From assembly GCA_944323695.1 (NCBI GenBank), contig CALUTI010000007.1:1-64000 (forward strand): 64,000 nucleotides of DNA. The letters are read 5' to 3'. The translations under genes and the position numbers were made by a program. The notes beneath the pieces were generated by a model. The model ran no database searches. It was not told the origin of the DNA and saw only the letters and a list, made by a program, of their open reading frames with translations. Below are positions 1-64,000 of this stretch, piece after piece. Every line of letters begins with the position of its first letter. Positions within the stretch are counted from its first letter, which is position 1. This stretch comes from Candidatus Gastranaerophilales bacterium. Lineage in GTDB: Bacteria; Cyanobacteriota; Vampirovibrionia; Gastranaerophilales; Gastranaerophilaceae.

Positions 1-3
1 TTT

Positions 4-161
4 CCTCGCCCCTTGTGGGAGAGGAAAGAATTTCTTAATGAACGCAGTGAATTTAGAAATTCAGGTGAGGGGTCAAAAACTTTGGCTAATCGTAAACCCC
101 TCACCCGCATTTGTAGCTCACTATGTTCGCACAACTGCGTCCTCTCCCACAAGGGGCGAGG
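4..161. repeat. Palindromic element in front of the first pilin-like gene
   Basis: A perfect 21-bp inverted repeat forms the ends (4-24 and 141-161), with a second inner pair (GTGAGGGGT near 65-73 and ACCCCTCAC near 96-104), so the whole 158 bp can fold into one long hairpin. It lies directly upstream of the pilin ATG at 163, and the pilin reading frame stays open right through it to the window edge. It resembles a short non-autonomous palindromic repeat. The sequence near 44735-44775 in front of the second pilin-like gene is also rich in hairpins but is not the same repeat. Confidence 0.7.
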
Positions 162-162
162 A

Positions 163-954
163 ATGGTTTCTTCAAAACATGCTGCCTTTACTTTGGCCGA
201 AGTTCTTATAACCCTTGGAATAATCGGAATAGTTGCAGCAATGACAATACCGACGTTGATTGCAAATTATCAGGAAAAACAGACAATATCACGCTTACAA
301 AAGGCTTATGCAACACTGAAAAATGCATTAGAAATGGCAAAAGTAGACCATGGAGATTATGCAATGTGGTCTTGGAATCAAATCCCGCAGGAAGATTCAA
401 AAAGGATACAGTATTTTTGGGAAACTTATGGATTTCCACATTTAAAAGTAGCCAAAAAATGTTTTCCCGATACGGATCCCTGCAGGTCTCAATTTAGGAT
501 AAATGATACTACATTATCAAATCCTGATACTAATAATGGTGCATTTATATTAAATGACGGAACATCTGTTTTCAGTTGGGCAGGAGGAAATACTTATTTC
601 CCGCATGTTTGGCTTTATGTTGACATAAATGGAGATTCAAAACCCAACGAAATGGGCAAAGACATGTTTGTCATGTATTTTTCACCTAATAATCCCGGTA
701 ATAAAATAGGTTCAGTTGACGATGACGGGAATTTTGTAGATTCGGGTAAAGTTATGCAAAACGGATATGGATTAACCTTATATGGAGAAGCCAATGGAGT
801 GACGGTTGATGATCTATTGGATCCAAATTTTGTAATGCAGTCAGAAACAGGTGTAAATACTAATATAAGCTGTACAAGAGCAGGCAAAAGACAAACCTGC
901 GCTGCCGCAATAAAATTGAACAACTGGAAGATTCCTGACGGTTATCTGGAATAA
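163..954 (+). CDS. Type IV prepilin-like protein, first copy
   Basis: From the ATG at 163 the protein has 263 residues. A short basic leader (MVSSKHAA) is followed by FTLAEVLITLGIIGIVAA, the N-methylation/cleavage signal and hydrophobic helix of type IV pilins and type II secretion pseudopilins; cleavage before the Phe by a prepilin peptidase is expected. The rest is a globular domain with VDINGDSKPNEMGKD in the middle and a C-terminal NNWKIPDGYLE, both shared in pattern with the copy at 44.9 kb. The frame is open from base 1, so a longer leader starting outside the window is possible, as at the two other loci. An AAGGGG six bases before ATG 163 could serve as ribosome binding site. The stop touches the stop of the convergent decarboxylase gene. 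Confidence 0.85.
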   Translation: MVSSKHAAFTLAEVLITLGIIGIVAAMTIPTLIANYQEKQTISRLQKAYATLKNALEMAKVDHGDYAMWSWNQIPQEDSKRIQYFWETYGFPHLKVAKKCFPDTDPCRSQFRINDTTLSNPDTNNGAFILNDGTSVFSWAGGNTYFPHVWLYVDINGDSKPNEMGKDMFVMYFSPNNPGNKIGSVDDDGNFVDSGKVMQNGYGLTLYGEANGVTVDDLLDPNFVMQSETGVNTNISCTRAGKRQTCAAAIKLNNWKIPDGYLE

Positions 955-2379
955 TTATTTGATAACTTCAATAAATTCATAATCCGTCAAATACGGCATG
1001 TGGCTTTCGGTTATCAATTCACCAGGAAGCAAAACGGCAATACCTGGCGGGCATTCTGCAATTATTTCTGCGGAAATCCTGCCTATTGCCTGTGACTTCG
1101 GTATTGTTTCTTTTGCTGAATAATATGCCTCACGCAAATTCATTTTTATAATAGGTGTCAACATCGGCATGTGCTTTTTATTTTCCAGATAACAAATATC
1201 CGAATAATTTGTTTGATCAATTTTTTTAAGGCAATCAACAAGATATTGAATGTCTGAGCGTTTGTTGCCAATGTTTGACAATAATAAAAGCCCTGCATCA
1301 GATGCACTTTCAACTTCAATGTTAAAATCAATCTCTAAAATTGATTCAAGTCTTTTGCCGGATAATCCGTCAGCCTTGATAAATACTTTTGTTACATCTG
1401 TTTTATACCCGAAATCAGGTTTTAATTGATGTATATGCTCCATTTTATCAATTTCACTGCGTAAATATTTCGCGTTTAAAATAGCACGTTGAAGCTGTTT
1501 TCTGCCTCTGGGGCTTTCAAGATTTGCTCTTGCCGCATCAAGACTTGCCAGAAGCATTAATGACGGGCTTGTTGTATGTAGAAGCTTCAAAGCTTTTTCT
1601 ACAGCATCAACATCTAAAATAGAGTTTTCTGAAATATGAAGCATAGAGCTTTGACTCATACTTCCGCCTGTTTTATGGAGTGAATGAACAACCGCATCTG
1701 CTCCTAATTTCAATGCAGATGTCGGCAAGTGGTCATTAAAATTCCAAAGACAGGCATGTGCTTCATCAACAATTAACGGAACATTATATCTTTTACAAAT
1801 TACGGAAATTGATTTTATGTCAGATACAACGCCTTCATAAGTTGGATTTGTAATCCATACCATAGAAACATCATTGTGATTTTTTAACAATTCTTCTATA
1901 CGTTCGGGGTTTACATTGCCCCAGATTCCCCAGTCTTCAAATCTTTCAGGCACAAGCCATAAAGGTTCCGCGCCTGATATTATCATACCGGTAAGGACAG
2001 ATCTATGACAATTTCTGTTTGTTATAATTTTTTGGCCTTTTTTGGTTAATCCCATTGCTAACGCAAGGTTACCTGCGGTTGAACCGTTTAATAAAAAGAA
2101 TGTTTTTTTTGCGCCAAACGCTTTTGCAGCAAGTTCTTGCGCTTCTTTTATCGGACCTGTTGCAGGATGAAGTGTTCCCAAATTGTCGAATTCATCCGTT
2201 GTATCAACAGCAAGTGCTTTTCTTCCTATAAGCTGTTTGAATTCAGGTAATGCACCGCTGCCTTTTGTATGTCCCGGAATGTGAAACTGATAGGTCGGAT
2301 TTTCATAAGCCTTTTTCAATGCTTCTACTATCGGGGCATGGGTTTTTGTATATTTATTGTTTTTTGTTACACATGTCAT
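955..2379 (-). CDS. Orn/Lys/Arg decarboxylase family PLP enzyme
   Basis: This is a 474-residue fold-type I PLP enzyme of the bacterial Orn/Lys/Arg decarboxylase group, short type (SpeA/YaaO-like, without the N-terminal wing domain). Visible signatures are HIPGHTKG near residue 34, the FLLNGSTAGN phosphate-binding segment near 95, the cofactor-contacting VDEAHACLW near 205 and the Schiff-base lysine in HSLHKTGG near 235. It should decarboxylate a basic amino acid, most likely arginine or lysine as a first step to polyamines, but substrate choice cannot be read from sequence. No partner genes of polyamine synthesis lie next to it. The start ATG at 2379 has no clear ribosome binding site. Confidence 0.9.
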   Translation of the reverse strand: MTCVTKNNKYTKTHAPIVEALKKAYENPTYQFHIPGHTKGSGALPEFKQLIGRKALAVDTTDEFDNLGTLHPATGPIKEAQELAAKAFGAKKTFFLLNGSTAGNLALAMGLTKKGQKIITNRNCHRSVLTGMIISGAEPLWLVPERFEDWGIWGNVNPERIEELLKNHNDVSMVWITNPTYEGVVSDIKSISVICKRYNVPLIVDEAHACLWNFNDHLPTSALKLGADAVVHSLHKTGGSMSQSSMLHISENSILDVDAVEKALKLLHTTSPSLMLLASLDAARANLESPRGRKQLQRAILNAKYLRSEIDKMEHIHQLKPDFGYKTDVTKVFIKADGLSGKRLESILEIDFNIEVESASDAGLLLLSNIGNKRSDIQYLVDCLKKIDQTNYSDICYLENKKHMPMLTPIIKMNLREAYYSAKETIPKSQAIGRISAEIIAECPPGIAVLLPGELITESHMPYLTDYEFIEVIK

Positions 2380-2444
2380 AGTAATAAATAATATACAATA
2401 AAAAAAATTTAAAATACAATATCTTTATGATATAATTAATATTT

Positions 2445-3719
2445 ATGAAGACCTTTTTACAAACGGTTTTAATTATATTGTTTACATTTATCTCAGGGAG
2501 TGCTTTTGCGGTGGAAGGACTTTCTGTTGAAAAAAATGTCCATGAGGGTGAAATTCTGCTGCCTGAAAATACTCAGTTGCCCGAAAGGGATCTTAATAAT
2601 GATGGTGTGATTGACAACAAGGATTTGTTAATAGATACGGCAGAAGAAAACTTCTTTATGTTTAAACACCTTGGGGATCCTATTGACAGGGAAGAAGGTT
2701 CTTTGTTTTATAAAGTGGAAAAAGCTTTAAAGGCTGAAGTTACAAGAACGGATTATAGTAATTATCTTTTAAAAGATATTTTGACCGTTGATTTGGACAA
2801 AGGGCCGGTGGACAGAATTCAATTTTACGGCAAATACCGCGGTAATATGTCGTTTAATTTTGTTGAACAGGGCGATTATGACGGGGATTATGATATCACC
2901 TCGATTGACGTCGGTATGATGGGACAGTTAAATCCTCAATATAAGACGGATTTCAAATTACAATTTAAATTAACGCCGACAAGTGAAAGAACATTTTTTC
3001 AGAATCTCATAAGTGACGCGTATATTGTAAATTCAGCAATACCGCATCATCAAATAATGATTGGTAATTCAAGAAACCAGGTTGGTGTTGAAGGCGGTAT
3101 GAGTACAACTTATGTTCCTTTTATCTTAAGATCACAGATTGCCAGAACATTTGGTAATACCCGTGCCTTTGGTGCTCGAGTTATAGGTAATTATTCCCTT
3201 GTGGATTATAGTTTAGCGTTTAACAGTTCGGATAGATTTTTTAGGGAATTTTTTCCAGGTGCGGAATTCACGGGCTGGGTAAACCTTAAGCCTTTGGGTA
3301 AAACTGATGGCAGATATGGCAAACTTGTTGTCGGCGGTGGTTTAAACGCCGGAAAAAGACACGAAAATTACACTGTTGGCGGGGCATATATCGGCTGGAA
3401 TTATAAAGATTTTATGATAAATGCGGAATATGCAGTTGCTGACGGATATAATGCACGTGTATTGAGTACTGATAAGGCAGAAGGTTTTTATACAACAATC
3501 GGTTATAAGTTGACTCCAAAAGTGCAGCTTGTTGCACGTTTCGACCAATTTGATCCGAACAGGGATATGGATGGAGATATAAGACGTGAGTATTCTGCCG
3601 GTATAAATTATTATGTTATCGGGCAAGGTATGAAAATTTTATTGAATTATGTTTACTGTGACAATCAGAATTTAGAAGACAGTCACAGACTGTTATTAGG
3701 CACACAAATATTGTTGTAG
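2445..3719 (+). CDS. Exported porin-like outer-membrane protein
   Basis: The 424-residue protein starts with a signal peptide (MKTFLQTVLIILFTFISGSAFA). Residues 47-63 (RDLNNDGVIDNKDLLID) match a dockerin/EF-hand-like calcium loop. From about residue 120 on, alternating aromatic and polar strands with repeated VGGGL, IGWNYKDF and YVYCDNQN-type segments suggest an outer-membrane beta-barrel, and the protein ends with LLLGTQILL, a possible last strand. The closest general description is a porin or OprB/OmpA-like barrel; no exact family is recognised. A TATAAT at 2431-2436 lies eight bases before the ATG, so the mRNA probably has almost no leader. Confidence 0.65.
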   Translation: MKTFLQTVLIILFTFISGSAFAVEGLSVEKNVHEGEILLPENTQLPERDLNNDGVIDNKDLLIDTAEENFFMFKHLGDPIDREEGSLFYKVEKALKAEVTRTDYSNYLLKDILTVDLDKGPVDRIQFYGKYRGNMSFNFVEQGDYDGDYDITSIDVGMMGQLNPQYKTDFKLQFKLTPTSERTFFQNLISDAYIVNSAIPHHQIMIGNSRNQVGVEGGMSTTYVPFILRSQIARTFGNTRAFGARVIGNYSLVDYSLAFNSSDRFFREFFPGAEFTGWVNLKPLGKTDGRYGKLVVGGGLNAGKRHENYTVGGAYIGWNYKDFMINAEYAVADGYNARVLSTDKAEGFYTTIGYKLTPKVQLVARFDQFDPNRDMDGDIRREYSAGINYYVIGQGMKILLNYVYCDNQNLEDSHRLLLGTQILL

Positions 3720-3762
3720 AAACAAAGGTTCTGCAACTTTTTTATATATGATTAAAAACACA

Positions 3763-3948
3763 TTATTTTACGTCGTCTTTTATAACAATGAGGTTGTTCA
3801 TAACTTTCATAGCACAGGTTGGCAAAACAACGTGCTCTAAGCCGTCAGCAATGCTTAAAATTTTTCCTGCACCAAGTACAACATCTTCGCCTTTGTATTG
3901 GAATTTGTAATCAGTTTTTCTGTCAGAGCGGATTGTAATTTTGTCCAT
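3763..3948 (-). CDS. Small conserved-type hypothetical protein (61 aa)
   Basis: This short acidic/basic mixed protein (MDKITIRSDRKTDYKFQYKG...) has no signal peptide or membrane segment and no family I recognise. It starts 15 bp after the stop of the nucleotidyltransferase-like gene and is preceded by GGGAAAAAACA, a weak ribosome binding site. The position suggests it is the last gene of a hisS-led transcript. Its predicted strand-rich pattern resembles a small beta-barrel, which is a guess. Confidence 0.6.
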   Translation of the reverse strand: MDKITIRSDRKTDYKFQYKGEDVVLGAGKILSIADGLEHVVLPTCAMKVMNNLIVIKDDVK

Positions 3949-3963
3949 TGTTTTTTCCCTTTA

Positions 3964-4296
3964 CTAGTCTTTCATTATACCGAGAGCATCAAAAAATATG
4001 CCCTCTTCCATTACCTCATTATATAAATCTTCATCCTTTTTGAAATCCTCCATTGTATAAGGATAAAGGTCTATACAAACATTCATTTCGGTTTCTATTT
4101 TTCCGATAATCGGCCAGATTTCTTCACGTTTTGCCTTGTCTTCGGTGTCAAAAATTGCGACGAGTTCGATATCTTCACCTTCATGGTTTTTGCCGTCCAA
4201 AAATTGGCCGAAAAGATAAATCCCTTTGAAATCATCAAATTTTTTTCTAAGAGATGAAGTTAATACTTTTATGACGTCGTGTACCGGACTTGTCAT
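3964..4296 (-). CDS. Degenerate nucleotidyltransferase-like protein
   Basis: This 110-residue protein has the layout of a minimal nucleotidyltransferase (MNT-type): helix, then GIYLFGQFLDG, then EDIELVAIF, then a strand with CIDLYPY. In active family members these positions read GSxxxG and D-x-D. Here the Ser is Gln and the acidic pair reads E-D-I-E, so activity is doubtful. It overlaps hisS by 4 bp (ATGA-type junction at 4293-4296), which indicates translational coupling. No HEPN partner gene is adjacent, so a MNT/HEPN toxin pair is not supported. Confidence 0.65.
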   Translation of the reverse strand: MTSPVHDVIKVLTSSLRKKFDDFKGIYLFGQFLDGKNHEGEDIELVAIFDTEDKAKREEIWPIIGKIETEMNVCIDLYPYTMEDFKKDEDLYNEVMEEGIFFDALGIMKD

Positions 4297-5528
4297 AATA
4301 TACTCCTTAATTCTTGTCTTGAAACGGTTTTTTGCTCTCCTGTTGCAAGATTTTTTACGGAAACTTTTCCTGCATTAATTTCATCTTCGCCCAGAATTAG
4401 AGCGTAATCTGCAACCTTTGAGGCCTTTTCAAGCTGTTTTGTAAATTTTTTATTACTTAAATCGAATTCTATATTGTATCCATTATTTCTTAGTTCTTCC
4501 GCAAGTTCAAAAGCATCAACCGGAGAATTAGAAACAATATATCCGTTAAGTTTTTTGGGCTGAGGTACAGACAAAAGTGAGTTTAATCTTTCCATACCCA
4601 TTGCCCAGCCGACAGCAGGTGTGTCATCACCGCCAAGATTTCTTACCAAACTGTCATAGCGCCCGCCGCCGCAGACTGCATTTTGTGAGCCTAAGTTGTT
4701 TGATTTAATTTCAAAAACGGTTCTGTTATAGTAATCTAAACCTCTTACCAAAAGCTTATTTACTGTGTATTTTACATTTAGCTTATCAAGGTAAGTCTTT
4801 AATTTTGAAAAATGTTCTGCACATTCTTCACAAATATAGTCAGATTGGATAACTTTTTGGATTTCCGGTTTTTCAAAAATAGCTTTGCAGCTTTCAACTT
4901 TACAATCCAAAAGTCTCAACGGATTTTTTTCATATCTGTTTTTGCAGTCATCACAAAGGTTTTCAAATTCAGGTTTTAAAACTTCTTTAAGTCTTGTTTT
5001 GAACTCTTCACGGCATTTTGGGCAGCCAAGAGAATTGATTTCCACTTCCAAATCATTTAAACCTAGTGATTTCAAATAATTAACTGCCATTAAAATAACT
5101 TCAGCATCTGCAGTTGGTTCTTTTACTCCGAACATTTCGACACCAACCTGATGAAATTGCCTTTGTCTGCCTTTTTGCGGTCTTTCGTATCTGAACATCG
5201 GACCTTTGTACCATAATTTTACAGGCGGAGACAATCTTGCCATTCCGTTTTCAATGTATGAGCGAACAACGCCGGCTGTGTTTTCCGGACGTAAAGTCAG
5301 TGATCTGTCGCTTTTTTCAAAAGTATACATTTCTTTATTTACGATATCGGTTGTATCTCCGACACCGCGGGCAAAAAGTTCCGTTGCCTCAAAAATTGGT
5401 GTTCGGATTTCTTTATAACCGTATCTGGTAAAGATTTTCAGGGCATTTTCTTCCAAAATATGCCACTGATCAACTTCTTGAGGTAAAATGTCATGTGTAC
5501 CTTTGATTACATTGATAATTTTTGTCAT
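4293..5528 (-). CDS. hisS: Histidyl-tRNA synthetase
   Basis: At 411 residues this is a normal-length class II HisRS that charges tRNA-His. Motif 1 lies around IRTPIFEATELF, motif 2 around FRYERPQKGRQRQFHQVGVE, and the histidine-specific signatures LVRGLDYYNRTVFE and GGGRYDSL are intact; the C-terminal anticodon-binding domain begins near residue 325. It starts with KGTHDILP, typical of the family. It heads a three-gene minus-strand unit with the two small genes below it. The 370-bp region upstream holds the candidate ncRNA on the other strand. Confidence 0.97.
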   Translation of the reverse strand: MTKIINVIKGTHDILPQEVDQWHILEENALKIFTRYGYKEIRTPIFEATELFARGVGDTTDIVNKEMYTFEKSDRSLTLRPENTAGVVRSYIENGMARLSPPVKLWYKGPMFRYERPQKGRQRQFHQVGVEMFGVKEPTADAEVILMAVNYLKSLGLNDLEVEINSLGCPKCREEFKTRLKEVLKPEFENLCDDCKNRYEKNPLRLLDCKVESCKAIFEKPEIQKVIQSDYICEECAEHFSKLKTYLDKLNVKYTVNKLLVRGLDYYNRTVFEIKSNNLGSQNAVCGGGRYDSLVRNLGGDDTPAVGWAMGMERLNSLLSVPQPKKLNGYIVSNSPVDAFELAEELRNNGYNIEFDLSNKKFTKQLEKASKVADYALILGEDEINAGKVSVKNLATGEQKTVSRQELRSIL

Positions 5529-5618
5529 AAATTGATTATAGTAATTTAAGTTTTAATTGTCAATCATTTTTCAAACAAAATGCTTTTCGGTATTTATTCA
5601 TAATATTTCCTAAAAATG

Positions 5619-5647
5619 TTGACTTTGATTTTAATATTTGGTATGAT
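5619..5647 (+). promoter_or_regulatory. Sigma-70 promoter of the candidate ncRNA
   Basis: TTGACT at 5619-5624 and TATGAT at 5642-5647 are separated by 17 bp, which is close to consensus. No protein gene follows on this strand before 6322, so the promoter most likely serves the structured RNA that starts near 5654. Confidence 0.75.
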
Positions 5648-5653
5648 AATGAC

Positions 5654-5848
5654 GAGGGAAAGCTCCAAACCTCCTCCGACACAGACTTGTTATGAGGATT
5701 AAGGCGGAAAGGGGGTGATAATATCTTATGGTTTTCAGTATTACTGAAAAAGCACTATGGCTTATATTAATAATACTCATAGTGCTAAAAATCAAAAGAT
5801 AGGGAGTTATGAAAGCTCTAAAGGAAACCACCCTTTAGGGCTTTTCCC
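5654..5848 (+). ncRNA. Candidate structured small RNA (about 195 nt)
   Basis: An independent transcript is indicated by the promoter just upstream and the terminator-like hairpin at its end. The RNA can fold extensively: 5' AGGGAAAGCTC pairs with 3' GGGCTTTTCCCT to close the molecule; TATCTT (5728 region) pairs with AAGATA (5796 region) around two perfect 8-bp hairpins, TTTTCAGT/ACTGAAAA and GCACTATG/CATAGTGC. No credible open reading frame lies inside on this strand. A long closed rod with internal loops is compatible with 6S RNA, but conserved 6S features cannot be checked by eye. The family is unknown. Confidence 0.55.
5812..5845 (+). terminator. Terminator-like hairpin at the ncRNA 3' end
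   Basis: AAAGCTCTAAAGG (5812-5824) pairs with CCTTTAGGGCTTT (5832-5844), followed by a short T/C-rich run. GAAAGCTC also occurs at the RNA 5' end, so the 3' arm could pair with either, giving two exclusive folds. Confidence 0.55.
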
Positions 5849-5899
5849 TATATATTCATTATAACTCCTTTTTTTATAATGTCAACTGTAGAACCTTTA

Positions 5900-6220
5900 T
5901 TAATGTTTTTTGTTAATTATCGCATCAAGAATCGGTTCAATGTAATCTAAATCCTTATCGCTGAGCATTTTGAGTTTCAAAATAATATTATTGATTCTGG
6001 AAGGTTCTTTTTTACTAAAAGAAAATAGCTCGTTATAATCTATTTTGAAATTTTTGTGAATTTTTTCAAGGGTTTCTGCGGATGCAAAATTAACGCCTCT
6101 TTCAAGTTCGGATAGCGAATGACGGCTGATTCCGATTATTTCTGCAAATTTTTCCTGCGATAATTTCAGGTTTTTTCTCAGTGTTTTAATTTTTAGTCCT
6201 AGCTGCTTTTTTACATTCAT
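5900..6220 (-). CDS. XRE-family transcriptional regulator
   Basis: The 106-residue protein has a complete Cro/C1-type helix-turn-helix in residues 5-60 (LGLKIKTLRKNLKLSQEKFA, then IGISRHSLSELERG). The C-terminal 45 residues are helical and may form a dimer interface; ILDAIINK at the end is a small repeat-like helix. It is transcribed away from the LuxR-like gene at 6322. A perfect 12-bp inverted repeat four bases upstream of its ATG is a likely autoregulatory operator. No phage genes flank it. Confidence 0.85.
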   Translation of the reverse strand: MNVKKQLGLKIKTLRKNLKLSQEKFAEIIGISRHSLSELERGVNFASAETLEKIHKNFKIDYNELFSFSKKEPSRINNIILKLKMLSDKDLDYIEPILDAIINKKH

Positions 6221-6223
6221 TAT

Positions 6224-6249
6224 AAAAGTTTAATATTTATTAAACTTTT
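6224..6249. promoter_or_regulatory. Perfect 12-bp inverted repeat, likely operator of the XRE regulator
   Basis: AAAAGTTTAATA at 6224-6235 is mirrored exactly at 6238-6249 with a 2-bp centre. It lies immediately before the regulator start codon at 6220, where binding would block its own transcription or translation start region. Confidence 0.6.
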
Positions 6250-6269
6250 TAACTATATCCTAACATATA

Positions 6270-6283
6270 ATAACAATTGTTAT
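6270..6283. promoter_or_regulatory. 14-bp palindrome between divergent regulators
   Basis: ATAACAATTGTTAT is a perfect palindrome in the 100-bp region between the XRE gene (minus) and the LuxR-like gene (plus). It is followed by AT-rich sequence with TATAAT-like elements, so it could control either promoter. Confidence 0.4.
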
Positions 6284-6321
6284 ATAATATATAACAAAAG
6301 TATTAAATTATCATTAAAAAT

Positions 6322-6519
6322 ATGGAAGAAAAATTAACCGATTTTGAGAAAAAGATTGCTTTTGCGATTGCTCAGGGTCAAAATTCAAGGCAGATTGCCG
6401 AGTGGTACGGGATAACCTACCAAGAATATGTAAATTGTAAACGACGAATTTTACGAAAATTAAAAATAAAAAGGATGACGCAGATTTTTTCGCTGTTAAC
6501 TAAGCAGGATTTTTATTAA
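6322..6519 (+). CDS. Small LuxR/GerE-like helix-turn-helix protein
   Basis: The protein has 65 residues and consists only of a DNA-binding domain: LTDFEKKIAFAIAQGQNSRQ, then IAEWYGITYQEYVNCKRRIL, then RKLKIKRMT. The order matches the LuxR-type domain of the 81-aa protein at 16639 (LTDREIEVL..., [11 protein letters not shown]), although the recognition helix is more diverged. There is no receiver or sensor domain. It lies divergent from an XRE regulator and convergent with another one, in a cluster of small regulators. Confidence 0.7.
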   Translation: MEEKLTDFEKKIAFAIAQGQNSRQIAEWYGITYQEYVNCKRRILRKLKIKRMTQIFSLLTKQDFY

Positions 6520-6520
6520 T

Positions 6521-6730
6521 TTATTCTTCATCCGGAATTTCAATTATAATGTCTAAGGCATTGCAACCAAGAAATTGTGCTACTTTTTCAATCGTTTTTA
6601 GTCGAAAGTCATTACTATCTCCTTTCAACATTTTTGTAACTGTAGCAGGACTTACCTTTGCGCCTTTAACTATGTCGTCTCTTGTGTAATGTTTTTTCCA
6701 TTTCACATTATGTAGGTTAACAATCAACAT
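6521..6730 (-). CDS. Small XRE-like DNA-binding protein
   Basis: From ATG 6730 the protein has 69 residues (MLIVNLHNVKWKKHYTRDDI...) with a helix-turn-helix around DIVKGAKVSPATVTKMLKGD and a C-terminal FLGCNALDIIIEIPDEE typical of Cro/C1-type proteins. A longer reading to 6817 would add an implausible hydrophobic start. TATAAT (minus strand, 6737-6742) ends six bases before the ATG, so the mRNA would be nearly leaderless. Its control region overlaps the strong promoter of the divergent gene at 6838, a common layout for a repressor that controls its neighbour. Confidence 0.75.
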   Translation of the reverse strand: MLIVNLHNVKWKKHYTRDDIVKGAKVSPATVTKMLKGDSNDFRLKTIEKVAQFLGCNALDIIIEIPDEE

Positions 6731-6758
6731 TTGTTCATTATAACTTTGAATAAAAATG

Positions 6759-6787
6759 TTGACATTATATATATAATATAGTACAAT
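6759..6787 (+). promoter_or_regulatory. Strong sigma-70 promoter for the 103-aa gene
   Basis: TTGACA at 6759-6764 and TACAAT at 6782-6787 are 17 bp apart. The -35 box overlaps the upstream region of the divergent XRE-like gene, so that protein may control this promoter. Confidence 0.75.
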
Positions 6788-6837
6788 ATGGATAAATAAA
6801 TATCCAAAATGTAACATATATTAACAGGAAATTAATT

Positions 6838-7149
6838 ATGACAGGATTTATTCCGGACAAATTGCCTTGTAATATTTCATTAGTTAATAATGAAATTATT
6901 CAAACACAAATACAATATGACCGTCTTGCGTCTGTTGTCAGAGTTCTAGGTACAATGCTTACAGTAGAAGGTGCTCAGTCATTTTTTAAAAAGGCTGATA
7001 TAAATTATCAACTTGATTCTCTGGCTGAAAATATGTCCAAATTGGATATACATTTATGCAATCTAAAGGCTCAGATTAACTTTTTGCTGGAAGAAGAAAA
7101 AAAAGAGATAAAATCAGAATTAATTGATGCCTCAAAAGAGGAATATTAG
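6838..7149 (+). CDS. Hypothetical helical protein (103 aa)
   Basis: No known family is recognised. The protein is mostly helical, with heptad-like patterns in residues 22-75 and a charged C-terminus (LLEEEKKEIKSELIDASKEEY). No signal peptide or membrane segment is visible. It has its own strong promoter and sits divergent from a small XRE-like repressor candidate, an arrangement seen in regulated accessory pairs. The intergenic region to tdk (7150-7318) holds only the tdk promoter. Confidence 0.65.
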   Translation: MTGFIPDKLPCNISLVNNEIIQTQIQYDRLASVVRVLGTMLTVEGAQSFFKKADINYQLDSLAENMSKLDIHLCNLKAQINFLLEEEKKEIKSELIDASKEEY

Positions 7150-7249
7150 ACATATTGGCAAAGATACAGTTTTTGTACTAATAATAAGAGTTATCTTTAT
7201 GTCTCAGAGTGAACTGTATATTTTGCTTAACAAAATTGTAATGTTTGCT

Positions 7250-7277
7250 TTGCAAAAACAAAATTCGGGAGTATAAT
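7250..7277 (+). promoter_or_regulatory. Promoter for tdk
   Basis: TTGCAA at 7250-7255 and TATAAT at 7272-7277 with a 16-bp spacer, about 40 bp before the tdk start. Confidence 0.65.
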
Positions 7278-7318
7278 AAAAAGTGTAAAAGATACGACAT
7301 ATTTTGGGGATATAGGGG

Positions 7319-7939
7319 ATGATGCAAGGATACAGTTTTGAATTGATTACGGGGCCGATGAGCTGCGGCAAGACCGAAGAACTTTTGCGCAGAATCAGAC
7401 GCTGTATTATAGCTAAGAAAAAGGTTAAAGTTATTTCACCTGATGTAGATACCCGTGCAAAAGGTGATTATATAGAATCCAGAAACGGTTTGTGGCTTGA
7501 TGCCATTAAGGTAAAACATTCTATACAGATTTTGAGTATTGTAAAACCTGAAGACGAAATTGTTGCAATAGACGAGTTACAATTTTTTGACAGCAATATT
7601 GTAAAAGTCATTTCAAAACTTATGGAAGAAGGAAAAAGAGTTATCGGAACAGGTTTGGAGCTTGATTTTAAAGCGGAACCTTTTGGCTCAATGCCTGAAT
7701 TAATGTGTATTGCCACTTCTGTTGATAAGCTTCATGCGGTATGTATGAAATGCGGCTGTGATTATGCAACAAGAACCCAAAGACTTATTGACGGCAGACC
7801 TGCAGATAAAAATTCACCGCTTATTATGATTGGCGGCGATGAAACTTATGAAGCCAGATGTATTAAATGTTACGAGCTGCCTGATGCTCACCCGAAAGAA
7901 AAACGGGGCTTAAGACTTTTACAATTTGAACATAAGTAA
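7319..7939 (+). CDS. tdk: Thymidine kinase
   Basis: The 206-residue protein is a type II thymidine kinase, phosphorylating thymidine in the salvage pathway. The P-loop GPMSCGKTEELLRR lies near residue 12, the DELQFFD lid/Walker B segment near 87, and four zinc-binding cysteines occur as CMKCG near 142 and CIKCYE near 181. Length is normal. The start ATG (7319) follows GGGGATATAGGGG; the next codon is also ATG, so initiation could be at 7322. A terminator hairpin closes the gene, making it monocistronic. Confidence 0.95.
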   Translation: MMQGYSFELITGPMSCGKTEELLRRIRRCIIAKKKVKVISPDVDTRAKGDYIESRNGLWLDAIKVKHSIQILSIVKPEDEIVAIDELQFFDSNIVKVISKLMEEGKRVIGTGLELDFKAEPFGSMPELMCIATSVDKLHAVCMKCGCDYATRTQRLIDGRPADKNSPLIMIGGDETYEARCIKCYELPDAHPKEKRGLRLLQFEHK

Positions 7940-7964
7940 AAATGTGGAGCACTTCCACATTTTT
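7938..7964 (+). terminator. Rho-independent terminator of tdk
   Basis: AAAAATGTGGA (7938-7948) pairs with TCCACATTTTT (7954-7964), followed by T residues. Confidence 0.8.
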
Positions 7965-8065
7965 TATGTATATGGTATTATATTGTAAGACTTTTAAATT
8001 TTTATGGAACTAATTTTCAAAAAAAACATCTATAAAAACGTAAGAGTTAGGTGGAGGAATATTTA

Positions 8066-9286
8066 GTGAGAAACATTATGAGGAAAAGTTTTATATTTTT
8101 GTGGACATTTCTGATTTTGTTCGGATGTGTCGTCAAAAATTACAGTATGGCATACACGCCTGTCGAGCTTTATGACAATGTCTGGAGAATTGTTAATGCA
8201 AAATTTGTTGATCAGACAAACAATGATCAGGATTGGTCAAAATGGCGTCACAAATACGACAAGGTCATTAAAACCAATGATGATGCATACGTTGCAATTA
8301 ACACAATGATAGCAAGTTTGAATGACCCGTATACAAAATTTCTTGATCCGAAAGAATTTGCGGAAGAAACAAGCTCAATTAAGGGTTCCTTAAAAGGTAT
8401 CGGTATTCAAATCGGTGTTAAAGACGGCAAATTAATGGTAATTGCGCCGATTGAAGATACTCCGGCGGAAAAAGCAGGTTTGCTTGCGGATGACGAAATT
8501 CTTGAAATTAACGGCAAAAGCACAAAAGGTATTACCGTTGATAAAGCTGCCGACCAAATCCGCGGCAAAGAAGGTACAACTGTAACTTTACTTATCAAAC
8601 GTAAAGATACAGCGCCTAAATTATACACAATTACGCGTGCAGAAATTGAAATCAAATCAATTTCACAAAAATTGCCTGATAACGTAACCTTACCGAATGA
8701 TATCGGTTACATAAGATTAAGCTCATTTATAAGCCGCAATGCAACAAAAGAATTTGGTGATATATTAGTAAATTCACCGGATAAAAAAGGCTTTATCATA
8801 GACCTTCGTTCAAACCCGGGCGGACTTTTGAGCAACGCAATTAACATATCAGATATGTTTCTTGACGGCGGAGTTATCGTCAGCACGGTTGACAGAGACG
8901 GCTATAAAGAAACTCAGCGTGCAACACGTGGTGTTGTTACCGATAAACCGCTTGTTGTATTAATCAATAAAGGTTCAGCCTCAGCAAGTGAAATCTTTTC
9001 AGGAGCAATCAAAGATAACCACAGAGGTGTAATCATAGGCGAGCAATCCTTTGGAAAAGGACTTGTTCAGGAAATCAACAAGCTTCCGTATGAATCAGGT
9101 TTAAATATTACAATCCAAAAATATTTAACTCCGAACGGGACTGATATTAACAAAAAAGGTATAACGCCTGATTTGGTGGTTGAATTAACCGAAGAAAACG
9201 TAAAAAATAAAGATGACGTACAGCTTAAAAAAGCAATCGAAGTTATGCAGAATATGACGCGGGGCAGCGCTGTAGCAAATCAATAG
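8066..9286 (+). CDS. ctpA: C-terminal processing peptidase (S41)
   Basis: The protein of about 406 residues is a CtpA/Prc-type periplasmic serine protease. It has an N-terminal signal or anchor segment, a PDZ domain (GIGIQIGVKDGKLMVIAPI to about DTAPKLY) and the S41 catalytic domain with the Ser in GSASASEIFSG and the Lys in GEQSFGKGLVQ. Such enzymes trim C-termini of exported proteins. GTG at 8066 is chosen because GGTGGAGG lies eight bases before it; ATG 8078 is the alternative. ILFGC near the N-terminus weakly resembles a lipobox. The gene ends at a strong terminator. Confidence 0.93.
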   Translation: MRNIMRKSFIFLWTFLILFGCVVKNYSMAYTPVELYDNVWRIVNAKFVDQTNNDQDWSKWRHKYDKVIKTNDDAYVAINTMIASLNDPYTKFLDPKEFAEETSSIKGSLKGIGIQIGVKDGKLMVIAPIEDTPAEKAGLLADDEILEINGKSTKGITVDKAADQIRGKEGTTVTLLIKRKDTAPKLYTITRAEIEIKSISQKLPDNVTLPNDIGYIRLSSFISRNATKEFGDILVNSPDKKGFIIDLRSNPGGLLSNAINISDMFLDGGVIVSTVDRDGYKETQRATRGVVTDKPLVVLINKGSASASEIFSGAIKDNHRGVIIGEQSFGKGLVQEINKLPYESGLNITIQKYLTPNGTDINKKGITPDLVVELTEENVKNKDDVQLKKAIEVMQNMTRGSAVANQ

Positions 9287-9294
9287 AGGATTGA

Positions 9295-9323
9295 AAATCC
9301 CTCCGGATTCGGAGGGATTTTTT
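9295..9323 (+). terminator. Rho-independent terminator of ctpA
   Basis: AAATCCCTCCG (9295-9305) pairs with CGGAGGGATTT (9310-9320) around a GATT loop, followed by T residues. The end of the convergent TrmB gene touches it, so it may act in both directions. Confidence 0.9.
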
Positions 9324-10122
9324 AATGGATATTATATTTTGAGTTTTTACTAAGAATTTTATCCTTAAGCTTTTTAAGCCCTGCGCCATAGAAGTATTTT
9401 AATTGTTCGGGGAAGCTGTCTTCTATATCCAATAAATACATATCATGTACAATAAATTCTTTTAGCAGAAATACAACCTGAGGATTTTTTGTCCAGATGA
9501 CTTTTGTTTCAACTTTGCCGAAAATTCCTTCCGTATTATCAGTTAATAAAAATATCATACGTCCGCCGAGTGATAATTCAAGCTCTCTGCCGTTTTTATG
9601 TTTGAATACTGTTCCGAAAGGACATTGAAAATTGTCATATCCGACAATTTTTATATCAAGCCCTCTGTTATAAGCATCAAACAGGTGCTGTTCCATGTAT
9701 TTGAAATCCTGTGACCATATTTCTATATAAATATCTGTTTTTGCGGATTTGATTAATTCTATGATTTTTTCTCTTATTTCAGATAAACCTGAAACCGCAT
9801 GAATAGGCTCATTGTAATCATTTTTTACATCAGGAAGTTTCTTTTCCAAAAAATCCAGATTTGTTTCAATTTTTCGTCTAAATCGTTTTGTTAATTCTTT
9901 TGGTTTGATAGGTATAAAAGTTTGTGGTTTATCACCGGTTGATGAAACTATTTTTGCCGTTTCAAGCGCTTTTAATGTATCGTAAGCTCTTGATTGCGGT
10001 ATGTCGGCAAGTTTTGCGACTTCATATCCGGTTGCCGGATATTTTTTCAAAAGCGCCACATAAACTTTTGCCTCATAGCTGTTTAAACCAAGTTCTTTTA
10101 AGCTTTCAATTACGTCTTTCAT
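9322..10122 (-). CDS. TrmB-family transcriptional regulator
   Basis: The 266-residue protein has an N-terminal winged helix of the TrmB type (LGLNSYEAKVYVALLKKYPA, then EVAKLADIPQSRAYDTLKAL) and, from about residue 110, a phospholipase-D-like sensor domain (SGLSEIREKIIELIKSAKTD, IYIEIWSQ). TrmB proteins mostly respond to sugars. No sugar operon lies beside it here, so the target is unknown. It is transcribed from its own start downstream of the gloA terminator. Confidence 0.88.
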   Translation of the reverse strand: MKDVIESLKELGLNSYEAKVYVALLKKYPATGYEVAKLADIPQSRAYDTLKALETAKIVSSTGDKPQTFIPIKPKELTKRFRRKIETNLDFLEKKLPDVKNDYNEPIHAVSGLSEIREKIIELIKSAKTDIYIEIWSQDFKYMEQHLFDAYNRGLDIKIVGYDNFQCPFGTVFKHKNGRELELSLGGRMIFLLTDNTEGIFGKVETKVIWTKNPQVVFLLKEFIVHDMYLLDIEDSFPEQLKYFYGAGLKKLKDKILSKNSKYNIH

Positions 10123-10152
10123 AAGGCAATTATAGCATATTTTCTCAAAATA

Positions 10153-10178
10153 AAAAAGCGGGGAGTTCCCCGCTTTTT
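10153..10178 (-). terminator. Terminator between gloA and the TrmB gene
   Basis: AAAAAGCGGGG (10153-10163) pairs with CCCCGCTTTTT (10168-10178). It overlaps the gloA stop codon and separates gloA from the TrmB gene on the minus strand. Confidence 0.85.
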
Positions 10179-10560
10179 ACCAAACGACTTTTTCTATAAG
10201 TTCAATTTCGTATCCGTCCGGATCTTTGATGAAAGCTATTTTGGTGCCTTTTCCTGTTAAATCAAACGGTTCGTATAAATATTCGTAACCAAGGTTATGA
10301 AGTTTTTTCGTAAATTCTTCAAGTGATTTTACTGAAAAAGCAAAATGTCCGAATCCGCTTCCCAAATCGTATCCGTTTTCCGGCGTTTCGTCATTATAAG
10401 TCAATTCTAATTGTGTTGTGCCTTCTTCATCATTTAGAAAATACAATTCACAATCGTCAAGACGTTTTTTCTTTTCTAATTTCATATTCAAAAGTTCTGT
10501 ATAAAATCTCAAACTTGCGTCAATGTCTTTTACTCTTACCATTGTGTGTAATAGTTTCAT
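10177..10560 (-). CDS. gloA: Lactoylglutathione lyase (glyoxalase I) family
   Basis: The 127-residue protein is a VOC-fold metalloenzyme that isomerises the hemithioacetal of methylglyoxal and glutathione (or another thiol). Metal ligands expected in the family are visible: His5 (MKLLHTMVRV), Glu in QLELTYN, His in GFGHFAFSV and the C-terminal Glu in YEIELIEK. The signature FYTELLNMKL is also present. Length matches bacterial GloA. It is a single gene closed by a hairpin; methylglyoxal detoxification is inferred from the family. Confidence 0.92.
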   Translation of the reverse strand: MKLLHTMVRVKDIDASLRFYTELLNMKLEKKKRLDDCELYFLNDEEGTTQLELTYNDETPENGYDLGSGFGHFAFSVKSLEEFTKKLHNLGYEYLYEPFDLTGKGTKIAFIKDPDGYEIELIEKVVW

Positions 10561-10610
10561 AAAACCCTCCTTTTAAAAAGGATTATAACATGACTGTTTT
10601 TGAGGCGCAA

Positions 10611-11468
10611 TTAGTCTTTGTTGATTGAAAAATAGACTTCTTTGAGACGTTTTTTGCTTATATGAGTATAAAGCTGTGTTGTGGAGACATCACTGTGCCC
10701 GAGAAGTTCCTGTACAACGCGCAAATCAGCTCCGTTTTCCAACAAATGTGTTGCAAAACTATGGCGCAATGTGTGCGGTGAAATTGTTTTGTGGATTGTT
10801 TTGCCCTGAGAATGAATAAAATTATAAACATCCTGACGAGTCATTTCACGCCCATGCTCGTGGATTAAAAGTTTTTTTGTATTCAATCTGAATTTTTGTA
10901 TCAAAAAATCCCTTTCCGGCAGGTAATTTTTAATAGCATTTACTGCCTTTTTACCCATAGGAACGATTCTTTCTTTTGAACCTTTTCCGTAACACTGAAT
11001 GTATTTTGCGTTCAAATCATAATCGTTAATTTTCAGATTAACAAGTTCGGAAACACGCAGTCCGCAGCCGTATAAAAGTTCAATAATAACTTTCTCAATT
11101 TTGTTAAGGTGTTGGTTTAAAATGGCTTCGATTTCCTGAACAGTCATTACTTTTGGGAGTTTTTTAGGAACTTTTGGCTGTTCAAGTGTCAAGGTCGGGT
11201 TTGTCGTGCAGTAATTATTTGCACATAACCATTTGTAAAAACCTCTGAGTGATGCAATTTTTCTCATCACACTTGTCGGTGAATAGTGTTTTTCATGCAA
11301 ATTTCTTATATAAGTTGTAATTTGACTGCGTTGTATCTTTGAAAGTTCACAATTAATATCCGACATAAAATCAGCCAGGTCACGCCTGTAGGCTTGTGTC
11401 GTATTTTCAGACAGACCTTTTTCTATTTCCAGATATTCAAGATATTCCGATAAAAGCTGCATACTCAT
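10611..11468 (-). CDS. XerC/XerD-type tyrosine recombinase
   Basis: The 285-residue protein has the N-terminal SAM-like core-binding domain (LLSEYLEYLEIEKGLSENT) and the catalytic domain with all five active residues in context: Arg in GCGLRVSELVNLK, Lys in the YGKGSKER turn, His-x-x-Arg in SPHTLRHSFATH, His in LLGHSDVSTT and Tyr in QLYTHI. Size and sequence fit chromosome-dimer resolution recombinases rather than phage integrases. Whether it is XerC, XerD or a single Xer cannot be told without a dif site, and none was seen. Confidence 0.92.
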   Translation of the reverse strand: MSMQLLSEYLEYLEIEKGLSENTTQAYRRDLADFMSDINCELSKIQRSQITTYIRNLHEKHYSPTSVMRKIASLRGFYKWLCANNYCTTNPTLTLEQPKVPKKLPKVMTVQEIEAILNQHLNKIEKVIIELLYGCGLRVSELVNLKINDYDLNAKYIQCYGKGSKERIVPMGKKAVNAIKNYLPERDFLIQKFRLNTKKLLIHEHGREMTRQDVYNFIHSQGKTIHKTISPHTLRHSFATHLLENGADLRVVQELLGHSDVSTTQLYTHISKKRLKEVYFSINKD

Positions 11469-11516
11469 AATTCAGATTATAAAGCTTTTTAGAAAACTTT
11501 TAATGCTTTAAATGAA

Positions 11517-12227
11517 TTATTTTCTGGGAAGAGTAATGGTAAAACGTGTAAATTTTCCGAATTCACTTTCTACAAAGACCTTGCCTCCGTGCGTTGTAAT
11601 TATTTCTTTTACTATGTAAAGACCCAGTCCTGAGGCAAGAGATTTGCTGTCTTTGCTTACGGAAACAAATTTGTCAAATATTTCATTAGGATTATCAAGT
11701 TGAAAATTGCAGCCTTTATTTTCTATAGACATGCAGAGGTTGTTGTTTTTTTCAAAAAGTTTAATTATTATCTCGGAATTTGCCGGTGAATATTTTGCGG
11801 AATTACTTAAAAGATTATTTATTGCTCTTGTTATCTCCAATATATCTATTTCTATATTTGTGTCTTTTAAATCGCTTAAAATTTTTACGGTTTGTTGTTT
11901 ATCCGAGAGAAGATATTTGCATTCATCTATTGTAGAATTTAGAAACAATATAAAATTTACCGGAACTTTATGCAAATAATAAACTTTATTTTCTAATTTG
12001 TATCTGTCCAGAACATTTTCAATTAAATTTTTCATATACTTAAAGCCAAACATTAAACTTTCTAAGATTTCTGTTTGGTATGTATTTAGAGGTGATAATT
12101 TTGCATCTTGTAATAATTTAAGTGCCATGATGCCTGAGCTGACAGGATTTTTTAAATCATGTGAAACCATTGCGAGCAGAGATTCTTTATCCTGCGTTTT
12201 TATTTTTTGTTCTTTTATATTATTCAT
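11517..12227 (-). CDS. Soluble sensor histidine kinase
   Basis: The 236-residue protein lacks membrane segments and sensor domains. It begins directly with a HisKA dimerisation helix holding the phosphoacceptor His in LLAMVSHDLKNPVSSG, followed by the ATPase domain with N box (NNLLSNSAKYSP) and G box (ASGLGLYIVKEI). No response regulator gene is adjacent. The kinase at 21884 has the same minimal architecture, so the two are probably paralogues working with distant partners or inside a protein complex. Confidence 0.88.
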   Translation of the reverse strand: MNNIKEQKIKTQDKESLLAMVSHDLKNPVSSGIMALKLLQDAKLSPLNTYQTEILESLMFGFKYMKNLIENVLDRYKLENKVYYLHKVPVNFILFLNSTIDECKYLLSDKQQTVKILSDLKDTNIEIDILEITRAINNLLSNSAKYSPANSEIIIKLFEKNNNLCMSIENKGCNFQLDNPNEIFDKFVSVSKDSKSLASGLGLYIVKEIITTHGGKVFVESEFGKFTRFTITLPRK

Positions 12228-12306
12228 TAAATCTCAATAGGTAAGTACCATAATTAAATATTACAGACTTTTTTTAAATTGGGATATTAGCCATGTGGGC
12301 AGAATT

Positions 12307-12334
12307 TTGCTTAAAAAAATATTAATGATAAAAT
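12307..12334 (+). promoter_or_regulatory. dnaG promoter next to the start codon
   Basis: TTGCTT (12307-12312) and TAAAAT (12329-12334) have a 16-bp spacer. The -10 box ends six bases before the ATG at 12341, so transcription should begin at or next to the start codon. The 13-bp motif TTAGCCATGTGGG just upstream (from 12287) also occurs upstream of the LuxR-like gene at 16639. Confidence 0.6.
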
Positions 12335-12340
12335 GTAAGT

Positions 12341-14218
12341 ATGGCAGATACTCTGGAAGAATTAATATCTCAAATAAAAGACAGGCTGGATATAGTTGAT
12401 GTTGTTTCAGAGCAGGTAGTTCTCAAAAAATCCGGTAACCACTATTGGGGATTATGTCCTTTCCATAAAGAAAAAACTCCGTCTTTTTCGGTAAATCCGC
12501 AGCTGGGAATTTACAAATGCTTTGGATGCGGTGCCGGCGGTGATGCGTTATCTTTTATTATGAAAACCAAAAATATTGAGTTTATGGATTTGATAAAAGA
12601 TCTGGCACAGGAGTTCGGACTGGAATTACCAAAAAGTTTCAGGCATGGTGAAGCTTCAAAAGATATCAAACAGCAGATGACAAATGCCTGCACCCGTGCG
12701 GTGGAGTTTTATTCAGATCGTTTGTTAAAAAATTCCGATAGCATAAGTGAAAATGTTTTGAAATACCTTACAAAACGCGGAATTTCAAAAGATATTATAA
12801 AAAAATTCCATCTCGGGCTTGCCCCAAAAAGCTATACGGCTTTGTATGACGAATTGAAAAAAGATTTTTCCGATGATATTTTGGAAAAAGCTAACCTTAT
12901 AATTCCGGGTAAAGAAAGCCGTTTTATTGACAGATTCAGAAATAGGGTGATAATCCCTATCCAGAATGAATTTGGTGATTTTGTTGCCTTTGGTGCCCGC
13001 GCAATTGAAGAGGGGCAGTCTCCGAAATACCTGAATTCCTCTGATTCTTTAATTTACAATAAAAGTAAACTTCTATATGGTTTGTATACGGCAAAAGACG
13101 CCATAAAAGAACAGGACAGCGTAATTTTGATGGAAGGGTATTTTGATGTAATATCAGCGCAGGCGCATGGTATTGAAAACTGTGTTGCAGCTTGCGGAAC
13201 ATCTTTAACTCAGGAGCATGTCAAACTTCTTTCACGCTATACTAAATCAAGAAAAATTTATCTTTCTTTTGATACGGATTCTGCCGGTCAAAAAGCGACG
13301 GACAGAGGTGCCGAAATTATTAAAGAGGTTTTTGAAGGTATAGGAAATATAAAACTTTTTGATGAAAGTTATATTTCAACATCGGATGATAAATATTCCT
13401 GTGAAATTCGTGTAATCTCGCCGCCTGAGGGTAAGGATCCGGATGAATTCATACGCTCCGTCGGTGCCGAAAGTTATAGGCAGTATATGGAGCATGCCCC
13501 GCTTTTGATTGACTTTCAGCTTAATCACATATTGAAAGATAAAGACAAATATAAAACCCCCGTTGAAAAAGCACGGTTTGTTAAAACTATTATTCCTGTG
13601 CTTCAGGAAATCGGTAATAAAATTGTTCGTGCCGAATATACGGAAATGGTTGCACAGGCGCTTGATTTGGACGGAAAAGTTTTAGCCCGTGAGGTTAATT
13701 CTTTCTCCACTTCAAAGACCGCTCCGGAAACTTTTGTTAAGAATGTAACAAAAAATATTTCTATTTTGGAAAAAGCGCAAAAAAATTTATTGAGTGTTTT
13801 TCTAGTACCCGAAAGCCCCTTAAGCTTTGATGTAATCAAGGCTATTATAGCGGATACGGTATTTGAAAACGAAACGTTAATAATTGTAAAATCTACAATT
13901 GACAAATTAACATGTACCGTAAATAATGTAAAGGAATTAATTGAACATTTATATACGGAATTCATTCAAAACCCGGAATTACAGGCGATTGTAACAGATT
14001 TGATAAGTATTTCCGAAAGCTATAAAAATCTATCCCAAAAAGACTTTGAAAATATAATTAAAGAAAATATTAATAAAATAAACCAATGTCAACGGGAAAA
14101 AGAAAAAGAACAGATTCGTAATTTATATAAAAATGTAAATGACGATGATACAGAAGCCCTGAAAATTCAAATGCAATTAAGAGATAAAATTAATAATCGG
14201 AGAAAAATTAATGAGTAA
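12341..14218 (+). CDS. dnaG: DNA primase
   Basis: The 625-residue enzyme makes RNA primers for replication. The N-terminal CHC2 zinc finger is intact ([13 protein letters not shown] then [11 protein letters not shown], residues about 40-65), followed by the RNA polymerase domain and TOPRIM motifs ([13 protein letters not shown] near 262 and [10 protein letters not shown] near 310). The C-terminal 150 residues are the helical helicase-interaction region. It overlaps rpoD by 8 bp, the core of the conserved macromolecular-synthesis operon (without rpsU here). The promoter position suggests a leaderless mRNA. Confidence 0.97.
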
Positions 14219-15314
14219 AAAAAGACAACCCAACTCCTCAGTTGTAAGTGTTATGGAAGATGAAACCCTGGATTTACACGATTTAGACGAGGATGCTGTT
14301 TTAGGTTCCGAAAATGATAGTGTTAACTATATGAATATGGACATTAGTACTGATAATATCGAAGATATTGTTACATCAAAAATCGGCAATAAGATGAATA
14401 TGGATGATATCTATATGATGTCAGGTTCAGATGAAGAGCCGGAAGATGCTGATTTTGAACTGCCTAAAGGTATTGCGGTTGACGATCCGGTAAGATTATA
14501 TTTAAGAGAAATCGGAAGAATTAAACTGCTTTCCGCAAAAGAAGAAATTGAACTTGCAAGAAAAATTCTTCAAGGCGGCACACCCGGTGCTATTGCAAAA
14601 AGAAAACTTGTTCAGGCAAACTTACGTTTGGTTGTTAGTATTGCGAAAAAGTATGTCGGCCGCGGAATGTTATTCTTAGACCTTATTCAGGAAGGTAATC
14701 TCGGCTTAATCCGTGCAGCTGAAAAATTTGACCATGAACGCGGGTTCAAATTCTCAACTTATGCTACATGGTGGATAAGACAGGCAATAACCCGTGCTAT
14801 TGCAGATCAGGCAAGAACAATCCGTATTCCGGTTCACATGGTTGAAACTATTAATAAGTTGAAAAAAGTTACACGCCGCTTGGCTCAGGAACTTTCAAGA
14901 AAACCGACCGAGGATGAACTTGCAATTGAAATGAATGTTTCTATACCGAAACTTCGTGAAATTATTAAAATTGCACAAGAGCCTTTATCTTTGGAAACTC
15001 CTATCGGCAAAGAAGAAGATTCACGTTTAGGTGATTTTATTGAAGATAAAGAAGCTGATGCCCCGATTAAAACTGTTGCCTCTGAACTTTTGAGAGAAGA
15101 TTTAGCTGAAGTTTTATGCACTCTTTCACCAAGAGAACGTGATGTTTTGAGATTACGTTTTGGTATGGATGACGGACGTCAAAGAACTCTTGAAGAAGTA
15201 GGACAGTTGTTCGGTGTAACCCGCGAACGTATCAGACAGATTGAGGCAAAAGCTTTGAGAAAACTTCGCCACCCGAACAGATCTAAACGCTTAAGAGAAT
15301 ATGTAGAATCATAA
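14211..15314 (+). CDS. rpoD: Primary sigma factor (RpoD/SigA)
   Basis: The 367-residue protein carries sigma region 1.2 ([17 protein letters not shown]), region 2 with the -10 recognition helix ([20 protein letters not shown]), region 3 ([13 protein letters not shown]) and region 4 with the -35 recognition helix ([20 protein letters not shown]). The acidic N-terminal 85 residues are a reduced region 1.1. It is the housekeeping sigma factor, consistent with the TTGACA/TATAAT promoters seen across the window. Its ATG lies inside the end of dnaG, so translation is coupled. A terminator follows. Confidence 0.97.
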
Positions 15315-15318
15315 TAGA

Positions 15319-15342
15319 AAAGGCTGACAATCGTCAGCCTTT
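15319..15342. terminator. Bidirectional terminator after rpoD
   Basis: AAAGGCTGAC (15319-15328) pairs with GTCAGCCTTT (15333-15342). It serves rpoD and, on the other strand, the 130-aa gene ending at 15403. Confidence 0.85.
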
Positions 15343-15362
15343 AAAATTTTGTGTGTGAGTAA

Positions 15363-15822
15363 TATGTGAGTAAATGTATTGCCTTTGACAGGCTTTATAA
15401 GTCTATATTCCGAATTCTTCATTAAGAGCTTGAATAAATGGGGATGAGGCCATTTTTCTTTCCATATCAATCATTGCAAATTCATTATCCAAATCAACAA
15501 TGCCTTCTGTTGTTGCTGTTGAAATTGCGGTATCTTTCAAGTTCAAACCTTTTAAGGCATCGCCCCAGAAAGCTTTGTCAATTTTGGTACCTGTTGGTTT
15601 TGCAAAATTGATACCATAAGCACTTGCGGCTGTTGTGGTTAACAAATCTTCGCCCAAATCTTTGACAAATTTGTTGTCTGATACCTGTTTTTGTTCTACT
15701 ACCTTTTCTTCCTTCTGAACATCTTTTGAACCGGGCATTTCTTTGCCGATTCTAAAGTTGTTTACATTTCCTTTTCCGTTAAATTCAATTGCCATCACAT
15801 GACTCCTTATATTTACTCACAT
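15363..15822. repeat. Inverted repeat pair around the first IEFNGKGNVNN-family gene
   Basis: ATGTGAGTAAA at 15363-15373 is the exact reverse complement of TTTACTCACAT at 15812-15822. The pair encloses the gene 15403-15795. A partial third copy, TGTGAGTAAT, lies at 15353. The paralogue next to it is enclosed in the same way (15932-15942 and 16371-16381). Confidence 0.6.
15403..15795 (-). CDS. Lineage-specific protein of the IEFNGKGNVNN family, copy 1
   Basis: The 130-residue protein is of unknown function. It shares with its neighbour (15954-16355) the N-terminus M-x-IEFNGKGNVNN and a similar ending (ALNEEFGI here, TLNDLFGI there), while the middle differs. There is no signal peptide or membrane segment. 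The start ATG at 15795 is favoured by AAGGAG seven bases before it; a GTG lies one codon earlier. The gene lies between an upstream TTTACTCACAT box and a downstream ATGTGAGTAAA box. The constant N-terminus suggests a shared targeting or binding function, which is inference. Confidence 0.75.
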   Translation of the reverse strand: MAIEFNGKGNVNNFRIGKEMPGSKDVQKEEKVVEQKQVSDNKFVKDLGEDLLTTTAASAYGINFAKPTGTKIDKAFWGDALKGLNLKDTAISTATTEGIVDLDNEFAMIDMERKMASSPFIQALNEEFGI

Positions 15823-15901
15823 GATACTTATCGGTATGTTTTTAATTTTCTTTAATGAAAAGGCAGTTTTTCATCTATTTATTTTACAAAAGTTTACAAA
15901 A

Positions 15902-15924
15902 AAAGACCGGACTTGCCGGTCTTT
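15902..15924 (-). terminator. Terminator of the second IEFNGKGNVNN-family gene
   Basis: AAAGACCGG (15902-15910) pairs with CCGGTCTTT (15916-15924); on the minus strand it is followed by a T run. Confidence 0.8.
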
Positions 15925-15931
15925 AAATTCC

Positions 15932-16381
15932 TGTGAGTAAATGTGATTAATTTTTATGAAATTCCAAATAAATCGTTTAATGTACCAAATTCAGCTGAGT
16001 TGAAAAGATCTTCCGTATGAGTTGTTGTCATTAACTCATCCAGTGCTGTAGTTGCTGTGCCAACCTGATTAGCTATACTTGCATATTGAGCAACTGTAGG
16101 CATTTTAGCATTTTTAATCCCTGCCATTTCAAACATTTCATTTAATTCTGCTCTGTCTGTTTCAGGAATTTTTGCTGCTTGAATAAATCTTGGCTGTACC
16201 TGATCAAGTAATTTGTTGCCAAATTCTCCAACAGCTTTGTTATCTGTAATGTTTACTTCAACTTTTTCTTTTCCGTTAGTTTGTTGCGGTTTTATACCGC
16301 CATTGATAAACAAATTGTTGTTTACATTTCCTTTTCCGTTGAATTCGATACCCATAATCGGTTCTCCTTTTTTACTCACAT
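15932..16381. repeat. Inverted repeat pair around the second IEFNGKGNVNN-family gene
   Basis: TGTGAGTAAATG from 15932 and TTTACTCACAT at 16371-16381 form an inverted pair around the gene 15954-16355, the same motif and orientation as around the neighbouring paralogue. Confidence 0.6.
15954..16355 (-). CDS. Lineage-specific protein of the IEFNGKGNVNN family, copy 2
   Basis: The 133-residue protein is a paralogue of the previous gene, with MGIEFNGKGNVNN at the start and NDLFGIS at the end. The middle part is helical with Ala/Thr-rich stretches (IANQVGTATTALDELMTTTH). No known domain is recognised. ATG 16355 is chosen because AAGGAG lies at a good distance; a GTG eight codons earlier would place that site inside the gene. 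It has its own terminator, so the two copies are separate transcription units. Confidence 0.75.
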   Translation of the reverse strand: MGIEFNGKGNVNNNLFINGGIKPQQTNGKEKVEVNITDNKAVGEFGNKLLDQVQPRFIQAAKIPETDRAELNEMFEMAGIKNAKMPTVAQYASIANQVGTATTALDELMTTTHTEDLFNSAEFGTLNDLFGIS

Positions 16382-16638
16382 TCTCTTAATAATATTTTTT
16401 CCTATTTCAAGATTTTCATCTATACCTTTAAAAAGTATTTTTGTATTTAAAAATTGCGTGATTGTTATATACTATTTACATAACTTTACAATTGTTTACA
16501 TTGTAATAAAATAAAAATCCCATTATATAAGGGTTTGTAAAATTTTAAGCTATATTTAGCCATGTGGGTAATAGATTATTGGGGAATATTTGCTAGTATA
16601 AAAATATGAAGATATATTATTAAGAAAAAGGAGAAGTT

Positions 16639-16884
16639 ATGACTGAAGATAATCAAATTTTAACTGACAGAGAAATAGAAGTTTTATACTATTTGACAAA
16701 GAGTTTAACAAATAAGGAAATATCTTCAATACTGGATATTACTCATCATACTGTAAAAGCACATATAAGTGCTATATTAAGAAAACTCGGATGTAAGAAC
16801 AGAACAGAAGCAGCCTTATATGCAATACAACATAATTTATTTGACAATCTGTTTACTCATCATCAAGACTTAGAACAGCCATAA
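16639..16884 (+). CDS. LuxR-type stand-alone DNA-binding regulator
   Basis: The 81-residue protein is a single GerE/LuxR helix-turn-helix domain: [55 protein letters not shown]. It has no receiver or ligand domain, unlike most LuxR proteins, and resembles in size the small regulators of spore formers and cyanobacteria. A good AAGGAG precedes the ATG. The 3' end overlaps the 3' end of lepA by 32 bp on the opposite strand. Its upstream region carries the same TTAGCCATGTGGG motif as dnaG. Confidence 0.85.
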
Positions 16885-18655
16885 ATGCTTCTTGAGGAAC
16901 TTCTACACGGCCGATAGATTTCATCCGTTTTTTACCTTTTTTCTGTTTTTCCAAAAGCTTACGCTTACGGGAAATATCACCGCCGTAGCATTTATCAAGA
17001 ACGTTTTTACGCATAGCTTTGATATTTGTTCTGGCGATTACACGTCCGCCGATTGCAGCCTGAACAGGTACTTCAAACAATTGTCTCGGAATAATTTCTT
17101 TTAATTTAGCAGTTAATTTTTGACCGATATAAAAGGCATTATCCTCATGGCAGATAACGGAAAGCGCGTCAACAACTTCACCGGCAAGCATTATATCAAG
17201 TTTTACAAGTTTAGAACGCTTGTAATCTTTGAATTCATAATCCATGCTTGCATAACCTTTGGATCTGGATTTTAATTGATCGTAAAAGTCTGTAATAACT
17301 TCGCTAAGCGGAATTTCGTATTCAAGACTTGCCCTGACTTTATCCAGATATGACATATTAACAAATATTCCGCGTTTTGTTTGTGCCAAATCCATTAATG
17401 TTCCGACATAATCATTTGGAGTAATTATCTGGACTTTTACATAAGGTTCTTCAATATAGTCACGATATTGCGGTGCCGGAAGATTTGCGGGGTTATCTAT
17501 TTCAACCATTTCGCCGTTTGTTTTATAAACATGGTAAACAACAGACGGTGCTGTGGTTACAAGTGATAAATTATATTCACGTTCAAGTCTTTCCTGCGCG
17601 ATTTCCATGTGAAGCATGCCTAAAAATCCGCATCTGAAGCCAAAACCCAAAGCGCTTGATGTTTCGGGTTCAAAAGTTATGCTGCTGTCATTTAGTTTTA
17701 ATTTTTCCAGCGCTTCTTTAAGGTTGTGGTAATCATCATTATCAACCGGATACATACCGGAAAATACCATCGGCAAAGCTTCTTTATAACCCGGCAAAGG
17801 TTCTTTTGCAGGTTGTTCAATGCTTGTAATTGTGTCCCCTACAAATCTGGTCAACTCTTTTATTGAACCTGCAAAATATCCGACATCTCCGCAAATAAGT
17901 TCATCTACCTGAACTCTTGTCGGCGTAAGATATCCCAGCTCAACAATTTCATATTCCTTGCCGGATGCCATAAACTTAACTTTTTCGCCAAGCTTCATTT
18001 TTCCGTCAATAATTTTGAAAAAGCAAAGCGTTCCAAGATATTGGTCATAAGCGCTATCGAAAACAAGTGCTCTAAGGGGTTTGTCTGATGTATCAACTGG
18101 CGGCGGAACAAAGTCAACAACCGCTTCCAGAACATCTTCAATCCCAATTCCGGCTTTAGCACTCACAGGAATTGCCATTGAGGCATCAATTCCGAGAACT
18201 TCTTCGATTTCCTGTTTTACGCGTTCAACATCAGCAGACGGCAGGTCAATCTTATTGATTACAGGGATGATTTCCAGGTTCTGCTCAATTGCAAGGTAAA
18301 CGTTGGCGAGCGTTTGTGCTTCAACACCCTGCGTTGCATCCACAATTAAAAGTGCACCCTCGCATGCCGCTAAAGAACGTGATACTTCGTAGGAAAAATC
18401 AACGTGTCCCGGGGTATCAATCAAATTTAATATGTAATCTTTGCCGCTTTTTGCTTTGTAATTCATTCTTGCAGCGTTTAATTTGATTGTAATTCCGCGC
18501 TCGCGCTCAATATCCATTGAGTCCAAAAGCTGATCCTGCATGTCGCGTTCGGCAACAGTGCCTGTGTATTCAAGCAATCGGTCCGCAAGCGTTGATTTCC
18601 CGTGATCTATATGTGCAATAATACAAAAATTTCTTACGTTTTCCCTGTACTTCAT
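16853..18655 (-). CDS. lepA: Elongation factor 4 (LepA)
   Basis: At 600 residues this is a full-length LepA, a ribosome-associated GTPase. G1 ([16 protein letters not shown]), G2/G3 (RERGITIK and [12 protein letters not shown]) and G4 (NKIDLPSAD) are intact; the EF-G-like domains follow and the LepA-specific C-terminus ([20 protein letters not shown]) closes the protein. It is not in an operon with lepB. The last 32 bp overlap the convergent LuxR-like gene. Confidence 0.97.
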
Positions 18656-18692
18656 ACTTTCAATTATAAAGGAAAAACAAAGAACTTCAATA

Positions 18693-18893
18693 TTATTCGT
18701 TTACTTCCAGGCTAAATTCGTCGATATCTTCATAAACCTCGGTGCTTTTTTCAATGATTGTATTGATAAGTGTGAGTGCGTAATATGGTTTTTCACCTTT
18801 TAGCATACAATTTTCCAATACATCTGCCGCACAGTTCTGCAATTCGTTAATTTCGCCTAATTTTAACAGCCATTCTTCAATTCTATTCTTCAT
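18693..18893 (-). CDS. Small hypothetical helical protein (66 aa)
   Basis: This is a short helical protein ([20 protein letters not shown]...) with two Cys residues and an acidic C-terminus ([12 protein letters not shown]). No family is recognised. GAGGAA precedes its ATG at a suitable distance, and it lies 38 bp upstream of lepA on the same strand, so it may be cotranscribed. It resembles in style the 75-aa protein at 59610, but identity is low. Confidence 0.6.
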
Positions 18894-18960
18894 AATAATT
18901 CCTCTTTTTTATTTTAACTTGTTTTTTCTTTTTTGTCAAGTGGTCGGAATAATAAAATTT

Positions 18961-19044
18961 TAATCTTATATTGTATGGTTAATTGTAAGATTAGAAATAA
19001 GCATAAATCCATACTATGATATTGTCAAGTTAAATGTAAGATTA
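18961..19044. promoter_or_regulatory. Repeated TAAGATTA boxes upstream of the AbrB-like gene
   Basis: Two direct repeats (GTTAATTGTAAGATTA at 18978-18993 and GTTAAATGTAAGATTA at 19029-19044, 15 of 16 identical) and one inverted half (TAATCTTA at 18961-18968) lie just before the ATG at 19051. Spacings are about 25 and 51 bp. They look like binding sites for the regulator encoded next to them. Confidence 0.5.
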
Positions 19045-19050
19045 ATTGAT

Positions 19051-19218
19051 ATGGACAGAAAACTTATAAGAAACGGTAATGGTTGGGCTTTGACCTTAAA
19101 TAAAACAATATTGAACTTGTTGAAGATTACTCCTGAGACAGATATGGTGGAATATACTATAGAGGGAGATAAGCTTATTATTACCAAAAGTCCGAACAAA
19201 AGACCTGATAAAAAATAA
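19051..19218 (+). CDS. AbrB/MazE-like small DNA-binding protein
   Basis: The 55-residue protein (MDRKLIRNGNGWALTLNKTI...) has the swapped-hairpin AbrB/SpoVT pattern: a basic first strand, RNGNGWALTL as the conserved loop, and EYTIEGDKLIITK as the last strands. The family includes transition-state regulators and antitoxins. No toxin gene follows it (bioD is next), so the antitoxin reading is not supported. Repeated boxes in its upstream region suggest autoregulation. No strong ribosome binding site is visible. Confidence 0.7.
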   Translation: MDRKLIRNGNGWALTLNKTILNLLKITPETDMVEYTIEGDKLIITKSPNKRPDKK

Positions 19219-19281
19219 GTTTGCTTATAACATTTGTTAAAACTGGCATTGTAAAAGTTTATTTTATGCTAGTATAAAACT

Positions 19282-20001
19282 ATGTTAGAGTTATTTGTAT
19301 CCGGAGCTGAAAAAAACAGCGGAAAAACATTTATCACAGCGGGACTTGCTGCAACAATGCAGAGTCTCGGATACTCTACATGTGTTTACAAACCGGTTCA
19401 GACGGGTGCTATTGAAAAAAGCGGGTTTATTCAGGCACCTGATTTGGCTTTTGTGAAATTTATTGATCCATATATAAAAACTTATTTTTCTTATCTTCTG
19501 AAAAGTGAGGCAATACCTTTGATTGCGGCAGAGCTTGAGCATACATATATCAATAAAGATGTAATTTATCAGGATTTTGCGAGTATAAAACGTGAATTTG
19601 AATGTACGATAATCGACGGGACAATGGGGCTTGCAACACCTTTGGGAGATAGATTTTTGGAGCAGGATTTGGTCAAAATGCTTGATGTGCCTGTGCTGCT
19701 GGTGGTTTCTCCTACTGAAAATTCCGTGAATAATACACTTGCAAATATAAATCAGGCATCGGCATCAGGCGTGAAAATTCGCGGCGTCATAATTAATGAT
19801 TGCCCTGAAGTTATTCATGATTTGAATATTAAATCTATGCCGAAATTGATTGAAAAATACACGGATACAAAAATTCTCGGTGTTATGCCGCATATCGAAA
19901 ACCTTAAAAAAGTTAATCCGAACGATTTGATATCCAATGTGTTGACCGGAATTGATATCGAAAGCGTTTTTGATGTTAAAATTGCAAAACTTGAGTTATA
20001 A
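19282..20001 (+). CDS. bioD: Dethiobiotin synthetase
   Basis: The 239-residue protein belongs to the BioD P-loop family, which closes the ureido ring of dethiobiotin from diaminopelargonic acid, CO2 and ATP. The glycine-rich loop reads SGAEKNSGKTFITAGLA, and the substrate segment YKPVQTGA near residue 40 and DGTMGLATPLGD near 113 are typical. No other biotin genes are adjacent. A TATAAA sits only three bases before the ATG, and its -10 role is uncertain. The 3' end overlaps the next gene (opposite strand) by 6 bp. Confidence 0.9.
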   Translation: MLELFVSGAEKNSGKTFITAGLAATMQSLGYSTCVYKPVQTGAIEKSGFIQAPDLAFVKFIDPYIKTYFSYLLKSEAIPLIAAELEHTYINKDVIYQDFASIKREFECTIIDGTMGLATPLGDRFLEQDLVKMLDVPVLLVVSPTENSVNNTLANINQASASGVKIRGVIINDCPEVIHDLNIKSMPKLIEKYTDTKILGVMPHIENLKKVNPNDLISNVLTGIDIESVFDVKIAKLEL

Positions 20002-20505
20002 AATTTCATCCCCGAAATCGATAGCGGGACTGTGTTCTTTTAAGATTTTGTCTATCTCGTCGCGTGCTTCAAGTTTTGAGGTAAGCTCTTTTTTCTCAAG
20101 ATTGTATTTTTTGCAAAGTTTTTCATAGTAGTAAAGCTGCTTTTTGGTTGGGGATTCTTTTGACATTTTGACTTCCCTCAAAAACTCGCGCTTTTTCTTT
20201 TCAAATTCTTTTTGTGCCTGAATTAACGGCTCCTGTGATTTTTTGTAGTCATAGTATTTTCTGCATTCTTTAAGATATTTTTTCGTATCTTTTAAAAACT
20301 GTTCGTCGTCAAGCAAATTTTCAAGAAATTCAAATCTGGAGCTGTTTATTTCAAGATAATATTTTTCATCATCAATAAATTTCTGCATTATTTCATCAAC
20401 GGAAAAATCCGGAGATTTTTTCACCAATGCGCGTAAAAAGTTGCACAGAGCCGATTTCTGTGTTTTAGACAAATCAAGATAAATCTGTTTTTTAATCTCG
20501 TACAT
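19996..20505 (-). CDS. Hypothetical coiled-coil protein (169 aa)
   Basis: No family is recognised. The protein is highly charged and helical, with a coiled-coil-like middle (LIQAQKEFEKKKREFLREVK) and a second helix pair (YYEKLCKKYNLEKKEL). No signal peptide is present. ATG 20505 is preferred to an in-frame GTG two codons earlier because TAGG lies upstream. It starts 14 bp from the end of the MITE-like element. Confidence 0.6.
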   Translation of the reverse strand: MYEIKKQIYLDLSKTQKSALCNFLRALVKKSPDFSVDEIMQKFIDDEKYYLEINSSRFEFLENLLDDEQFLKDTKKYLKECRKYYDYKKSQEPLIQAQKEFEKKKREFLREVKMSKESPTKKQLYYYEKLCKKYNLEKKELTSKLEARDEIDKILKEHSPAIDFGDEIL

Positions 20506-20518
20506 ACACACCTAAAAA

Positions 20519-20810
20519 GTATAACGAAGTATAACTTTCAGAATTTCGCAAACCGGCGGATCATTCTGCCCCCGTGCGGTCCTCATAAAACCGTGCGCAT
20601 ATTCCTAACGCGTAAACAAATCTTTGACCGAAAATTTGTGTGTTAATTCGGACCTGCCAAATTTCAACAACTTTCTAACAATAGGATTTGTCTGGCGAGA
20701 CAAACGAATTTGTTCAGAAACTTCAGTTCCTCTCGTCTCTTGAGAATTTGATAATACTTTTAAGTTTTGCTCGTTTCTCTCATCCATAACGTAATTATAC
20801 CTCGTTATAC
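20519..20810. mobile_element. MITE-like element with 16-bp terminal inverted repeats
   Basis: GTATAACGAAGTATAA (20519-20534) and its near-exact reverse complement (20795-20810, 15 of 16) bound a 292-bp segment. Inside are several smaller inverted repeats and a 60-codon minus-strand frame (20605-20787, MDERNEQNLKVLSNSQ...) that may be incidental. No transposase is present, so it would be non-autonomous. No clear target-site duplication is visible. The following 240 bp up to prmC contain nothing recognisable beyond its promoter. Confidence 0.45.
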
Positions 20811-21053
20811 TGTATTAAAGAAATTTGTTAAGTCAAAATTGCCTGAAAAGTATATAAACTTTATATATTGTTACAATTGTGATTTTAAATAATCGAAAAT
20901 AGCAGTAGCATTGCTTTGAAAAGTATAATACTACAGCTTTTTGGCGGGCTTGACTTTGGCTGAAAATTGCTCAAGGCTTTGATTTGTCATTGCCGGATTT
21001 ATTAGATATTTCAAAATCTGTAAAATAACTTATTTTAGTGTTATAAATAGATT

Positions 21054-21887
21054 ATGACTATTCAGGAGATTGTAAAAATTTTGACCGATGCGGGAATTGA
21101 GCCTAATGAGGCGAATGTTGAGGTTAAGCTGCTGATTGAGCATTTTGCCGGGTTTGGCGTAAAAGATATTCTCATGGGTAAAAAGCTCGATTCGCAAAAG
21201 CTTGAACTGGTTAAAGAAAAAGCTGAATTGCGTGCCCGTACACGTCAGCCTGTTCAGCATATTATTGGGTTTGCGGATTTTATGGGTGAAAAGTTTATTG
21301 TTAATAAAAATGTTTTAATACCCCGTGATGAGACTGAAATTCTTGTCAGAAAAGCGGTTGAGCTTATTAATCAAAATAATTTTAAAATGGCGCTTGATGT
21401 CGGAACAGGTTCCGGCTGTATTGCATGCATGATTGCAAAACTTACCGACTGTCAGATAATCGGGCTTGATATTTCTAATGAGGCTTTGAATACGGCTTTG
21501 GATAACGCTTCAAGGCTTAATTTATTTAACAAATCAATTTTTAGAAAATCTGATATTTTTTCTAATGTGAAACCGGGTGAAAGCTTTGATATAATTGTTT
21601 CAAATCCGCCTTATATTCCGCCTTGCGAAAAAAATAATATTCAGCCGGAAGTTAAATTTGATCCGGAAATGGCACTTTTTACCGAAGATGAAAAAGGTTT
21701 GGAATTTTATGAAAAAATTACAAAAGATGCGCCGAAAATTTTGAATAAAGGCGGTTATCTTTTGTTTGAACTTGGGATAGGACAAGCAGAAGATGTTAAA
21801 AAAATGATGGAAGCAGCCGGCTTTAGTGAGATTGAAATTATTAAAGATCTTGCAAATATTGAGCGCGTTATTTGCGGAAAATTTTAA
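21054..21887 (+). CDS. prmC: Release factor glutamine methyltransferase
   Basis: The 277-residue protein methylates the GGQ glutamine of peptide release factors. The N-terminal helical domain (residues 1-85) and the SAM-binding domain (LDVGTGSGCIACMIAKL) are intact, and the catalytic NPPY occurs in IIVSNPPYIPP. It usually follows prfA, but prfA is not present here. TATAAA at 21042-21047 ends six bases before the ATG and there is no ribosome binding site, so the mRNA is likely leaderless. The 3' end overlaps the convergent kinase by 4 bp. Confidence 0.95.
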   Translation: MTIQEIVKILTDAGIEPNEANVEVKLLIEHFAGFGVKDILMGKKLDSQKLELVKEKAELRARTRQPVQHIIGFADFMGEKFIVNKNVLIPRDETEILVRKAVELINQNNFKMALDVGTGSGCIACMIAKLTDCQIIGLDISNEALNTALDNASRLNLFNKSIFRKSDIFSNVKPGESFDIIVSNPPYIPPCEKNNIQPEVKFDPEMALFTEDEKGLEFYEKITKDAPKILNKGGYLLFELGIGQAEDVKKMMEAAGFSEIEIIKDLANIERVICGKF

Positions 21888-22663
21888 CAGCAGTTTTCAT
21901 AGTAAAATTTGCCGTGTGCTTCTTTAGGAATTTCAAAACCTAAAACATTTGTCTGGTTTATGGAGCTTTCCGCAATTATTCTGCCGTTGTGTTTTTCTAT
22001 GATTTTATTTACCAGAAACAGCCCGATGCCTGTTCCTATTTTGTCATATTTTTCTGTGTAGTATGTATGAAATTGAAATTTTTTTCTCATTTTTTCGGGG
22101 CTTATATAACCGCTGTGGCTCTCGAATTTTACTGTAAATCTGTTGTTTTTTTCTTCCAGGTATATTTTCATTATTGAATTTTTAAAGGCTGTATTGAGGG
22201 AATTAAACAAAAGCGTCTGGATTACTTTTGTCAAACGGATTACATCACCTGAAATGATTGGGTTTTTAATCTCCGGTATAATAGCTATTTTTATATTGTT
22301 TTCCTTTAAAAAAGTTTTTGTCTTTTTTATTGCATCTTCAATTATCTGCATTATATTAAAATGAGAATAGTTAAGCTCCGGTTCTTCTATATCAAATTTA
22401 TATGTTGAAATTAGTGTTGCAACCATTGTGTACATATAGTTGCAGGATTCAAGTGTCAAATTAAGCATTTCTGATTGTTCATGACTTAATTCACCGAATT
22501 TGCCGTCAACCATCATGTCTAATACGCGAATTTGTGCCAGAATAGGAGTTTTTAAATCATGTGTTAAAATTTCTACAAAACTTTTTTTTAAATCTTCCAA
22601 GTCCGTTTTATTTATTATTTCGGTGCACAAATTTGCACAATTGCTTTGTGTATCTTTAAACAT
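21884..22663 (-). CDS. Soluble sensor histidine kinase
   Basis: The 259-residue protein has no membrane segment. HisKA phosphoacceptor His lies in FVEILTHDLKTPILAQIRVL, followed by a degenerate N box and the G box GIGLFLVNKIIEKH. Like the kinase at 11517 it lacks sensor and receiver domains and has no adjacent regulator. The N box asparagine region (LLFNSLNTAFKNS) is recognisable but diverged. Signal and partner are unknown. Confidence 0.85.
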   Translation of the reverse strand: MFKDTQSNCANLCTEIINKTDLEDLKKSFVEILTHDLKTPILAQIRVLDMMVDGKFGELSHEQSEMLNLTLESCNYMYTMVATLISTYKFDIEEPELNYSHFNIMQIIEDAIKKTKTFLKENNIKIAIIPEIKNPIISGDVIRLTKVIQTLLFNSLNTAFKNSIMKIYLEEKNNRFTVKFESHSGYISPEKMRKKFQFHTYYTEKYDKIGTGIGLFLVNKIIEKHNGRIIAESSINQTNVLGFEIPKEAHGKFYYENCC

Positions 22664-22786
22664 AAATCCGCCTTTCTGAAAGTATATTTATTTTATCCGA
22701 CAACATGGCAAAACTGTATTGCCCGGTTGGATATAAATGATTGCATTATTGAAAATTTTTTTATTTGTACATGTTATTATTATGTT

Positions 22787-23317
22787 ATGAAGATTTTTTA
22801 TATTGATACAGATGAATATTTTATTGATAAAGATTTTTTGAGAACATTTGCGGACAGAAAATTTCTTTCAGAAGAAAAAGAAAAACAGCACTGTTACGGA
22901 AGATTTTTGGTTAAAACCGCGGCTGAAAAATTCTTTAACCTTGATAACATTGAAATTGAAATTGTTAATAAAAAGCCACGGTTTAGAAATAACCAGCTTC
23001 AATTCAGTATTTCACATTCCAACAATATTGTCATTGCAGCTTTTGACGAAAATCCCATAGGTGTGGATATTGAATTTATGAAGGAAAGAAATTTTAAAGA
23101 GATTTTTAAACGATATAATTATAAAGGTGAAAATATTTCCAAAGAGTTGTTTTACAAATTTTGGACAGAATATGAAGCCGGAATTAAGCTGCAGGGTTCA
23201 CCAAAAACAAAAGTAACTTTTCCGTTTAAGGATAATTTTATGATTACCGTGGCAGGTAATTTTACGGAAGATTATCAAATATATAAGTTGGACGAAAACG
23301 GTTTTAGCTGTGTCTGA
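22787..23317 (+). CDS. 4'-phosphopantetheinyl transferase, Sfp type
   Basis: The 176-residue protein transfers phosphopantetheine from CoA to carrier proteins. The two family signatures are present: GVDIEFMKERNF (magnesium Asp/Glu) and FYKFWTEYEAGIKLQG, matching W-x-x-K/Y-E-A. QFSISHSNNIVIAAF is the substrate-facing strand. ATG 22787 is chosen because the upstream frame codes for an unlikely sequence. It is somewhat shorter than the classic 220-residue Sfp. Its carrier-protein target cannot be told. The end overlaps the broken radical SAM gene by 14 bp. Confidence 0.85.
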   Translation: MKIFYIDTDEYFIDKDFLRTFADRKFLSEEKEKQHCYGRFLVKTAAEKFFNLDNIEIEIVNKKPRFRNNQLQFSISHSNNIVIAAFDENPIGVDIEFMKERNFKEIFKRYNYKGENISKELFYKFWTEYEAGIKLQGSPKTKVTFPFKDNFMITVAGNFTEDYQIYKLDENGFSCV

Positions 23318-24107
23318 AATCTATTTTGTAATTGAATTTATTCTTTTTACAGTATTGCATTATATTATGTTTTAAGAAGAACCAGTATTCTCTGTTTTTA
23401 TCCATATAAATTTCTTTGTATTTTGGATAGAGTTCAGAATAATTTCTCTCGATAAAGTCGAGAATTGTTGTCTTATATGGTTGTCTCAGGTTAAGATTTT
23501 CAAACTAGTATTCATCGGTAAAGTCTCTGGCTTTTTCAACAATTTCCTCAAAATCAGTTATATACGGAAATATTGGTGATACACAAAGTATTGTGTAAAT
23601 ACCTTCATCGTGTAATTTTTTCAAAGCTTCTAATCTTTTAGCTATAGGAGTTGTTTTTTCCGTATTTTTTACAAAATCTTCATCCAAGGTGTTAATTGAC
23701 ATTGATACCTTTGCCTTCATATCTTTTAAAATATCAATATCTCTCAAAACAAGATCAGATCTTGTGCAAACTGTTAAATTACATCCTATTTCATGTAATT
23801 TTTCAAGTATAAAACGCGTATTTTTGTATTCTTTTTCAATTGGATTGTAAGGATCTGTTACAGTACTCATCAAAATGTTACGATCTTTAACTGTTCTTTT
23901 TGTTCTTACAATTCCATCCCAGCGCTTTACATCAATAAATTCTCCCCAGGTTTCCCCCGTGTGGTTAGTAAATTGCTGCATGAAACAGGCATGACAATAT
24001 AAACATCCGCTTGAGCATCCTGTGTATGGATTTATTACATAACTGTATCCTTGAAAAGATGTTTTGGAAAATACATTGTCTACATGTATTTCTTTTATGT
24101 CTAGCAT
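23304..24107 (-). pseudogene. SPL-like radical SAM protein gene with in-frame TAG
   Basis: The first 200 codons encode a radical SAM protein of the SplB/spore photoproduct lyase-like group, with the cluster cysteines in GCSSGCLYCHACFMQQ, close to C-x3-C-x2-C. A TAG at 23505-23507 then stops the frame after DFTDEY, but the same frame continues for 66 sense codons (FENLNLRQPYKTTILDFIER...) to TAA at 23304-23306. In this family a Trp is expected between the two parts, and TGG to TAG is one base change. The full length would be 267 residues, normal for the group. It is either a fresh nonsense mutation, a read-through codon, or a base-call error. Confidence 0.8.
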
Positions 24108-24207
24108 AATAACATTATAATTTTTTATGTTTCTTTTGTCTACTACTAAATAATTATAATTTATTTAAACATAAAGAATATCAAAATTAAAGTATAGTTA
24201 ATAAAAA

Positions 24208-25197
24208 TTAATTTTTAAATCCTAACGGATGATTTTTGTGCCACCTCCAGGCAGATTCTATAATATCTTCCGGATTCGCATAAATCTGCTTCCATCCCAG
24301 AATCTTTTCTGCTTTTTCACTTGAGGCAATCAATTGTGCAGGATCACCCGGCCGTTTGGGAGAAACTATTGCCGGAATAGGATGTCCTGTTATCTTTCGT
24401 GCTGTTTCAATAATTTCTTTTACGCTGAAGCCTATTCCGTTGCCCAGATTAAATATATCGCTTTTGTTATTCTTTTTTAAATATTCAATAGCAAGAATAT
24501 GAGCCTGTGCAAGGTCTGTCACGTGTATATAATCGCGGATACAGGTTCCGTCTTTTGTGTCGTAGTCATCTCCGAAAATTTTAATATTTTCTCTTAAGTT
24601 ATTTGGTACCTGTAAAATAAGCGGTATGAGGTGGGTTTCAGGATTATGAGCTTCTCCGATTTTGCCGCTTTTGTGTGCTCCGCAGGCATTAAAATAACGT
24701 AAAGAAACATATTTTATATTATGGGCATTTGAAACCCACTTAAACATTTTTTCCATTGCAAGTTTTGTTTCGCCATAAGTATTTATGGGTTCTGTTTTAT
24801 CTGTTTCTTTAATCGGAATATTTTCGGGCTCCCCGTATGTTGCGGCAGTTGAAGAAAAAACAATTTTATCTATGCCGTTTTCAACCATTGATTTTAAAAG
24901 AATCATTGTGCCATACAGGTTATTGTCATAGTATTTTAAAGGGTCTGTCATACTCTCAGGCACTACTGAATTTGCTGCAAAGTGGATTACAGAATCAATT
25001 TTTTCTTTTTTAAAAACGTTATCAAGGAATTCTTTGTCTCTAATGTCGCCTTTATAAAATTTAGCCTTAGGGTGAACGGCTTCAAGATGTCCGGTTTGGA
25101 GATTATCAATAACAATGGTTTCTTCGTCTTTATCAATAAGTTCGTAAACTGTATGTGAGCCGATATAACCTGCTCCGCCTAAAACTAAAACTGCCAT
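24208..25197 (-). CDS. galE: UDP-glucose 4-epimerase
   Basis: The 329-residue protein is an extended short-chain dehydrogenase. NAD-binding GGAGYIGSHT lies at residues 7-16, the catalytic Tyr-x3-Lys at YGETKLAMEK, and the substrate segment YFNACGAH and the NLGNGIGFSVKEII region are typical of GalE. It interconverts UDP-glucose and UDP-galactose for sugar use and envelope glycans. The divergent neighbour is a sugar transporter, which fits a role in galactose or hexose use. Confidence 0.94.
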   Translation of the reverse strand: MAVLVLGGAGYIGSHTVYELIDKDEETIVIDNLQTGHLEAVHPKAKFYKGDIRDKEFLDNVFKKEKIDSVIHFAANSVVPESMTDPLKYYDNNLYGTMILLKSMVENGIDKIVFSSTAATYGEPENIPIKETDKTEPINTYGETKLAMEKMFKWVSNAHNIKYVSLRYFNACGAHKSGKIGEAHNPETHLIPLILQVPNNLRENIKIFGDDYDTKDGTCIRDYIHVTDLAQAHILAIEYLKKNNKSDIFNLGNGIGFSVKEIIETARKITGHPIPAIVSPKRPGDPAQLIASSEKAEKILGWKQIYANPEDIIESAWRWHKNHPLGFKN

Positions 25198-25253
25198 AAG
25201 ATTTTTCCTTTTTGTAATAATTATATTATAAATAATATGATTTGAAAACTCTC

Positions 25254-25281
25254 TTGAAAAAGTTAAAAAATACGTTATAAT
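25254..25281 (+). promoter_or_regulatory. Promoter of the sugar transporter
   Basis: TTGAAA (25254-25259) and TATAAT (25276-25281) with a 16-bp spacer, 34 bp before the ATG. Confidence 0.65.
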
Positions 25282-25315
25282 AATATTGTATATACGTTTT
25301 CTGGAGTGAGATATA

Positions 25316-26677
25316 ATGAAATATTTATGGTTGTATGTTGTTGCAATTGTTGCATCTTTGGGCGGATTATTGTCAGGATTTGATACCGGTGTAATTTCCG
25401 GTGCATTGTTATATATAAATGAAACCTGGAATTTGTCCGATTATCTGCAGGGAATTTTAGTAAGTTCAGTTTTAATCGGTGCGGTTATAGGTGCCGCAAC
25501 AAACGGGATTTTAGCAGATATTTTCGGGCGTAAGAAAATTATTATTGCAACGGCCTTGATATTTATTGCAGGGTCAATTCTTTGCGGCTTGGCTCCGAAC
25601 ATTTATGTGTTAATTTTATCAAGAATTCTTGTCGGTTTGGCGGTTGGAATTGTCAATTTTGTGGTGCCCTTGTATTTATCCGAAGTTTCTCCGAAGCAGC
25701 TCAGAGGGACCCTTGTTTCGCTTTATCAGTGGGCAATTACGGCAGGAATTTTATTTTCGTATGTAATTAATGCGGCTTTTGCTCAGGCGGTTTACAGCTG
25801 GCGATGGATGTTATTTGCAGGAGTTTTTCCGGGTTTAATTCTTTTAATCGGTATGATGTTTTTGAGCGACACTCCACGTTGGCTTGTTAGCAAAAACAGG
25901 GATGATGAGGCTAAAAAAGTTTTCAAAAAAATTGAACCCGATATAGATGCTGATGAGGAAATCAGACAGATTAAAGAAACTCTAAAACCTGATAAAGACA
26001 CTGTAGAGAAAAAATTCAGATTCAAAAAATGGATGATAATGCCTTTTGTTGTTGGTATTGGTATTATGTTTGCGCAGATTTGTACAGGTATAAATACAAT
26101 AATTTATTATGCGCCTACAATATTTAAAATTGCCGGATTTGATTCAAATCTTAACGCAATTTATGCAACGACAGGAATTGGTGTTGTAAACTTTTTAATG
26201 ACGGTTGTGGCAATATTCTTCACAGACAGACTCGGAAGAAAACCATTATTATATTTCGGTTTGACAGGTGTTATGCTGAGTTTGTTGGCACTTGGCTGTG
26301 CATTCCAGTTTGAAGCTGTTTTGGGTGCAAATCTGAAATGGGTAGCTGTCGGAAGTTTGGTTGCATATATTGTATGCTTTGCCTTCAGTTTAGGACCAAT
26401 CGGCTGGGTTCTTGTATCGGAAGTATTCCCGCTTAAGATAAGAGGTTTGGCAATGAGTATTTGTACGGTTTCAAACTTTGCATTTAACTTCTTTGTCGTC
26501 GGAAGTTTTCCGATTTTGATTAACAGATTGGGCGGCGCGATAACCTTCTGGGGCTTTGCAGCCGTATCTTTCCTTTGTATATTGTTTGTATTCTTCTTTG
26601 TTCCGGAAACAAAAGGAATTTCTCTGGAACAAATAGAATCCAACTGGCTCAAAGGAGTTAAACCGCGCGATTTTTAA
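25316..26677 (+). CDS. MFS sugar porter (XylE/GalP-like)
   Basis: The 453-residue membrane protein has about 12 hydrophobic segments and the sugar porter signatures: GFDTGVISGALLYI in the first helix, D-x-x-GRR/K as DIFGRKK and DRLGRK, PRWLVSK at the central loop, and PETKG near the end (VPETKGISLEQIE). It should import a hexose or pentose with protons. The adjacent galE suggests galactose or glucose, but substrate is not determined by sequence. Confidence 0.93.
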   Translation: MKYLWLYVVAIVASLGGLLSGFDTGVISGALLYINETWNLSDYLQGILVSSVLIGAVIGAATNGILADIFGRKKIIIATALIFIAGSILCGLAPNIYVLILSRILVGLAVGIVNFVVPLYLSEVSPKQLRGTLVSLYQWAITAGILFSYVINAAFAQAVYSWRWMLFAGVFPGLILLIGMMFLSDTPRWLVSKNRDDEAKKVFKKIEPDIDADEEIRQIKETLKPDKDTVEKKFRFKKWMIMPFVVGIGIMFAQICTGINTIIYYAPTIFKIAGFDSNLNAIYATTGIGVVNFLMTVVAIFFTDRLGRKPLLYFGLTGVMLSLLALGCAFQFEAVLGANLKWVAVGSLVAYIVCFAFSLGPIGWVLVSEVFPLKIRGLAMSICTVSNFAFNFFVVGSFPILINRLGGAITFWGFAAVSFLCILFVFFFVPETKGISLEQIESNWLKGVKPRDF

Positions 26678-26680
26678 AAT

Positions 26681-27562
26681 CTATTGTGCGTTATAGAAAA
26701 ATCTTTTAGCTTTTTCTACAAAAGACATTTCACGATTGCCTTTTTTAGCTGACACCATAGTAAAGGGTTCCGGTTGTACTGATCTGTGATATGATATGTC
26801 TTTTGGACCAAAAAGCATTACGTATGATACCTTGTAATTATCCGGAATTTCAAGCTGTTTGCAAAGTTCAGGCATGAATCTTAACACGCCGTAACCAAGT
26901 CCGCACCAGCAGGTTGCAATACCCAGACTCTGTGCGTAAAGTTCAAAATAGCTTAGTGCTATCATGGGATCAACATCTTTGCAGTGAGCATCAATTGGAG
27001 ATGATACTACAATCATATGAGGTGCACCGCGAAATATTATATCGTCTCCTCTTAATAATGCTTTTTTATATCTTTCAAATTTCTTAAATACCCCGCTAAG
27101 TGCAGGTTTTGATAATATTTCAATTAGTTTTTTATTAGTGTAATCTCTAAAATCATTCATAACTTCAATGTCATCAATAAATGAAAAATGGAGTCTGTGG
27201 TCATTTACGCCTGTAGGAACCCAATTGAGCATATTTTTTAATTTGTCCATAATTTCAGGCGGTAAATTTTCTTGTTTATATTTTCTGTAACTCCTTCTGT
27301 TTTTGATTAAATTTAAAATTTCATCAGGATTGTACTCTCTAACAGGTTCAGAATCTTCGGGATTTTTTCCGAAAATTGATAATGCGCCTGTCGGGCAAAT
27401 AGCAAGGCAGTGCTGGCATTTCATGCATCTGTTTTCGCCGCCTTTTGCAACACGCGGAATTTTGTTTTCATCAAATTCCAAAGCTCCTACCATACAATCT
27501 TTAATACAATGTCCGCAATGAACACATTTTTCACTGTCTATTTTTAAATTCATTTCTGTCAT
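26681..27562 (-). CDS. Ferredoxin-nitroreductase fusion protein
   Basis: The 293-residue protein has an N-terminal double 4Fe-4S ferredoxin domain (CVHCGHCIKDC and CMKCQHCLAICPTGAL) followed by a nitroreductase domain starting at RRSYRKYKQENLP, which should bind FMN. This architecture is frequent in anaerobes and may use ferredoxin electrons to reduce quinones, nitro compounds or other acceptors. The physiological substrate is unknown. Its end lies three bases from the end of the convergent transporter. Confidence 0.92.
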   Translation of the reverse strand: MTEMNLKIDSEKCVHCGHCIKDCMVGALEFDENKIPRVAKGGENRCMKCQHCLAICPTGALSIFGKNPEDSEPVREYNPDEILNLIKNRRSYRKYKQENLPPEIMDKLKNMLNWVPTGVNDHRLHFSFIDDIEVMNDFRDYTNKKLIEILSKPALSGVFKKFERYKKALLRGDDIIFRGAPHMIVVSSPIDAHCKDVDPMIALSYFELYAQSLGIATCWCGLGYGVLRFMPELCKQLEIPDNYKVSYVMLFGPKDISYHRSVQPEPFTMVSAKKGNREMSFVEKAKRFFYNAQ

Positions 27563-27613
27563 ATAAAACTCCTTTTTCTCAAATTATAAAAGTTAAATAT
27601 TTAAAATGCAAGA

Positions 27614-29170
27614 CTAGTTTTCCCGGCGATTTTTGATATTAACTTTTAATGCAAAAGCATAAGGAATCAGGATAAATGCCAGAAGTGCAAATAATTCAAA
27701 TACATCAACAAATGCCATAAGTCTTGATTGCTGCACAAGCTGCTTATAGAAATAAGCATTAGCTTTATGCTGTGCAAAAACACTTGATGCTGATCCCATA
27801 AATGTATGAACCAATGCGGCAAATTTTTGCTGGAAAATAAGGTTAAAGTTTGAAAGATGTCTTACAAGATAAACCTGATGCATTTGGGCATGTCTTGCAA
27901 CAAGAGTTGAAGACATTGAAATTACAAATGCTGTTGCAACACATTTACACAAGCTGTGTAAACTTGCGCCGTTTGACAATTCTGTTTTTGGCAAAGTCCC
28001 CAATACAAGTGACGATACAGGAATAAATACCAGAATTACACCAATACCCATAATAATATTAGGAATTGCAACATAAGCAAATGATACGCTCAGGTTCAGG
28101 TTCATAAACATTATTGTTGAAAGACCTAAAAAGAAAAATCCCGAAGAAATTAAAAATCTGTTATCAACAACATTCATTAAAGGTCCTATAATCAAAAGCA
28201 TAATAACACATGAAATTACTCTGGGCGCAAGAGAAAAACCGCTCAGCATGGCAGTATATCCCATCATATTTTGTAAAAATTGCGGCAACAGAAGAATTGT
28301 TACATAAATAATGATGTTTACTGATGAACCTAAAATTGTGCCGATAAAAAAGTTTTTATCCTTAAAAATTCTTAAATTTATCAAAGCATGCTTGCATTCA
28401 AGCTCCCATACAATGAAAAACGCCATTGCACATGCAGAAATTCCTGAAAGCCAAGAAATCCATGCACAATCAAACCAGTTGTATTGCTGTCCCTTATCCA
28501 GAACAACCTGCATTGTTAAAAGCCAGATTACGAGTGAAATCATACCGGGAAAATCTATTTTTTCAATTTTTTTGCGGATTTCTAATTCCGGAATATTACA
28601 ATGAACCAGAATAACTGAAATTATTCCTATAGGTATATTTATATAATAAATCCATTGCCATGCGGAATTATCCACAATAAAGCCGCCAAAAGACGGACCT
28701 AATATGGAAAAAACCATAACCGCAAGCCCGAAAAGTGACATTGCAAACCCTCTTTTTTCAAAAGGAAAACTTTCTAAAAGAATTGCCTGAGATATCGGCA
28801 TCATAGGGCCTCCGCCTATACCTTGTATTAGACGTCCTAAAACCATATAATTAAGGTTCGGCGCAACAGCGCAAATTAATGAGCCGACAGTGAATATTGA
28901 GATAAAAACTTTCAAAAAGTTTTTACGTCCCATAAAATTTTCCAGCCAGCCTGTCATTAAGATAAGGCAGGCATTTGCAATCATGTATGAAGTAATTACC
29001 CAGTTGGCTTCGTCAATAGTTGACCCGAAATATCCTGCAATATGCGGGATTGCAACGTTTGTTGCTGATGTCGCAAGCATAGCAAAAGAAGTTGGTATCA
29101 ATATCGATATTGCAATTAACCACACAGGCGGTCTTTTTTGTGTCGGGGTTACTATTATATCATCAGCCAT
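27614..29170 (-). CDS. emrB: Drug efflux MFS transporter, EmrB/QacA type
   Basis: The 518-residue protein has 14 predicted membrane segments as in DHA2 transporters. Typical features are TSATNVAIPHIAGYFGSTID in the first segment, WVITSYMIANA, the GxLxGRR-like loop NFMGRKNF, and GIGGGPMMPISQAIL (motif C region). It is the inner-membrane pump of a tripartite system. It lies 2 bp downstream of emrA; the MarR gene is first in the unit, so all three are cotranscribed. The last 20 residues are basic and cytoplasmic. Confidence 0.94.
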   Translation of the reverse strand: MADDIIVTPTQKRPPVWLIAISILIPTSFAMLATSATNVAIPHIAGYFGSTIDEANWVITSYMIANACLILMTGWLENFMGRKNFLKVFISIFTVGSLICAVAPNLNYMVLGRLIQGIGGGPMMPISQAILLESFPFEKRGFAMSLFGLAVMVFSILGPSFGGFIVDNSAWQWIYYINIPIGIISVILVHCNIPELEIRKKIEKIDFPGMISLVIWLLTMQVVLDKGQQYNWFDCAWISWLSGISACAMAFFIVWELECKHALINLRIFKDKNFFIGTILGSSVNIIIYVTILLLPQFLQNMMGYTAMLSGFSLAPRVISCVIMLLIIGPLMNVVDNRFLISSGFFFLGLSTIMFMNLNLSVSFAYVAIPNIIMGIGVILVFIPVSSLVLGTLPKTELSNGASLHSLCKCVATAFVISMSSTLVARHAQMHQVYLVRHLSNFNLIFQQKFAALVHTFMGSASSVFAQHKANAYFYKQLVQQSRLMAFVDVFELFALLAFILIPYAFALKVNIKNRREN

Positions 29171-29172
29171 AA

Positions 29173-30165
29173 TTACTTAACTTTTACCTCCGGAACAACG
29201 GACATACCGGGTACTATGTTATATTTTGAAATGTCTTCAGTAAAAACAATTTTTACAGGAACTCTTTGTACAATTTTTACGTAACTTCCGACAGCATTTT
29301 CCGGCGGGAAAAGACTTGCTTTTGCTCCGCTTGCTCTTTGGATACTGTCAACTTTACCATGAAATTTTTTGCCTCTGTAGGTATCAACTTTAATTTCTAC
29401 AGGCTGACCCGGTTTCATATCGGCAAGCTGAGTTTCTTTAAAGTTTGCAACAATCCACATTTTTTCCGGAACTATTGCAAACATAGGCTGTGCAACTTGT
29501 ACATAGTTACCTTGTTCAACTGAACGGTTCGTAATTAAACCTTCTTGGGGCGCATAAATTTTTGTGTATGACAGATTTAATTCATCCTGTTCAACTTCTG
29601 CCTCAAGTCTTTTTATTGATGCCGTAATTTCATCATATCTTGCTTTTGCGGAATTACTGTTTGATTGAGCCGCGGTAAGCTTATTCAGGCTTGAATCATA
29701 TTCCTGTTTTGAGGCTATACCTTTTTCAAACATTTTTGAATATCTGTCATAATCTTGTTCTGCAAATTCAAGATCTGATAGTGTCTTTGTAACCTGATTT
29801 TCTGTATTAACAAGTGATGCTTTTGCTTCTTCAAGTTTTGCTTTGGTTTGATTGAGTTTAACTTCGTAATCTTTCGGGTCTATTTCTAAAAGTAAATCAC
29901 CTTTTTTTACATGCTGGTTATCGTCTATTAATAAATTCAGAACAGGGCCTTCAACACGCGGCGCAATGGATACTATGTGACCTTCAACAAATGCATCATC
30001 TGTTGATTGGTAAAAAATTGAGTGAATCGTAAAATATATACCGAAAAATAAAAATATTATAGCTGTTACAGTCGGAACAATAACTCTTTTTTTCATATAT
30101 TCCGGACGTGTATCAACATTTTCTTCTTCTATAGTATTTGTTCCATGATGATCAATATTTTCCAT
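29173..30165 (-). CDS. emrA: EmrA-type membrane fusion protein
   Basis: The 330-residue adaptor has one N-terminal membrane helix (VTAIIFLFFGIYFTIHSIFY), then the biotinyl-lipoyl half motifs (VSIAPRVEGPVLNLLIDDNQ; YAPQEGLITNRSVEQGNYV) and a long helical hairpin rich in Lys/Glu/Ala between them. It links EmrB to an outer-membrane channel such as the TolC-like protein encoded divergently. It starts 20 bp after the MarR gene. Confidence 0.94.
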   Translation of the reverse strand: MENIDHHGTNTIEEENVDTRPEYMKKRVIVPTVTAIIFLFFGIYFTIHSIFYQSTDDAFVEGHIVSIAPRVEGPVLNLLIDDNQHVKKGDLLLEIDPKDYEVKLNQTKAKLEEAKASLVNTENQVTKTLSDLEFAEQDYDRYSKMFEKGIASKQEYDSSLNKLTAAQSNSNSAKARYDEITASIKRLEAEVEQDELNLSYTKIYAPQEGLITNRSVEQGNYVQVAQPMFAIVPEKMWIVANFKETQLADMKPGQPVEIKVDTYRGKKFHGKVDSIQRASGAKASLFPPENAVGSYVKIVQRVPVKIVFTEDISKYNIVPGMSVVPEVKVK

Positions 30166-30185
30166 TTTTATCTCCCATAATTTTT

Positions 30186-30641
30186 TTAAATCTGTAAAAT
30201 AACTTTGTCTTTCATGTTATCAAGCATTTGGCTTAATATCGCCAAACATTTTTCTAAATCTTCAACCGCGATATCTTTTGTTACGATTTTTCTTATTTCA
30301 ACTGAAACCGGATGGATTTTTTCTCTAAGTTCTTTTCCTTTTTCCGTCATTATAATTTTGTTTATTTGTCTTCCGTTTGAGTCATTAACACGTTTTACCA
30401 AACCTTTATTTTCAAGTATATTTATTATTCTGCTTACATTTGGCCTGTCTTTATAAGTTAATTCTGAAATTTGTCGTTGGTATAATTCTCCATGTTCGTA
30501 TAGCAGTGAAAGTATCAGATATTGTTCGGGTGTTATGTCAAATCCGTTTTCTGCAAATGTTTGCAGTGTTAATCCCCGGGATAATATTCCCGTTGCTACA
30601 AGCATTGCTCCAACTCTTTTTCTTAAGGGGTTATTTTTCAT
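30186..30641 (-). CDS. MarR-family repressor of the efflux locus
   Basis: The 151-residue protein has the MarR winged helix (YLILSLLYEHGELYQRQIS, LTYKDRPNVSRIINILENKG, LVKRVNDSNGRQINKIIMTEKG). It heads the emrAB unit and lies divergent from the TolC-like gene. A perfect 24-bp palindrome between the two units is its probable operator, so it likely represses both directions until a ligand binds. Confidence 0.93.
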   Translation of the reverse strand: MKNNPLRKRVGAMLVATGILSRGLTLQTFAENGFDITPEQYLILSLLYEHGELYQRQISELTYKDRPNVSRIINILENKGLVKRVNDSNGRQINKIIMTEKGKELREKIHPVSVEIRKIVTKDIAVEDLEKCLAILSQMLDNMKDKVILQI

Positions 30642-30674
30642 GTTTTACTTTTTATTTTTTTATTATAAAATATT

Positions 30675-30698
30675 CTTGTGTTATAATTATAACACAAG
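30675..30698. promoter_or_regulatory. Perfect 24-bp palindromic operator in the efflux locus
   Basis: The half site CTTGTGTTATAA is followed immediately by its exact reverse complement. The site contains TATAAT-like sequence in both directions, so a bound MarR dimer would cover the -10 boxes of the divergent promoters. Length and symmetry are typical for MarR operators. Confidence 0.85.
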
Positions 30699-30720
30699 AA
30701 AAAAATAATGGAAGAGGAAT

Positions 30721-32118
30721 ATGAAGAAATTTTTAATTATACTGTTAACCCTTGCTGTTGTTGTGCCTTCAGCTTATGCAAAACAAAGCAAAGCCGAAAT
30801 TAAACATGAACAAAATAAAATTCATTATCTAAATTTATCATGGTGGGAAAAATATCAGGATCCCATTTTGACAAATAATATTAAAAAACTTTACGAGGTT
30901 AACTACGATTTAAAAAATGCCGAGTTAAAAGTTAAAGAAAATGAAAAATTGGTGAAAATTCAATTTGCAAATGAATTACCAATGCTTACATTTGACGGTT
31001 CATTAGGCAGACAATTCAGGTCATCAAACCAGCAATTCGGTGATATGATGATTCCTAGTTTTGCCCAATATAATTATCAGTTACCGCTAACTATGACTTA
31101 TGAAATTGATATTTGGGGTGAAAACAGGCTGAAAACAAAAAGTGTGGAGCAGCAGCTTGCAATTATAAAACAGGCTGAACGCGCAACATATATTGCTTTA
31201 ACCTCTGATTTCACAGCGGATTATTTTAATCTTATTAAAACAGACAGATTTTTGCAGATTCAGGATGAACTTATTGCACTCCAGCAGGATATTGTTGATA
31301 AAACCATAAGTAAATATGACACAGGTTTATGTACAATAAATGAAGTTCTTGCAGAGCAGAAGCTGCTTACCCAATTGAAGGAAGAAAAAAATAATTTAGT
31401 TGAAAAACAGGATGTTTTGGCAAGCGGCTTGAGAGTTTATCTTTCTATGAAAGAGGGAGAGCCTGAACGTGCTAAATATGAAAATCTGCATTTATTGACA
31501 GGGATTCCCATGGAATACGATACCACTGTTATAGAAAACAGACCGGATTATTTGCAGGAAGAAGCTAATATAAAACGTCTCGGCTTTGATGTCAGAATTG
31601 CAAGAAAAGAATTATTGCCCAAATTTGTTATCTTTGGTCAAGTCGGTTTAAATGCATATGATTTAGGTAAATTATTTAATAGTTACTCACAGTTATTTAA
31701 TGCAGGTATTTTGCCTTCATTTGATTTGTTTGCCGGCGGAAGAAAAATGGCTTTGTTAAAGTTGAGAAAATTCCAGTATGAAGAAGCTCTGAACAGTTAT
31801 CAAAAAACAATTCTTGAGGCAATAAAAGAAATTAATCTCGGCCTTGTAGGTTATAAAACAGCAATGCAAAATTATGACCAAACTACAGAAAGATTGCAAT
31901 TGCAGGATAAGATTTTCAAACTTATGGAAGATAAGCGTCAGATAGGTGCCGCATCTGATATTGATGTTTTATACAGCAAAGAGGCGCATCTTTTGATGGA
32001 AAAAGAAGAAATCTCAAATAAGATTAACTATCTTATATCAACAATATCTCTTTACAAATCAGTCGGCGGAGTTGATTTATATTCAATAAATGCCCCTGTG
32101 CAAAAAGAGGATATCTAA
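30721..32118 (+). CDS. TolC-like outer-membrane efflux factor
   Basis: The 465-residue protein has a signal peptide (MKKFLIILLTLAVVVPSAYA) and the two-repeat helical/strand pattern of outer-membrane factors: a first repeat around LKNAELKVKENEKLVKIQFA and LPLTMTYEIDIWGENR, and a second around VIENRPDYLQEEANIKRLGF and PSFDLFAGGRKMALLKL. No lipobox Cys follows the signal peptide. With EmrAB it completes a tripartite pump. GAAGAGG precedes the ATG. Its end overlaps the convergent thioredoxin by 4 bp. Confidence 0.9.
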   Translation: MKKFLIILLTLAVVVPSAYAKQSKAEIKHEQNKIHYLNLSWWEKYQDPILTNNIKKLYEVNYDLKNAELKVKENEKLVKIQFANELPMLTFDGSLGRQFRSSNQQFGDMMIPSFAQYNYQLPLTMTYEIDIWGENRLKTKSVEQQLAIIKQAERATYIALTSDFTADYFNLIKTDRFLQIQDELIALQQDIVDKTISKYDTGLCTINEVLAEQKLLTQLKEEKNNLVEKQDVLASGLRVYLSMKEGEPERAKYENLHLLTGIPMEYDTTVIENRPDYLQEEANIKRLGFDVRIARKELLPKFVIFGQVGLNAYDLGKLFNSYSQLFNAGILPSFDLFAGGRKMALLKLRKFQYEEALNSYQKTILEAIKEINLGLVGYKTAMQNYDQTTERLQLQDKIFKLMEDKRQIGAASDIDVLYSKEAHLLMEKEEISNKINYLISTISLYKSVGGVDLYSINAPVQKEDI

Positions 32119-32420
32119 GCCAGATTTTCCATTAATCTTGACAAAAGCTGGGATTTGTCATGGTATCCGGGAAGTGTTGAGATTATTTTTCCGTCTTTGA
32201 AAAGGACAAAGGTCGGAAAGCCTGAAATATTATATTTTTTTGTAAGTTCAGGATTTTCGTCAACGTCTACACTACCTATCCATATATTATTGTTTGATAA
32301 TTCTTCAAGTATAGGTCTTTGCTTTTGGCAGTATCCGCACCATTTTGCAAAAAACTCTACTAATTTCAGACCGGATTTTGTATTTTCTTCAAAATTCTTT
32401 TCATTTAATTCTATAATCAT
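32115..32420 (-). CDS. Thioredoxin with a CGYC active site
   Basis: The 101-residue protein has the full thioredoxin fold, with the active site as FFAKWCGYCQKQRP and the cis-Pro in ISGFPTFVLFKDGK. Most thioredoxins have CGPC; Tyr in place of Pro should make the redox potential higher, as seen in glutaredoxin-like (CPYC) and DsbA-like variants. There is no signal peptide, so it acts in the cytoplasm. It is convergent with the TolC-like gene and probably unrelated to it. Confidence 0.9.
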   Translation of the reverse strand: MIIELNEKNFEENTKSGLKLVEFFAKWCGYCQKQRPILEELSNNNIWIGSVDVDENPELTKKYNISGFPTFVLFKDGKIISTLPGYHDKSQLLSRLMENLA

Positions 32421-32523
32421 ATTTTTCTCCGTTTCCAGAATAATTCTGTAAAGAAAATATTAAAACCCGCTAATTATTTAGTCAGATGTGCTATTATATA
32501 ATTAATGAAAGGAGAATATGGAT

Positions 32524-32724
32524 ATGTATAGTGTTTATACGGAAAAAAATCATTCAAGCCTGACCAAAACATTAATAGGTGAATTCAAAGATTATGATGA
32601 AGCAATGGATTGTGCGGAAAATGCGGTTGAAGGTAAACCGGAATTAAGATATATAGTTGAAGAAACTGACGGGCATTTTAACAGTTATGGTGAGTTGGTA
32701 ACAACAATTGTTGCCGAAAGTTAA
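32524..32724 (+). CDS. Small hypothetical protein (66 aa)
   Basis: The protein starts MYSVYTEKNHSSLTKTLIGE and has an acidic middle part (DYDEAMDCAENAVEGKPELR). A strand-helix-strand layout is suggested; no family is recognised. AAAGGAG lies nine bases before ATG 32524; the ATG two codons earlier (32518) is too close to it. It precedes a short unit of exported proteins and may be its first gene. Confidence 0.6.
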   Translation: MYSVYTEKNHSSLTKTLIGEFKDYDEAMDCAENAVEGKPELRYIVEETDGHFNSYGELVTTIVAES

Positions 32725-32740
32725 TTTTTTAAGGGAAAGT

Positions 32741-33514
32741 ATGAAAAAGATTTTATTTTTATTTTTTGCGTTAATATTATCGGCTGGTTGTATTTTTGCA
32801 ACTGAAGATTCTGCTGCAGGAACTGCCGTGTCTGAAGAAAATACAGTGCAGGAAGCTGTTATTCCGGAAACGGATGCGGTTAAGGAGGCGGCAATTGTTC
32901 GTGAACAGACAATTCAAGAGAAGATAAATGATGTTGCCTTTAAACTTTTGAATGCGAACAAAATTGATAAGAGAATTATATTTGTTTATGACAAAGCGGC
33001 AAAAAAATCATTGCTTAAATCTGCTGATGAGGTTACAAAAAGACAGGTTGCGTTATATGAAAATGATATAAAATTCATATCTAATGAAGACGAACTTGCT
33101 GCATTTTTGGCAAGAGGTATTTCAATGGCATTAAAATCCTACGGCGGGATTTGGAATGGCAGTTTAAATGCAATAGAGGTAAAAGCGGCACCTAAAATTT
33201 ATGAAATATTTGCAGATAAAAGAGCCGTTGATTTTATGGTCAACGCAGGATATGATCCTATAGGGCTTATAACATATTTGAATAAAGCTGTTCCGCAAAA
33301 AAGATTTGATATGTTTTCAAATACAAATTTAACATCCAAAAGGCTTGCTGTAATTTACGAATATATTTATACAAAGTATCCTTATTATCTTAAAAATAAT
33401 AAATACTTTGAAACTGACAGTTATCAAAATTTCCTTTTGACCTCACAGTATAATAGAAAGCTTTTGGAAAACAAAATAAAAAATAAATCCCATGAGGAAT
33501 TAAAGTATGAATAA
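32741..33514 (+). CDS. Exported M48-like protein lacking the metal motif
   Basis: The 257-residue protein has a signal peptide with a lipobox (ILSAGC), so it is probably a lipoprotein. From residue 55 it follows the layout of M48 metallopeptidases: a strand ending in NEDELAAFLARGISMALKSY where HExxH is expected, and EIFADKRAVDFMVNAGYDPI, which matches the EADxxGxxxMxxAGYDP part. The zinc-binding HExxH is replaced by ARGIS, so it cannot be a normal protease. It may act as a chaperone or assembly factor like some M48 relatives. The next gene overlaps by 8 bp. Confidence 0.65.
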   Translation: MKKILFLFFALILSAGCIFATEDSAAGTAVSEENTVQEAVIPETDAVKEAAIVREQTIQEKINDVAFKLLNANKIDKRIIFVYDKAAKKSLLKSADEVTKRQVALYENDIKFISNEDELAAFLARGISMALKSYGGIWNGSLNAIEVKAAPKIYEIFADKRAVDFMVNAGYDPIGLITYLNKAVPQKRFDMFSNTNLTSKRLAVIYEYIYTKYPYYLKNNKYFETDSYQNFLLTSQYNRKLLENKIKNKSHEELKYE

Positions 33515-34073
33515 AGTTTTTTTGCTTGTGGTTATTGTTTTTCTGGGCACGTCGGTATCAGCAGAGCTTATTAAAGATGAGCTTGTAGATTCAACATTAA
33601 AAAATTTGGATATTGCTCAACCGGAAATGCACACTGTGTATAATTACCAAAACACTGAAAGGCTTCCTGTAAGATTAAGAATTGTTGAAAAGATTGCGTC
33701 AGAAAAAGATGTATATGAAGGACAGGAAGTTTCTTTCAAGGTACAGACAAGTGTTTACTACAAAGGAAAACTTGTAATCGAAAAAGGTACAATTGTGCCA
33801 GCAAGAGTTGAAACTCTTGTCAAAAGCGGCATGAACGGTATTCCTGCCGGAATGATTATAGGGAATTTTCGTTTTGAGAATATTCCTAAAGGACAGATTA
33901 CCGATAGTTTTGAAATCCAAGGACAGGACAGAAGTCTTTGGGTATATCCTTTGAAATGGGCTTTGACTTTTTTGCCGCCGACAGGCTCTTTAACTAATTT
34001 TATAAAAGGCGGGCATGCCAAATTAAAAGAAGATAAAACAATAGAAATTTATTATTACCCGAATTGGATATAA
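33507..34073 (+). CDS. Exported protein with a VirB10/TrbI-like fold pattern
   Basis: The 188-residue protein has a signal peptide (MNKVFLLVVIVFLGTSVSA). The core (EGQEVSFKVQTSVYYKGKLV, then IEKGTIVPARVETLVKSG and MIIGNFRFENIPKG) follows the order seen in the beta-barrel part of VirB10/TrbI proteins, where a phrase like PKGTxLxG is typical. The exported protein at 54023 has the same core. This similarity is by eye only. It is coupled to the preceding M48-like lipoprotein gene, so both likely work in the cell envelope. Confidence 0.6.
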   Translation: MNKVFLLVVIVFLGTSVSAELIKDELVDSTLKNLDIAQPEMHTVYNYQNTERLPVRLRIVEKIASEKDVYEGQEVSFKVQTSVYYKGKLVIEKGTIVPARVETLVKSGMNGIPAGMIIGNFRFENIPKGQITDSFEIQGQDRSLWVYPLKWALTFLPPTGSLTNFIKGGHAKLKEDKTIEIYYYPNWI

Positions 34074-34076
34074 TTT

Positions 34077-34424
34077 ATGGATGATATACTTGAAAGACTT
34101 GCAAAATCTGATTTCAGGCGGAAATTTAAGCTAAAAGATAAGGATAAACTCTATATAGAACAAAAAGGTCTTGAAACAATAAAAAGACATGCACAAGATT
34201 TTATCTCAAAAAGGATTGCACCTGCCGAAATTTCAAATGACGGAAAGCAAACGCCTATGAAAGGGCATCCGGTTTTTATAGCACAGCATGCTACTGCAAC
34301 CTGCTGTAGAAAATGTATTAATAAATGGCATAAATTTGATTGCGGCAGAGAGCTTACCTTTGAGGAGCAAGACTATCTTGTAAACCTTATAATGCGTTGG
34401 ATAGAAAAACAGATTGAAATGTAA
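34077..34424 (+). CDS. DUF4186 family protein
   Basis: The 115-residue protein matches DUF4186 from memory by its conserved core TPMKGHPVFIAQHATATCCR and the following CINKWHKFDCGRELT. Cys and His residues (CCRKC, HKF) could bind a metal. The family is widespread in bacteria and of unknown function. It starts 3 bp after the preceding stop, so it may be the last gene of the 32.5-34.4 kb unit. Confidence 0.8.
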   Translation: MDDILERLAKSDFRRKFKLKDKDKLYIEQKGLETIKRHAQDFISKRIAPAEISNDGKQTPMKGHPVFIAQHATATCCRKCINKWHKFDCGRELTFEEQDYLVNLIMRWIEKQIEM

Positions 34425-34482
34425 CAGAATATCCATATAGTTTACAAAAAGTCTTTTTTTATAATAAAATGTAAATTATGGG

Positions 34483-35142
34483 ATGTGTATTATGAAAAAA
34501 ATAATTTCTGCAAAAGAAGCTGTAAATATGATAAAAGACGGTTCATCAATTATGGTCGGCGGATTTTTAAGTTGCGGAACGCCTGACAAAATTATTGATG
34601 AGATGGTTAAACAAAATGTTTCAAACCTTACAATGATATGTAATGATACGTCAACGCCCGGAAATGACCGTGGCAAATTAATTGAAAATAAACAAGTTAA
34701 AAAAGTTATAGCATCACACATAGGTACAAATCCCGAAACAGGCAGACAAATGCATGACGGTGAAATTGAAGTTGATTTGGTTCCTATGGGGACGTTAATC
34801 GAAAAAATAAGAGCAAAAGGCACCGGTCTTGGCGGAATTTTAACACCGACAGGTGTTGGAACTATTATTGAAGAAGATAAAGAAACAATGGTCGTTGACG
34901 GCAAAAAATATATTTTTGAAAAGCCTTTGGGTGCAGATTTTGCATTAATCTATGGTACAAAAGTTGATAAATACGGCAATGTATCTTTTCACGGTACAAC
35001 CAGAAATCACAACACTATTATGGCAACGGCTGCTGAAACTGTAATTGTACAGGCGGATGAGCTTGTGGATTGTTTGGATCCTAATGAGGTCGTAATACCG
35101 GGACTTTTTATTGATTATGTTGTGGCAAATGAGGGGAACTAA
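34483..35142 (+). CDS. 3-oxoacid CoA-transferase, subunit A
   Basis: The 219-residue protein is the alpha subunit of a class I CoA transferase (ScoA/AtoD/CtfA type). GGFLSCGTPDKIIDEMV near residue 24 and GTLIEKIRAKGTGLGGILTP near 100 are diagnostic. With subunit B it moves CoA between short-chain acids such as acetoacetate, butyrate, acetate or succinate. Start may be ATG 34483 or ATG 34492. Subunit B begins at the next base after the stop. Confidence 0.93.
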   Translation: MCIMKKIISAKEAVNMIKDGSSIMVGGFLSCGTPDKIIDEMVKQNVSNLTMICNDTSTPGNDRGKLIENKQVKKVIASHIGTNPETGRQMHDGEIEVDLVPMGTLIEKIRAKGTGLGGILTPTGVGTIIEEDKETMVVDGKKYIFEKPLGADFALIYGTKVDKYGNVSFHGTTRNHNTIMATAAETVIVQADELVDCLDPNEVVIPGLFIDYVVANEGN

Positions 35143-35823
35143 ATGGCAGTAGCAGTACAGGAATTATCAAAAGAAAAAATTCGTGAAATTATTGCAAAAA
35201 GGGCGGCTCAAGAATTTAAAGACGGTGATGTCGTAACTTTAGGTATTGGTTTGCCTACTGCGGTTGCGGATTATGTACCCGAAGGTATTAATGTAACTTT
35301 TCAGTCCGAAAACGGGCTTTTGGGTGTTGGTAAAAGCCAAAAAGGTGATAATATTGATAAAAGTATTATAAATGCCGGAGGGGGTTTTGTAGAAGCTAAA
35401 ATCGGTTCAAGTTTTTACGATTCACAGATGGCTTTTACCATGATGAGAGGCGGTCATATTGATGCTACAGTTTTAGGTGCACTACAGGTAGATGAAGAAG
35501 GAAGTCTTGCAAGCTGGCTGATTCCCGGAAAATTTGTACCGGGTATGGGAGGCTCTATGGATCTGGTTGTCGGTGCTAAAAAAGTTATTGTTGCAATGGA
35601 GCATACATCTAAAGGTCAGATAAAAATAGTTAAAAAATGTAACCTTCCTTTGACGGCTTACAGAGAAGTGAATTTAATCATAACCGAGCGCTGTGTATTC
35701 CATGTAACAGAAAATGGTTTAGTCATGACAGATATAAACCCGATGTTTACAATTGATGATATAAAAGCTTCTGTTACTGCTGATTTTACCGTAAGCAGCG
35801 ATTTATGCCATATGGAAATCTAA
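35143..35823 (+). CDS. 3-oxoacid CoA-transferase, subunit B
   Basis: The 226-residue beta subunit has the catalytic Glu in VTFQSENGLLGVG, the segment GGFVEAKIGSSFYDSQMAFT and GGSMDLVVGAKKVIVAMEHT typical of the family. It follows subunit A without a gap and overlaps the next gene as TAATG, so the three genes are translated from one mRNA. The acid substrate cannot be assigned; no acetoacetyl-CoA pathway genes are nearby. Confidence 0.94.
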   Translation: MAVAVQELSKEKIREIIAKRAAQEFKDGDVVTLGIGLPTAVADYVPEGINVTFQSENGLLGVGKSQKGDNIDKSIINAGGGFVEAKIGSSFYDSQMAFTMMRGGHIDATVLGALQVDEEGSLASWLIPGKFVPGMGGSMDLVVGAKKVIVAMEHTSKGQIKIVKKCNLPLTAYREVNLIITERCVFHVTENGLVMTDINPMFTIDDIKASVTADFTVSSDLCHMEI

Positions 35824-36359
35824 TGAAATTTGAAATTTGGGGAGAAACTGCAAGATTAGCTTTTAGAAAAATGTCGCCGGAAGATTTTTCTGAAATAGCT
35901 AAAATTATGCATGGTGAAAATGTCCAACAAATTTGGGAGTATTATTTTTCTGATGATGATATAAAAAATTGGATTAAAAAAAACCTGGATTTGTATAATA
36001 ATTATAATCTCGGATATTTTTTGGCGATTAAAAAAGACAGTGAAGAAATTGTCGGACAAATAGCGTTAATGCCGGAGGTTATTAATGGAAAAAATTATTA
36101 TGAAATCGGATATATTTTAAAAGAGGAATTTACTAAACAGGGTTTTGCAACAGAAGGTGCAATATTTATGGCGGATTATGCTTTTAATGTGTTGAATTTA
36201 CAAGAGGTTATTTTTGTTATCCGCCCTGAAAATATAAATTCAATTAAAATTGCCGAAAAACTTGGCGCAGTTAAATCCGGTAGTTTTATTAAATATGTAA
36301 ACGGGAAAGGCATGGAACATAATATTTTTGTTCTTAAAAATTTCTGTTATGGCTCATAA
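35823..36359 (+). CDS. GNAT acetyltransferase, RimJ/RimL type
   Basis: The 178-residue protein starts MKFEIWGETARLAFRKMSPE and has the GNAT acetyl-CoA site as LKEEFTKQGFATEGAIFM with the following YAFNVLNLQEVIFVI and NINSIKIAEKLGAVKSG. Members acetylate N-termini of ribosomal proteins or small molecules. ATG 35823 shares its first base with the stop of the CoA transferase B gene, so expression is coupled. The target is unknown. Confidence 0.88.
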   Translation: MKFEIWGETARLAFRKMSPEDFSEIAKIMHGENVQQIWEYYFSDDDIKNWIKKNLDLYNNYNLGYFLAIKKDSEEIVGQIALMPEVINGKNYYEIGYILKEEFTKQGFATEGAIFMADYAFNVLNLQEVIFVIRPENINSIKIAEKLGAVKSGSFIKYVNGKGMEHNIFVLKNFCYGS

Positions 36360-36424
36360 ATTTGCCTATAAATTTATTCATATGGCGAATAGCAGATAAT
36401 AATTATAAAAATAATAATAATTTT

Positions 36425-39028
36425 ATGAAAAACATTAAATTTTGTTTAAAACTATTATTATTTTTATTATTTTTTATGAATTTAAAAGCAGATGCTGATA
36501 ATATTGATATTTCAACTTTTAGTGAATTAATAGATTCAAATCCTCAAAATGGTGATATATTAACATTTACAAATGATTTAAATTCTACTACATCAATAAA
36601 TAACTATTTTATAGGACTTGATATAACTTTTGACGGTAATAATCATTATATTAATGGAAACAATACATTTGGCGGTTTTATTGTAAGTGATGATAATACC
36701 TTTAATTATGTAGGAATGCGAAATTGTCAAGGTCAAGTGTATAATAATTCAAAATTCGCAGGCTCAATTTTTAATTTTGGTGGTGATTCAACAATAAATG
36801 AATCCTTTTTTGAAAATAATTTTGTAGATTCTGCCGGTTATAATTTTTCGATAGCGGGTGCTGTCTATAATCTTAACGGCGGGAATATGGATATAAATAA
36901 TGCTTTGTTCACAAATAATTATGCCTATGGTGCGGGATCTAACGGCGGCGCTGTTGCAAATGGTTATGAGGACGGTTTAACTGCTACTATGACACTTAAT
37001 AATGCAATTTTCAAGGACAATTATGCATTTGGGACATCTTTTGCCGATGGCGGAGCTTTATATAATAAAGGTGATATTAATATATCTAATACACTTTTTC
37101 AGGATAATTATGTAAGTACAACAGATGGTTTTACGCTTTATGGCGGGGCTCTATATAACATTGGCGGAATGACTATTGACAAAAGTATTTTAACTGGCAA
37201 TTACGGCGAAAGTAATCTTTCTTATTATACACGAGGTGGTGCAATCTATAATAATTCAGATTTAACCATAACTAATTCAGTAATCAACGATAATCATGTA
37301 AGTGCAGGCATCACTGCAGATGGAGGTGCAATTTTTAATGATACCTCAGGAACAACAGTAATATCAAACTCTGTATTATCCGGAAATTATACAGATTCTT
37401 CTTCCCAAATAGGAAACGGTGGTGCTGTTTATAATGACGGGACTCTTATTATAGAAAAATCAACATTTAGAGACAATCGTGATAAAAACGGCAAAAATGA
37501 TATTTATAATACCGGAACTGTCGAATTTAATTCAAGCGGAACAACAAATATTTTAAGCGGGATTAAAGGTACCGGAACCATATACAAAAATGACAGCGGA
37601 ATTCTAAACCTTGGCGGAGAAAATAGTGAATACATCGGGAATTTTGACTTTAACGGCGGAACAGTTAATTTGTTGGCAAATAGCAGCTATTTTAATGCTG
37701 CAAATACTAACTTTGGCAATAATATAAATTTTAATATGCAAAATAATCAGATTAATAATATTAATTTTGGTAATCTGAATTTGTCGGGACGGGCTAATAT
37801 TTTTCCGGATGTTAATTTAAACAATAACACAATGGATAGGATTAATGCGGATAATTTTTCCGGCAGCGGAGTTTTGTTTGTGCCGAATTTAGCTATACAA
37901 GGAGTACCGCAAGCTGAATATATTACGATTCCTTTTGCGGATTCTGTTTTAAAAGATTATGTAAGTTACAATGCTACAACACTTCATACCCCGATATATA
38001 ATTATAATGTAAGTTATGATTCTTCTGACGGTAATTTTGATTTTATACGAGGCGGTTTTGATTCTTCAATATATACGCCGGCTGTTGCGGCACAGCTTGC
38101 GGGATATTTAACACAGATTGATACTTATAAAAATGTTTTTGCAAATCTTGATATGGTAATGATTGCACCGCCTGATAGCCGTAATAGTCTTAAATTCCAT
38201 AATAAAACGGCTCTTTTGGGCTCAGGTGTACCTTATTCCCCTTTTCTAATGCCTGAACAGAGTAATGGTGTTTGGATAAAGCCGTATACTACTTTTGAAA
38301 ATGTCCCGTTAAAAAACGGTCCAAGGGTTTCTAATGTAAGTTATGGTACTCTTTTGGGGGTTGAAAGCGGTTTACAAAAGATGAAAAAAGGTTGGTATAA
38401 TATTTATGGCGGGTATGCCTCATATAACGGTTCCCATCAAGCGTTTGACGGTAACGGTATCTATAATAACGGCGGTTTAATCGGTGCTTATGCTGTTTTT
38501 TATAAAGGGAAATTCTTTTCCGCATGGACAGCTGACGTCGGGGCAAATTCTTCTGAAGCCTCTACAATTTTTGGGAATGATAACTTTGCGATGTTAAATA
38601 CCGGTGTTGCACAAAAAACAGGTTATAATTTTGAAACCCTTGAAAGAAAACTTATTATTCAGCCAAGTATTTTGACATCTTATACCTTTGTTAATACCTT
38701 TAATTATACAACAGCTGCTGATGTTCATATCAATGCAGAACCTTTGCATGCTCTTCATATAGAACCTCAAATTAAATTAATCGGAAATTTTAAAAATTAT
38801 TTGCAGCCTTATTTAGCCGTTTCTATGGTGTGGAATTTAATAGACCATGCAAGATTTCAGGCAAATGATGTTTATTTGCCTGATTTGTCTGTAAAACCAT
38901 TTGTCCAATATGGTGCAGGTATTCAAAAGCGTTGGGGAGATAGGGTTACAGGATTTTTGGAAGCTATGATAAGAAATGGCGGCAGAAATGGTATTGCACT
39001 TCAATTCGGCTTTAGGATTAGTATTTAA
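36425..39028 (+). CDS. Autotransporter (type V secreted) protein
   Basis: The protein of 867 residues has a signal peptide (MKNIKFCLKLLLFLLFFMNL then KADA). The passenger, about residues 30-560, is a right-handed beta-helix with polymorphic-membrane-protein-like repeats of the form GGAxYNxGxLxIxNSxFxxN (for example GGALYNKGDINISN and GGAIYNNSDLTITNS). The last 260 residues form an autotransporter barrel (from about SNGVWIKPYTTFENVP to the end, LQFGFRISI). It should display or release the passenger at the cell surface. ATG 36425 is selected for the signal peptide. It probably has its own transcript downstream of the GNAT gene. Confidence 0.88.
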   Translation: MKNIKFCLKLLLFLLFFMNLKADADNIDISTFSELIDSNPQNGDILTFTNDLNSTTSINNYFIGLDITFDGNNHYINGNNTFGGFIVSDDNTFNYVGMRNCQGQVYNNSKFAGSIFNFGGDSTINESFFENNFVDSAGYNFSIAGAVYNLNGGNMDINNALFTNNYAYGAGSNGGAVANGYEDGLTATMTLNNAIFKDNYAFGTSFADGGALYNKGDINISNTLFQDNYVSTTDGFTLYGGALYNIGGMTIDKSILTGNYGESNLSYYTRGGAIYNNSDLTITNSVINDNHVSAGITADGGAIFNDTSGTTVISNSVLSGNYTDSSSQIGNGGAVYNDGTLIIEKSTFRDNRDKNGKNDIYNTGTVEFNSSGTTNILSGIKGTGTIYKNDSGILNLGGENSEYIGNFDFNGGTVNLLANSSYFNAANTNFGNNINFNMQNNQINNINFGNLNLSGRANIFPDVNLNNNTMDRINADNFSGSGVLFVPNLAIQGVPQAEYITIPFADSVLKDYVSYNATTLHTPIYNYNVSYDSSDGNFDFIRGGFDSSIYTPAVAAQLAGYLTQIDTYKNVFANLDMVMIAPPDSRNSLKFHNKTALLGSGVPYSPFLMPEQSNGVWIKPYTTFENVPLKNGPRVSNVSYGTLLGVESGLQKMKKGWYNIYGGYASYNGSHQAFDGNGIYNNGGLIGAYAVFYKGKFFSAWTADVGANSSEASTIFGNDNFAMLNTGVAQKTGYNFETLERKLIIQPSILTSYTFVNTFNYTTAADVHINAEPLHALHIEPQIKLIGNFKNYLQPYLAVSMVWNLIDHARFQANDVYLPDLSVKPFVQYGAGIQKRWGDRVTGFLEAMIRNGGRNGIALQFGFRISI

Positions 39029-39093
39029 CTTATATTAAAATTCATTGTGAAAGAATTTTATTCCTGCTAAAATTACTACAGCGGGGTAAGATT

Positions 39094-41997
39094 ATGTTTT
39101 ATGCGGATTTACACATTCATTCAAAATATTCAAGAGCAACAAGCAAAGATTGTGACCTTGAACATCTGGCACTTTGGGCGCAAAAAAAGGGTTTGAGTGT
39201 AATTTCAACAGGTGACTTTACGCATCCTGCCTGGTTTAAAGAAATTAATGAGAAACTTATCCCCGCAGGCGACGGTGTCTATAGATTAAAGCCCGAAATA
39301 GAAAAACAGATTTTTCAAAATTCAGAACCTGTAAAATTCATTTTGTCTGTTGAGATTTCCACAATTTACAAAAAAGGTGATAAGACAAGAAAAGTTCACC
39401 ATGTAGTATTTGTACCGAATCTTGAAACTGCGCAAAATTTCAGACAAAAGCTTGATGCAATTGGTAATATTAATTCCGACGGGCGTCCTATTCTGGGTCT
39501 GGATTCCAGAAGTTTGCTTGAAACAGTTCTGGAATCAGGTGAAAATTCTTATATTATTCCTGCCCATATTTGGACTCCGTGGTTTTCTGTTCTGGGCTCC
39601 AAATCGGGTTTTGATTCAATTGAAGAATGTTATGAAGATTTGTCCGAGCATATTTTTGCAGTTGAAACAGGGCTTTCATCTGATCCTGAAATGAACTGGA
39701 AAGTCTCCAAGCTTGACAAATTCCGTCTTGTTTCAAATTCCGATGCGCATTCACCATCCAAACTTGCACGTGAAGCAACTGTTTTTGATACAAATACGGA
39801 TTATTTTAGCATTATGAATGCTTTAAAAACAGGCGACGGTTATGTAGGCACAGTTGAATTTTTCCCTGAAGAAGGCAAATACCACGAAGATGGACACAGA
39901 AAATGTAATATCTGTCTTACACCGGAGGAAACCAAAAAGGTTAACGGGATTTGTCCTGTCTGCGGTAAACCTTTGACAATAGGAGTTTTATATCGTGTAA
40001 ACGAACTTGCGGACAGACCGTTTGACAGTACATTTATTCCTGAAACAGGCGGAAAAGTTTTTAGTCTTGTGCCTTTGCCGGAAATTATTTCTGAAATTAT
40101 GCAGGTTGGACCTTCCAGTAAATCCGTGGTTAATGAATATGAAAGATTAATCAAAAAGTTTGGTTCTGAAATTTCTATATTGAGAAATGTTCCCGTTGAC
40201 GATTTGTCAAAAGATTTTCCGCTTTTGGGAGAGGGGATAAAAAGACTTCGCGACGGTAAAGTTATAAAACATGCAGGATTCGATGGCGAATATGGTGTTA
40301 TAAGACTTTTTGACGAAAGTGAACTCGTAAAAAAAAATTTCATAAATCTAAAACTTGATATTAATATACCGGAAGCTGTCAAAAAAGAGCCTGAAAAAAG
40401 AATTATTAATGAAAATACCGGTGCCCCTGAAATTATTTTACCAAAACCTTTAAAACAAACAGGTCTTGATGAATTTCAAAAGGCAGCAGTTGAGGATAAT
40501 TCAAATCAATTAATAATAACTGCAGGTCCCGGTTCAGGCAAAACAACAGTTCTCACGCGGCGTATAGCATATTTGATTAACGAACAAAATATTTTGTCTG
40601 AAAACTGTCTTGCAATAACCTTTACCCGTCGCGCTGCCGAAGAAATGCGCAATAGGCTTGAGCCGATTTTATCTGACAAAGCAGACAAATTAAGTATTCA
40701 TACCTTCCATTCATTATGTTTGTCAATTTTGAAAGAGAATTATGAAAAAGCAGGTTTAAAAGAGGATTTTGGCGTTATAAGCGAACAGGAAAAAGCTTTG
40801 TATGATGTCATTCCTGAAAATCTGATAGAATTTGATGATTTGATAACGCTTACAGTGAAGCTTTTTGAAGACTATCCCGAAATCAAAAATATTTATCGTG
40901 AAAAGTATAGATATTTATTTGTTGATGAATTTCAAGATATTGATAAAGCTCAATATAATTTGATTAAACTTCTTGTCCCGGGTGACGGAAACATTTGTGT
41001 GATAGGTGATCCTAATCAGGCTATTTATGGCTTTAGAGGCGGAAGTTCAATGTTTTTTGAAAACTTTAAAAAAGATTTCGAAAATGTAAAAACAGTTAAC
41101 CTTAAAAACAACTATCGTTCGACAGAAAGTATTGTAAACGCCTCAAATCAAATGATTGAGACGTATAATATAATTTCACGATATGACAAACCGCATGAAA
41201 AAATTACTATTCACACGGCACCTACTGACAAAGCAGAGGCGGAATTTGTTGTAAGTTCAATTGAAAATTTAATCGGTGGTCACAGTTTCTTTTCAATAGA
41301 CTCTTCAAGGTCCGAAGGACAGAGTGAAGATTTAACTTTTTCTGATTTTGCGATTTTATACAGAACCTCTGCACAATTAAAACCGCTTGTTGAAGCTTTG
41401 GAAAGATCCGGCATGCCGTTTGTAAAATTATCAGACGATATGTTGTGTGACAAAAAATCCGTTCGCGGTTTGATAAAGGGTTTGAAAGATGATGTGCCGG
41501 TTATTGAGCAGCTTGAAGAATTTTCCGGTGATATAGAAGATTATGTTTTAAATTATTTGAAAAACATAGCTATTACATGTAATTCAAAAGAGGAATTTAT
41601 TCATGAAGTCTCACTTTTAAGAGAGCCCGACACACTGGATACACGTGCGGATAGAATATCTTTGATGACATTGCATGCTTCAAAAGGTTTGGAATTTAAA
41701 TGTGTTTTTGTGGTTGGTTTGGAAAACGGTATAATCCCGCTATATCGTGCGCAAACGCCTGAAGAAATAGAAGAAGAACGTCGCCTTTTATATGTAGGCA
41801 TGACGCGTGCAAAAGAGAGATTATATTTGACCAGGGCATTGAAAAGGTTCTTATACGGAAAACATGAAAGCTTTGAAATTTCGCCGTTTTTAGCGAAAAT
41901 TCAGGAAGATTTGATTGCTTATTCCAAGTTTGAAAAAGAGCTGCATGAGAAAGACCAATCACATCAGTTGAGCTTATTTTTTGAGAACGTTAATTAA
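39094..41997 (+). CDS. Fusion of EndoQ-like PHP nuclease and UvrD-type helicase
   Basis: The 967-residue protein joins two enzymes. Residues 1-400 have the PHP metal site (FYADLHIHSKYSRATSKD), ISTGDFTHPAWF, VSNSDAHSPSKLAREA and a zinc knuckle (CNICLTPEE then CPVCGKPL), as in endonuclease Q-like proteins that cut DNA at deaminated bases. Residues 460-967 are a superfamily 1 helicase: Walker A AGPGSGKTTVLTRR, motif II FVDEFQDIDKAQ, motif III GDPNQAIYGFRG, motif VI VGMTRAKERLYL. The helicase half is shorter than UvrD (about 500 versus 720 residues), mainly in the accessory subdomains. A role in repair of deaminated DNA is inferred. SD is GGGG before ATG 39094. Confidence 0.88.
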   Translation: MFYADLHIHSKYSRATSKDCDLEHLALWAQKKGLSVISTGDFTHPAWFKEINEKLIPAGDGVYRLKPEIEKQIFQNSEPVKFILSVEISTIYKKGDKTRKVHHVVFVPNLETAQNFRQKLDAIGNINSDGRPILGLDSRSLLETVLESGENSYIIPAHIWTPWFSVLGSKSGFDSIEECYEDLSEHIFAVETGLSSDPEMNWKVSKLDKFRLVSNSDAHSPSKLAREATVFDTNTDYFSIMNALKTGDGYVGTVEFFPEEGKYHEDGHRKCNICLTPEETKKVNGICPVCGKPLTIGVLYRVNELADRPFDSTFIPETGGKVFSLVPLPEIISEIMQVGPSSKSVVNEYERLIKKFGSEISILRNVPVDDLSKDFPLLGEGIKRLRDGKVIKHAGFDGEYGVIRLFDESELVKKNFINLKLDINIPEAVKKEPEKRIINENTGAPEIILPKPLKQTGLDEFQKAAVEDNSNQLIITAGPGSGKTTVLTRRIAYLINEQNILSENCLAITFTRRAAEEMRNRLEPILSDKADKLSIHTFHSLCLSILKENYEKAGLKEDFGVISEQEKALYDVIPENLIEFDDLITLTVKLFEDYPEIKNIYREKYRYLFVDEFQDIDKAQYNLIKLLVPGDGNICVIGDPNQAIYGFRGGSSMFFENFKKDFENVKTVNLKNNYRSTESIVNASNQMIETYNIISRYDKPHEKITIHTAPTDKAEAEFVVSSIENLIGGHSFFSIDSSRSEGQSEDLTFSDFAILYRTSAQLKPLVEALERSGMPFVKLSDDMLCDKKSVRGLIKGLKDDVPVIEQLEEFSGDIEDYVLNYLKNIAITCNSKEEFIHEVSLLREPDTLDTRADRISLMTLHASKGLEFKCVFVVGLENGIIPLYRAQTPEEIEEERRLLYVGMTRAKERLYLTRALKRFLYGKHESFEISPFLAKIQEDLIAYSKFEKELHEKDQSHQLSLFFENVN

Positions 41998-42009
41998 GAA
42001 TGATTTAAA

Positions 42010-43170
42010 TTAAAGATTTTTTTTGTTTAAAATATTATAATTTCTAACTTGGTTTTTGTTTTTCCAAATATTTTTGAAATAAACATATATTTCAGAAAAA
42101 AACAAAACTATTACAAATAACCAAAATATATTGTCAAAGTCTTTTGTCAAAAATTTATTATTCATTTTTAACCAGGCACCTATCCAGCCTATTACAATCC
42201 ATGAAACAATATATAATGTTGGCAGTTCGGAGCTCAGATGTTTTATTATTCCCCAAAATTTGAATTTCACAAAATAATTTGAGAATAAATGGGATAAGCT
42301 GATTGCTACAGCAATTATATTCATATACACAGCCAGGATTACAGGATTTTGTTGATGGTAAACAACGGGGTTCATTAATATTAACCACATATTTTTACCC
42401 GCAGCATCAAACGCTGACCATGCTAATAGTAAAAGCGGTATAGATATATATAACATGTATAAATAAAATTTATCAGGATTTGTACATCTTTTCATTAATT
42501 TTCCAAATAACCAGCCAATTACAGGATAAATTATCCAGTTGCAAAATGAAAAACATACATATCCGCTTGTTGTAAAATTTTTTATAGGTATAAATAAACC
42601 TATAAACGAAAAATAAAAATTATCAGGTGAAAGATTGATAGAAATTTCATTTGTACAAAAGGCACCTAATGCAGTGAAAAGAACTGTTATCACGAATATT
42701 ACCCAATTTGACATTTTAAAATGTTTAACAAAAGCAAAAAATACAAAAGCCAGTCCCGCAAACTGCAAAATATCTCCGCTTAATAGCATAAGAAATTTGT
42801 CATTTGACATTATACTGCTGAACATTGGGTAGCTACCAAATAAAATCCATGGAAGAATTTCCCTTAAAAAATTAAGCATGTAACCGGAAAGTAATAGAAT
42901 TATTCCGCGTTTAAGACAAGACCGTGCTGAATCATTTCTGGTATATGCAAGACCAAGTCCCATGCTAAACATAAAAAATTGTGCCCCTAATAATCTTACA
43001 AGATTATGGGCGATAAATGAAGGCGTTAAAGAAGGTGTATTTGTAAATTTAATTATGTAAAAAACATGGCACAGTATCATTAAAATAATACAAATTGTTT
43101 TGCATAAATCAAACGCAGGCTGACGACCGTTATTAACTGTTTCTGTGCTGAAAAGATTTAATATATTCAT
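42010..43170 (-). CDS. Membrane acyltransferase-like protein
   Basis: The 386-residue protein has about ten hydrophobic helices. The start resembles acyltransferase-3/DUF1624-type proteins (PAFDLCKTICIILMILCHVF, with the conserved His in the first helix, and RLLGAQFFMFSMGLGLAYTR). Such proteins acetylate sugars at the membrane or act in envelope glycan modification. It is alone between the helicase fusion and the tRNA-Ala gene. The exact family is uncertain. Confidence 0.65.
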   Translation of the reverse strand: MNILNLFSTETVNNGRQPAFDLCKTICIILMILCHVFYIIKFTNTPSLTPSFIAHNLVRLLGAQFFMFSMGLGLAYTRNDSARSCLKRGIILLLSGYMLNFLREILPWILFGSYPMFSSIMSNDKFLMLLSGDILQFAGLAFVFFAFVKHFKMSNWVIFVITVLFTALGAFCTNEISINLSPDNFYFSFIGLFIPIKNFTTSGYVCFSFCNWIIYPVIGWLFGKLMKRCTNPDKFYLYMLYISIPLLLLAWSAFDAAGKNMWLILMNPVVYHQQNPVILAVYMNIIAVAISLSHLFSNYFVKFKFWGIIKHLSSELPTLYIVSWIVIGWIGAWLKMNNKFLTKDFDNIFWLFVIVLFFSEIYVYFKNIWKNKNQVRNYNILNKKNL

Positions 43171-43304
43171 ATACCCAAGTCTTATGTTAAATTGTGACTT
43201 TATTATTTAGATAAATTTTTAGTTTAAAAATATTACCTTAATTATATATTACCATAAAATTTTGAACATTTTATAAACAGTATTATTAAAATTAATCAAA
43301 ATAA

Positions 43305-43330
43305 AAAAGGACATCATTAGATGTCCTTTT
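43305..43330 (-). terminator. Terminator downstream of tRNA-Ala
   Basis: AAAAGGACATC (43305-43315) pairs with GATGTCCTTTT (43320-43330), eight bases after the tRNA 3' end on the minus strand, followed by T residues on that strand. Confidence 0.8.
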
Positions 43331-43338
43331 ATTTTTTT

Positions 43339-43411
43339 TGGAGGTTAGGAGATTCGAACTCCTGACCCCCTGCGTGCAAAGCAGGTGCTCTACCAGCTGA
43401 GCTAAACCCCC
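43339..43411 (-). tRNA. tRNA-Ala (anticodon TGC)
   Basis: On the minus strand a 73-nt cloverleaf starts GGGGGTTTAGCTCAGCTGGT, has the anticodon in CTTTGCACG, the T loop GTTCGAATC and closes the acceptor stem with AACCTCC plus discriminator A. CCA is not encoded. A possible promoter lies about 20-45 bases upstream (TTGCTT, 17 bp, GTTAAT). The rest of the region 43171-43566 is AT-rich and holds no gene. Confidence 0.97.
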
Positions 43412-43566
43412 ACCATTTTGATTGAATTAACAATCAATCTTTTAGGTGAAGCAAAAAATTGTATTTTTTTGGGTCTGTGGGTAATGTATACAACTTTTTG
43501 CTTTGTGATATTTAATTTTCACATTTTTTATTGTACATGATGAATTTTTTTTGTAAAGAGTTTTTA

Positions 43567-43923
43567 TTATAAATTTTTTTCAAGTTTTTCCAGAATGATT
43601 TTAAATCTTTCTTTATCTTTCAGGTACCACCAGCCGATTAATGTTTCAAAAGCTGTTGCCTGACGGTATTCGGTTTGATTTGACCTTCTTGCAACCGGGA
43701 CTGTCAAATTTCTTCCGCGTCTTGCAATTTCTTTTTCTTCTTCTGTTAATTCTTCCTCCAGCATTAGAAGCATTTCTGCCTGATAGGACGCTTTTACTTT
43801 ATCAGTCGTAATTTTGTGCAGGTCTTTGGAATTTTGTGTCCTAAATATTGTGTGTTCACGGATAAATAATTCCCAGACCGCATCGCCTAAATATGCATAA
43901 TGTCTTAAATTCATCTCTGTCAT
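43567..43923 (-). CDS. mrnC: Mini-ribonuclease III
   Basis: The 118-residue protein is a RNase III-like nuclease domain without a double-stranded RNA binding domain. The metal-binding signature LRHYAYLGDAVWELFIREH and the second site RQATAFETLIGWWYL (E-x2-IGWW) are intact. In Bacillus this enzyme matures 23S rRNA. In many genomes it is next to cysS; here it is alone. Confidence 0.92.
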   Translation of the reverse strand: MTEMNLRHYAYLGDAVWELFIREHTIFRTQNSKDLHKITTDKVKASYQAEMLLMLEEELTEEEKEIARRGRNLTVPVARRSNQTEYRQATAFETLIGWWYLKDKERFKIILEKLEKNL

Positions 43924-44001
43924 ATTTTGATTTTACTATAAAAAATGTTACAAGTTGTATTATTCTTTTTGTTATGGGATAATAATTTTACAGGAGAATT
44001 C

Positions 44002-44643
44002 ATGAAAAAGGGCATATTAACATTTTGTTTTTGTTTTTTACTGACAATGTCACAGGCAATTGCTGAATGCACATGTAAGCCCGAGTGCCAGTGTTCTCCG
44101 ACATGCAGCTGTGATTGCAAAACCAAGTTGAAAAATGCTAAATATTCCTCTTATAAGCCAAGAGAAATTTTTGCGGATGATTTGAAGTTTAACCGTAATT
44201 TTGCAGATCAGGTTAAAAAAGAACGCGCAGCTGTTTCTAACGCTCTTGGTTTAACCGAAGAACAGGCTAAATGCAGAGTTGAAATGACCAGAAAAAATAC
44301 CGTTGTTCTTCAGGAAAAATTCCGCACTCTTTACGATGAAAACTATAAATTGAAGGTTTTGAAGGCTGAAAATGCTGCTAAAAATGCTATTAAAGCTCAA
44401 GAAGACAAAATAAACTGTATTAAAAAAGAAATTAAAGCTATTGTCGAACAGGAAAATAAAGAATTCAATAAAATTCTTGACCGCGATCAGCGTGCTAAAT
44501 TGAGAATGATACAAAAACTTCAGCGTAAAGCGATGAAGGAAAGCGCCAAGCAAAAGAATTATTACAAATCAAATCCCAAAATGCGGCCTTTTGCAATGCC
44601 GGAAAAACAAAATTGCGATTGTGTTACAGGAGAATTAGAATAA
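44002..44643 (+). CDS. Exported Cys-rich, CpxP/Spy-like protein
   Basis: The 213-residue protein has a signal peptide (MKKGILTFCFCFLLTMSQAIA) directly followed by a cysteine cluster, ECTCKPECQCSPTCSCDCK, with seven Cys in C-x-C and C-x3-C spacing, as in metal-binding tails. The remainder is a charged helical domain with LGLTEEQAKCRVEM and LDRDQRAKLRMIQKLQ, resembling the LTxxQ repeats of Spy/CpxP periplasmic chaperones. A metal-sensing or metal-binding periplasmic role is inferred. ATG 44002 follows ACAGGAG. Its stop overlaps the ribosome binding site of the pilin leader, so the two are likely cotranscribed. Confidence 0.75.
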   Translation: MKKGILTFCFCFLLTMSQAIAECTCKPECQCSPTCSCDCKTKLKNAKYSSYKPREIFADDLKFNRNFADQVKKERAAVSNALGLTEEQAKCRVEMTRKNTVVLQEKFRTLYDENYKLKVLKAENAAKNAIKAQEDKINCIKKEIKAIVEQENKEFNKILDRDQRAKLRMIQKLQRKAMKESAKQKNYYKSNPKMRPFAMPEKQNCDCVTGELE

Positions 44644-44654
44644 GGAGAAAAGCA

Positions 44655-44702
44655 ATGAAAAACAAAGGATTTTTACAAAACGGGGGGGGGCGTCTCTCCT
44701 AG
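44655..44702 (+). CDS. Short leader reading frame with G9 tract (pilin locus 2)
   Basis: A strong AAGGAG at 44642-44647 lies at good distance before ATG 44655. The frame reads MKNKGFLQNGGGRLS and stops at TAG 44700-44702. Codons 10-12 are a run of nine G. Adding one G (or removing two) would move into the frame that runs without a stop through 56 codons to the pilin gene, giving MKNKGFLQNGGGASLLARFN and so on. The same arrangement occurs at 63310. Whether the short frame is a regulatory leader or the off state of a longer pilin gene is not decided. Confidence 0.6.
   Translation: MKNKGFLQNGGGRLS
44682..44690 (+). repeat. G9 homopolymer in the pilin locus 2 leader
   Basis: Nine consecutive G in a low G+C genome, inside translated sequence and directly after AAAAC. 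Such tracts gain or lose bases by strand slippage. A second tract of identical length lies at 63337-63345. Confidence 0.9.
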
Positions 44703-44857
44703 CTAGATTTAACAAGGGTTTTGACGAATTGTTACCCTCGCCCCTCAAGGGCGGGAGGGAAAATTTTGTGAGCGAAGCTCACGGTAAAGAACTTAACGTC
44801 CTAACGTCTTATCGTCTTAACGACTTTAAAAAGAAAGCCGGTGCTACGCACGTAGGC

Positions 44858-45610
44858 ATGTCCGTCAATATTCGTCGTGCCGCGTTTACTCTCGCTGAGG
44901 TCTTGATAACCCTTGGCATAATCGGTGTTGTGGCAGCGATGACTATTCCGACGCTTATCGCGAATTATCAGAAAAAGCAGACTGTATCAAAATTAAAACA
45001 AACGTATTCAATAATATCTCAAGCGCTAACCATGGCACAGGCGGAGCATGGCGATACAACTACATGGGATGTCGGAGGAATATATGACACTGCAACAGAC
45101 GATCCGAATTTTAATCATGAGGAAGCAATAACAAATTTTGCTACAAAATATTTTATACCATATTTGAAGGTATCTAAGGATTTTGGATATACTACATTTA
45201 ATAGAATTGATTATGATGGAGACTATCTCCCTGTGACAGGGACTATATCAAACAGCGCTAATGCTCTCGGTTATATACTGCGTTTATCTAATGATGTCCT
45301 AATTAGAATAGCGATTGGTACCGGCTGCTTGGATGGCGAAAGAAATCCGGATGACACTTGTGTTGTTCGAACATACAAGAATATAGTATTCAAAGTGGAT
45401 ATAAATGGATTTCAAAAACCAAATACTGTAGGTAAAGATGTTTTTAATATGACATTTGATTTACGCAAAAAGATTTTCGGATTTCATAATTACGGTACAA
45501 GTACAAGACAACGGTATTTAGACAAATGCAAAACAGATAGCGATGCACAAGTATGCGGATATCTTATATTTCTTGACGGCTGGGAAATTAAGGACGATTA
45601 TCCGTGGTAA
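44858..45610 (+). CDS. Type IV prepilin-like protein, second copy
   Basis: From ATG 44858 the product has 250 residues: leader MSVNIRRAA, then FTLAEVLITLGIIGVVAAMT, the prepilin cleavage site and helix, then a globular domain with a possible disulfide (GCLDGERNPDDTC) and VDINGFQKPNTVGKDVF, a motif shared with copy 1. No ribosome binding site precedes ATG 44858. The same frame is open upstream to the G9 tract, and a TTG at 44729 is another in-frame start. One extra G would attach it to the well-initiated ATG 44655. Bases 44990-45417 are identical to the copy at the window end. A terminator follows. Confidence 0.85.
   Translation: MSVNIRRAAFTLAEVLITLGIIGVVAAMTIPTLIANYQKKQTVSKLKQTYSIISQALTMAQAEHGDTTTWDVGGIYDTATDDPNFNHEEAITNFATKYFIPYLKVSKDFGYTTFNRIDYDGDYLPVTGTISNSANALGYILRLSNDVLIRIAIGTGCLDGERNPDDTCVVRTYKNIVFKVDINGFQKPNTVGKDVFNMTFDLRKKIFGFHNYGTSTRQRYLDKCKTDSDAQVCGYLIFLDGWEIKDDYPW
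44990..45417 (+). repeat. 428-bp segment identical to 63573-64000
   Basis: Every base from 44990 to 45417 matches 63573-64000, where the window ends, so the true identical stretch may be longer. Just upstream the two genes differ at many silent positions, so the boundary lies within the pilin coding sequence, after the conserved N-terminal helix. Confidence 0.95.
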
Positions 45611-45619
45611 AATTACTTA

Positions 45620-45644
45620 AAAAGCGGCTGTTTCGGCCGCTTTT
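45620..45644. terminator. Terminator after pilin copy 2
   Basis: AAAAGCGGC (45620-45628) pairs with GCCGCTTTT (45636-45644). It lies between convergent genes and can serve both. Confidence 0.85.
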
Positions 45645-45652
45645 ATTTTCCC

Positions 45653-45925
45653 CTATTTCCATAAACTTTTTATTTTATCAATTAATTCTTTTATCCATTT
45701 AGTCAAGTCAAAGTCATCTTCTTCGGGTAAATTAAGTTTTCCGCTCATTGTGAAGGTGTCGTATTCGGGTTTTTGAGCGAAGATATTAATTTCTTCATGT
45801 TTTTCTTCGTGTTCTTTTCGACCCTGACTCATGTAGCCAAGGTTCCCTGCACCGCCGTCGTTTTGCATATTCGCTGCGGCTTTGATTACCGGTTTTGAAC
45901 TCAAAACGTTTACATCGAAACTCAT
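45653..45925 (-). CDS. Hypothetical protein (90 aa)
   Basis: The protein starts MSFDVNVLSSKPVIKAAANM and ends with an amphipathic helix (LTKWIKELIDKIKSLWK). The middle is rich in Lys/Glu/His (GRKEHEEKHEEINIF). No family, signal peptide or membrane segment is seen. The N-terminal style (short strand, then low-complexity, no export signal) resembles the IEFNGKGNVNN-family proteins, but the sequence is not the same. It follows a GGGGACGG-type ribosome binding site. Confidence 0.65.
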   Translation of the reverse strand: MSFDVNVLSSKPVIKAAANMQNDGGAGNLGYMSQGRKEHEEKHEEINIFAQKPEYDTFTMSGKLNLPEEDDFDLTKWIKELIDKIKSLWK

Positions 45926-46025
45926 TTTTCCGTCCCCTTGGTTTTTCCCTTATATATATAAAGTATTTTTCATGAAGAAATGTTACAATTTTGGGCAAAT
46001 TGTAACAAAAAATTTACAATACGTT

Positions 46026-46613
46026 TCAAGCTTCAAACTTAAATACGGCTTGTGTTTTAAACCCTATTTCAAACAAATCTTTTTTACGGATGGCATAAGT
46101 TATATCGGGACGATAATCAATATTATTAGGGGTTAAATAAAATTCGGTTATGTTATTTTCACTGTCATAGTTGATGCGTACTTTTTTGATTAAATTAACG
46201 TGTGCTCTATCTAATCCGTCTGCTATTTTCAAAATTCCCGCAAGGCGTTTTACGATTTTGCGTTCTTTTTTATCAAAATTAGAGTAGATTTCGTGTTCTT
46301 TTTTGTCCGGAAGCCCGCCTCTATGATATCTGCAAATGCATGAAATTATCTGTTTTTCTTTTTCGGAGTAATTTTCAAGACCGTAATCCAGAACCATTTT
46401 CTGGCTGTGCTTGTGGTGGCTTTTGGAATCAATAAAATAACCTATGTCATGTAATAAAGCCGCTTCTTCAAGGTATTTGCGCTGTTTGTTGGACATTTCC
46501 CGCAGGGTGTCGTTCACTCCGTCAAAAATCATCATTGATAATCTTCGAACCTCACAAGGATGAGAGGAGCTGTTTGAGAACTTTTCCAGCATTTGTTCTG
46601 TTGTAAGTTTCAT
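46026..46613 (-). CDS. HD-domain protein similar to the C-terminal part of Ppx/GppA
   Basis: The 195-residue protein has HD-type metal residues in SSHPCEVRRLSMMIF, AALLHDIGYFI and the HHKHSQ segment, then CRYHRGGLP and IADGLDRAHVN, which are the pattern of the HD domain attached to exopolyphosphatase/GppA proteins. The N-terminal actin-like phosphatase domain is absent. It may hydrolyse a phosphate ester or bind a nucleotide alarmone. It is divergent from the diguanylate cyclase gene. Confidence 0.8.
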   Translation of the reverse strand: MKLTTEQMLEKFSNSSSHPCEVRRLSMMIFDGVNDTLREMSNKQRKYLEEAALLHDIGYFIDSKSHHKHSQKMVLDYGLENYSEKEKQIISCICRYHRGGLPDKKEHEIYSNFDKKERKIVKRLAGILKIADGLDRAHVNLIKKVRINYDSENNITEFYLTPNNIDYRPDITYAIRKKDLFEIGFKTQAVFKFEA

Positions 46614-46676
46614 ATACTTTAAATTTTAACAGAAAAATATTCCGTCCGCAATTTTTATGATATAATTTTGCTTGAT

Positions 46677-47339
46677 ATGGAAGAAAGACGCGAAAAACCT
46701 TTGGGAGAGAATTTTGATTTTCCGCCGTCAGTGTTAGATGAAATTCAAAAAAATATTGAAGAAATAATTTTGAATTTTGATATACCTGACGCCAATAAGT
46801 TTGAAGTTATCAAAAAAATTAACTTCATGTATTCTCAATCCCGTTATATGTCCGTTACGGATCCGTTGACGGGGTTATATAACAGGCGTCATTTTGAGGA
46901 TTGTCTTGAGCGTGAATTTTTGCGTTCCAAAAGATACAAAAGCGACTTGAGTTTTGCAATTATTGATATTGACTTTTTCAAAAAAATTAATGATACATAC
47001 GGTCACAGTTCCGGTGATTATGTCTTGAAAGAGGTTGCGTATCTTATTTTGCAAACTTTTAGAAAAACAGATATGGTTTTCAGATACGGCGGGGAAGAAT
47101 TTGCGGTAATTATTACCGAAACTCCGCTTGATAAAGCTGTAATACCTTTGGAAAGGCTTAGAATTTCCATAAGTGAAAATACTTTTAAATATAACGGTCA
47201 GCAGATTAATACAACAATAAGTATCGGAGTCAGCGGGGTTAATGAAGATACGGAATCTGTTCATCAATTGTTTGAAAATGCTGATAAAGCCTTATATGCG
47301 GCAAAAGAAAACGGACGTAATCAAACTAGGCATCTTTAA
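46677..47339 (+). CDS. Diguanylate cyclase (GGDEF domain)
   Basis: The 220-residue protein has a short N-terminal helical part (residues 1-60) and a complete GGDEF domain: DPLTGLYNRRHFEDCLEREF, FAIIDIDFFKKINDTYGHSSG and the active site RYGGEEFAVII. No inhibitory RxxD is evident upstream of it. It should make cyclic di-GMP in the cytoplasm. TATAAT lies ten bases before the ATG. The 3' end overlaps the next gene (opposite strand) by 14 bp. A c-di-GMP link to pili is possible but not shown here. Confidence 0.93.
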   Translation: MEERREKPLGENFDFPPSVLDEIQKNIEEIILNFDIPDANKFEVIKKINFMYSQSRYMSVTDPLTGLYNRRHFEDCLEREFLRSKRYKSDLSFAIIDIDFFKKINDTYGHSSGDYVLKEVAYLILQTFRKTDMVFRYGGEEFAVIITETPLDKAVIPLERLRISISENTFKYNGQQINTTISIGVSGVNEDTESVHQLFENADKALYAAKENGRNQTRHL

Positions 47340-48528
47340 ACATATTTTGGAATTTTACGCAGGCTGCCAGAGCATGCTGCACGGTGTCCATTTTTACAAT
47401 AGAGGCAGCTTTTGGAACGCCGACTTCTTTCCAGTCAGCAGAATTCGGGAATCCGCCTTTTAAAGGTCCTTTTTGGATTTGTACGAGTCTTAAAAATTTT
47501 ATACCTGTGTCGATAGATTTCATTATACGCATTTTTAAAATATCGTCATCTAAGCAATTGTAGGTTGCAATTAGCCCTTCAACTATGCAGGCGATATTCA
47601 GCGGTTTGATGTTATCTATTAAGGCACCGTAGTATCTTTCTTCTTTATTGACAATTTGTTTCGGGATAACCTGTTCAACCATTTTTATCAAATGAAGCGT
47701 AAGAAGATTTTTTTCTTCGTCTGTCAATCCGTTATCAGGTGTTTTGAAAAGTTTTTCAGTCGCAAGCATTGCATTGTAGTCAAATTGAACTTCTTTTTGA
47801 TTTTTCCGCATGTTTGCAAGGAATAAAAGTCCTTTTTTAGCACCTTCAAGCCATTTTTTCTTAGGGTTAAATTCGTAAAGGTATAAAAGTCCCAATGGCG
47901 CATCACCTGAGTAATTAAGGTTAAAGCTGTCGCCGATGCCGCCGTTTTCTATATCATAAAAATTATAAAATTGACCTGTTTTCATCTGCATAAAAAGCAA
48001 AAACTGTCCCATTCCTTCAAAGATTTCGTCGGGAATGATTTTTTCAGGTCTTAAATCAGAAAACGCAACAAGCGCCATTGCTGTTGCGGAAAGTTTTGCT
48101 TTTTCGCATTTTATATTTTCTTCATCTGGCTTGGAAATAACTGCATAACGCCCGAAACCTAATGGTTTTACATATTCATCAACAAAATATTTTGCAGATT
48201 CTCTGCGTCTTGCGGCTAAACCTTCTATATTTAATTCCCTTTCGCACAGATACAAAGAGTAAAGCATTCTGGCATGGTTTGTTGTGTTATAAACGTTTTT
48301 GTTTATATTGTATTTGTCTCTTAAATTCCTTATATAAATAAATCTCCCGTTATCCAGCATATTTTCATTTACATAAGAAAGAGCATAAATTATTGAATTG
48401 TGGATTTTAGAAAGATTTCGTTGTGACGCAGTGAATTTGTTGGCATCTTTGGAAATTATCCATGCAAAAATTGCCGCACCTATTACTACGGCTAAAAGAT
48501 AAACATATTGCAAAGAAATTCCTTCCAT
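47326..48528 (-). CDS. Membrane-anchored alpha/alpha-toroid-like protein
   Basis: The 400-residue protein has an N-terminal membrane anchor (YVYLLAVVIGAAIFAWIISK) and a helical domain with repeated aromatic pairs (NHARMLYSLYLCEREL, LSATAMALVAFSDL, NYSGDAPLGLLYLYEF, YNAMLATEKLF, VQHALAACVKFQNMF), as in the six-hairpin toroids of glycosidases, epimerases and lyases. The catalytic family is not recognised. It directly follows murF on the same strand (31-bp gap), so an envelope glycan role is likely. The start could also be ATG 48549. Confidence 0.65.
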   Translation of the reverse strand: MEGISLQYVYLLAVVIGAAIFAWIISKDANKFTASQRNLSKIHNSIIYALSYVNENMLDNGRFIYIRNLRDKYNINKNVYNTTNHARMLYSLYLCERELNIEGLAARRRESAKYFVDEYVKPLGFGRYAVISKPDEENIKCEKAKLSATAMALVAFSDLRPEKIIPDEIFEGMGQFLLFMQMKTGQFYNFYDIENGGIGDSFNLNYSGDAPLGLLYLYEFNPKKKWLEGAKKGLLFLANMRKNQKEVQFDYNAMLATEKLFKTPDNGLTDEEKNLLTLHLIKMVEQVIPKQIVNKEERYYGALIDNIKPLNIACIVEGLIATYNCLDDDILKMRIMKSIDTGIKFLRLVQIQKGPLKGGFPNSADWKEVGVPKAASIVKMDTVQHALAACVKFQNMFKDA

Positions 48529-48559
48529 ACCGCAATTGTAGCAGAGCATTATTTAAAAA

Positions 48560-49900
48560 TCAATTTTTTAAACTATCGACAACTTTATGTAATCCCGTTG
48601 CATGTGATGATTTGACAAAAACGTTATCATTGTCGTTTATAAAATTTTTGAATTCAGGTAAAAGCTTGTTGATATTTTCAAAATAATGACATTCAAATTC
48701 ATTTTGCAAAATATCAAAAATATTTTTCATTTCTTCTCCGCAGAAAATCACTTTTGAAGGCTGTGCTTTTCTTATTATATCTACAAGTGCAAGGTGATAT
48801 TCCGCTGATTTGTCTCCGCCTTCAGTCATATCACCTAGGAAAAGAACTTTGTTTTTGTCGTAATTCTTGCCGAAAGCCTCTATTGTTGCGGACATTGAAA
48901 GGGGATTTGCATTAAAGGCTTCATCCACAAGCGTAATATTTTTGCCTTCAAATGTCAGATTGGTAGTTTCACCGCGGCCTTTCAGACTTTTAAAATTTTC
49001 AAGTTTTTTTAAAGAAGCTTCTACAGGAATATCTATTATACTTGAAACAGCTATTGCCGCTGCAATATCATAGAGTAGATATTCGGGAATGTAGTTTTGG
49101 CTTGCCTTATATGTTTGTCCGTTTAATTCCAGCGAGTATTCTTCCGGATGTATTTTTACGTTTACTCCGTCTTGCTTGCCAAAGGTTACAATATTAAGAT
49201 TTTTTTCCTTTGCTGCGGCTTCAAAAATTTCATAACATTCCATATCACGATTAAGTACGGCTGTTTTACCGGGAAGCATTGTGGCAAATATTTTGCTTTT
49301 ACCGCGGGCCATACCTTCTATTGTCTGACCTTCTTTTAAGTGAACTGCCGCAAGGTTTGTGACGACGGCAATATCAGGAAATGCCGCATATCCGTTTCCG
49401 ATGGATGATTCTATGACCCAGTATTTTTTTGTAATATCAAAAGTTGTCATATTCCAGCAAATTGCAATAAGCGTGTTTGCAAGATTCAAATTGGCATCTG
49501 CTCCGTAATCTTTTACCGTGTCGTAAATCATTCTTGTCGTAGTTGATTTGCCGGCACTTCCGGTCAAAGCAATTACGGTTCCTTTATAAAATCTTCTTAT
49601 GTATCTTCCAAGTGCAAATAGGGCTTTTGTAACATCCTCAACTTCAATAACAGGAAGGTTAAGGTCTTTAAAGTTTTCATAATTTGTGCACATGATTGCG
49701 GAAATTTTATCCAGCAATGGCAGAATGTTTTGTTTTACGGCGCCTTTTGTTTCACCGGGAGATCTTACAATAACAACGTCACTTTCTCCTAAATCTGTGT
49801 GCCAGATACGAAAACCTGATGCAGACCAGTTTTCGGGAAAGTTATAAAGCCTGCAGCTTCCGAGTGCTTCTTGTATATTTTCTTTAGTCCAGAAATTCAT
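48560..49900 (-). CDS. murF: Mur ligase, MurF-like
   Basis: The 446-residue protein has the ATP-binding TGSAGKSTTTRM, the ligase segments SSIGNGYAAFPDIAVVTNLA and VDEAFNANPLSMSATIEAF, and the C-terminal Mur domain (VLFLGDMTEGGDKSAEYH). Size and the NANPxSM segment match MurF, which adds D-Ala-D-Ala to the UDP-MurNAc tripeptide. Other mur genes are not next to it, so a MurF-like ligase of another glycopeptide is an alternative. Confidence 0.85.
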   Translation of the reverse strand: MNFWTKENIQEALGSCRLYNFPENWSASGFRIWHTDLGESDVVIVRSPGETKGAVKQNILPLLDKISAIMCTNYENFKDLNLPVIEVEDVTKALFALGRYIRRFYKGTVIALTGSAGKSTTTRMIYDTVKDYGADANLNLANTLIAICWNMTTFDITKKYWVIESSIGNGYAAFPDIAVVTNLAAVHLKEGQTIEGMARGKSKIFATMLPGKTAVLNRDMECYEIFEAAAKEKNLNIVTFGKQDGVNVKIHPEEYSLELNGQTYKASQNYIPEYLLYDIAAAIAVSSIIDIPVEASLKKLENFKSLKGRGETTNLTFEGKNITLVDEAFNANPLSMSATIEAFGKNYDKNKVLFLGDMTEGGDKSAEYHLALVDIIRKAQPSKVIFCGEEMKNIFDILQNEFECHYFENINKLLPEFKNFINDNDNVFVKSSHATGLHKVVDSLKN

Positions 49901-49939
49901 AGAATTATTATACTTGATTTGGAAAAGTTGTGCAAGAAA

Positions 49940-49961
49940 AAAAGAGCCCGAAGGCTCTTTT
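49940..49961 (-). terminator. Terminator of the 75-aa gene
   Basis: AAAAGAGCC (49940-49948) pairs with GGCTCTTTT (49953-49961). Confidence 0.8.
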
Positions 49962-50187
49962 AGGCTGTTTTTTTGTGTTTTGATTTTTCTTCGGCAACTT
50001 TTTCCCGGACTTTTTCCTTAATTTCTCCGGCCTTTTCTTTAATATCTTCTTTTGCAAGATGCGCTTTTAGTTTGGCTTCATCCATCCCGCGTTTTACATC
50101 TTGTTTAACCTCGTGGGCTTTTTCTTTAACCTTATGCGCTGTGTCCTCCATTTTTTCTTTCATTGTTTTTTTATTATCTTCTTGCAT
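49960..50187 (-). CDS. LEA-like amphipathic helical protein (75 aa)
   Basis: The protein is almost wholly Lys, Glu, Ala and Asp in an 11-residue period (for example KEKAHEVKQDVKRGMDEAKL and EDIKEKAGEIKEKVREKV), as in late-embryogenesis-abundant and YtxH/CsbD-type stress proteins. It is probably disordered in solution and helical on drying or membrane contact. GGAGA precedes the ATG. The opposite-strand frame over the same bases is Phe/Ser-rich and is not considered a gene. Confidence 0.75.
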   Translation of the reverse strand: MQEDNKKTMKEKMEDTAHKVKEKAHEVKQDVKRGMDEAKLKAHLAKEDIKEKAGEIKEKVREKVAEEKSKHKKTA

Positions 50188-50284
50188 AATAATCTCCTTT
50201 CTATGTCATTATAAGTTTTTTCGCCCGGTAATTGACTAACTGAAAGTATAATCTTTTATGTTATACTAATTGAGGAGAATTTAT

Positions 50285-51319
50285 ATGAAAGCTTTAATTT
50301 GCCATAAGGACGGTTCAACTGAATTAGTTGAAAAAGAAATACCTGAATTACAAAATGACAGGGATGCAATCGTAAAAGTTACTTTGTCATCAATTTGTAC
50401 AAGCGATTTGCACATAATGCATGGGGTTGTCCCGAGAGCTTTGCCGGAAACTGTTTTAGGGCATGAATTTGTGGGTGAAGTAGTTGAGGTCGGCTCAGGC
50501 GTCAAAAATTTAAAAAAAGGTGACAGAGTTGCTGCAAATTGTGAAACTTTTTGCGGAGAATGTTTCTTTTGTAAAAGAGGTTTTATAAATAATTGCGAAA
50601 AAGGCGGCTGGGAGCTTGGATGCAGAATTGACGGGTGTCAGGCGGAATATGTAAGAGTGCCTTTTGCAGATAACGGATTAACAAAAATTCCTGATAATGT
50701 GAGTTATGAAAATGCGCTTTTTGTAGGTGATATTTTATCCAGCGGTTATTTCGGCGCTGAAATGTGTGAGATTAAAAAAGGTGATACAATTGCTGTTATA
50801 GGTGCGGGCCCTGTCGGGCTTTGTGCAATGATGTGTGCAAAGTATCTCGGCGCGGAAAAAATTATTGCGATTGATGTTGATAATTCAAGACTTGAAATTG
50901 CAAAAAAAGAAAATCTTGCGGATTTTATTTTTAATCCCGATACTTGTGATGTAGAAAAAGAAGTTAAAAATTTAACAGGAAAGCGCGGCGCTGACGGTGT
51001 AATTGAATGTGCAGGCGCCAGAGATACTTTTGAAATGAGCTGGAAAATTGCCAGACCTAATGCTATTATTGGTGTTGTCGCTATGTATGAGGAAAATCAG
51101 ATTCTGCCTTTGCCTGAAATGTACGGAAAAAATCTTATTTTTAAAACAGGCGGCGTTGATGCAATTCATTGTGCAAAACTTCTTGATTTGATATCAAAAG
51201 GATTAATCTCTACGGATTTCCTTATCACGCACAAGGTTACATTAGAAAATATCAAAGACGGTTATGAAATATTCCGGAATAAACAGGGAAATTGTCTTAA
51301 AGTTGCGGTTGTTTCATAA
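50285..51319 (+). CDS. Zinc-dependent alcohol/polyol dehydrogenase
   Basis: The 344-residue medium-chain dehydrogenase has the catalytic zinc residues in SSICTSDLHIMHG and GHEFVGEVVEVGSG, structural zinc cysteines in CETFCGECFFCKRGFINNCE, and the NAD site VIGAGPVGLCAM. It resembles sorbitol, butanediol and threonine dehydrogenases; substrate unknown. ATG 50285 is favoured by GAGGAG. The following DMT transporter gene starts 12 bp later with its own AAGGAG, so they form an operon. Confidence 0.9.
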   Translation: MKALICHKDGSTELVEKEIPELQNDRDAIVKVTLSSICTSDLHIMHGVVPRALPETVLGHEFVGEVVEVGSGVKNLKKGDRVAANCETFCGECFFCKRGFINNCEKGGWELGCRIDGCQAEYVRVPFADNGLTKIPDNVSYENALFVGDILSSGYFGAEMCEIKKGDTIAVIGAGPVGLCAMMCAKYLGAEKIIAIDVDNSRLEIAKKENLADFIFNPDTCDVEKEVKNLTGKRGADGVIECAGARDTFEMSWKIARPNAIIGVVAMYEENQILPLPEMYGKNLIFKTGGVDAIHCAKLLDLISKGLISTDFLITHKVTLENIKDGYEIFRNKQGNCLKVAVVS

Positions 51320-51331
51320 GGAGATTTTCTA

Positions 51332-52189
51332 TTGTTCGGGACTGTAACGGCACTTATTTTAAGAATTTTTTCTAACCCGTTTTCAAATGTTTTGCAAAAA
51401 CATTTAACAATAAACGGTTGTAAGCCTTTGAGTGTGAATTTTTTTACATACTTGGGTTTAAGTATTTTTTGTTTGCTTTTTTTCAATAATGTTGAGATTA
51501 TAAATGTTTCCCCGGAAGCTTATAAATATGCTATATTGGGCGGAATATTCGGGGTTTTGGGAAACGGTTTTTTGATTTCTGCTCTGGAAAAGGGTGATTT
51601 GTCGCTTTTGGGCCCTATTAATTCATACAAGTCTGTTGTGGCTTTGTTTTTCGGAATAATATTCCTTGGCGAAATCCCAACTGCCGCCGGAATTATAGGG
51701 ATAATCCTGATAATTTACGGTAGTTATTTTGTCTTTGGTACTCAAAAGGAAGGTTTTTCTTTTAGTCTTTTAAAAAGACGTGATATTCAATACAGAATTT
51801 TAGCACTTATTTTTACTGCAATTGAAGCGGTTTTTATTAAAAGTGTAATTCTTAATTCAAGTGTTTTGACAGCATTTATATTTTGGTGCTGGTTCGGGGC
51901 TTTATTCTCTTTTATTCCGGTTATTTTGAAGCGGCAGCCGATTGTACCTGCAAAAAGAGATTTAAGAGAACTTTTTTTGCTTATGTTTACAACAGGGATA
52001 ATGCAATGGAGTACCAATTATGTTTTTAAATTTATGAATGTAAGTTATGCACTTGCATTATTTCAGTTGTCAATTATTTTGAGTGTTGTTTTCGGATGGA
52101 AATTTTTTAACGAAAAAGATGTTAAGATGAAGCTTTTGGGTTCTATTATTATGATTATGGGTTCTGTTTTTATAATTTTGTTTAAATGA
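51332..52189 (+). CDS. EamA-family (DMT) transporter
   Basis: The 285-residue protein has ten predicted membrane helices in two EamA repeats (GNGFLISALEKGDLSLLGPI and SVVALFFGIIFLGEIPTAAG in the first, FMNVSYALALFQLSIILSVV and FNEKDVKMKLLGSIIMIMGS in the second). It starts with TTG at 51332 behind AAGGAGATTTTCTA. The family exports or imports metabolites and amino acids; the substrate is unknown. It is coupled to the dehydrogenase gene. Confidence 0.88.
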   Translation: MFGTVTALILRIFSNPFSNVLQKHLTINGCKPLSVNFFTYLGLSIFCLLFFNNVEIINVSPEAYKYAILGGIFGVLGNGFLISALEKGDLSLLGPINSYKSVVALFFGIIFLGEIPTAAGIIGIILIIYGSYFVFGTQKEGFSFSLLKRRDIQYRILALIFTAIEAVFIKSVILNSSVLTAFIFWCWFGALFSFIPVILKRQPIVPAKRDLRELFLLMFTTGIMQWSTNYVFKFMNVSYALALFQLSIILSVVFGWKFFNEKDVKMKLLGSIIMIMGSVFIILFK

Positions 52190-52288
52190 TAATTTCGTAA
52201 TATTTTGTAATAAGTTTTTTATTTTAGTAAATTTTTTCAATCAAAAATTGTTTAGAAGAATATGGGGATAAATTTTTAAGGAGGAATT

Positions 52289-52993
52289 ATGGTTGAAAAA
52301 ATTTCGGCAGAAAATGCCTATGTTCGTTACATGATGGAAAAACTACCCGATACAAAAAAAGGTAAAGAATATACCATCAAACGCGGTGATAGTTTATGGA
52401 ATCTGGCAAAAACAGAGTTGAATAAATCTCAGCCTGCAACAAATGCCGAAATCAGTAAATATATGCTTTTGATTGCTAAGTTGAATGGTATGGAAACCAT
52501 AGAAGAAATGAATAATATTAAAGCTCAAGAGGTTATTTATCTGCCTGATACGGAAGAAGTATCTGCAAGAAGTTTGATAAATTCTCCGGATAAGCCGAAA
52601 GAGCTTAATAGTGCCGAGCAAAGTTTTCAGGATGTTTTAAATACAGTTCTTAACGATAAGTCAATTACTATAGAGCAATCATACCCGTCGCTTAAAAATA
52701 AAATGTATCATGTTTATACGAAGCGTGCTGATAGAGTAAACAATTTTTCAAATAAATCTCCGGTTTTATCATTTATTTTAAAACAAGATGGCAATGTCGA
52801 TAATATTTCGTTTGAAGATATAAACGGTGACCAAAATAGGTATGGTTATGATTATGATTTGACCAGAGACGGAAAAATTACGACTCACGATTATAAAAAT
52901 GAGCCGAGAGGAAATATTGGCAATGAAGATTTTACGAAATTGGAAGCAAAATTAAAAGATCTTGCTGCTACCTGTAAGACTTATTCCTTCTAA
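52289..52993 (+). CDS. LysM-domain protein without signal peptide
   Basis: The 234-residue protein has one LysM domain at residues 30-90 (KEYTIKRGDSLWNLAKTELN, with EVIYLPD closing it), which normally binds peptidoglycan. The middle is helical and the end has an EF-hand-like segment (DLTRDGKITTHDY). No signal peptide or membrane helix is seen, which is unusual for a LysM protein. GGAGG precedes the ATG. The last 42 bp overlap the convergent transporter gene. Confidence 0.8.
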   Translation: MVEKISAENAYVRYMMEKLPDTKKGKEYTIKRGDSLWNLAKTELNKSQPATNAEISKYMLLIAKLNGMETIEEMNNIKAQEVIYLPDTEEVSARSLINSPDKPKELNSAEQSFQDVLNTVLNDKSITIEQSYPSLKNKMYHVYTKRADRVNNFSNKSPVLSFILKQDGNVDNISFEDINGDQNRYGYDYDLTRDGKITTHDYKNEPRGNIGNEDFTKLEAKLKDLAATCKTYSF

Positions 52994-53914
52994 TATAATG
53001 CCGCTGATTATGCTTATTAAAAGTAAAAGCAGAATAATATAGACAGAATCTTTCAGGCTGGAATTTTTCCTTAGAAGTACCAAAAGCCCTAATCCGGCGT
53101 TTGAACACAATCCTGCAATTGCGGCACCAAAGGTTATTGTGCCCTTAACAAGCATCATTGTGAGCGCAATTGATACGGCACAGTTTGGTATAAGACCAAT
53201 AAAAGCTGTAATGACCGGCTGCAAAATTTTAAATGTTAAATCAGGGTTACTTAAAAAGTTAATTATAACCGTATCTTTTATAAAAAAGTTTAAAATTAAC
53301 GTTATTACCAGAATAAATGCAAATACATTAAATGTATGCATCACAGGATGCAGCCACAAATTAATTTTATTATCTGTCAAAATATCATGTTTGCAGCATC
53401 CTTCTTCCGGAATTTCTTCTGTTGCATTTTTGTCTAGAGCTGTTTTGAAGAATAAATCTATAAGATACCCGCCTATTATTGCTATAACAAGTTTTACACC
53501 GATTACTGGTAAGACCAGATTGATTTTTTCCGGATATGATAACAAAACCGGCAGCGCTTCATCAGAAGTCGCAAGGTAAATTGCAATCAGTGTTCCGCGT
53601 GTTATTAATTTGTTTGTATAAAGACTGCTTGCTATTATTGAAAATCCGCATTGTGGAATTATTGCAGCCAAGCTTCCTATTAAAGGTCCGGTTTTTCCGG
53701 AGTTTTTCATAAAATTGTTTACTTTATTTGCATAGTAATATTCAAAAAGCTCTATAAATACAAATACGATAAATAAAAACGGAATTGAGTGAATACTGTC
53801 GATTAAAGCATCACATACCCATTCAGGAAAGCCTGTATTTTCAATGAGTTTATCTATTCCGCCAAATAAAAAATCATTAAACCCGAGAACTTTTTGTAAA
53901 AAATTAGTTATCAT
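52952..53914 (-). CDS. Putative ArsP_2-type heavy-metal exporter
   Basis: The 320-residue membrane protein has about ten hydrophobic helices and repeats the sequence SLAAIIPQCGFSIIASSLYTN and FIGLIPNCAVSIALTMMLVK, with PQCG and PNCA at matching places in the two halves, as in the ArsP_2 (putative 10-TM metal or arsenic exporter, earlier annotated as putative manganese transporter) family. A loop carries EEGCCKHD. The metal is not known. It overlaps the LysM gene at the 3' end. Confidence 0.8.
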   Translation of the reverse strand: MITNFLQKVLGFNDFLFGGIDKLIENTGFPEWVCDALIDSIHSIPFLFIVFVFIELFEYYYANKVNNFMKNSGKTGPLIGSLAAIIPQCGFSIIASSLYTNKLITRGTLIAIYLATSDEALPVLLSYPEKINLVLPVIGVKLVIAIIGGYLIDLFFKTALDKNATEEIPEEGCCKHDILTDNKINLWLHPVMHTFNVFAFILVITLILNFFIKDTVIINFLSNPDLTFKILQPVITAFIGLIPNCAVSIALTMMLVKGTITFGAAIAGLCSNAGLGLLVLLRKNSSLKDSVYIILLLLLISIISGIILEGISLTGSSKIF

Positions 53915-54022
53915 ACCCGATTATCTTATTACGAAAAGGGTATATTTTCAAATCTATGAAAAAATCATAATTTATACACCAAGGCAATAGAAAATATTCT
54001 TTAGCTGATTAAATCTATAAGT

Positions 54023-54742
54023 ATGAAAAAAATATTTGCAATGTTATTAATTTTATCTTTAGGATTACCTGTTTTGGCAAATGAAGAACAGGTTTTGGGC
54101 TATGAACACATGTTTTGTGAAAAAGGCGCATTGAACGATAACGTCACAATAACAAACTTACACAATATAATCTGCAAAGGTAACGCTTTTAAAGTCGCAT
54201 TTAACTGTGATTTTAAATCGGAATGTTCCAAAGCCGGTGACAGAGTAAATTTTGACGTGCCTGGCGCAATTTATACAAGAGAGGGAACCCTGTTGATTCC
54301 GGCATGTTCCAAAGTCGTCGGAACAATTATAAGAATTGAAAAACAAAGAGTTCCGAATAAAAATGCGCGTGTGTATATAAATTTTGAATGCTTAATCCTT
54401 CCGGATGGAACAGCCGTGCAGATGTCAGCAAAACCATGTACAAAAGACGGAGCATTAAAAGAAGGCGGATGGCATACCGCAGGCAAATTAATCGCCTATA
54501 CATTAGGGCTTGGAATTGTTGGTGCCGGTGCAGGTACAGGTTTTGCATTTATACCGAATCCCGCAAAGCTCGGTGTGGGTTATGCAATAGGTATTCCGGT
54601 CGGTACAACCGTGGGTTTGATAACAGGACTTGTTACTCCCGGGCTAAAATATCATGCCAAAGCCGGTGAAAACATAGTATTAATTCTTTGCGAGGATTTG
54701 TGTCTGTGTAAACAATTGGATTGCAGCTGCAATCAACAATAA
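54023..54742 (+). CDS. Exported VirB10-like protein with Cys-rich tail
   Basis: The 239-residue protein has a signal peptide (MKKIFAMLLILSLGLPVLA). Residues 70-140 have the order seen in VirB10/TrbI barrels (GDRVNFDVPGAIYTREGTLL, IPACSKVVGTIIRIEKQR, INFECLILPDGTAVQMSA). A glycine-rich hydrophobic stretch (LGLGIVGAGAGTGFAF, YAIGIPVGTTVGLITGL) follows. The last 17 residues form a metal-like cluster, CEDLCLCKQLDCSCNQQ. The core resembles the exported protein at 33507. It is followed by a strong terminator. Function unknown. Confidence 0.65.
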   Translation: MKKIFAMLLILSLGLPVLANEEQVLGYEHMFCEKGALNDNVTITNLHNIICKGNAFKVAFNCDFKSECSKAGDRVNFDVPGAIYTREGTLLIPACSKVVGTIIRIEKQRVPNKNARVYINFECLILPDGTAVQMSAKPCTKDGALKEGGWHTAGKLIAYTLGLGIVGAGAGTGFAFIPNPAKLGVGYAIGIPVGTTVGLITGLVTPGLKYHAKAGENIVLILCEDLCLCKQLDCSCNQQ

Positions 54743-54772
54743 AAAAAAAACGGCTCAAAGCCGTTTTTTTTT
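54742..54772. terminator. Terminator between convergent genes
   Basis: An A run plus CGGCT (54742-54755) pairs with AGCCG plus a T run (54759-54772). It works in both directions. Confidence 0.9.
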
Positions 54773-54777
54773 ATGTA

Positions 54778-55083
54778 CTAAATTTTAATTAAGAAAAATT
54801 TACTGTCTTTAAGTGCAACAACTTTGTGCTGTTTATCTTTTTTAAACATAAGAATTTCACCTTTATCAATTTTGAATTTTTCAGCGTCAAAGTGGATTTC
54901 GATTTCACCGTCTAAAACATACACAGCCGCATCACAAACTGATGTATGGGTATCAATAATTTCATCTTTTTTTAGTGCAATAGCAGCGAGCATGCTGTCA
55001 TTGTCTGCCATTAATACATTTTTTTCAAATCCGCCGTTGTCAAATCCGACAAGATCTTTTGCTTTTAGTACGTTAAAAAACAT
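54778..55083 (-). CDS. Small cupin-domain protein
   Basis: The 101-residue protein is a single cupin: DTHTSVCDAAVYVLDGEIEI for motif 1 and KIDKGEILMFKKDKQHKVVAL for motif 2. Metal ligands of motif 1 are only partly kept (HTSV instead of HxH). It starts MFFNVLKAKDLVGFDNGG, similar to small stress-related cupins. It lies 12 bp after the alpha/beta hydrolase gene on the same strand, so it is probably cotranscribed. Confidence 0.8.
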   Translation of the reverse strand: MFFNVLKAKDLVGFDNGGFEKNVLMADNDSMLAAIALKKDEIIDTHTSVCDAAVYVLDGEIEIHFDAEKFKIDKGEILMFKKDKQHKVVALKDSKFFLIKI

Positions 55084-55095
55084 AGTTACCTCCTT

Positions 55096-56052
55096 TTAAT
55101 CGTTAAATATCTGTTTTATTTTTTCACAAGCAAGCATAAAAGCTGCTTTAACCGGTTCGGTTTCTGAAAGCGCATTTAATACTATAAAATCATGGCATGT
55201 GCCGTTTATTCGGATATTGGAAACTTTTACGCCGGATTGGTCAAGTTTTGTTGCGTAAGCCTCTCCTTCATCCCGTAAAACATCATTTTCTGCTGTTATA
55301 ATCATTGCGGACGGCAAATTTTGTAATTCATCATTGGTTGAATTGATTGGTGATATATAAGGGTGTTTGCGCTTTTCCCTGTCTGGTTCGTATGCCTCCC
55401 AAAACCATTCCATTGCTTTTTTGCTAAGCCATGGGCCGCCTGCAAAATCTTTGTAGGATTCTGTATCCATTTTTGAATTTGTGACTGGATAGAACAAAAG
55501 CTGGAATAATATATCAGGGCCGTTTTCTATTGAAGAACGAAGCGCCGTAACCGTTGCCATATTACCGCCTACGCTGTCACCTGCAATAACTATTTTTTCA
55601 GGATTTATATTAAACTCTTTTGGCTTTTTATAGATGTATTCAAGCGTTTCGTAAATCTCATTGAGTGCTTGAGGGTATTTTGCCTCAGGAGAGCGGGAGT
55701 ATTCCGGAAAAATTATGACGGAATTTGTTTGAACGGCAAATTGTCTTAGAAATCTGTCCCAGGAATTTTTGCTTCCTAAAATCCAGCCGCCGCCATGAAT
55801 ATATAAAATTACCGGAAGTTTTTTGTTAGCTTTTTGCGGCTTAAAAATTCTGACAGGAACTTTGTAATTTGGGGTTTTTATGGTTGTATCTTCAACCTCT
55901 GCCTGAATATTTTTGTAATACTTTTGCTGAATATCTTCCAAAAATTGTCTTGCCTCCTCCGGTGAAAGTTCATATAGCGGTTTGCCGCCTTTGGAGGCCA
56001 GATTATCAATAAATTTTTGGGTATCTTCCGTGAGATTTGGATTTTTTGACAT
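55096..56052 (-). CDS. Alpha/beta hydrolase, hormone-sensitive lipase family
   Basis: The 318-residue esterase-like protein has the oxyanion HGGG in LYIHGGGWILGSKNSW, the nucleophile Ser in VIAGDSVGGNMATV, the catalytic Asp region TAENDVLRDEGEAYA and the His in GTCHDFIVL. It has no signal peptide. The family hydrolyses short acyl esters. It heads a two-gene unit with the cupin. Confidence 0.93.
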   Translation of the reverse strand: MSKNPNLTEDTQKFIDNLASKGGKPLYELSPEEARQFLEDIQQKYYKNIQAEVEDTTIKTPNYKVPVRIFKPQKANKKLPVILYIHGGGWILGSKNSWDRFLRQFAVQTNSVIIFPEYSRSPEAKYPQALNEIYETLEYIYKKPKEFNINPEKIVIAGDSVGGNMATVTALRSSIENGPDILFQLLFYPVTNSKMDTESYKDFAGGPWLSKKAMEWFWEAYEPDREKRKHPYISPINSTNDELQNLPSAMIITAENDVLRDEGEAYATKLDQSGVKVSNIRINGTCHDFIVLNALSETEPVKAAFMLACEKIKQIFND

Positions 56053-56186
56053 ATATACTCCTTTTTAAAAAAGATAATAGAAAGCGTAGGATATTACATT
56101 CCCTATAAGATGAATAATGCGGTTTGGAAAAAAGATAAAAAAATTTCTTGCGTCAAAAATATTTTATGCTAAGATAATATTACTAA

Positions 56187-56244
<58 letters not shown>

Positions 56245-56260
<16 letters not shown>

Positions 56261-56306
56261 AATAAAAAAGATGGGTTTATCCCATCTTTTTTATTTACTT
56301 TGGGAC
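56245..56306 (+). repeat. 62-bp direct repeat, copy at the tRNA-Arg 3' end
   Basis: This copy covers the last 16 bases of tRNA-Arg, a terminator hairpin (AAAAAAGATGGG/CCCATCTTTTTT) and 14 bases more. It is identical to 56452-56513. Confidence 0.95.
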
Positions 56307-56451
56307 AAGATGAGAATGCTCTTTGCGTTTGAGCGGATTTCCGCACGGACGACACGAGTGAAACGAGTTAGTCCGGATAGCGAGAATATTGAGCGAAGTT
56401 GAACCGCAGGTTCAATAGCGAAACTATTCGAGCGTAGAGGAAATCCAAGAC
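56307..56451. other. 145-bp hairpin-rich segment between the tRNA repeats
   Basis: There is no gene here. The segment starts and ends with inverted sequence (GGATTTCC near 56335 and GGAAATCC near 56438) and contains further hairpins such as TTGAACCGCAGGTTCAA. It is richer in G+C than its surroundings. It may be a small inserted element or the remnant of an excised one. Confidence 0.5.
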
Positions 56452-56513
56452 AATCGCATCCAGGGTAAATAAAAAAGATGGGTTTATCCCATCTTTTTTA
56501 TTTACTTTGGGAC
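56452..56513 (+). repeat. 62-bp direct repeat, second copy
   Basis: Identical to 56245-56306, 207 bp away. It includes a 3' tRNA fragment and a duplicate terminator. The downstream minus-strand gene ends inside it (56498). Confidence 0.95.
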
Positions 56514-56815
56514 CATTCTTTTGTAAAAAAGTTTCTAAATTCTTTAAAGGATTTGAAAACTTTTCGTATTCCTCTGTCTGTATAAAACCAAGTACTTGTG
56601 TATTTCCCGTTACTATAGTGATTTTGTATGAGATTACCTTCTTTATAGGTATGAATTATGTTAACAAGATTATGTTTTTTATCAAAATTGTATACTTTTT
56701 TGTGATTTTCCATATTCCTTATAATGTGCGTGTTGCCGCCATAGACTCGCATCACTTTGTAATGAATAGGATTTCTTTTAGCAATGTTTATTGCTGTTTT
56801 AAAATCTATAGGCAT
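56498..56815 (-). CDS. Hypothetical protein (105 aa)
   Basis: From ATG 56815 (GGGAG eight bases before) the protein reads MPIDFKTAINIAKRNPIHYK and is rich in aromatic and basic residues. Its Tyr/Asn/Lys-rich middle (HTYKEGNLIQNHYSNGKYTS) resembles a small wedge of strands, as in MORN-like or antitoxin-like repeats. No family is recognised. The last codons (WSQSK) are encoded by the second tRNA-Arg repeat copy, so the C-terminus was changed by that event. Confidence 0.6.
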   Translation of the reverse strand: MPIDFKTAINIAKRNPIHYKVMRVYGGNTHIIRNMENHKKVYNFDKKHNLVNIIHTYKEGNLIQNHYSNGKYTSTWFYTDRGIRKVFKSFKEFRNFFTKEWSQSK

Positions 56816-57010
56816 TTTTTTACTCCCTGTATAAACACTAATATTATAATAATAAACTGTGAAAAAATTTTTTAAATAATTTTGTTTTTTGTGTAACGGA
56901 TTATTACACTGTTTCACTGTAAATTTAGCATAACCTTCTTTGATTTCTTGCTATCGCAATATTTTTATGCTAAGTTTTCAGATAGTTAAACAATATTAGA
57001 GGGAAAATTT

Positions 57011-59620
57011 ATGCTAACCGGAAATCAGATAAGACAGTTATATTTGGATTACTTTAAAGAAAAACATCAGCACACGATAGTTGAAAGTTCAAGTCTTGTG
57101 CCTGATAACCCTACTGTTTTACTGACAACGGCGGGCATGCTTCAATTTTTACCGATATTTTTAGGCATTGTAAAATCGCCTTACAATCCGCCCCGTGCAA
57201 CCTCTTGCCAAAAATGTGCAAGAGCCGGCGGTAAAGATTCCGATATTGAAAATGTAGGACGTACCCCGCGTCATCACACCTTTTTTGAAATGCTCGGAAA
57301 CTTCTCTTTCGGCGACTATTATAAAAAGGAAGTTATTCCATGGGCTTGGGAATTTGTTACAGAAGTTCTGAAGCTTGATAAAGACAGACTCTGGATTACT
57401 ATTTTTGAAACTGATGACGAAGCTTATGAAATTTGGCGCAGTGTCGGGGTTCCGGCTGACAGAATTAAGCGTAAAGGCAAAAAAGATAACTTTTGGGGGC
57501 CTCCGGGTGCTTCTGGTTCTTGCGGTCCGTGTTCGGAAATTCACTATGATTTAGGCGAACAATACAAATGTGATGATCCCAGAGGCTGTGGTATTGATAC
57601 CTGCGAATGCGACAGATGGGTTGAAATTTGGAACCTTGTATTTACTGAATTGTATCAGGATGAAGAAGGCAATCAGTCACCTTTGGACAGCAAAAACGTT
57701 GATACAGGCATGGGTTTGGAACGTATTACAATGGTTTGTCAAGGTGTTGCATCAACTTTTGAAACCGATCTTTTGAAACCGATTATGGATGAAGTTTCAA
57801 AAATGTCCGGTGTTCCTTATAAAAAATCCGAAAAAACAGATATTTCATTGCGTATTATTACAGACCATGCAAGATGTGTAACCTTTTTGATTTCTGATGG
57901 TGTAATCCCGGGAAATGAAGGCAGAAGTTACGTTTTGAGAATGATTTTGCGCCGCGCATTGCGCCATGGTAAAATGCTCGGGCTTGATTTGCCTTTCTTA
58001 TACAAACTTGTTGATGTGGTTGTTGAGCATTACGGCGAAGCTTATCCTGATTTGGTTAAAAATAAAGCTAAAATTATGGATGTTATTAAAAAAGAAGAAG
58101 AACGTTTTGCCAAAACTCTTGACAGAGGCTACAAACTTCTTGATGAATTTATTTCTGCCAAAAAAGATATCGACGGCGAAAATGCGTTTAAACTCTATGA
58201 TACATTTGGTTTCCCGTTTGAATTGACAAAAGAAATTGCACAGGAAAACGGACTTAATGTTGATGAAGAAGGGTTTAAAAAAGCTATGCAGGAGCAGAAA
58301 GATCGTGCAAAAGCTGCAACTCAAAAAATCAGTGTTACAGGCGATATGAAATATGCCAAAATTGAAGAAAAAGTCGGTTCAACCGAATTTGTCGGATATG
58401 AACAAAATGAATGTGATGCAAAAATTCTCGACACGGTTGAGGGTGACGGATATGTTGATATAATTCTGGATAAAACACCTTTTTATGCAGAGTGCGGCGG
58501 TCAGGTCGGCGACAGCGGTTATATTGAAAATGAAAGTATGAAGACTGAAGTTTTAACCACATTTAAAGTAAATCAGCTTTTTGTACATCGTTCCAAATTA
58601 ATTAACGGTGATATTACAATAGGTGAAACAGTTCATGCGAAAATTGATGTTCCGCGTCGTGAAGAAATTAGGCTTCACCATACATCAGCACACCTCTTGC
58701 AGGCTGCTTTGATTAAGGTGTTGGGTGATGAAGTTCATCAGGCAGGTTCACAGGTGGAAGAAAATCGTATGCGTTTTGACTTTACCTTCTCTCGTGCTAT
58801 GACGCCGGAAGAATTGTTCAAAGTTGAAGAAATTTTGAATAATTGGGTTTCAAAAGGTTTGAAAGTTTCAACCGAGGTTATGGATATCGAAAAAGCTAAA
58901 CTTACCGGTGCTACTGCGTTATTTGGCGAAAAATACGATGACGAAGTCAGAGTTGTTTCAATTGGTAATGAAACTTGTATTTCAAAAGAATTTTGTGCAG
59001 GAACTCATGCAAGAAATACGCGTGATTTGCGCTTGGTTAAAATAGTTTCCGAAAGCGCAATTTCAGCAGGCACAAGACGTATTGAGCTTGTTGTGGCACG
59101 TTCTGCATTTGAGTTTATGAATGCGAAAGTTAAAGAGATGGACAAATTGTCTTTGATGTTCAAAACTCATTATGATGAAATCATTGAGCGGGTTGAAAAA
59201 CTTTTGGAAGAAAATAAAGAACTCCAAAAAGAACTTACAAAAGCTAAAGAAGAAAATGCAAGAAGTAAATTTTCAACGTTTATCTCACGCGCTCAAGATA
59301 TTGCGGGCGGGAAATTATTTATCTCTAAAATTGAAGATTATGATTCAGACGCAGTTAAAGCCGGAATTGAGCTTTTGGCAAATAAACTTGGCGAAAGTAT
59401 CATTGTACTTGCAAATTCAAAAATGGTTATCGCAAAAGTTTCTGACGGTTTTGTGAAAAACGGAGTGAATGCAGGAAAAATCGTTGGTGAAATTGCAAGA
59501 GCAACAGGTGCAAATGGCGGCGGACGTCCGAATTTCGCTCAAGGCGGTGTAAAAGACGCTTCAAAACTTGATGACATTTTGGCAAAGGTTGATGAAGAAA
59601 TCAGAGCCGTTAAGATTTAG
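57011..59620 (+). CDS. alaS: Alanyl-tRNA synthetase
   Basis: The 869-residue enzyme charges tRNA-Ala. The class II catalytic part starts at MLTGNQIRQLYLDYFKEKHQ with motif 2 near FFEMLGNFSFGDYYK, the editing domain has HHTSAHLLQAAL (H-x3-H) and the zinc pair C-x3-H as EFCAGTHARN, and the C-terminal domain ends with the glycine-rich GANGGGRPNFAQGG. Length is normal. GAGGGAAAATTT precedes the ATG. Confidence 0.98.
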   Translation: MLTGNQIRQLYLDYFKEKHQHTIVESSSLVPDNPTVLLTTAGMLQFLPIFLGIVKSPYNPPRATSCQKCARAGGKDSDIENVGRTPRHHTFFEMLGNFSFGDYYKKEVIPWAWEFVTEVLKLDKDRLWITIFETDDEAYEIWRSVGVPADRIKRKGKKDNFWGPPGASGSCGPCSEIHYDLGEQYKCDDPRGCGIDTCECDRWVEIWNLVFTELYQDEEGNQSPLDSKNVDTGMGLERITMVCQGVASTFETDLLKPIMDEVSKMSGVPYKKSEKTDISLRIITDHARCVTFLISDGVIPGNEGRSYVLRMILRRALRHGKMLGLDLPFLYKLVDVVVEHYGEAYPDLVKNKAKIMDVIKKEEERFAKTLDRGYKLLDEFISAKKDIDGENAFKLYDTFGFPFELTKEIAQENGLNVDEEGFKKAMQEQKDRAKAATQKISVTGDMKYAKIEEKVGSTEFVGYEQNECDAKILDTVEGDGYVDIILDKTPFYAECGGQVGDSGYIENESMKTEVLTTFKVNQLFVHRSKLINGDITIGETVHAKIDVPRREEIRLHHTSAHLLQAALIKVLGDEVHQAGSQVEENRMRFDFTFSRAMTPEELFKVEEILNNWVSKGLKVSTEVMDIEKAKLTGATALFGEKYDDEVRVVSIGNETCISKEFCAGTHARNTRDLRLVKIVSESAISAGTRRIELVVARSAFEFMNAKVKEMDKLSLMFKTHYDEIIERVEKLLEENKELQKELTKAKEENARSKFSTFISRAQDIAGGKLFISKIEDYDSDAVKAGIELLANKLGESIIVLANSKMVIAKVSDGFVKNGVNAGKIVGEIARATGANGGGRPNFAQGGVKDASKLDDILAKVDEEIRAVKI

Positions 59621-59837
59621 CTAATATTTTACGGTAAAGCTTATCTTCTATATGTTGATGTGTTTCAAGCATAAGATCACATTTGTTGCAGATAATTTCA
59701 GCCAGCGGTAAAAGATACATACAATCATCTTTATTTTTGAGATTTGATTCAAATGTCTTGTAAAAACATTTTGCAAGACAGCTTGTTTCGTATATATTGT
59801 CGCCTAATTTGTCGCATATTTCGGTTATTTCCTGCAT
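59610..59837 (-). CDS. Small Cys-containing hypothetical protein (75 aa)
   Basis: The helical protein has six Cys (EICDKLG, SCLAKCF, DDCMYL, IICNKCDLM) and no recognised family. CGGAGG lies before its ATG at a suitable distance, which supports expression. The 3' end overlaps alaS by 11 bp on the other strand. Cys spacing is not that of a classic zinc finger. Confidence 0.6.
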   Translation of the reverse strand: MQEITEICDKLGDNIYETSCLAKCFYKTFESNLKNKDDCMYLLPLAEIICNKCDLMLETHQHIEDKLYRKILAKS

Positions 59838-59958
59838 ATCGCCTCCGGTTTATTGTTTGGTTGGGTCTAATCTACAGTTTGGTTTTATACAAATTTACTT
59901 GTATTTTATCCTAATTTACCATGTTGTATTTTGTTTGTCAATAAGTGATAATAATTAA

Positions 59959-60168
59959 ATGAATATTAAAGCATTGGGATTAAATATAAAAGCTGAAAGA
60001 AACAGAAAAGACATGTCTCAGGCGGAATTAGCCGAGATGGTTGATTTAAGTACAAATTCAATTACATCAATAGAGAAAGGCAGACAAATTCCTAATGCAA
60101 TAAATCTTTATCGAATTGCAAAAATTTTGGAAGTTGATATTAATGAATTATTTAAAGGTATAGAATAA
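59959..60168 (+). CDS. Minimal XRE-family regulator (69 aa)
   Basis: A single Cro/C1-type helix-turn-helix fills the protein: LGLNIKAERNRKDMSQAELA, EMVDLSTNSITSIEKGRQIP, NAINLYRIAKILEVDINELF. TTGTAT (59924-59929), 17 bp, and GATAAT (59947-59952) form a promoter whose -10 box ends six bases before the ATG, so the mRNA is likely leaderless. ATACAA/TTGTAT near 59888-59905 form an inverted repeat that may be its operator. Confidence 0.88.
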   Translation: MNIKALGLNIKAERNRKDMSQAELAEMVDLSTNSITSIEKGRQIPNAINLYRIAKILEVDINELFKGIE

Positions 60169-60225
60169 ATCCTGATTGCTTTGCATTCGCTCGCAATGAC
60201 ATATAGTTTTATTACCGGAGGAATG

Positions 60226-60663
60226 ATGACTGTATTAAAAATAAAAAGACTGCCGCATAACAAAAGTGTTCCAAAGTATCAGACGGAAGGCGCTGCCGGA
60301 ATGGACTTGTGTGCTGCAATTGAGGAACCTGTTACATTAAAGCCGTTAGAACGTGCGCTTATTCCGACAGGTTTAAAAATTGAACTGGAGCATGGTTATG
60401 AAGCGCAAGTCAGACCTCGTTCAGGACTTTCAATAAAACATGGGATAACTCTTATTAACTGTGTCGGAACAATTGATGAGGATTACAGAGGTGAAGTCTG
60501 TGTTCCTGTTGTGAATTTGTCAAATGAAACTTACACAATTCAACCGGAAGAAAGAATTGCACAGATGATTATTGCTAAAGTTGAGCAGGCAAAAATTGAA
60601 GTCGTTACGGAATTAACTGAAACTGTCCGCGGCACCGGCGGTTTTGGCTCTACCGGAAAATAA
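60226..60663 (+). CDS. dut: Deoxyuridine 5'-triphosphate nucleotidohydrolase
   Basis: The 145-residue trimeric dUTPase has all five motifs: AAGMDLCAA, RPRSGLSIKHGI, GTIDEDYRGEV, EERIAQMII and RGTGGFGSTGK. It removes dUTP and provides dUMP. Of two adjacent ATG codons the second (60226) is better placed after GGAGG. The 50 bp before it contain a short hairpin repeat (GATTGC...GCAATGAC) typical of dispersed intergenic repeats. Confidence 0.96.
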   Translation: MTVLKIKRLPHNKSVPKYQTEGAAGMDLCAAIEEPVTLKPLERALIPTGLKIELEHGYEAQVRPRSGLSIKHGITLINCVGTIDEDYRGEVCVPVVNLSNETYTIQPEERIAQMIIAKVEQAKIEVVTELTETVRGTGGFGSTGK

Positions 60664-60690
60664 AAAGAGAACCTTTAAGGTTCTCTTTTT
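60662..60690. terminator. Bidirectional terminator after dut
   Basis: AAAAAGAGAACC (60662-60673) pairs with GGTTCTCTTTTT (60679-60690). The stop codon of the convergent 58-aa gene lies in its loop. Confidence 0.9.
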
Positions 60691-60851
60691 TTGAATATTG
60701 AAATTTCATTTGTTATATCTGCTAAGCTTGATTTAACGGCGTTATCAAATATATGCGGCACTTTTTCTGTTTTTTCATTATGCTGTATTTCCCAATAGTT
60801 GTCGGGAAGTTTTGGTAATCCTTTTGGTAATCTTTCAGAAAAATCAACCAT
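60675..60851 (-). CDS. Small hypothetical protein (58 aa)
   Basis: The protein reads MVDFSERLPKGLPKLPDNYW followed by EIQHNEKTEKVPHIF and a helical end. GGAG lies seven bases before the ATG at 60851, and the frame ends exactly in the shared terminator, which supports it as a real gene. No family is recognised. Confidence 0.55.
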   Translation of the reverse strand: MVDFSERLPKGLPKLPDNYWEIQHNEKTEKVPHIFDNAVKSSLADITNEISIFKKREP

Positions 60852-60928
60852 TTCTTAACTCCGTTTGTCTATTTAACGTATATAAAACTGAAAAACTTTA
60901 TAGAATTTACTGAAAACTTTACAACTTT

Positions 60929-63163
60929 TTACAATCTCGGAACTGTTAATAACATTTCATATGGTATGCAGGATTCTTTGACACCCATATTTGCACTTAT
61001 AAACATAAATTCAAGAGTCTCATTATTTTCGATTTCCAACAGATCAAACGGAATACTCAAATCAATAGTATTTACAAAAACATAATTGATATCTTTGTCA
61101 TTTTCTAATGCCCAGATGTTGCCGGGGATAGATTTTACCATCCTGACAAGTTTTAGTTCATCATTGTTGATTGACAATTGTAATTCGTTATGGAATTTTT
61201 CTTTCAATAGCGGCAGAACATTTTCTGTTTTATTAATAAGTCTGACAGGAGAAAGTGAATGTTTTTTGTTTAAATTTCGCATATAAATATACATTTGATA
61301 GGTTTTCATCTTTAAATCAGGATCATCAAATATGTATTTATTTAAGTAAAATCTTATATAAAAATTATTTTTGTCATAACCATAACAAATTCTGTCAAAG
61401 AATTTGGAATCTCTTAAGACAGGTCCGTCAGGAATTTCTATACATCCGGCATTCAGCCAGGAATCGTCATCTGTATTCCCGTCAATTAATGGAGTGAATT
61501 CACCTTTAGGGTATCTCGACGGTTTTGTAAAGGCAGATGCCAGCGGTTCATCTAAGTATTCCGGAACTTTTAGCCCAAGATACAGATAAATATTTTTTAA
61601 ATGTTCACGGAAAATGTAGTCAAAAATATTATCACGGCCTGAATCATTAGGCTCTCCATACCACCAGAACCAGTCACTGCCTTCACATATGAAAAGCTCT
61701 TTTCTTGCATCTTTTATATGCGGGTTTAGTGGATGTTTTTTAACATATTTTGAAAAGTCATCACGGACTCGTTTAAGATAATTCCATGCAAGATTTTTTA
61801 AAGGTTCATCTATCCATAGTTTAAAGTTTCTGTTTATCCATGAGCCGGAACTTAGTTTTGCCAACGGTTTGTGGTTCGTTTCTTTGTCTAAATATTCACT
61901 GATTAAGACTGTTTCTAATGTTTCATCGTCTTCTATAAGTGTATAAAGTGTTTTTAAGAAGGACAAGCCGTCTTCCATGTAGTTTTCCCAGCAGTTTTCT
62001 CCGTCCATTGCAATGGTCAGAAGATGATTGTTATCCGGAGATGATAACAGTTTGCTCTGGATAACTTTAATTCTGTCGTAAAGATCATTTGCTGCTGCTA
62101 TCGGGTTGTGGTTCGGATATTCAAAACTTATCAGGTTCGGGATAGTGCTGTCACGGAAAACCATTTTTATATCTTTATTTTTTATTTTATAATCGTAAGA
62201 TTTCATAAGGTGGTAAGGATCTTCCAGATGACCTTTAAAATCTCGTATAAATTCAAAATTTATTGAGTCGGATAAAATCCCTTCGTCAGAAATTGTCCAG
62301 TCAACGCCAAGCGTTGTCAGCATATAAAGTGTTTTCGGACTTACGCAGTGTTCAGAAGGCCAGATTCCTCTCGGACGTTTTCCAAAAATTTCTTCTATTC
62401 TGTCGAGCGCCATTTTTGTCTGCATTTTTCCGTCAAGATAGGTTTTTAACACCTGCGGAGCATTTTCCGTTGTTTTTTTAATACTTTTATTATCAAGCAA
62501 AATAGGCAAAATCGGGTGATAATACGGACTTGTTGTAATTTCAATCCTGCCTTTATCAAGATATTTTTTATATGCGGGAATTATCTGCCTTATAATGTCC
62601 CGCTGGATTTCTATTATGTTAACCCTATCTTCAAGAGTATAATCTTTACCCTTTTTGTCTAATTTTTTCAATTCGGGATATTTTGTCTTATAAACAGGAT
62701 CAATCCATGCAAGATTAAATAACGCCATTAAATCTGAATATTCCTGATTTGAAAAAACATCAATTCCTGCCTCCGGATTTGTTTGGATTTTATGATATAG
62801 CCTGTTGTATTCCTCATAAGGATAAATCATGGATTGATAATTCGCATCAAAGAAATTGTTTATTATAAACAACTTTGCATCATCAGAAAGCATCTCAACA
62901 GGAGTTATAGTCAATCTTGAATGTATATCATGAGCATCATGTTCTGCGTAATCAATTATTGAATCCAAAAGTACAGGTACAAGGTTAAAATTCAGCTTAA
63001 TTCGTTTAAATTTGTCTAAAAGTTCAACCATATCAAGATAATCTTTTACAGCATGCAGTCTTACCCATGGCATTAAATAATCACCATCCGGAGTGAGTTG
63101 GTAAACAGGCTGGTGCATGTGCCAATAGAATGCAATCGATAACTTTTTGGTTTTGCTCATCAT
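60929..63163 (-). CDS. Glycoside hydrolase family 57 protein with C-terminal extra domain
   Basis: The 744-residue protein has GH57 motifs in order: YWHMHQPVYQL near residue 13, FNLVPVLLDSI near 57, GIWPSEHCVSP near 264 with the nucleophile Glu, and IAMDGENCWENY near 384 with the acid/base Asp. GH57 enzymes act on alpha-glucans (amylase, 4-alpha-glucanotransferase, branching). From about residue 560 a DOMON/CBM9-like strand domain follows (DSWLNAGCIEIPDGPVLRDS, CYGYDKNNFYIRFYLN), probably for carbohydrate binding. No signal peptide, so it likely acts on internal glycogen. Confidence 0.9.
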   Translation of the reverse strand: MMSKTKKLSIAFYWHMHQPVYQLTPDGDYLMPWVRLHAVKDYLDMVELLDKFKRIKLNFNLVPVLLDSIIDYAEHDAHDIHSRLTITPVEMLSDDAKLFIINNFFDANYQSMIYPYEEYNRLYHKIQTNPEAGIDVFSNQEYSDLMALFNLAWIDPVYKTKYPELKKLDKKGKDYTLEDRVNIIEIQRDIIRQIIPAYKKYLDKGRIEITTSPYYHPILPILLDNKSIKKTTENAPQVLKTYLDGKMQTKMALDRIEEIFGKRPRGIWPSEHCVSPKTLYMLTTLGVDWTISDEGILSDSINFEFIRDFKGHLEDPYHLMKSYDYKIKNKDIKMVFRDSTIPNLISFEYPNHNPIAAANDLYDRIKVIQSKLLSSPDNNHLLTIAMDGENCWENYMEDGLSFLKTLYTLIEDDETLETVLISEYLDKETNHKPLAKLSSGSWINRNFKLWIDEPLKNLAWNYLKRVRDDFSKYVKKHPLNPHIKDARKELFICEGSDWFWWYGEPNDSGRDNIFDYIFREHLKNIYLYLGLKVPEYLDEPLASAFTKPSRYPKGEFTPLIDGNTDDDSWLNAGCIEIPDGPVLRDSKFFDRICYGYDKNNFYIRFYLNKYIFDDPDLKMKTYQMYIYMRNLNKKHSLSPVRLINKTENVLPLLKEKFHNELQLSINNDELKLVRMVKSIPGNIWALENDKDINYVFVNTIDLSIPFDLLEIENNETLEFMFISANMGVKESCIPYEMLLTVPRL

Positions 63164-63261
63164 AAAAATCTTTTTCCTATGACGCTATTATATCACTGTT
63201 TGAACAAAAAATACAGTTAAACTATACTTTCGGTTATACAAAGGGTTTTGAAGTTTACAAT

Positions 63262-63289
63262 TTGCAACTTTTGAAATTTTTGCTATAAT
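63262..63289 (+). promoter_or_regulatory. Promoter of pilin locus 3
   Basis: TTGCAA (63262-63267) and TATAAT (63284-63289) with a 16-bp spacer. Transcription would begin around 63296, at the ribosome binding site of the G9 leader frame. Confidence 0.7.
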
Positions 63290-63309
63290 AAAAAAAAGGA
63301 GAAAAGCTT

Positions 63310-63357
63310 ATGGAAATTATGAAAAAATTCAAAAACGGGGGGGGGCATCTCCTCTAA
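63310..63357 (+). CDS. Short leader reading frame with G9 tract (pilin locus 3)
   Basis: AGGAG (63297-63301) lies eight bases before ATG 63310. The frame reads MEIMKKFKNGGGHLL and stops at TAA 63355-63357. As at 44655, codons 10-12 are nine G; one added G opens a frame of 32 further codons into the pilin gene, giving GGGASPLSSNSVCFRDILPH and so on. The similarity of this module at both loci (ribosome binding site, spacing, AAAAC-G9, early stop) makes it unlikely to be accidental. Confidence 0.6.
   Translation: MEIMKKFKNGGGHLL
63337..63345 (+). repeat. G9 homopolymer in the pilin locus 3 leader
   Basis: Nine consecutive G after AAAAAC, the same length and position in the leader as at 44682-44690. 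Confidence 0.9.
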
Positions 63358-63440
63358 GTAGTAATAGTGTGTGTTTCAGGGATATATTGCCCCATAGAAC
63401 AACATTTGACAAAGCAGTAAAAACAATTTATAACTCAAAT

Positions 63441-64000
63441 ATGACGAATTATAAATCAAGAATGGGTTTCACCTTGGCAGAAGTGTTAATAACGCTTGGA
63501 ATAATTGGTGTTGTAGCAGCAATGACAATACCGACATTGATTGCAAATTATCAGAAAAAGCAGACCGTATCCAAATTAAAACAAACGTATTCAATAATAT
63601 CTCAAGCGCTAACCATGGCACAGGCGGAGCATGGCGATACAACTACATGGGATGTCGGAGGAATATATGACACTGCAACAGACGATCCGAATTTTAATCA
63701 TGAGGAAGCAATAACAAATTTTGCTACAAAATATTTTATACCATATTTGAAGGTATCTAAGGATTTTGGATATACTACATTTAATAGAATTGATTATGAT
63801 GGAGACTATCTCCCTGTGACAGGGACTATATCAAACAGCGCTAATGCTCTCGGTTATATACTGCGTTTATCTAATGATGTCCTAATTAGAATAGCGATTG
63901 GTACCGGCTGCTTGGATGGCGAAAGAAATCCGGATGACACTTGTGTTGTTCGAACATACAAGAATATAGTATTCAAAGTGGATATAAATGGATTTCAAAA
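63441..64000 (+). CDS. Type IV prepilin-like protein, third copy (cut by window end)
   Basis: The frame from ATG 63441 starts MTNYKSRMG, then FTLAEVLITLGIIGVVAAMT, and runs out of the window after VDINGFQ. No ribosome binding site precedes ATG 63441 or 63462. The frame is open upstream to the G9 tract. From 63573 on it is base-for-base identical to 44990-45417 of the second copy, whereas the helix-coding part differs at silent sites. The end of the gene lies outside the window. Confidence 0.85.
   Translation, partial: MTNYKSRMGFTLAEVLITLGIIGVVAAMTIPTLIANYQKKQTVSKLKQTYSIISQALTMAQAEHGDTTTWDVGGIYDTATDDPNFNHEEAITNFATKYFIPYLKVSKDFGYTTFNRIDYDGDYLPVTGTISNSANALGYILRLSNDVLIRIAIGTGCLDGERNPDDTCVVRTYKNIVFKVDINGFQ
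63573..64000 (+). repeat. 428-bp segment identical to 44990-45417
   Basis: Same orientation as the copy at 44990, offset 18,583 bp. No mismatch is seen up to the window end. Confidence 0.95.

Follow-up and report, generated by a model that had tools for sequence, protein, structure and literature searches.

According to PMC12390103, in the sections compared here, the type I toxin-antitoxin systems on record had all come from Proteobacteria, Firmicutes and Tenericutes until msoT1/msoA1 of Microcystis aeruginosa was offered there in 2025 as a first candidate in Cyanobacteria. For its antisense RNA, binding is predicted at the 3' end of the coding sequence and in the 3' UTR, and MsoT1 is a 63-aa peptide with two predicted membrane helices (PMC12390103). 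In the Bacillus subtilis systems bsrG/SR4, txpA/RatA and yonT/SR6 the antisense RNA engages the toxin mRNA in its 3' part, with refolding or RNase III decay as the outcome (PMC12390103, PMC5848175), and the membrane-peptide mRNA of hok/Sok is silenced by end-to-end folding and an antisense RNA (PMC6733600, PMC12390103), Sok targeting the ribosome-binding site of the overlapping mok leader frame (PMC12390103). The compared sections of PMC6733600 describe aapA/IsoA of Helicobacter pylori as an mRNA of about 200-225 nt for a short hydrophobic peptide, silent in its full-length form through 5'-3' long-distance pairing and sequestration of the Shine-Dalgarno (SD) sequence, with a cis antisense RNA of about 80-105 nt and several diverged loci per genome, each antisense RNA being reported as specific to its own message through paralogue divergence; the IsoA3 promoter lies within the aapA3 ORF, and IsoA3 masks the SD region.

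The element described here lies beside hisS in the genome of a Candidatus Gastranaerophilales bacterium; the window is the whole 64,000-nt stretch of DNA that was analysed. With a probability of roughly 0.82, it is one of five copies in its own genome of a type I toxin-antitoxin-like module, made up of a folded mRNA for a 24-residue hydrophobic peptide and an antisense RNA. In favour of this reading are parallels in design with aapA3/IsoA3 and the features that type I systems have in general. The element resembles aapA/IsoA in all the traits of mRNA, folding, antisense length and copy number listed above, the 5'-3' pairing being supported by covariation and the silencing predicted, but its antisense RNA would start in the 3' UTR and end inside the ORF before the SD, so that the antisense promoter lies outside the ORF and the SD is left uncovered. 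The comparison with aapA/IsoA, which belongs to a different phylum, is by published description. Hok is a peptide of about 50 aa, compared with 24 aa for the peptide in the window, and no counterpart of the mok leader frame was noticed here in an unsystematic inspection. The likeness to the B. subtilis systems, also from a different phylum, and to msoT1/msoA1, from broadly the same phylum, lies in where the antisense RNA meets its target; their descriptions, in the parts compared, mention no 5'-3' lock of this kind. Peptides of the present family, at 21-38 aa, fall under the length of about 60 aa that marks small hydrophobic type I ORFs and are shorter than the two-helix MsoT1 and the 58-aa yonT product.

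The element beside hisS

The features of the element, with the evidence for each, are as follows.

5602-5611, + strand: upstream box AATATTTCCT, common to the five copies in this genome (pattern search)
5619-5647, + strand: sense promoter TTGACT-17-TATGAT, extended -10 (promoter scan)
5656-5666, + strand: 5' strand of the 5'-3' lock, GGGAAAGCTCC, pairing with 5803-5808 and 5846-5848 (permutation test, pair counts)
5669-5717, + strand: SD-sequestering hairpin, in which the anti-SD ACCTCC-TCCG (5669-5678) pairs with CGGA...GGGGGT; SD at 5711-5717 (covariation, 105 and 24 copies)
5728-5802, + strand: ORF of 24 aa, MVFSITEKALWLILIILIVLKIKR, ATG at 5728, stop TAG at 5800-5802 (translation)
5745-5851, - strand: predicted antisense RNA of about 105 nt, with predicted start and end (promoter, terminator, fold)
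5747-5785, - strand: antisense terminator within the ORF, hairpin 5785-5752, T run 5751-5747 (81/81 copies; synonymous-codon control)
5803-5808, + strand: 3' strand of the lock, immediately 3' of the stop codon (permutation test, pair counts)
5814-5842, + strand: 3'-UTR hairpin, 5814-5824 with 5832-5842 (all 11 pairs changed on both sides, 24 copies)
5846-5848, + strand: CCC closing the outermost pairs with 5656-5658 (paired in 24/24, invariant)
5858-5885, - strand: antisense promoter TTGACA-16-TATAAT, 12/12, read 5885-5858 (promoter scan)

With the ORF and the opposite-strand promoter included, the element extends from about 5602 to 5885. The original prediction had placed it opposite hisS; hisS is the ORF at 4293-5528 (- strand), and the element sits in the intergenic region divergent from it, without overlap. 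A small helix-turn-helix gene (5900-6220, - strand) adjoins the element.

The sense promoter that had been read at 5619-5647 is present, scoring 10/12 with a TG ahead of the -10, and scores at least 9/12 in 55 of 81 non-redundant copies from relatives; the transcript would start near 5654. A structure of about 195 nt with a closing stem had also been proposed, and positions 5653-5852 do fold at -66.4 kcal/mol with the 5' and 3' ends paired (z -5.5; 0/200 shuffles equally good). On paper the two exclusive folds that had been suggested can both form, as the longer segment 5653-5880 adopts a 3' stem and U run that displace the 5'-3' closing stem (z -5.5). The two inner hairpins were located at about 5732-5750 and 5752-5785, and the second reads as the terminator of an antisense RNA from the opposite strand. 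The 24-codon ORF and the perfect TTGACA-16-TATAAT on the opposite strand had been overlooked in the earlier reading. A discrete structured transcript with alternative folds is borne out at the level of sequence, and its assignment as an unassigned non-coding RNA is not, as the element reads as a tiny-peptide mRNA with an antisense partner.

Rfam searches agreed with the earlier statement that the RNA fits no recognised family. At gathering level the window contained two tRNAs and no other match; a permissive scan of the site gave a lowest E of 1.0, with no match attaining its gathering score; and eight relatives gave only animal microRNA and histone models, below gathering scores, which we took as chance. 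The suggested 6S-like shape found no support, with no 6S match in either search, and on these results 6S, riboswitches and other known RNAs were rejected.

Copies in related genomes

Among 99 related genomes searched at the DNA level, 29 had matches, in many cases at more than one place in the genome, and these often covered only the 5' domain and the vicinity of the minus-strand promoter; three of the matches (L031, L032, L033), inspected by eye, contained no element and were left out of the count. R1, a covariance model built on the 5' domain, detected the element in at least 61 of 191 genomes of the family (E 0.001). It also detected it in 46 of the 146 genomes making up an order sample (two of the 46, G067 and G074, belonging to a second family) and in 40 of the 244 genomes of a phylum sample, every one of these 40 in the window's family. 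With a broader model (R2) it was found in at least 78 of the 191 family genomes (E 0.0001), with up to eight copies each, in 69 of 240 genomes of a class sample, all within the window's family, and in five copies in the window's own genome. The counts vary with the model, and stricter filters were applied to the large sets, so that the R1 and R2 counts are lower bounds. No match was found in phage or plasmid collections; two viral contigs met a 5'-domain pattern, but the covariance model found no element there and they were treated as chance.

The same anatomy recurs among 122 located copies from Candidatus Gastranaerophilales relatives, a set from which repeats of the same place were removed and in which near-identical copies from different genomes were retained. 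Four further copies, L003 from the window's own genome and L022, L025 and L027, were observed outside this set. An ORF rule placed the ORF at the same position in 111 of the 122; the other 11 were frameshifted, had lost the start, were extended or were cut by the locus end (L145_477), or, in L134 and L159, had a short ORF without GGG within the allowed distance, and they were excluded from the lock permutation and from the antisense promoter and terminator, sense-terminator, peptide, G-U and codon counts. A redundancy filter (shared 10-mers under 35%) reduced the 111 to 81 copies, among which L051 was assigned a wrong start and frame because the rule favoured ATG (read from its GTG, it resembles class A, below), so that frame-dependent counts may be off by one. 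Tandem copies a few hundred bases apart, often of differing peptide classes, were seen in L083, L071, L056, L066, L126 and L053.

Within the 1.73-Mb genome of the window, the box AATATTTCCT followed by N{3,10} and TTGAC has five matches, all upstream of the five copies (the other four at G000:C3:173899, C3:195191, C7:110636 and C10:26907), compared with one match for a reversed-pattern control. Across relatives it lies upstream of 19 of the 122 copies and so marks only part of the family. The box could be the site of a shared regulator or a relic of the spread of copies.

The position beside hisS is itself variable. hisS was found in 15 of the 16 genomes of the genus, and model searches placed a clear copy next to it in two of these 15, the window's genome and G013, whose copy encodes another peptide, belonging to class B. 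G009 has a HisS of 96% identity and retains both hisS and a similar helix-turn-helix gene, but by eye only a AATAATTCCT remnant, and no element, lies between the two. A weak model match in L174 (14.5 bits), about 600 nt from the hisS start, was discounted.

Folding of the sense RNA

The original prediction had named compensatory base changes in the stems as support, and such changes were found across the copies. In the SD hairpin, 91.3% of cells were paired in an alignment of 105 copies that the covariance model had fitted to the structure, with changes on both sides in 106 cells compared with 23.5 in shuffles. For the lock, partners such as GGGTAAGCTCC with TAGGGAGTTAAG, GGGTAGTACC with TAGGGTACTAAG, GGGTAGACC with TAGGGTCTGTAA, GGGTAAGTTCC with TAGGGAACGAAG and GGGTAAGCCCC with GGGGCTTTT change together, and over the 81 copies own partners paired at a mean of -9.71 kcal/mol, compared with about -6.7 for swapped partners; none of 10000 permutations attained the observed mean. 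In a full-length alignment of 24 copies of our own choosing from the 81, 91.2% of cells of the full structure were paired and 16 of 29 pairs had changed on both sides, and sliding the partners by 1-3 columns reduced pairing to 43-65%. The outermost GGG-CCC pairs are invariant and therefore contribute no covariation support. Only 29 of the 81 copies had an intrinsic terminator for the sense RNA in their 3' region, which counts against the reading given here and makes the sense 3' end tentative. The loop of the SD hairpin (5679-5692 in the window) carries a strongly conserved ACACAGACTTGTTA-like sequence unexplained by pairing, and class B copies carry another conserved form there.

The strong fold and long closing stem would suit a 6S-like or other regulatory RNA whose ORF is accidental. 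We consider this scarcely credible, as Rfam gave no match to the RNA at gathering level in the window or in the eight relatives and none that was credible at the site, the SD and the position and length of the ORF are conserved across copies despite nucleotide changes, the other two reading frames contain stops in 81/81 and 63/81 copies, and a genome can carry as many as eight copies.

The peptide

The encoded peptide has exactly 24 aa in 56 of the 81 copies, and in 72 of 81 it contains a strongly hydrophobic 15-residue stretch (above 1.6). Three recurrent classes were seen: A (consensus MKFSITEKALWLILLIIIALKFIK), B (MKREIIKSAIIVLIALLKIILLFL), and C, a 32-aa peptide with PELELLELFLNS at its end. 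Differences rank third, then first, then second codon position in each class, consistent with a coding sequence; in class B, 2127 synonymous and 9513 non-synonymous differences were counted, which speaks against our reading. The stop codon TAG abuts the GGG that opens the 3' structure in the majority of copies of classes A and B. In class A ORFs (5732-5750 in the window), a small inverted repeat spans the FSITE codons (TTCAGT..ACTGAA or TTCTGT..ACAGAA), and by eye a silent change of the Thr codon accompanies the Ser/Cys swap.

Five peptides compared with Pfam and NCBIfam had no match above cut-off, and sub-cut-off matches were limited to two of the five. One class B-like peptide matched the NCBIfam SbtA RiPP precursor model weakly (E 0.059), which might hint at a bacteriocin, a modified peptide or a secreted signal made from a precursor whose expression the antisense RNA controls. 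That is very improbable, since the score of 13.1 bits is far under the cut-off of 30.5, the neighbours in the window are hisS and the small helix-turn-helix gene, and no leader or cleavage site could be recognised by eye in 24 aa.

A small membrane protein that is not a toxin, for example a stress peptide or regulator whose target is a membrane complex, would have an identical anatomy of locked mRNA and antisense RNA, and the TEKAL core that is invariant in class A could be an interaction motif. We regard this as unlikely, though the most plausible of the alternatives, because the copies are multiple, patchy, diversified and at times decayed, with the frame broken or the start lost. Control this tight, by a locked mRNA together with an antisense RNA, is moreover typical of toxic peptides. 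The multi-copy, patchy distribution and the decayed copies argue instead for the type I-like module.

The predicted antisense RNA

A type I system has an antisense RNA with its own promoter that is complementary to the toxin mRNA, and at the level of sequence both are found here. The antisense promoter, whose -10 stands 7-12 nt from the CCC, beyond the 3' hairpin, scores at least 9/12 in 80 of 81 copies compared with 18.5% of dinucleotide shuffles, and at least 10/12 in 95.1% compared with 2.9%; in 13 copies it is perfect. The predicted RNA of the window folds into two hairpins at -36.4 kcal/mol (z -5.2).

A terminator for this RNA lies inside the ORF in 81/81 copies, with a mean of -15.0 kcal/mol compared with -3.6 for resamples using synonymous codons, and in 80 of 81 copies at most 10% of 30 such resamples were equally good; an identical scan of the sense strand gave a mean of -4.5 kcal/mol. 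G-U pairs in the ORF hairpin favour the antisense strand by 104 to 29, a comparison that leans that way as the hairpin was picked on the antisense strand, and those in the 3'-UTR hairpin, which is free of such picking, favour the sense strand by 185 to 35. Because G-U pairs function on one strand only, these opposite biases suggest that both strands are selected as RNA. To judge from the copies compared, a single stretch of DNA is under three simultaneous constraints, from the peptide code, the antisense terminator and the mRNA fold.

A model for the module

The sense strand would yield an mRNA of about 200 nt encoding the hydrophobic 24-aa peptide, which is probably directed to the membrane. 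Within the full-length molecule the 5' end would pair both with the 3' end and with the bases that immediately follow the stop codon, the anti-SD would hold the SD in a hairpin, and lock and sequestration together would leave the message silent from birth. From the opposite strand, a stronger promoter situated immediately beyond the 3' end would drive an antisense RNA of about 105 nt, spanning the 3' UTR and the 3' strand of the lock and running through most of the ORF, within which it would terminate. This RNA would pair with the mRNA, most likely starting from exposed hairpin loops, and RNase III-type cleavage of the duplex would keep the peptide low. As the antisense RNA ends before the SD, duplex decay or refolding is likelier than direct blocking of the ribosome. 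One point counts against the scheme: because the antisense RNA covers the 3' strand of the lock, its pairing could release the lock if the duplex were to persist. The trigger would be scarcity of the antisense RNA, or trimming of the mRNA 3' end and opening of the lock, upon which the peptide would be made and would act on the cell's own membrane. Divergence among paralogues in the hairpin, the lock and the peptide would keep each antisense RNA specific to its own message.

Significance

The family of 5'-3'-locked mRNAs and their antisense RNAs is best read as a new type I toxin-antitoxin-like family. In the portions of the open-access literature consulted on type I systems, toxin-antitoxin systems and antisense RNA in Gastranaerophilales, Melainabacteria, Vampirovibrionia and cyanobacteria, nothing was found on this family of peptide genes, and no such system was found described for these bacteria. 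The case illustrates that an orphan structured RNA can turn out to be a tiny mRNA, and the covariance models can be used to find more genes of a kind that annotation overlooks.

For these gut bacteria, non-photosynthetic relatives of cyanobacteria, the result is a large, diverse, multi-copy family, each part of which is backed by comparative controls. A bolder and more doubtful proposal is that the locked-mRNA/antisense peptide toxins of Gastranaerophilales form a bank under common control, a single regulon. Every copy in a genome would share an upstream box, here AATATTTCCT, each antisense RNA would serve only its own message as peptide, lock and hairpins have diverged, and the antisense RNA, with its terminator encoded in the codons of the peptide, would be both silencer and the switch that releases the lock. 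If true, it would give type I modules an architecture undescribed in those parts of the type I literature with which it was compared.

Follow-up and report, generated by a model that had tools for sequence, protein, structure and literature searches.

The exact identity shared by two pilin genes of a Candidatus Gastranaerophilales bacterium is very probably the trace of a recent non-reciprocal gene conversion, which, judged from the sequences compared here, would have taken place within a large, dispersed and phase-variable family of type IV pilin-like genes. Candidatus Gastranaerophilales are non-photosynthetic gut relatives of cyanobacteria, and the genome analyzed (G000) is a draft MAG of 1.73 Mb in 19 contigs with a completeness of 97.8%. 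The window, that is, the whole stretch of DNA that was analyzed, comprises the first 64 kb of the 117.6-kb contig C7 of this genome; the contig was extended past the window end by means of positions 60000-79999 (L051), and scripted analyses covered 653 kb consisting of the stretches around pilins and G tracts. The two genes are called copy 2 and copy 3, and the chromosomal places that they occupy slot 2 and slot 3 (Table 1).

Both proteins carry a prepilin N-terminal cleavage/methylation motif, detected by TIGR02532 in copy 2 (18.9 bits, cut-off 16.3) and by PF07963 in copy 3 (22.5 bits, cut-off 21.2). The AlphaFold model of the pilin comprises a 53-residue N-terminal helix (residues 6-58) and a globular alpha/beta domain, with a pLDDT of 88. 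A Foldseek search of this model against the PDB returned no solved structure with E <= 0.001; the globular domains of pilins diverge widely, and membership in the pilins is therefore based on the N-terminal features. Genes for pilus ATPases of the assembly/retraction type and one prepilin peptidase gene are present in the genome, and pilins that are expressed would be expected to reach the cell surface.

Table 1. Features of the window and of the pilin family. Positions without a prefix refer to the window, those with a prefix to contigs of the same genome.
Feature	Position	Strand	Remark
Copy 1 pilin	1..954	+	Contig starts within its leader
Gene upstream of slot 2	43945..44643	+	232 aa, Cys-rich N-terminus; slot marker in other species
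Copy 2 pilin unit	44643..45610	+	Shine-Dalgarno to stop codon
Class A leader ORF of copy 2	44655..44702	+	ATG 44655, 15 codons, TAG 44700-44702; OFF as assembled
G9 tract of copy 2	44682..44690	+	G10 would fuse leader ORF to pilin
5' module of copy 2	44781..45003	+	2 differences in 223 bp from sister pilin L141
Conserved mature-pilin start of copy 2, FTLAEVLITLGIIGVVAAMTIPTLIANYQKKQTVS	44885..44989	+	Protein same as copy 3
Left breakpoint interval of the putative conversion tract	44990..45003	+	
Putatively converted tract	44990..45608	+	Encodes rest of mature pilin; identical to C7:63573-64191
GH57 glycosyl hydrolase gene	60929..63163	-	Left marker of slot 3
Class A leader ORF of copy 3	63310..63357	+	ATG 63310, 15 codons, TAA; OFF as assembled
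G9 tract of copy 3	63337..63345	+	
N-terminal pilin segment of copy 3	63468..63572	+	Not in identical tract
Copy 3 share of identical tract within window	63573..64000	+	Continues to C7:64191; probable donor
Shared exact block, 356 bp	C13:16296/C18:5848		
Shared exact blocks, 243 and 143 bp	C1:142566/C1:80870		
Shared exact block, 174 bp	C3:124682/C1:203098		
Shared exact block, 167 bp	C3:124682/C6:4917		
Shared exact block, 166 bp	C6:117512/C1:53236		
Shared exact block, 132 bp	C11:27404/C3:124682		

Boundaries, direction and age of the identical tract

The earlier note on this DNA had reported 428 bp of identity between two pilin genes 18.6 kb apart, and positions 44990-45417 are indeed identical to 63573-64000; when the contig is followed beyond position 64000, the identity grows to 619 bp with no difference and reaches its right end at C7:64191. 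This end falls in the last codon, where copy 2 reads TGG TAA and copy 3 reads TGG TTT TAG. To the left of the switch, the 105 bp at 44885-44989 contain 22 differences between the two copies, distributed over 20 codons and all synonymous; differences spread evenly over the gene would cluster in this way with a probability of about 1e-21. The leaders and the outer flanks on both sides are unrelated between the two loci. Silent-site differences in the helix-coding part, differing leaders and a switch inside the coding sequence after the conserved N-terminal segment had all been claimed before, and each is borne out, the anchor lying in that segment and the last difference at 44989. A simple large duplication is rejected because the outer flanks are unrelated and the identity ends within the copy 2 stop codon.

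The left boundary was resolved by comparison with the sister species G009 (records CALVER and BRZ_RB__bin26). One of its pilins, L142 (the same stretch as L238), occupies the copy-3 slot, with a cassette 96% identical to copy 3 and a downstream flank that matches the own slot-3 flank at 90% over 2.2 kb and is identical just past the stop codon. Another, L141, occupies a different slot, which corresponds to the place of the own pilin C7:73994. Copy 2 is about 99% identical to L141 over the 5' module and then differs from it at about 75 positions up to 45608; downstream of 45004 it shows 88% identity to L141 and 96% to L142, the copy-3 gene of the sister species. Since the last difference between copy 2 and copy 3 lies at 44989 and the first between copy 2 and L141 at 45004, the left breakpoint is bracketed to 14 bp. 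L141 and L142 disagree at 76 sites in 45044-45608; at 61 of these copy 2 has the L142 base, at 14 the L141 base and at one a base found in neither. Copy 2, being L141-like before 45004 and favoring L142 after it, thus joins a 5' part of the L141 kind to a 3' part that resembles slot 3, and the 14 sites that favor L141 indicate some difference between the donor and the ancestor of L142.

The conversion probably proceeded from slot 3 to slot 2, with slot 3 as the donor, a polarity read from an L142 sequence that lacks its 5' end (contig edge) and an L141 gene that lies outside the copy-2 slot. By the same comparison, the exchange between copy 2 and copy 3 is younger than the split from G009, slot-3 cassettes being 4% apart across that split. 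The earlier reading of the identity as a recent gene conversion is supported by 619 bp without a difference, by the bracketed breakpoint and by recipient and donor lineages that are both known from the sister species.

G tracts and reading frames

It had also been suggested that the exchange is paired with G-tract phase variation, and this gains support from the leaders of the family, where a G tract is found in about 50 of the approximately 80 pilin loci and sets the pilin frame. Class A leaders, present in about 46 of the own pilins, follow the pattern AAGGAG..ATG..AAC-G9/10-CRTCTCYYCTA; class B leaders belong to seven own genes and carry tracts of G8-G12, and there is a third small class. 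In class A, a G9 tract results in a stop after 15 codons and a G10 tract opens the leader into the pilin, which holds for copies 2 and 3. Over 8149 bp of class A leaders, the pilin frame contains no stop and the remaining two frames contain 305 and 165, so the long class A leaders are kept translatable. Among the 49 genes scored in the own genome, 10 are ON and 39 OFF (one-sided binomial test against one third, p = 0.035), and in relatives 14 are ON and 38 OFF, with tract lengths of 9-13 plus one G7. Loci L156 and L157, which are 98% identical, have differing tracts; this difference and the varying tracts in relatives support slippage at the DNA level. Tract-length variation across loci and species points to ON/OFF switching by slippage of the G tract.

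A different role for the tract, as a fixed site at which either the ribosome shifts frame or transcription slips and from which G9 genes would be expressed at a low and constant level with no switch in the DNA, would suit own class A tracts that are overwhelmingly G9 (a range narrower than free slippage might give), two G8A variants that keep the same frame, and a tract able to pair with the CUCC-rich conserved sequence that follows. However, the lengths seen in relatives place tracts in all three frames, class B tracts vary within the own genome, some genes of this genome are in frame, through G10 or otherwise, and the nearly identical L156 and L157 differ precisely in the tract, so that a fixed site appears unlikely.

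Other features of the leaders were observed as well. For class A leaders (e.g., window 44675-44710), pairing is predicted between a conserved CUCUCC that follows the G tract and either this tract or the Shine-Dalgarno sequence; in class B leaders, the start codon and the tract are enclosed by an inverted repeat made up of GGAGGTTAA and TTAACCTCC. Inverted repeats are also found in window 1-180 and in the leaders of C3:31992, C3:108741 and C9:67307; they are open in the pilin frame and look like intergenic repeat elements. Upstream of the related pilins C10:16088 and C10:8952, a G10 tract is followed by TACCATYYTTTAGG and there are stops in the pilin frame, and these tracts perhaps serve phase variation of the gene in front. 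Elsewhere in the window, an exact 62-bp direct repeat (56245-56306 and 56452-56513, 207 bp apart) contains a terminator-like hairpin with A/T runs.

Mosaic genes and slot contents

The pilin N-terminus is found at 80 dispersed loci in the own genome and at 63 and 81 in two relatives. Besides the main pair, non-allelic own pilins have at least seven exact blocks of 132-356 bp in common, together with shorter ones, and C3:124682 is a mosaic whose adjoining exact blocks are held in common with three different genes. Most of these other blocks sit in the leader/N-terminal part and are accompanied by differing cassettes, unlike the copy 2/copy 3 pair. The leader and N-terminal part of copy 1 are 91% like those of pilin C6:134788, and the cassettes of these two genes differ. 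A 737-bp exact match between C2:195992 and C2:196638 was discarded as the overlap of two extracted stretches of a tandem pair. This pair (C2:195992-196799) consists of divergent pilin-like genes without a G tract, with similar neighboring matches in G008 and G010, and probably encodes core minor pilins.

The content of the slots varies among genomes. Slot 2 harbors differing pilins in G000, G008, G011 and G005 and none in G010 and G012; in own coordinates, 44642 joins 45611 in G012 and 45620 in G010, so that the copy 2 unit is almost exactly what the empty slot lacks in G012 and corresponds to it within about 10 bp in G010. The gene upstream of slot 2 gave no Pfam or NCBIfam match. Slot 3 harbors the copy-3 type in G000 and G009, related cassettes with other leaders in G011, G008 and G010, unrelated pilins in G005, G006 and G002, and nothing in G012 and G014; in G012, 63281 joins 64157 and a relic of the pilin end is kept. 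At one slot, L151 and L156, from two genomes, have flanks that are 98% and 95% identical and yet carry different pilins. As to rearrangements, L156 and L157 share the upstream flank and the whole pilin and become unrelated downstream from about the pilin stop codon, which points either to a chimeric contig or to a rearrangement mediated by pilin repeats. In L144 (E27__bin3), a pilin lies between the left flank of the own 74-kb slot and the slot-3 left-flank region, as if the chromosome had been rearranged by recombination between pilin genes. Five contig ends of G000 fall inside pilin leaders (C1:1, C7:1, C7:117604, C18:6075 and C6:135162), and G009 has many such ends, with class A tracts often less than 200 bp from the contig end.

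Homologous recombination can act on repeats without any special machinery, and the role of this family in variation is deduced from sequence, so that neutral concerted evolution among repetitive genes, without selection for a part in surface variation, could be put forward. Nevertheless, the open pilin frame conserved over long leaders, a G tract shared by about 50 genes and the fast turnover of slots between close relatives fit selection for variability better, and a purely neutral origin is held to be improbable. A more specific history, in which the slot-3 gene was recently duplicated into slot 2 and its 5' part was then replaced by an L141-like module, would be in keeping with empty slots that lack whole units and with leader/N-terminal parts that are exchanged alone elsewhere; it would amount to the same recombination viewed in reverse and is quite unlikely, as it requires two recent events and the identical tract starts mid-gene without any slot-3 flank.

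A gross mis-assembly is also unlikely, since the empty slots of G010, G012 and G014 join the same flanks, both flank pairs being natural neighbors there, and the outer joins are thus right. A subtler assembly artefact, in which the 3' half of copy 2 was routed through copy 3 or similar cassettes were collapsed into one consensus, is conceivable in a draft MAG whose contigs end in pilin leaders, where near-identical copies could be smoothed to exact identity, and short reads cannot resolve opa gene families (PMC13183285); it is nonetheless very unlikely, given that both copies lie in a single contig with flanks that are natural neighbors in independent empty-slot genomes, that a lost L141-like half would share with copy 3 only the 14 bp of the junction (44990-45003), too short for usual k-mer joins, and that the same 5' module and cassette type were combined independently in L141 and L143. 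A collapse of copies with about 98-99% identity is conceivable, but it too would imply that an exchange had occurred recently.

Proposed mechanism and known variation systems

Under the preferred reading of gene conversion, the resident gene of slot 2 would have had an L141-type 5' module, and its sequence from about residue 36 of the mature protein to the stop codon would have been overwritten by slot-3 sequence. Homology anchors would have been provided by the N-terminal coding region and the C-terminal end (..DGWEIKDDYPW), both of which are conserved, and the exchange may proceed by homologous recombination of the RecA type. Each pilin gene with a G tract forms a self-contained unit in which the ribosome site is followed by the ATG, a short leader, the G tract, a variable leader, the prepilin cleavage motif, the helix and the variable domain. 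With one G more or fewer, such a unit would change between OFF, with a product of 15 codons, and ON, with a full-length prepilin; recombination between units would rewrite the variable parts, and occasional insertion or deletion of whole units would change the content of slots. A cell line could in this manner alter which pilins it makes and how they look, possibly in order to adhere and/or to evade host antibody or phage. With moderate confidence, the family as a whole is regarded as a combined system of phase and antigenic variation, in which about 80 pilin loci, some 50 of them independently switched by G tracts, would trade leaders, N-terminal parts and variable domains as separate modules, and whole units would enter and leave fixed intergenic slots between close relatives.

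The analogy with the variable pilins of Neisseria drawn in the earlier note stands for the geometry of the exchange and fails for the layout of pilE/pilS. As in pilE/pilS, a type IV pilin has a constant N-terminal coding anchor and a variable C-terminal part that is exchanged by homology. Unlike that system, there are many complete genes and no sign of a single expression locus, and leaders and N-terminal parts are exchanged as well. No silent, N-terminally truncated cassettes were found, all 26 cassette-like stretches of the genome being located in full-length pilin genes, and a search for G-quadruplex motifs (G3+N1-7 x4) returned none on either strand in 44501-45700. In poly-G phase variation, as known from Campylobacter and Neisseria, an in-frame tract of about 9-11 G switches a surface gene on or off; the difference here is that one homologous tract-bearing leader module is reused at dozens of pilin loci.

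By analogy, the multi-locus, phase-variable Opa family of Neisseria appears to be a better match and the closest working analogue. Both comprise several complete genes at scattered loci (80 N-terminal matches here), a frame-setting, slippable repeat in the 5' coding region (here in about 50 of the 80 genes), recombination between loci with identical allele pairs, and in-frame genes that are scarcer than chance (10/49 here). In opa genes, gene conversion leaves identical allele pairs, loci are occupied or empty and fewer genes are in frame than expected by chance (PMC13183285). Membership in the Opa protein family itself is rejected, since the pilins are not outer-membrane barrels and the protein consists of a pilin-like helix and an alpha/beta domain; what is proposed is a pilin system that works like Opa. 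It also differs in the G tract as against CTCTT, in about 80 loci as against 9-12, in a variable leader of up to nearly 600 bp, and in its occurrence in Cyanobacteriota as against Neisseria. Within Gastranaerophilales, the genes resemble type IV pilins and pseudopilins in their prepilin motif and long N-terminal helix. Although pil genes have already been reported in this group (PMC5877343), literature searches restricted to open-licence PMC papers returned no account of family size, phase tracts or mosaicism in it.

Among distributed systems of pilin variation, this may be one of the largest seen so far, and comparison with a sister species resolves a breakpoint within it to 14 bp. If the proposed reading is true, dozens of oddly annotated pilin genes would belong to one diversity-generating system, and the finding also serves as a warning that MAG assemblies are interrupted and distorted by such pilin genes. 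For combined phase and antigenic variation, most known examples come from pathogens such as Neisseria; its occurrence on such a scale in this uncultured and apparently harmless gut lineage would suggest that commensals face the same pressure, whether from secretory antibody, pilus-binding phage or competition for niches.
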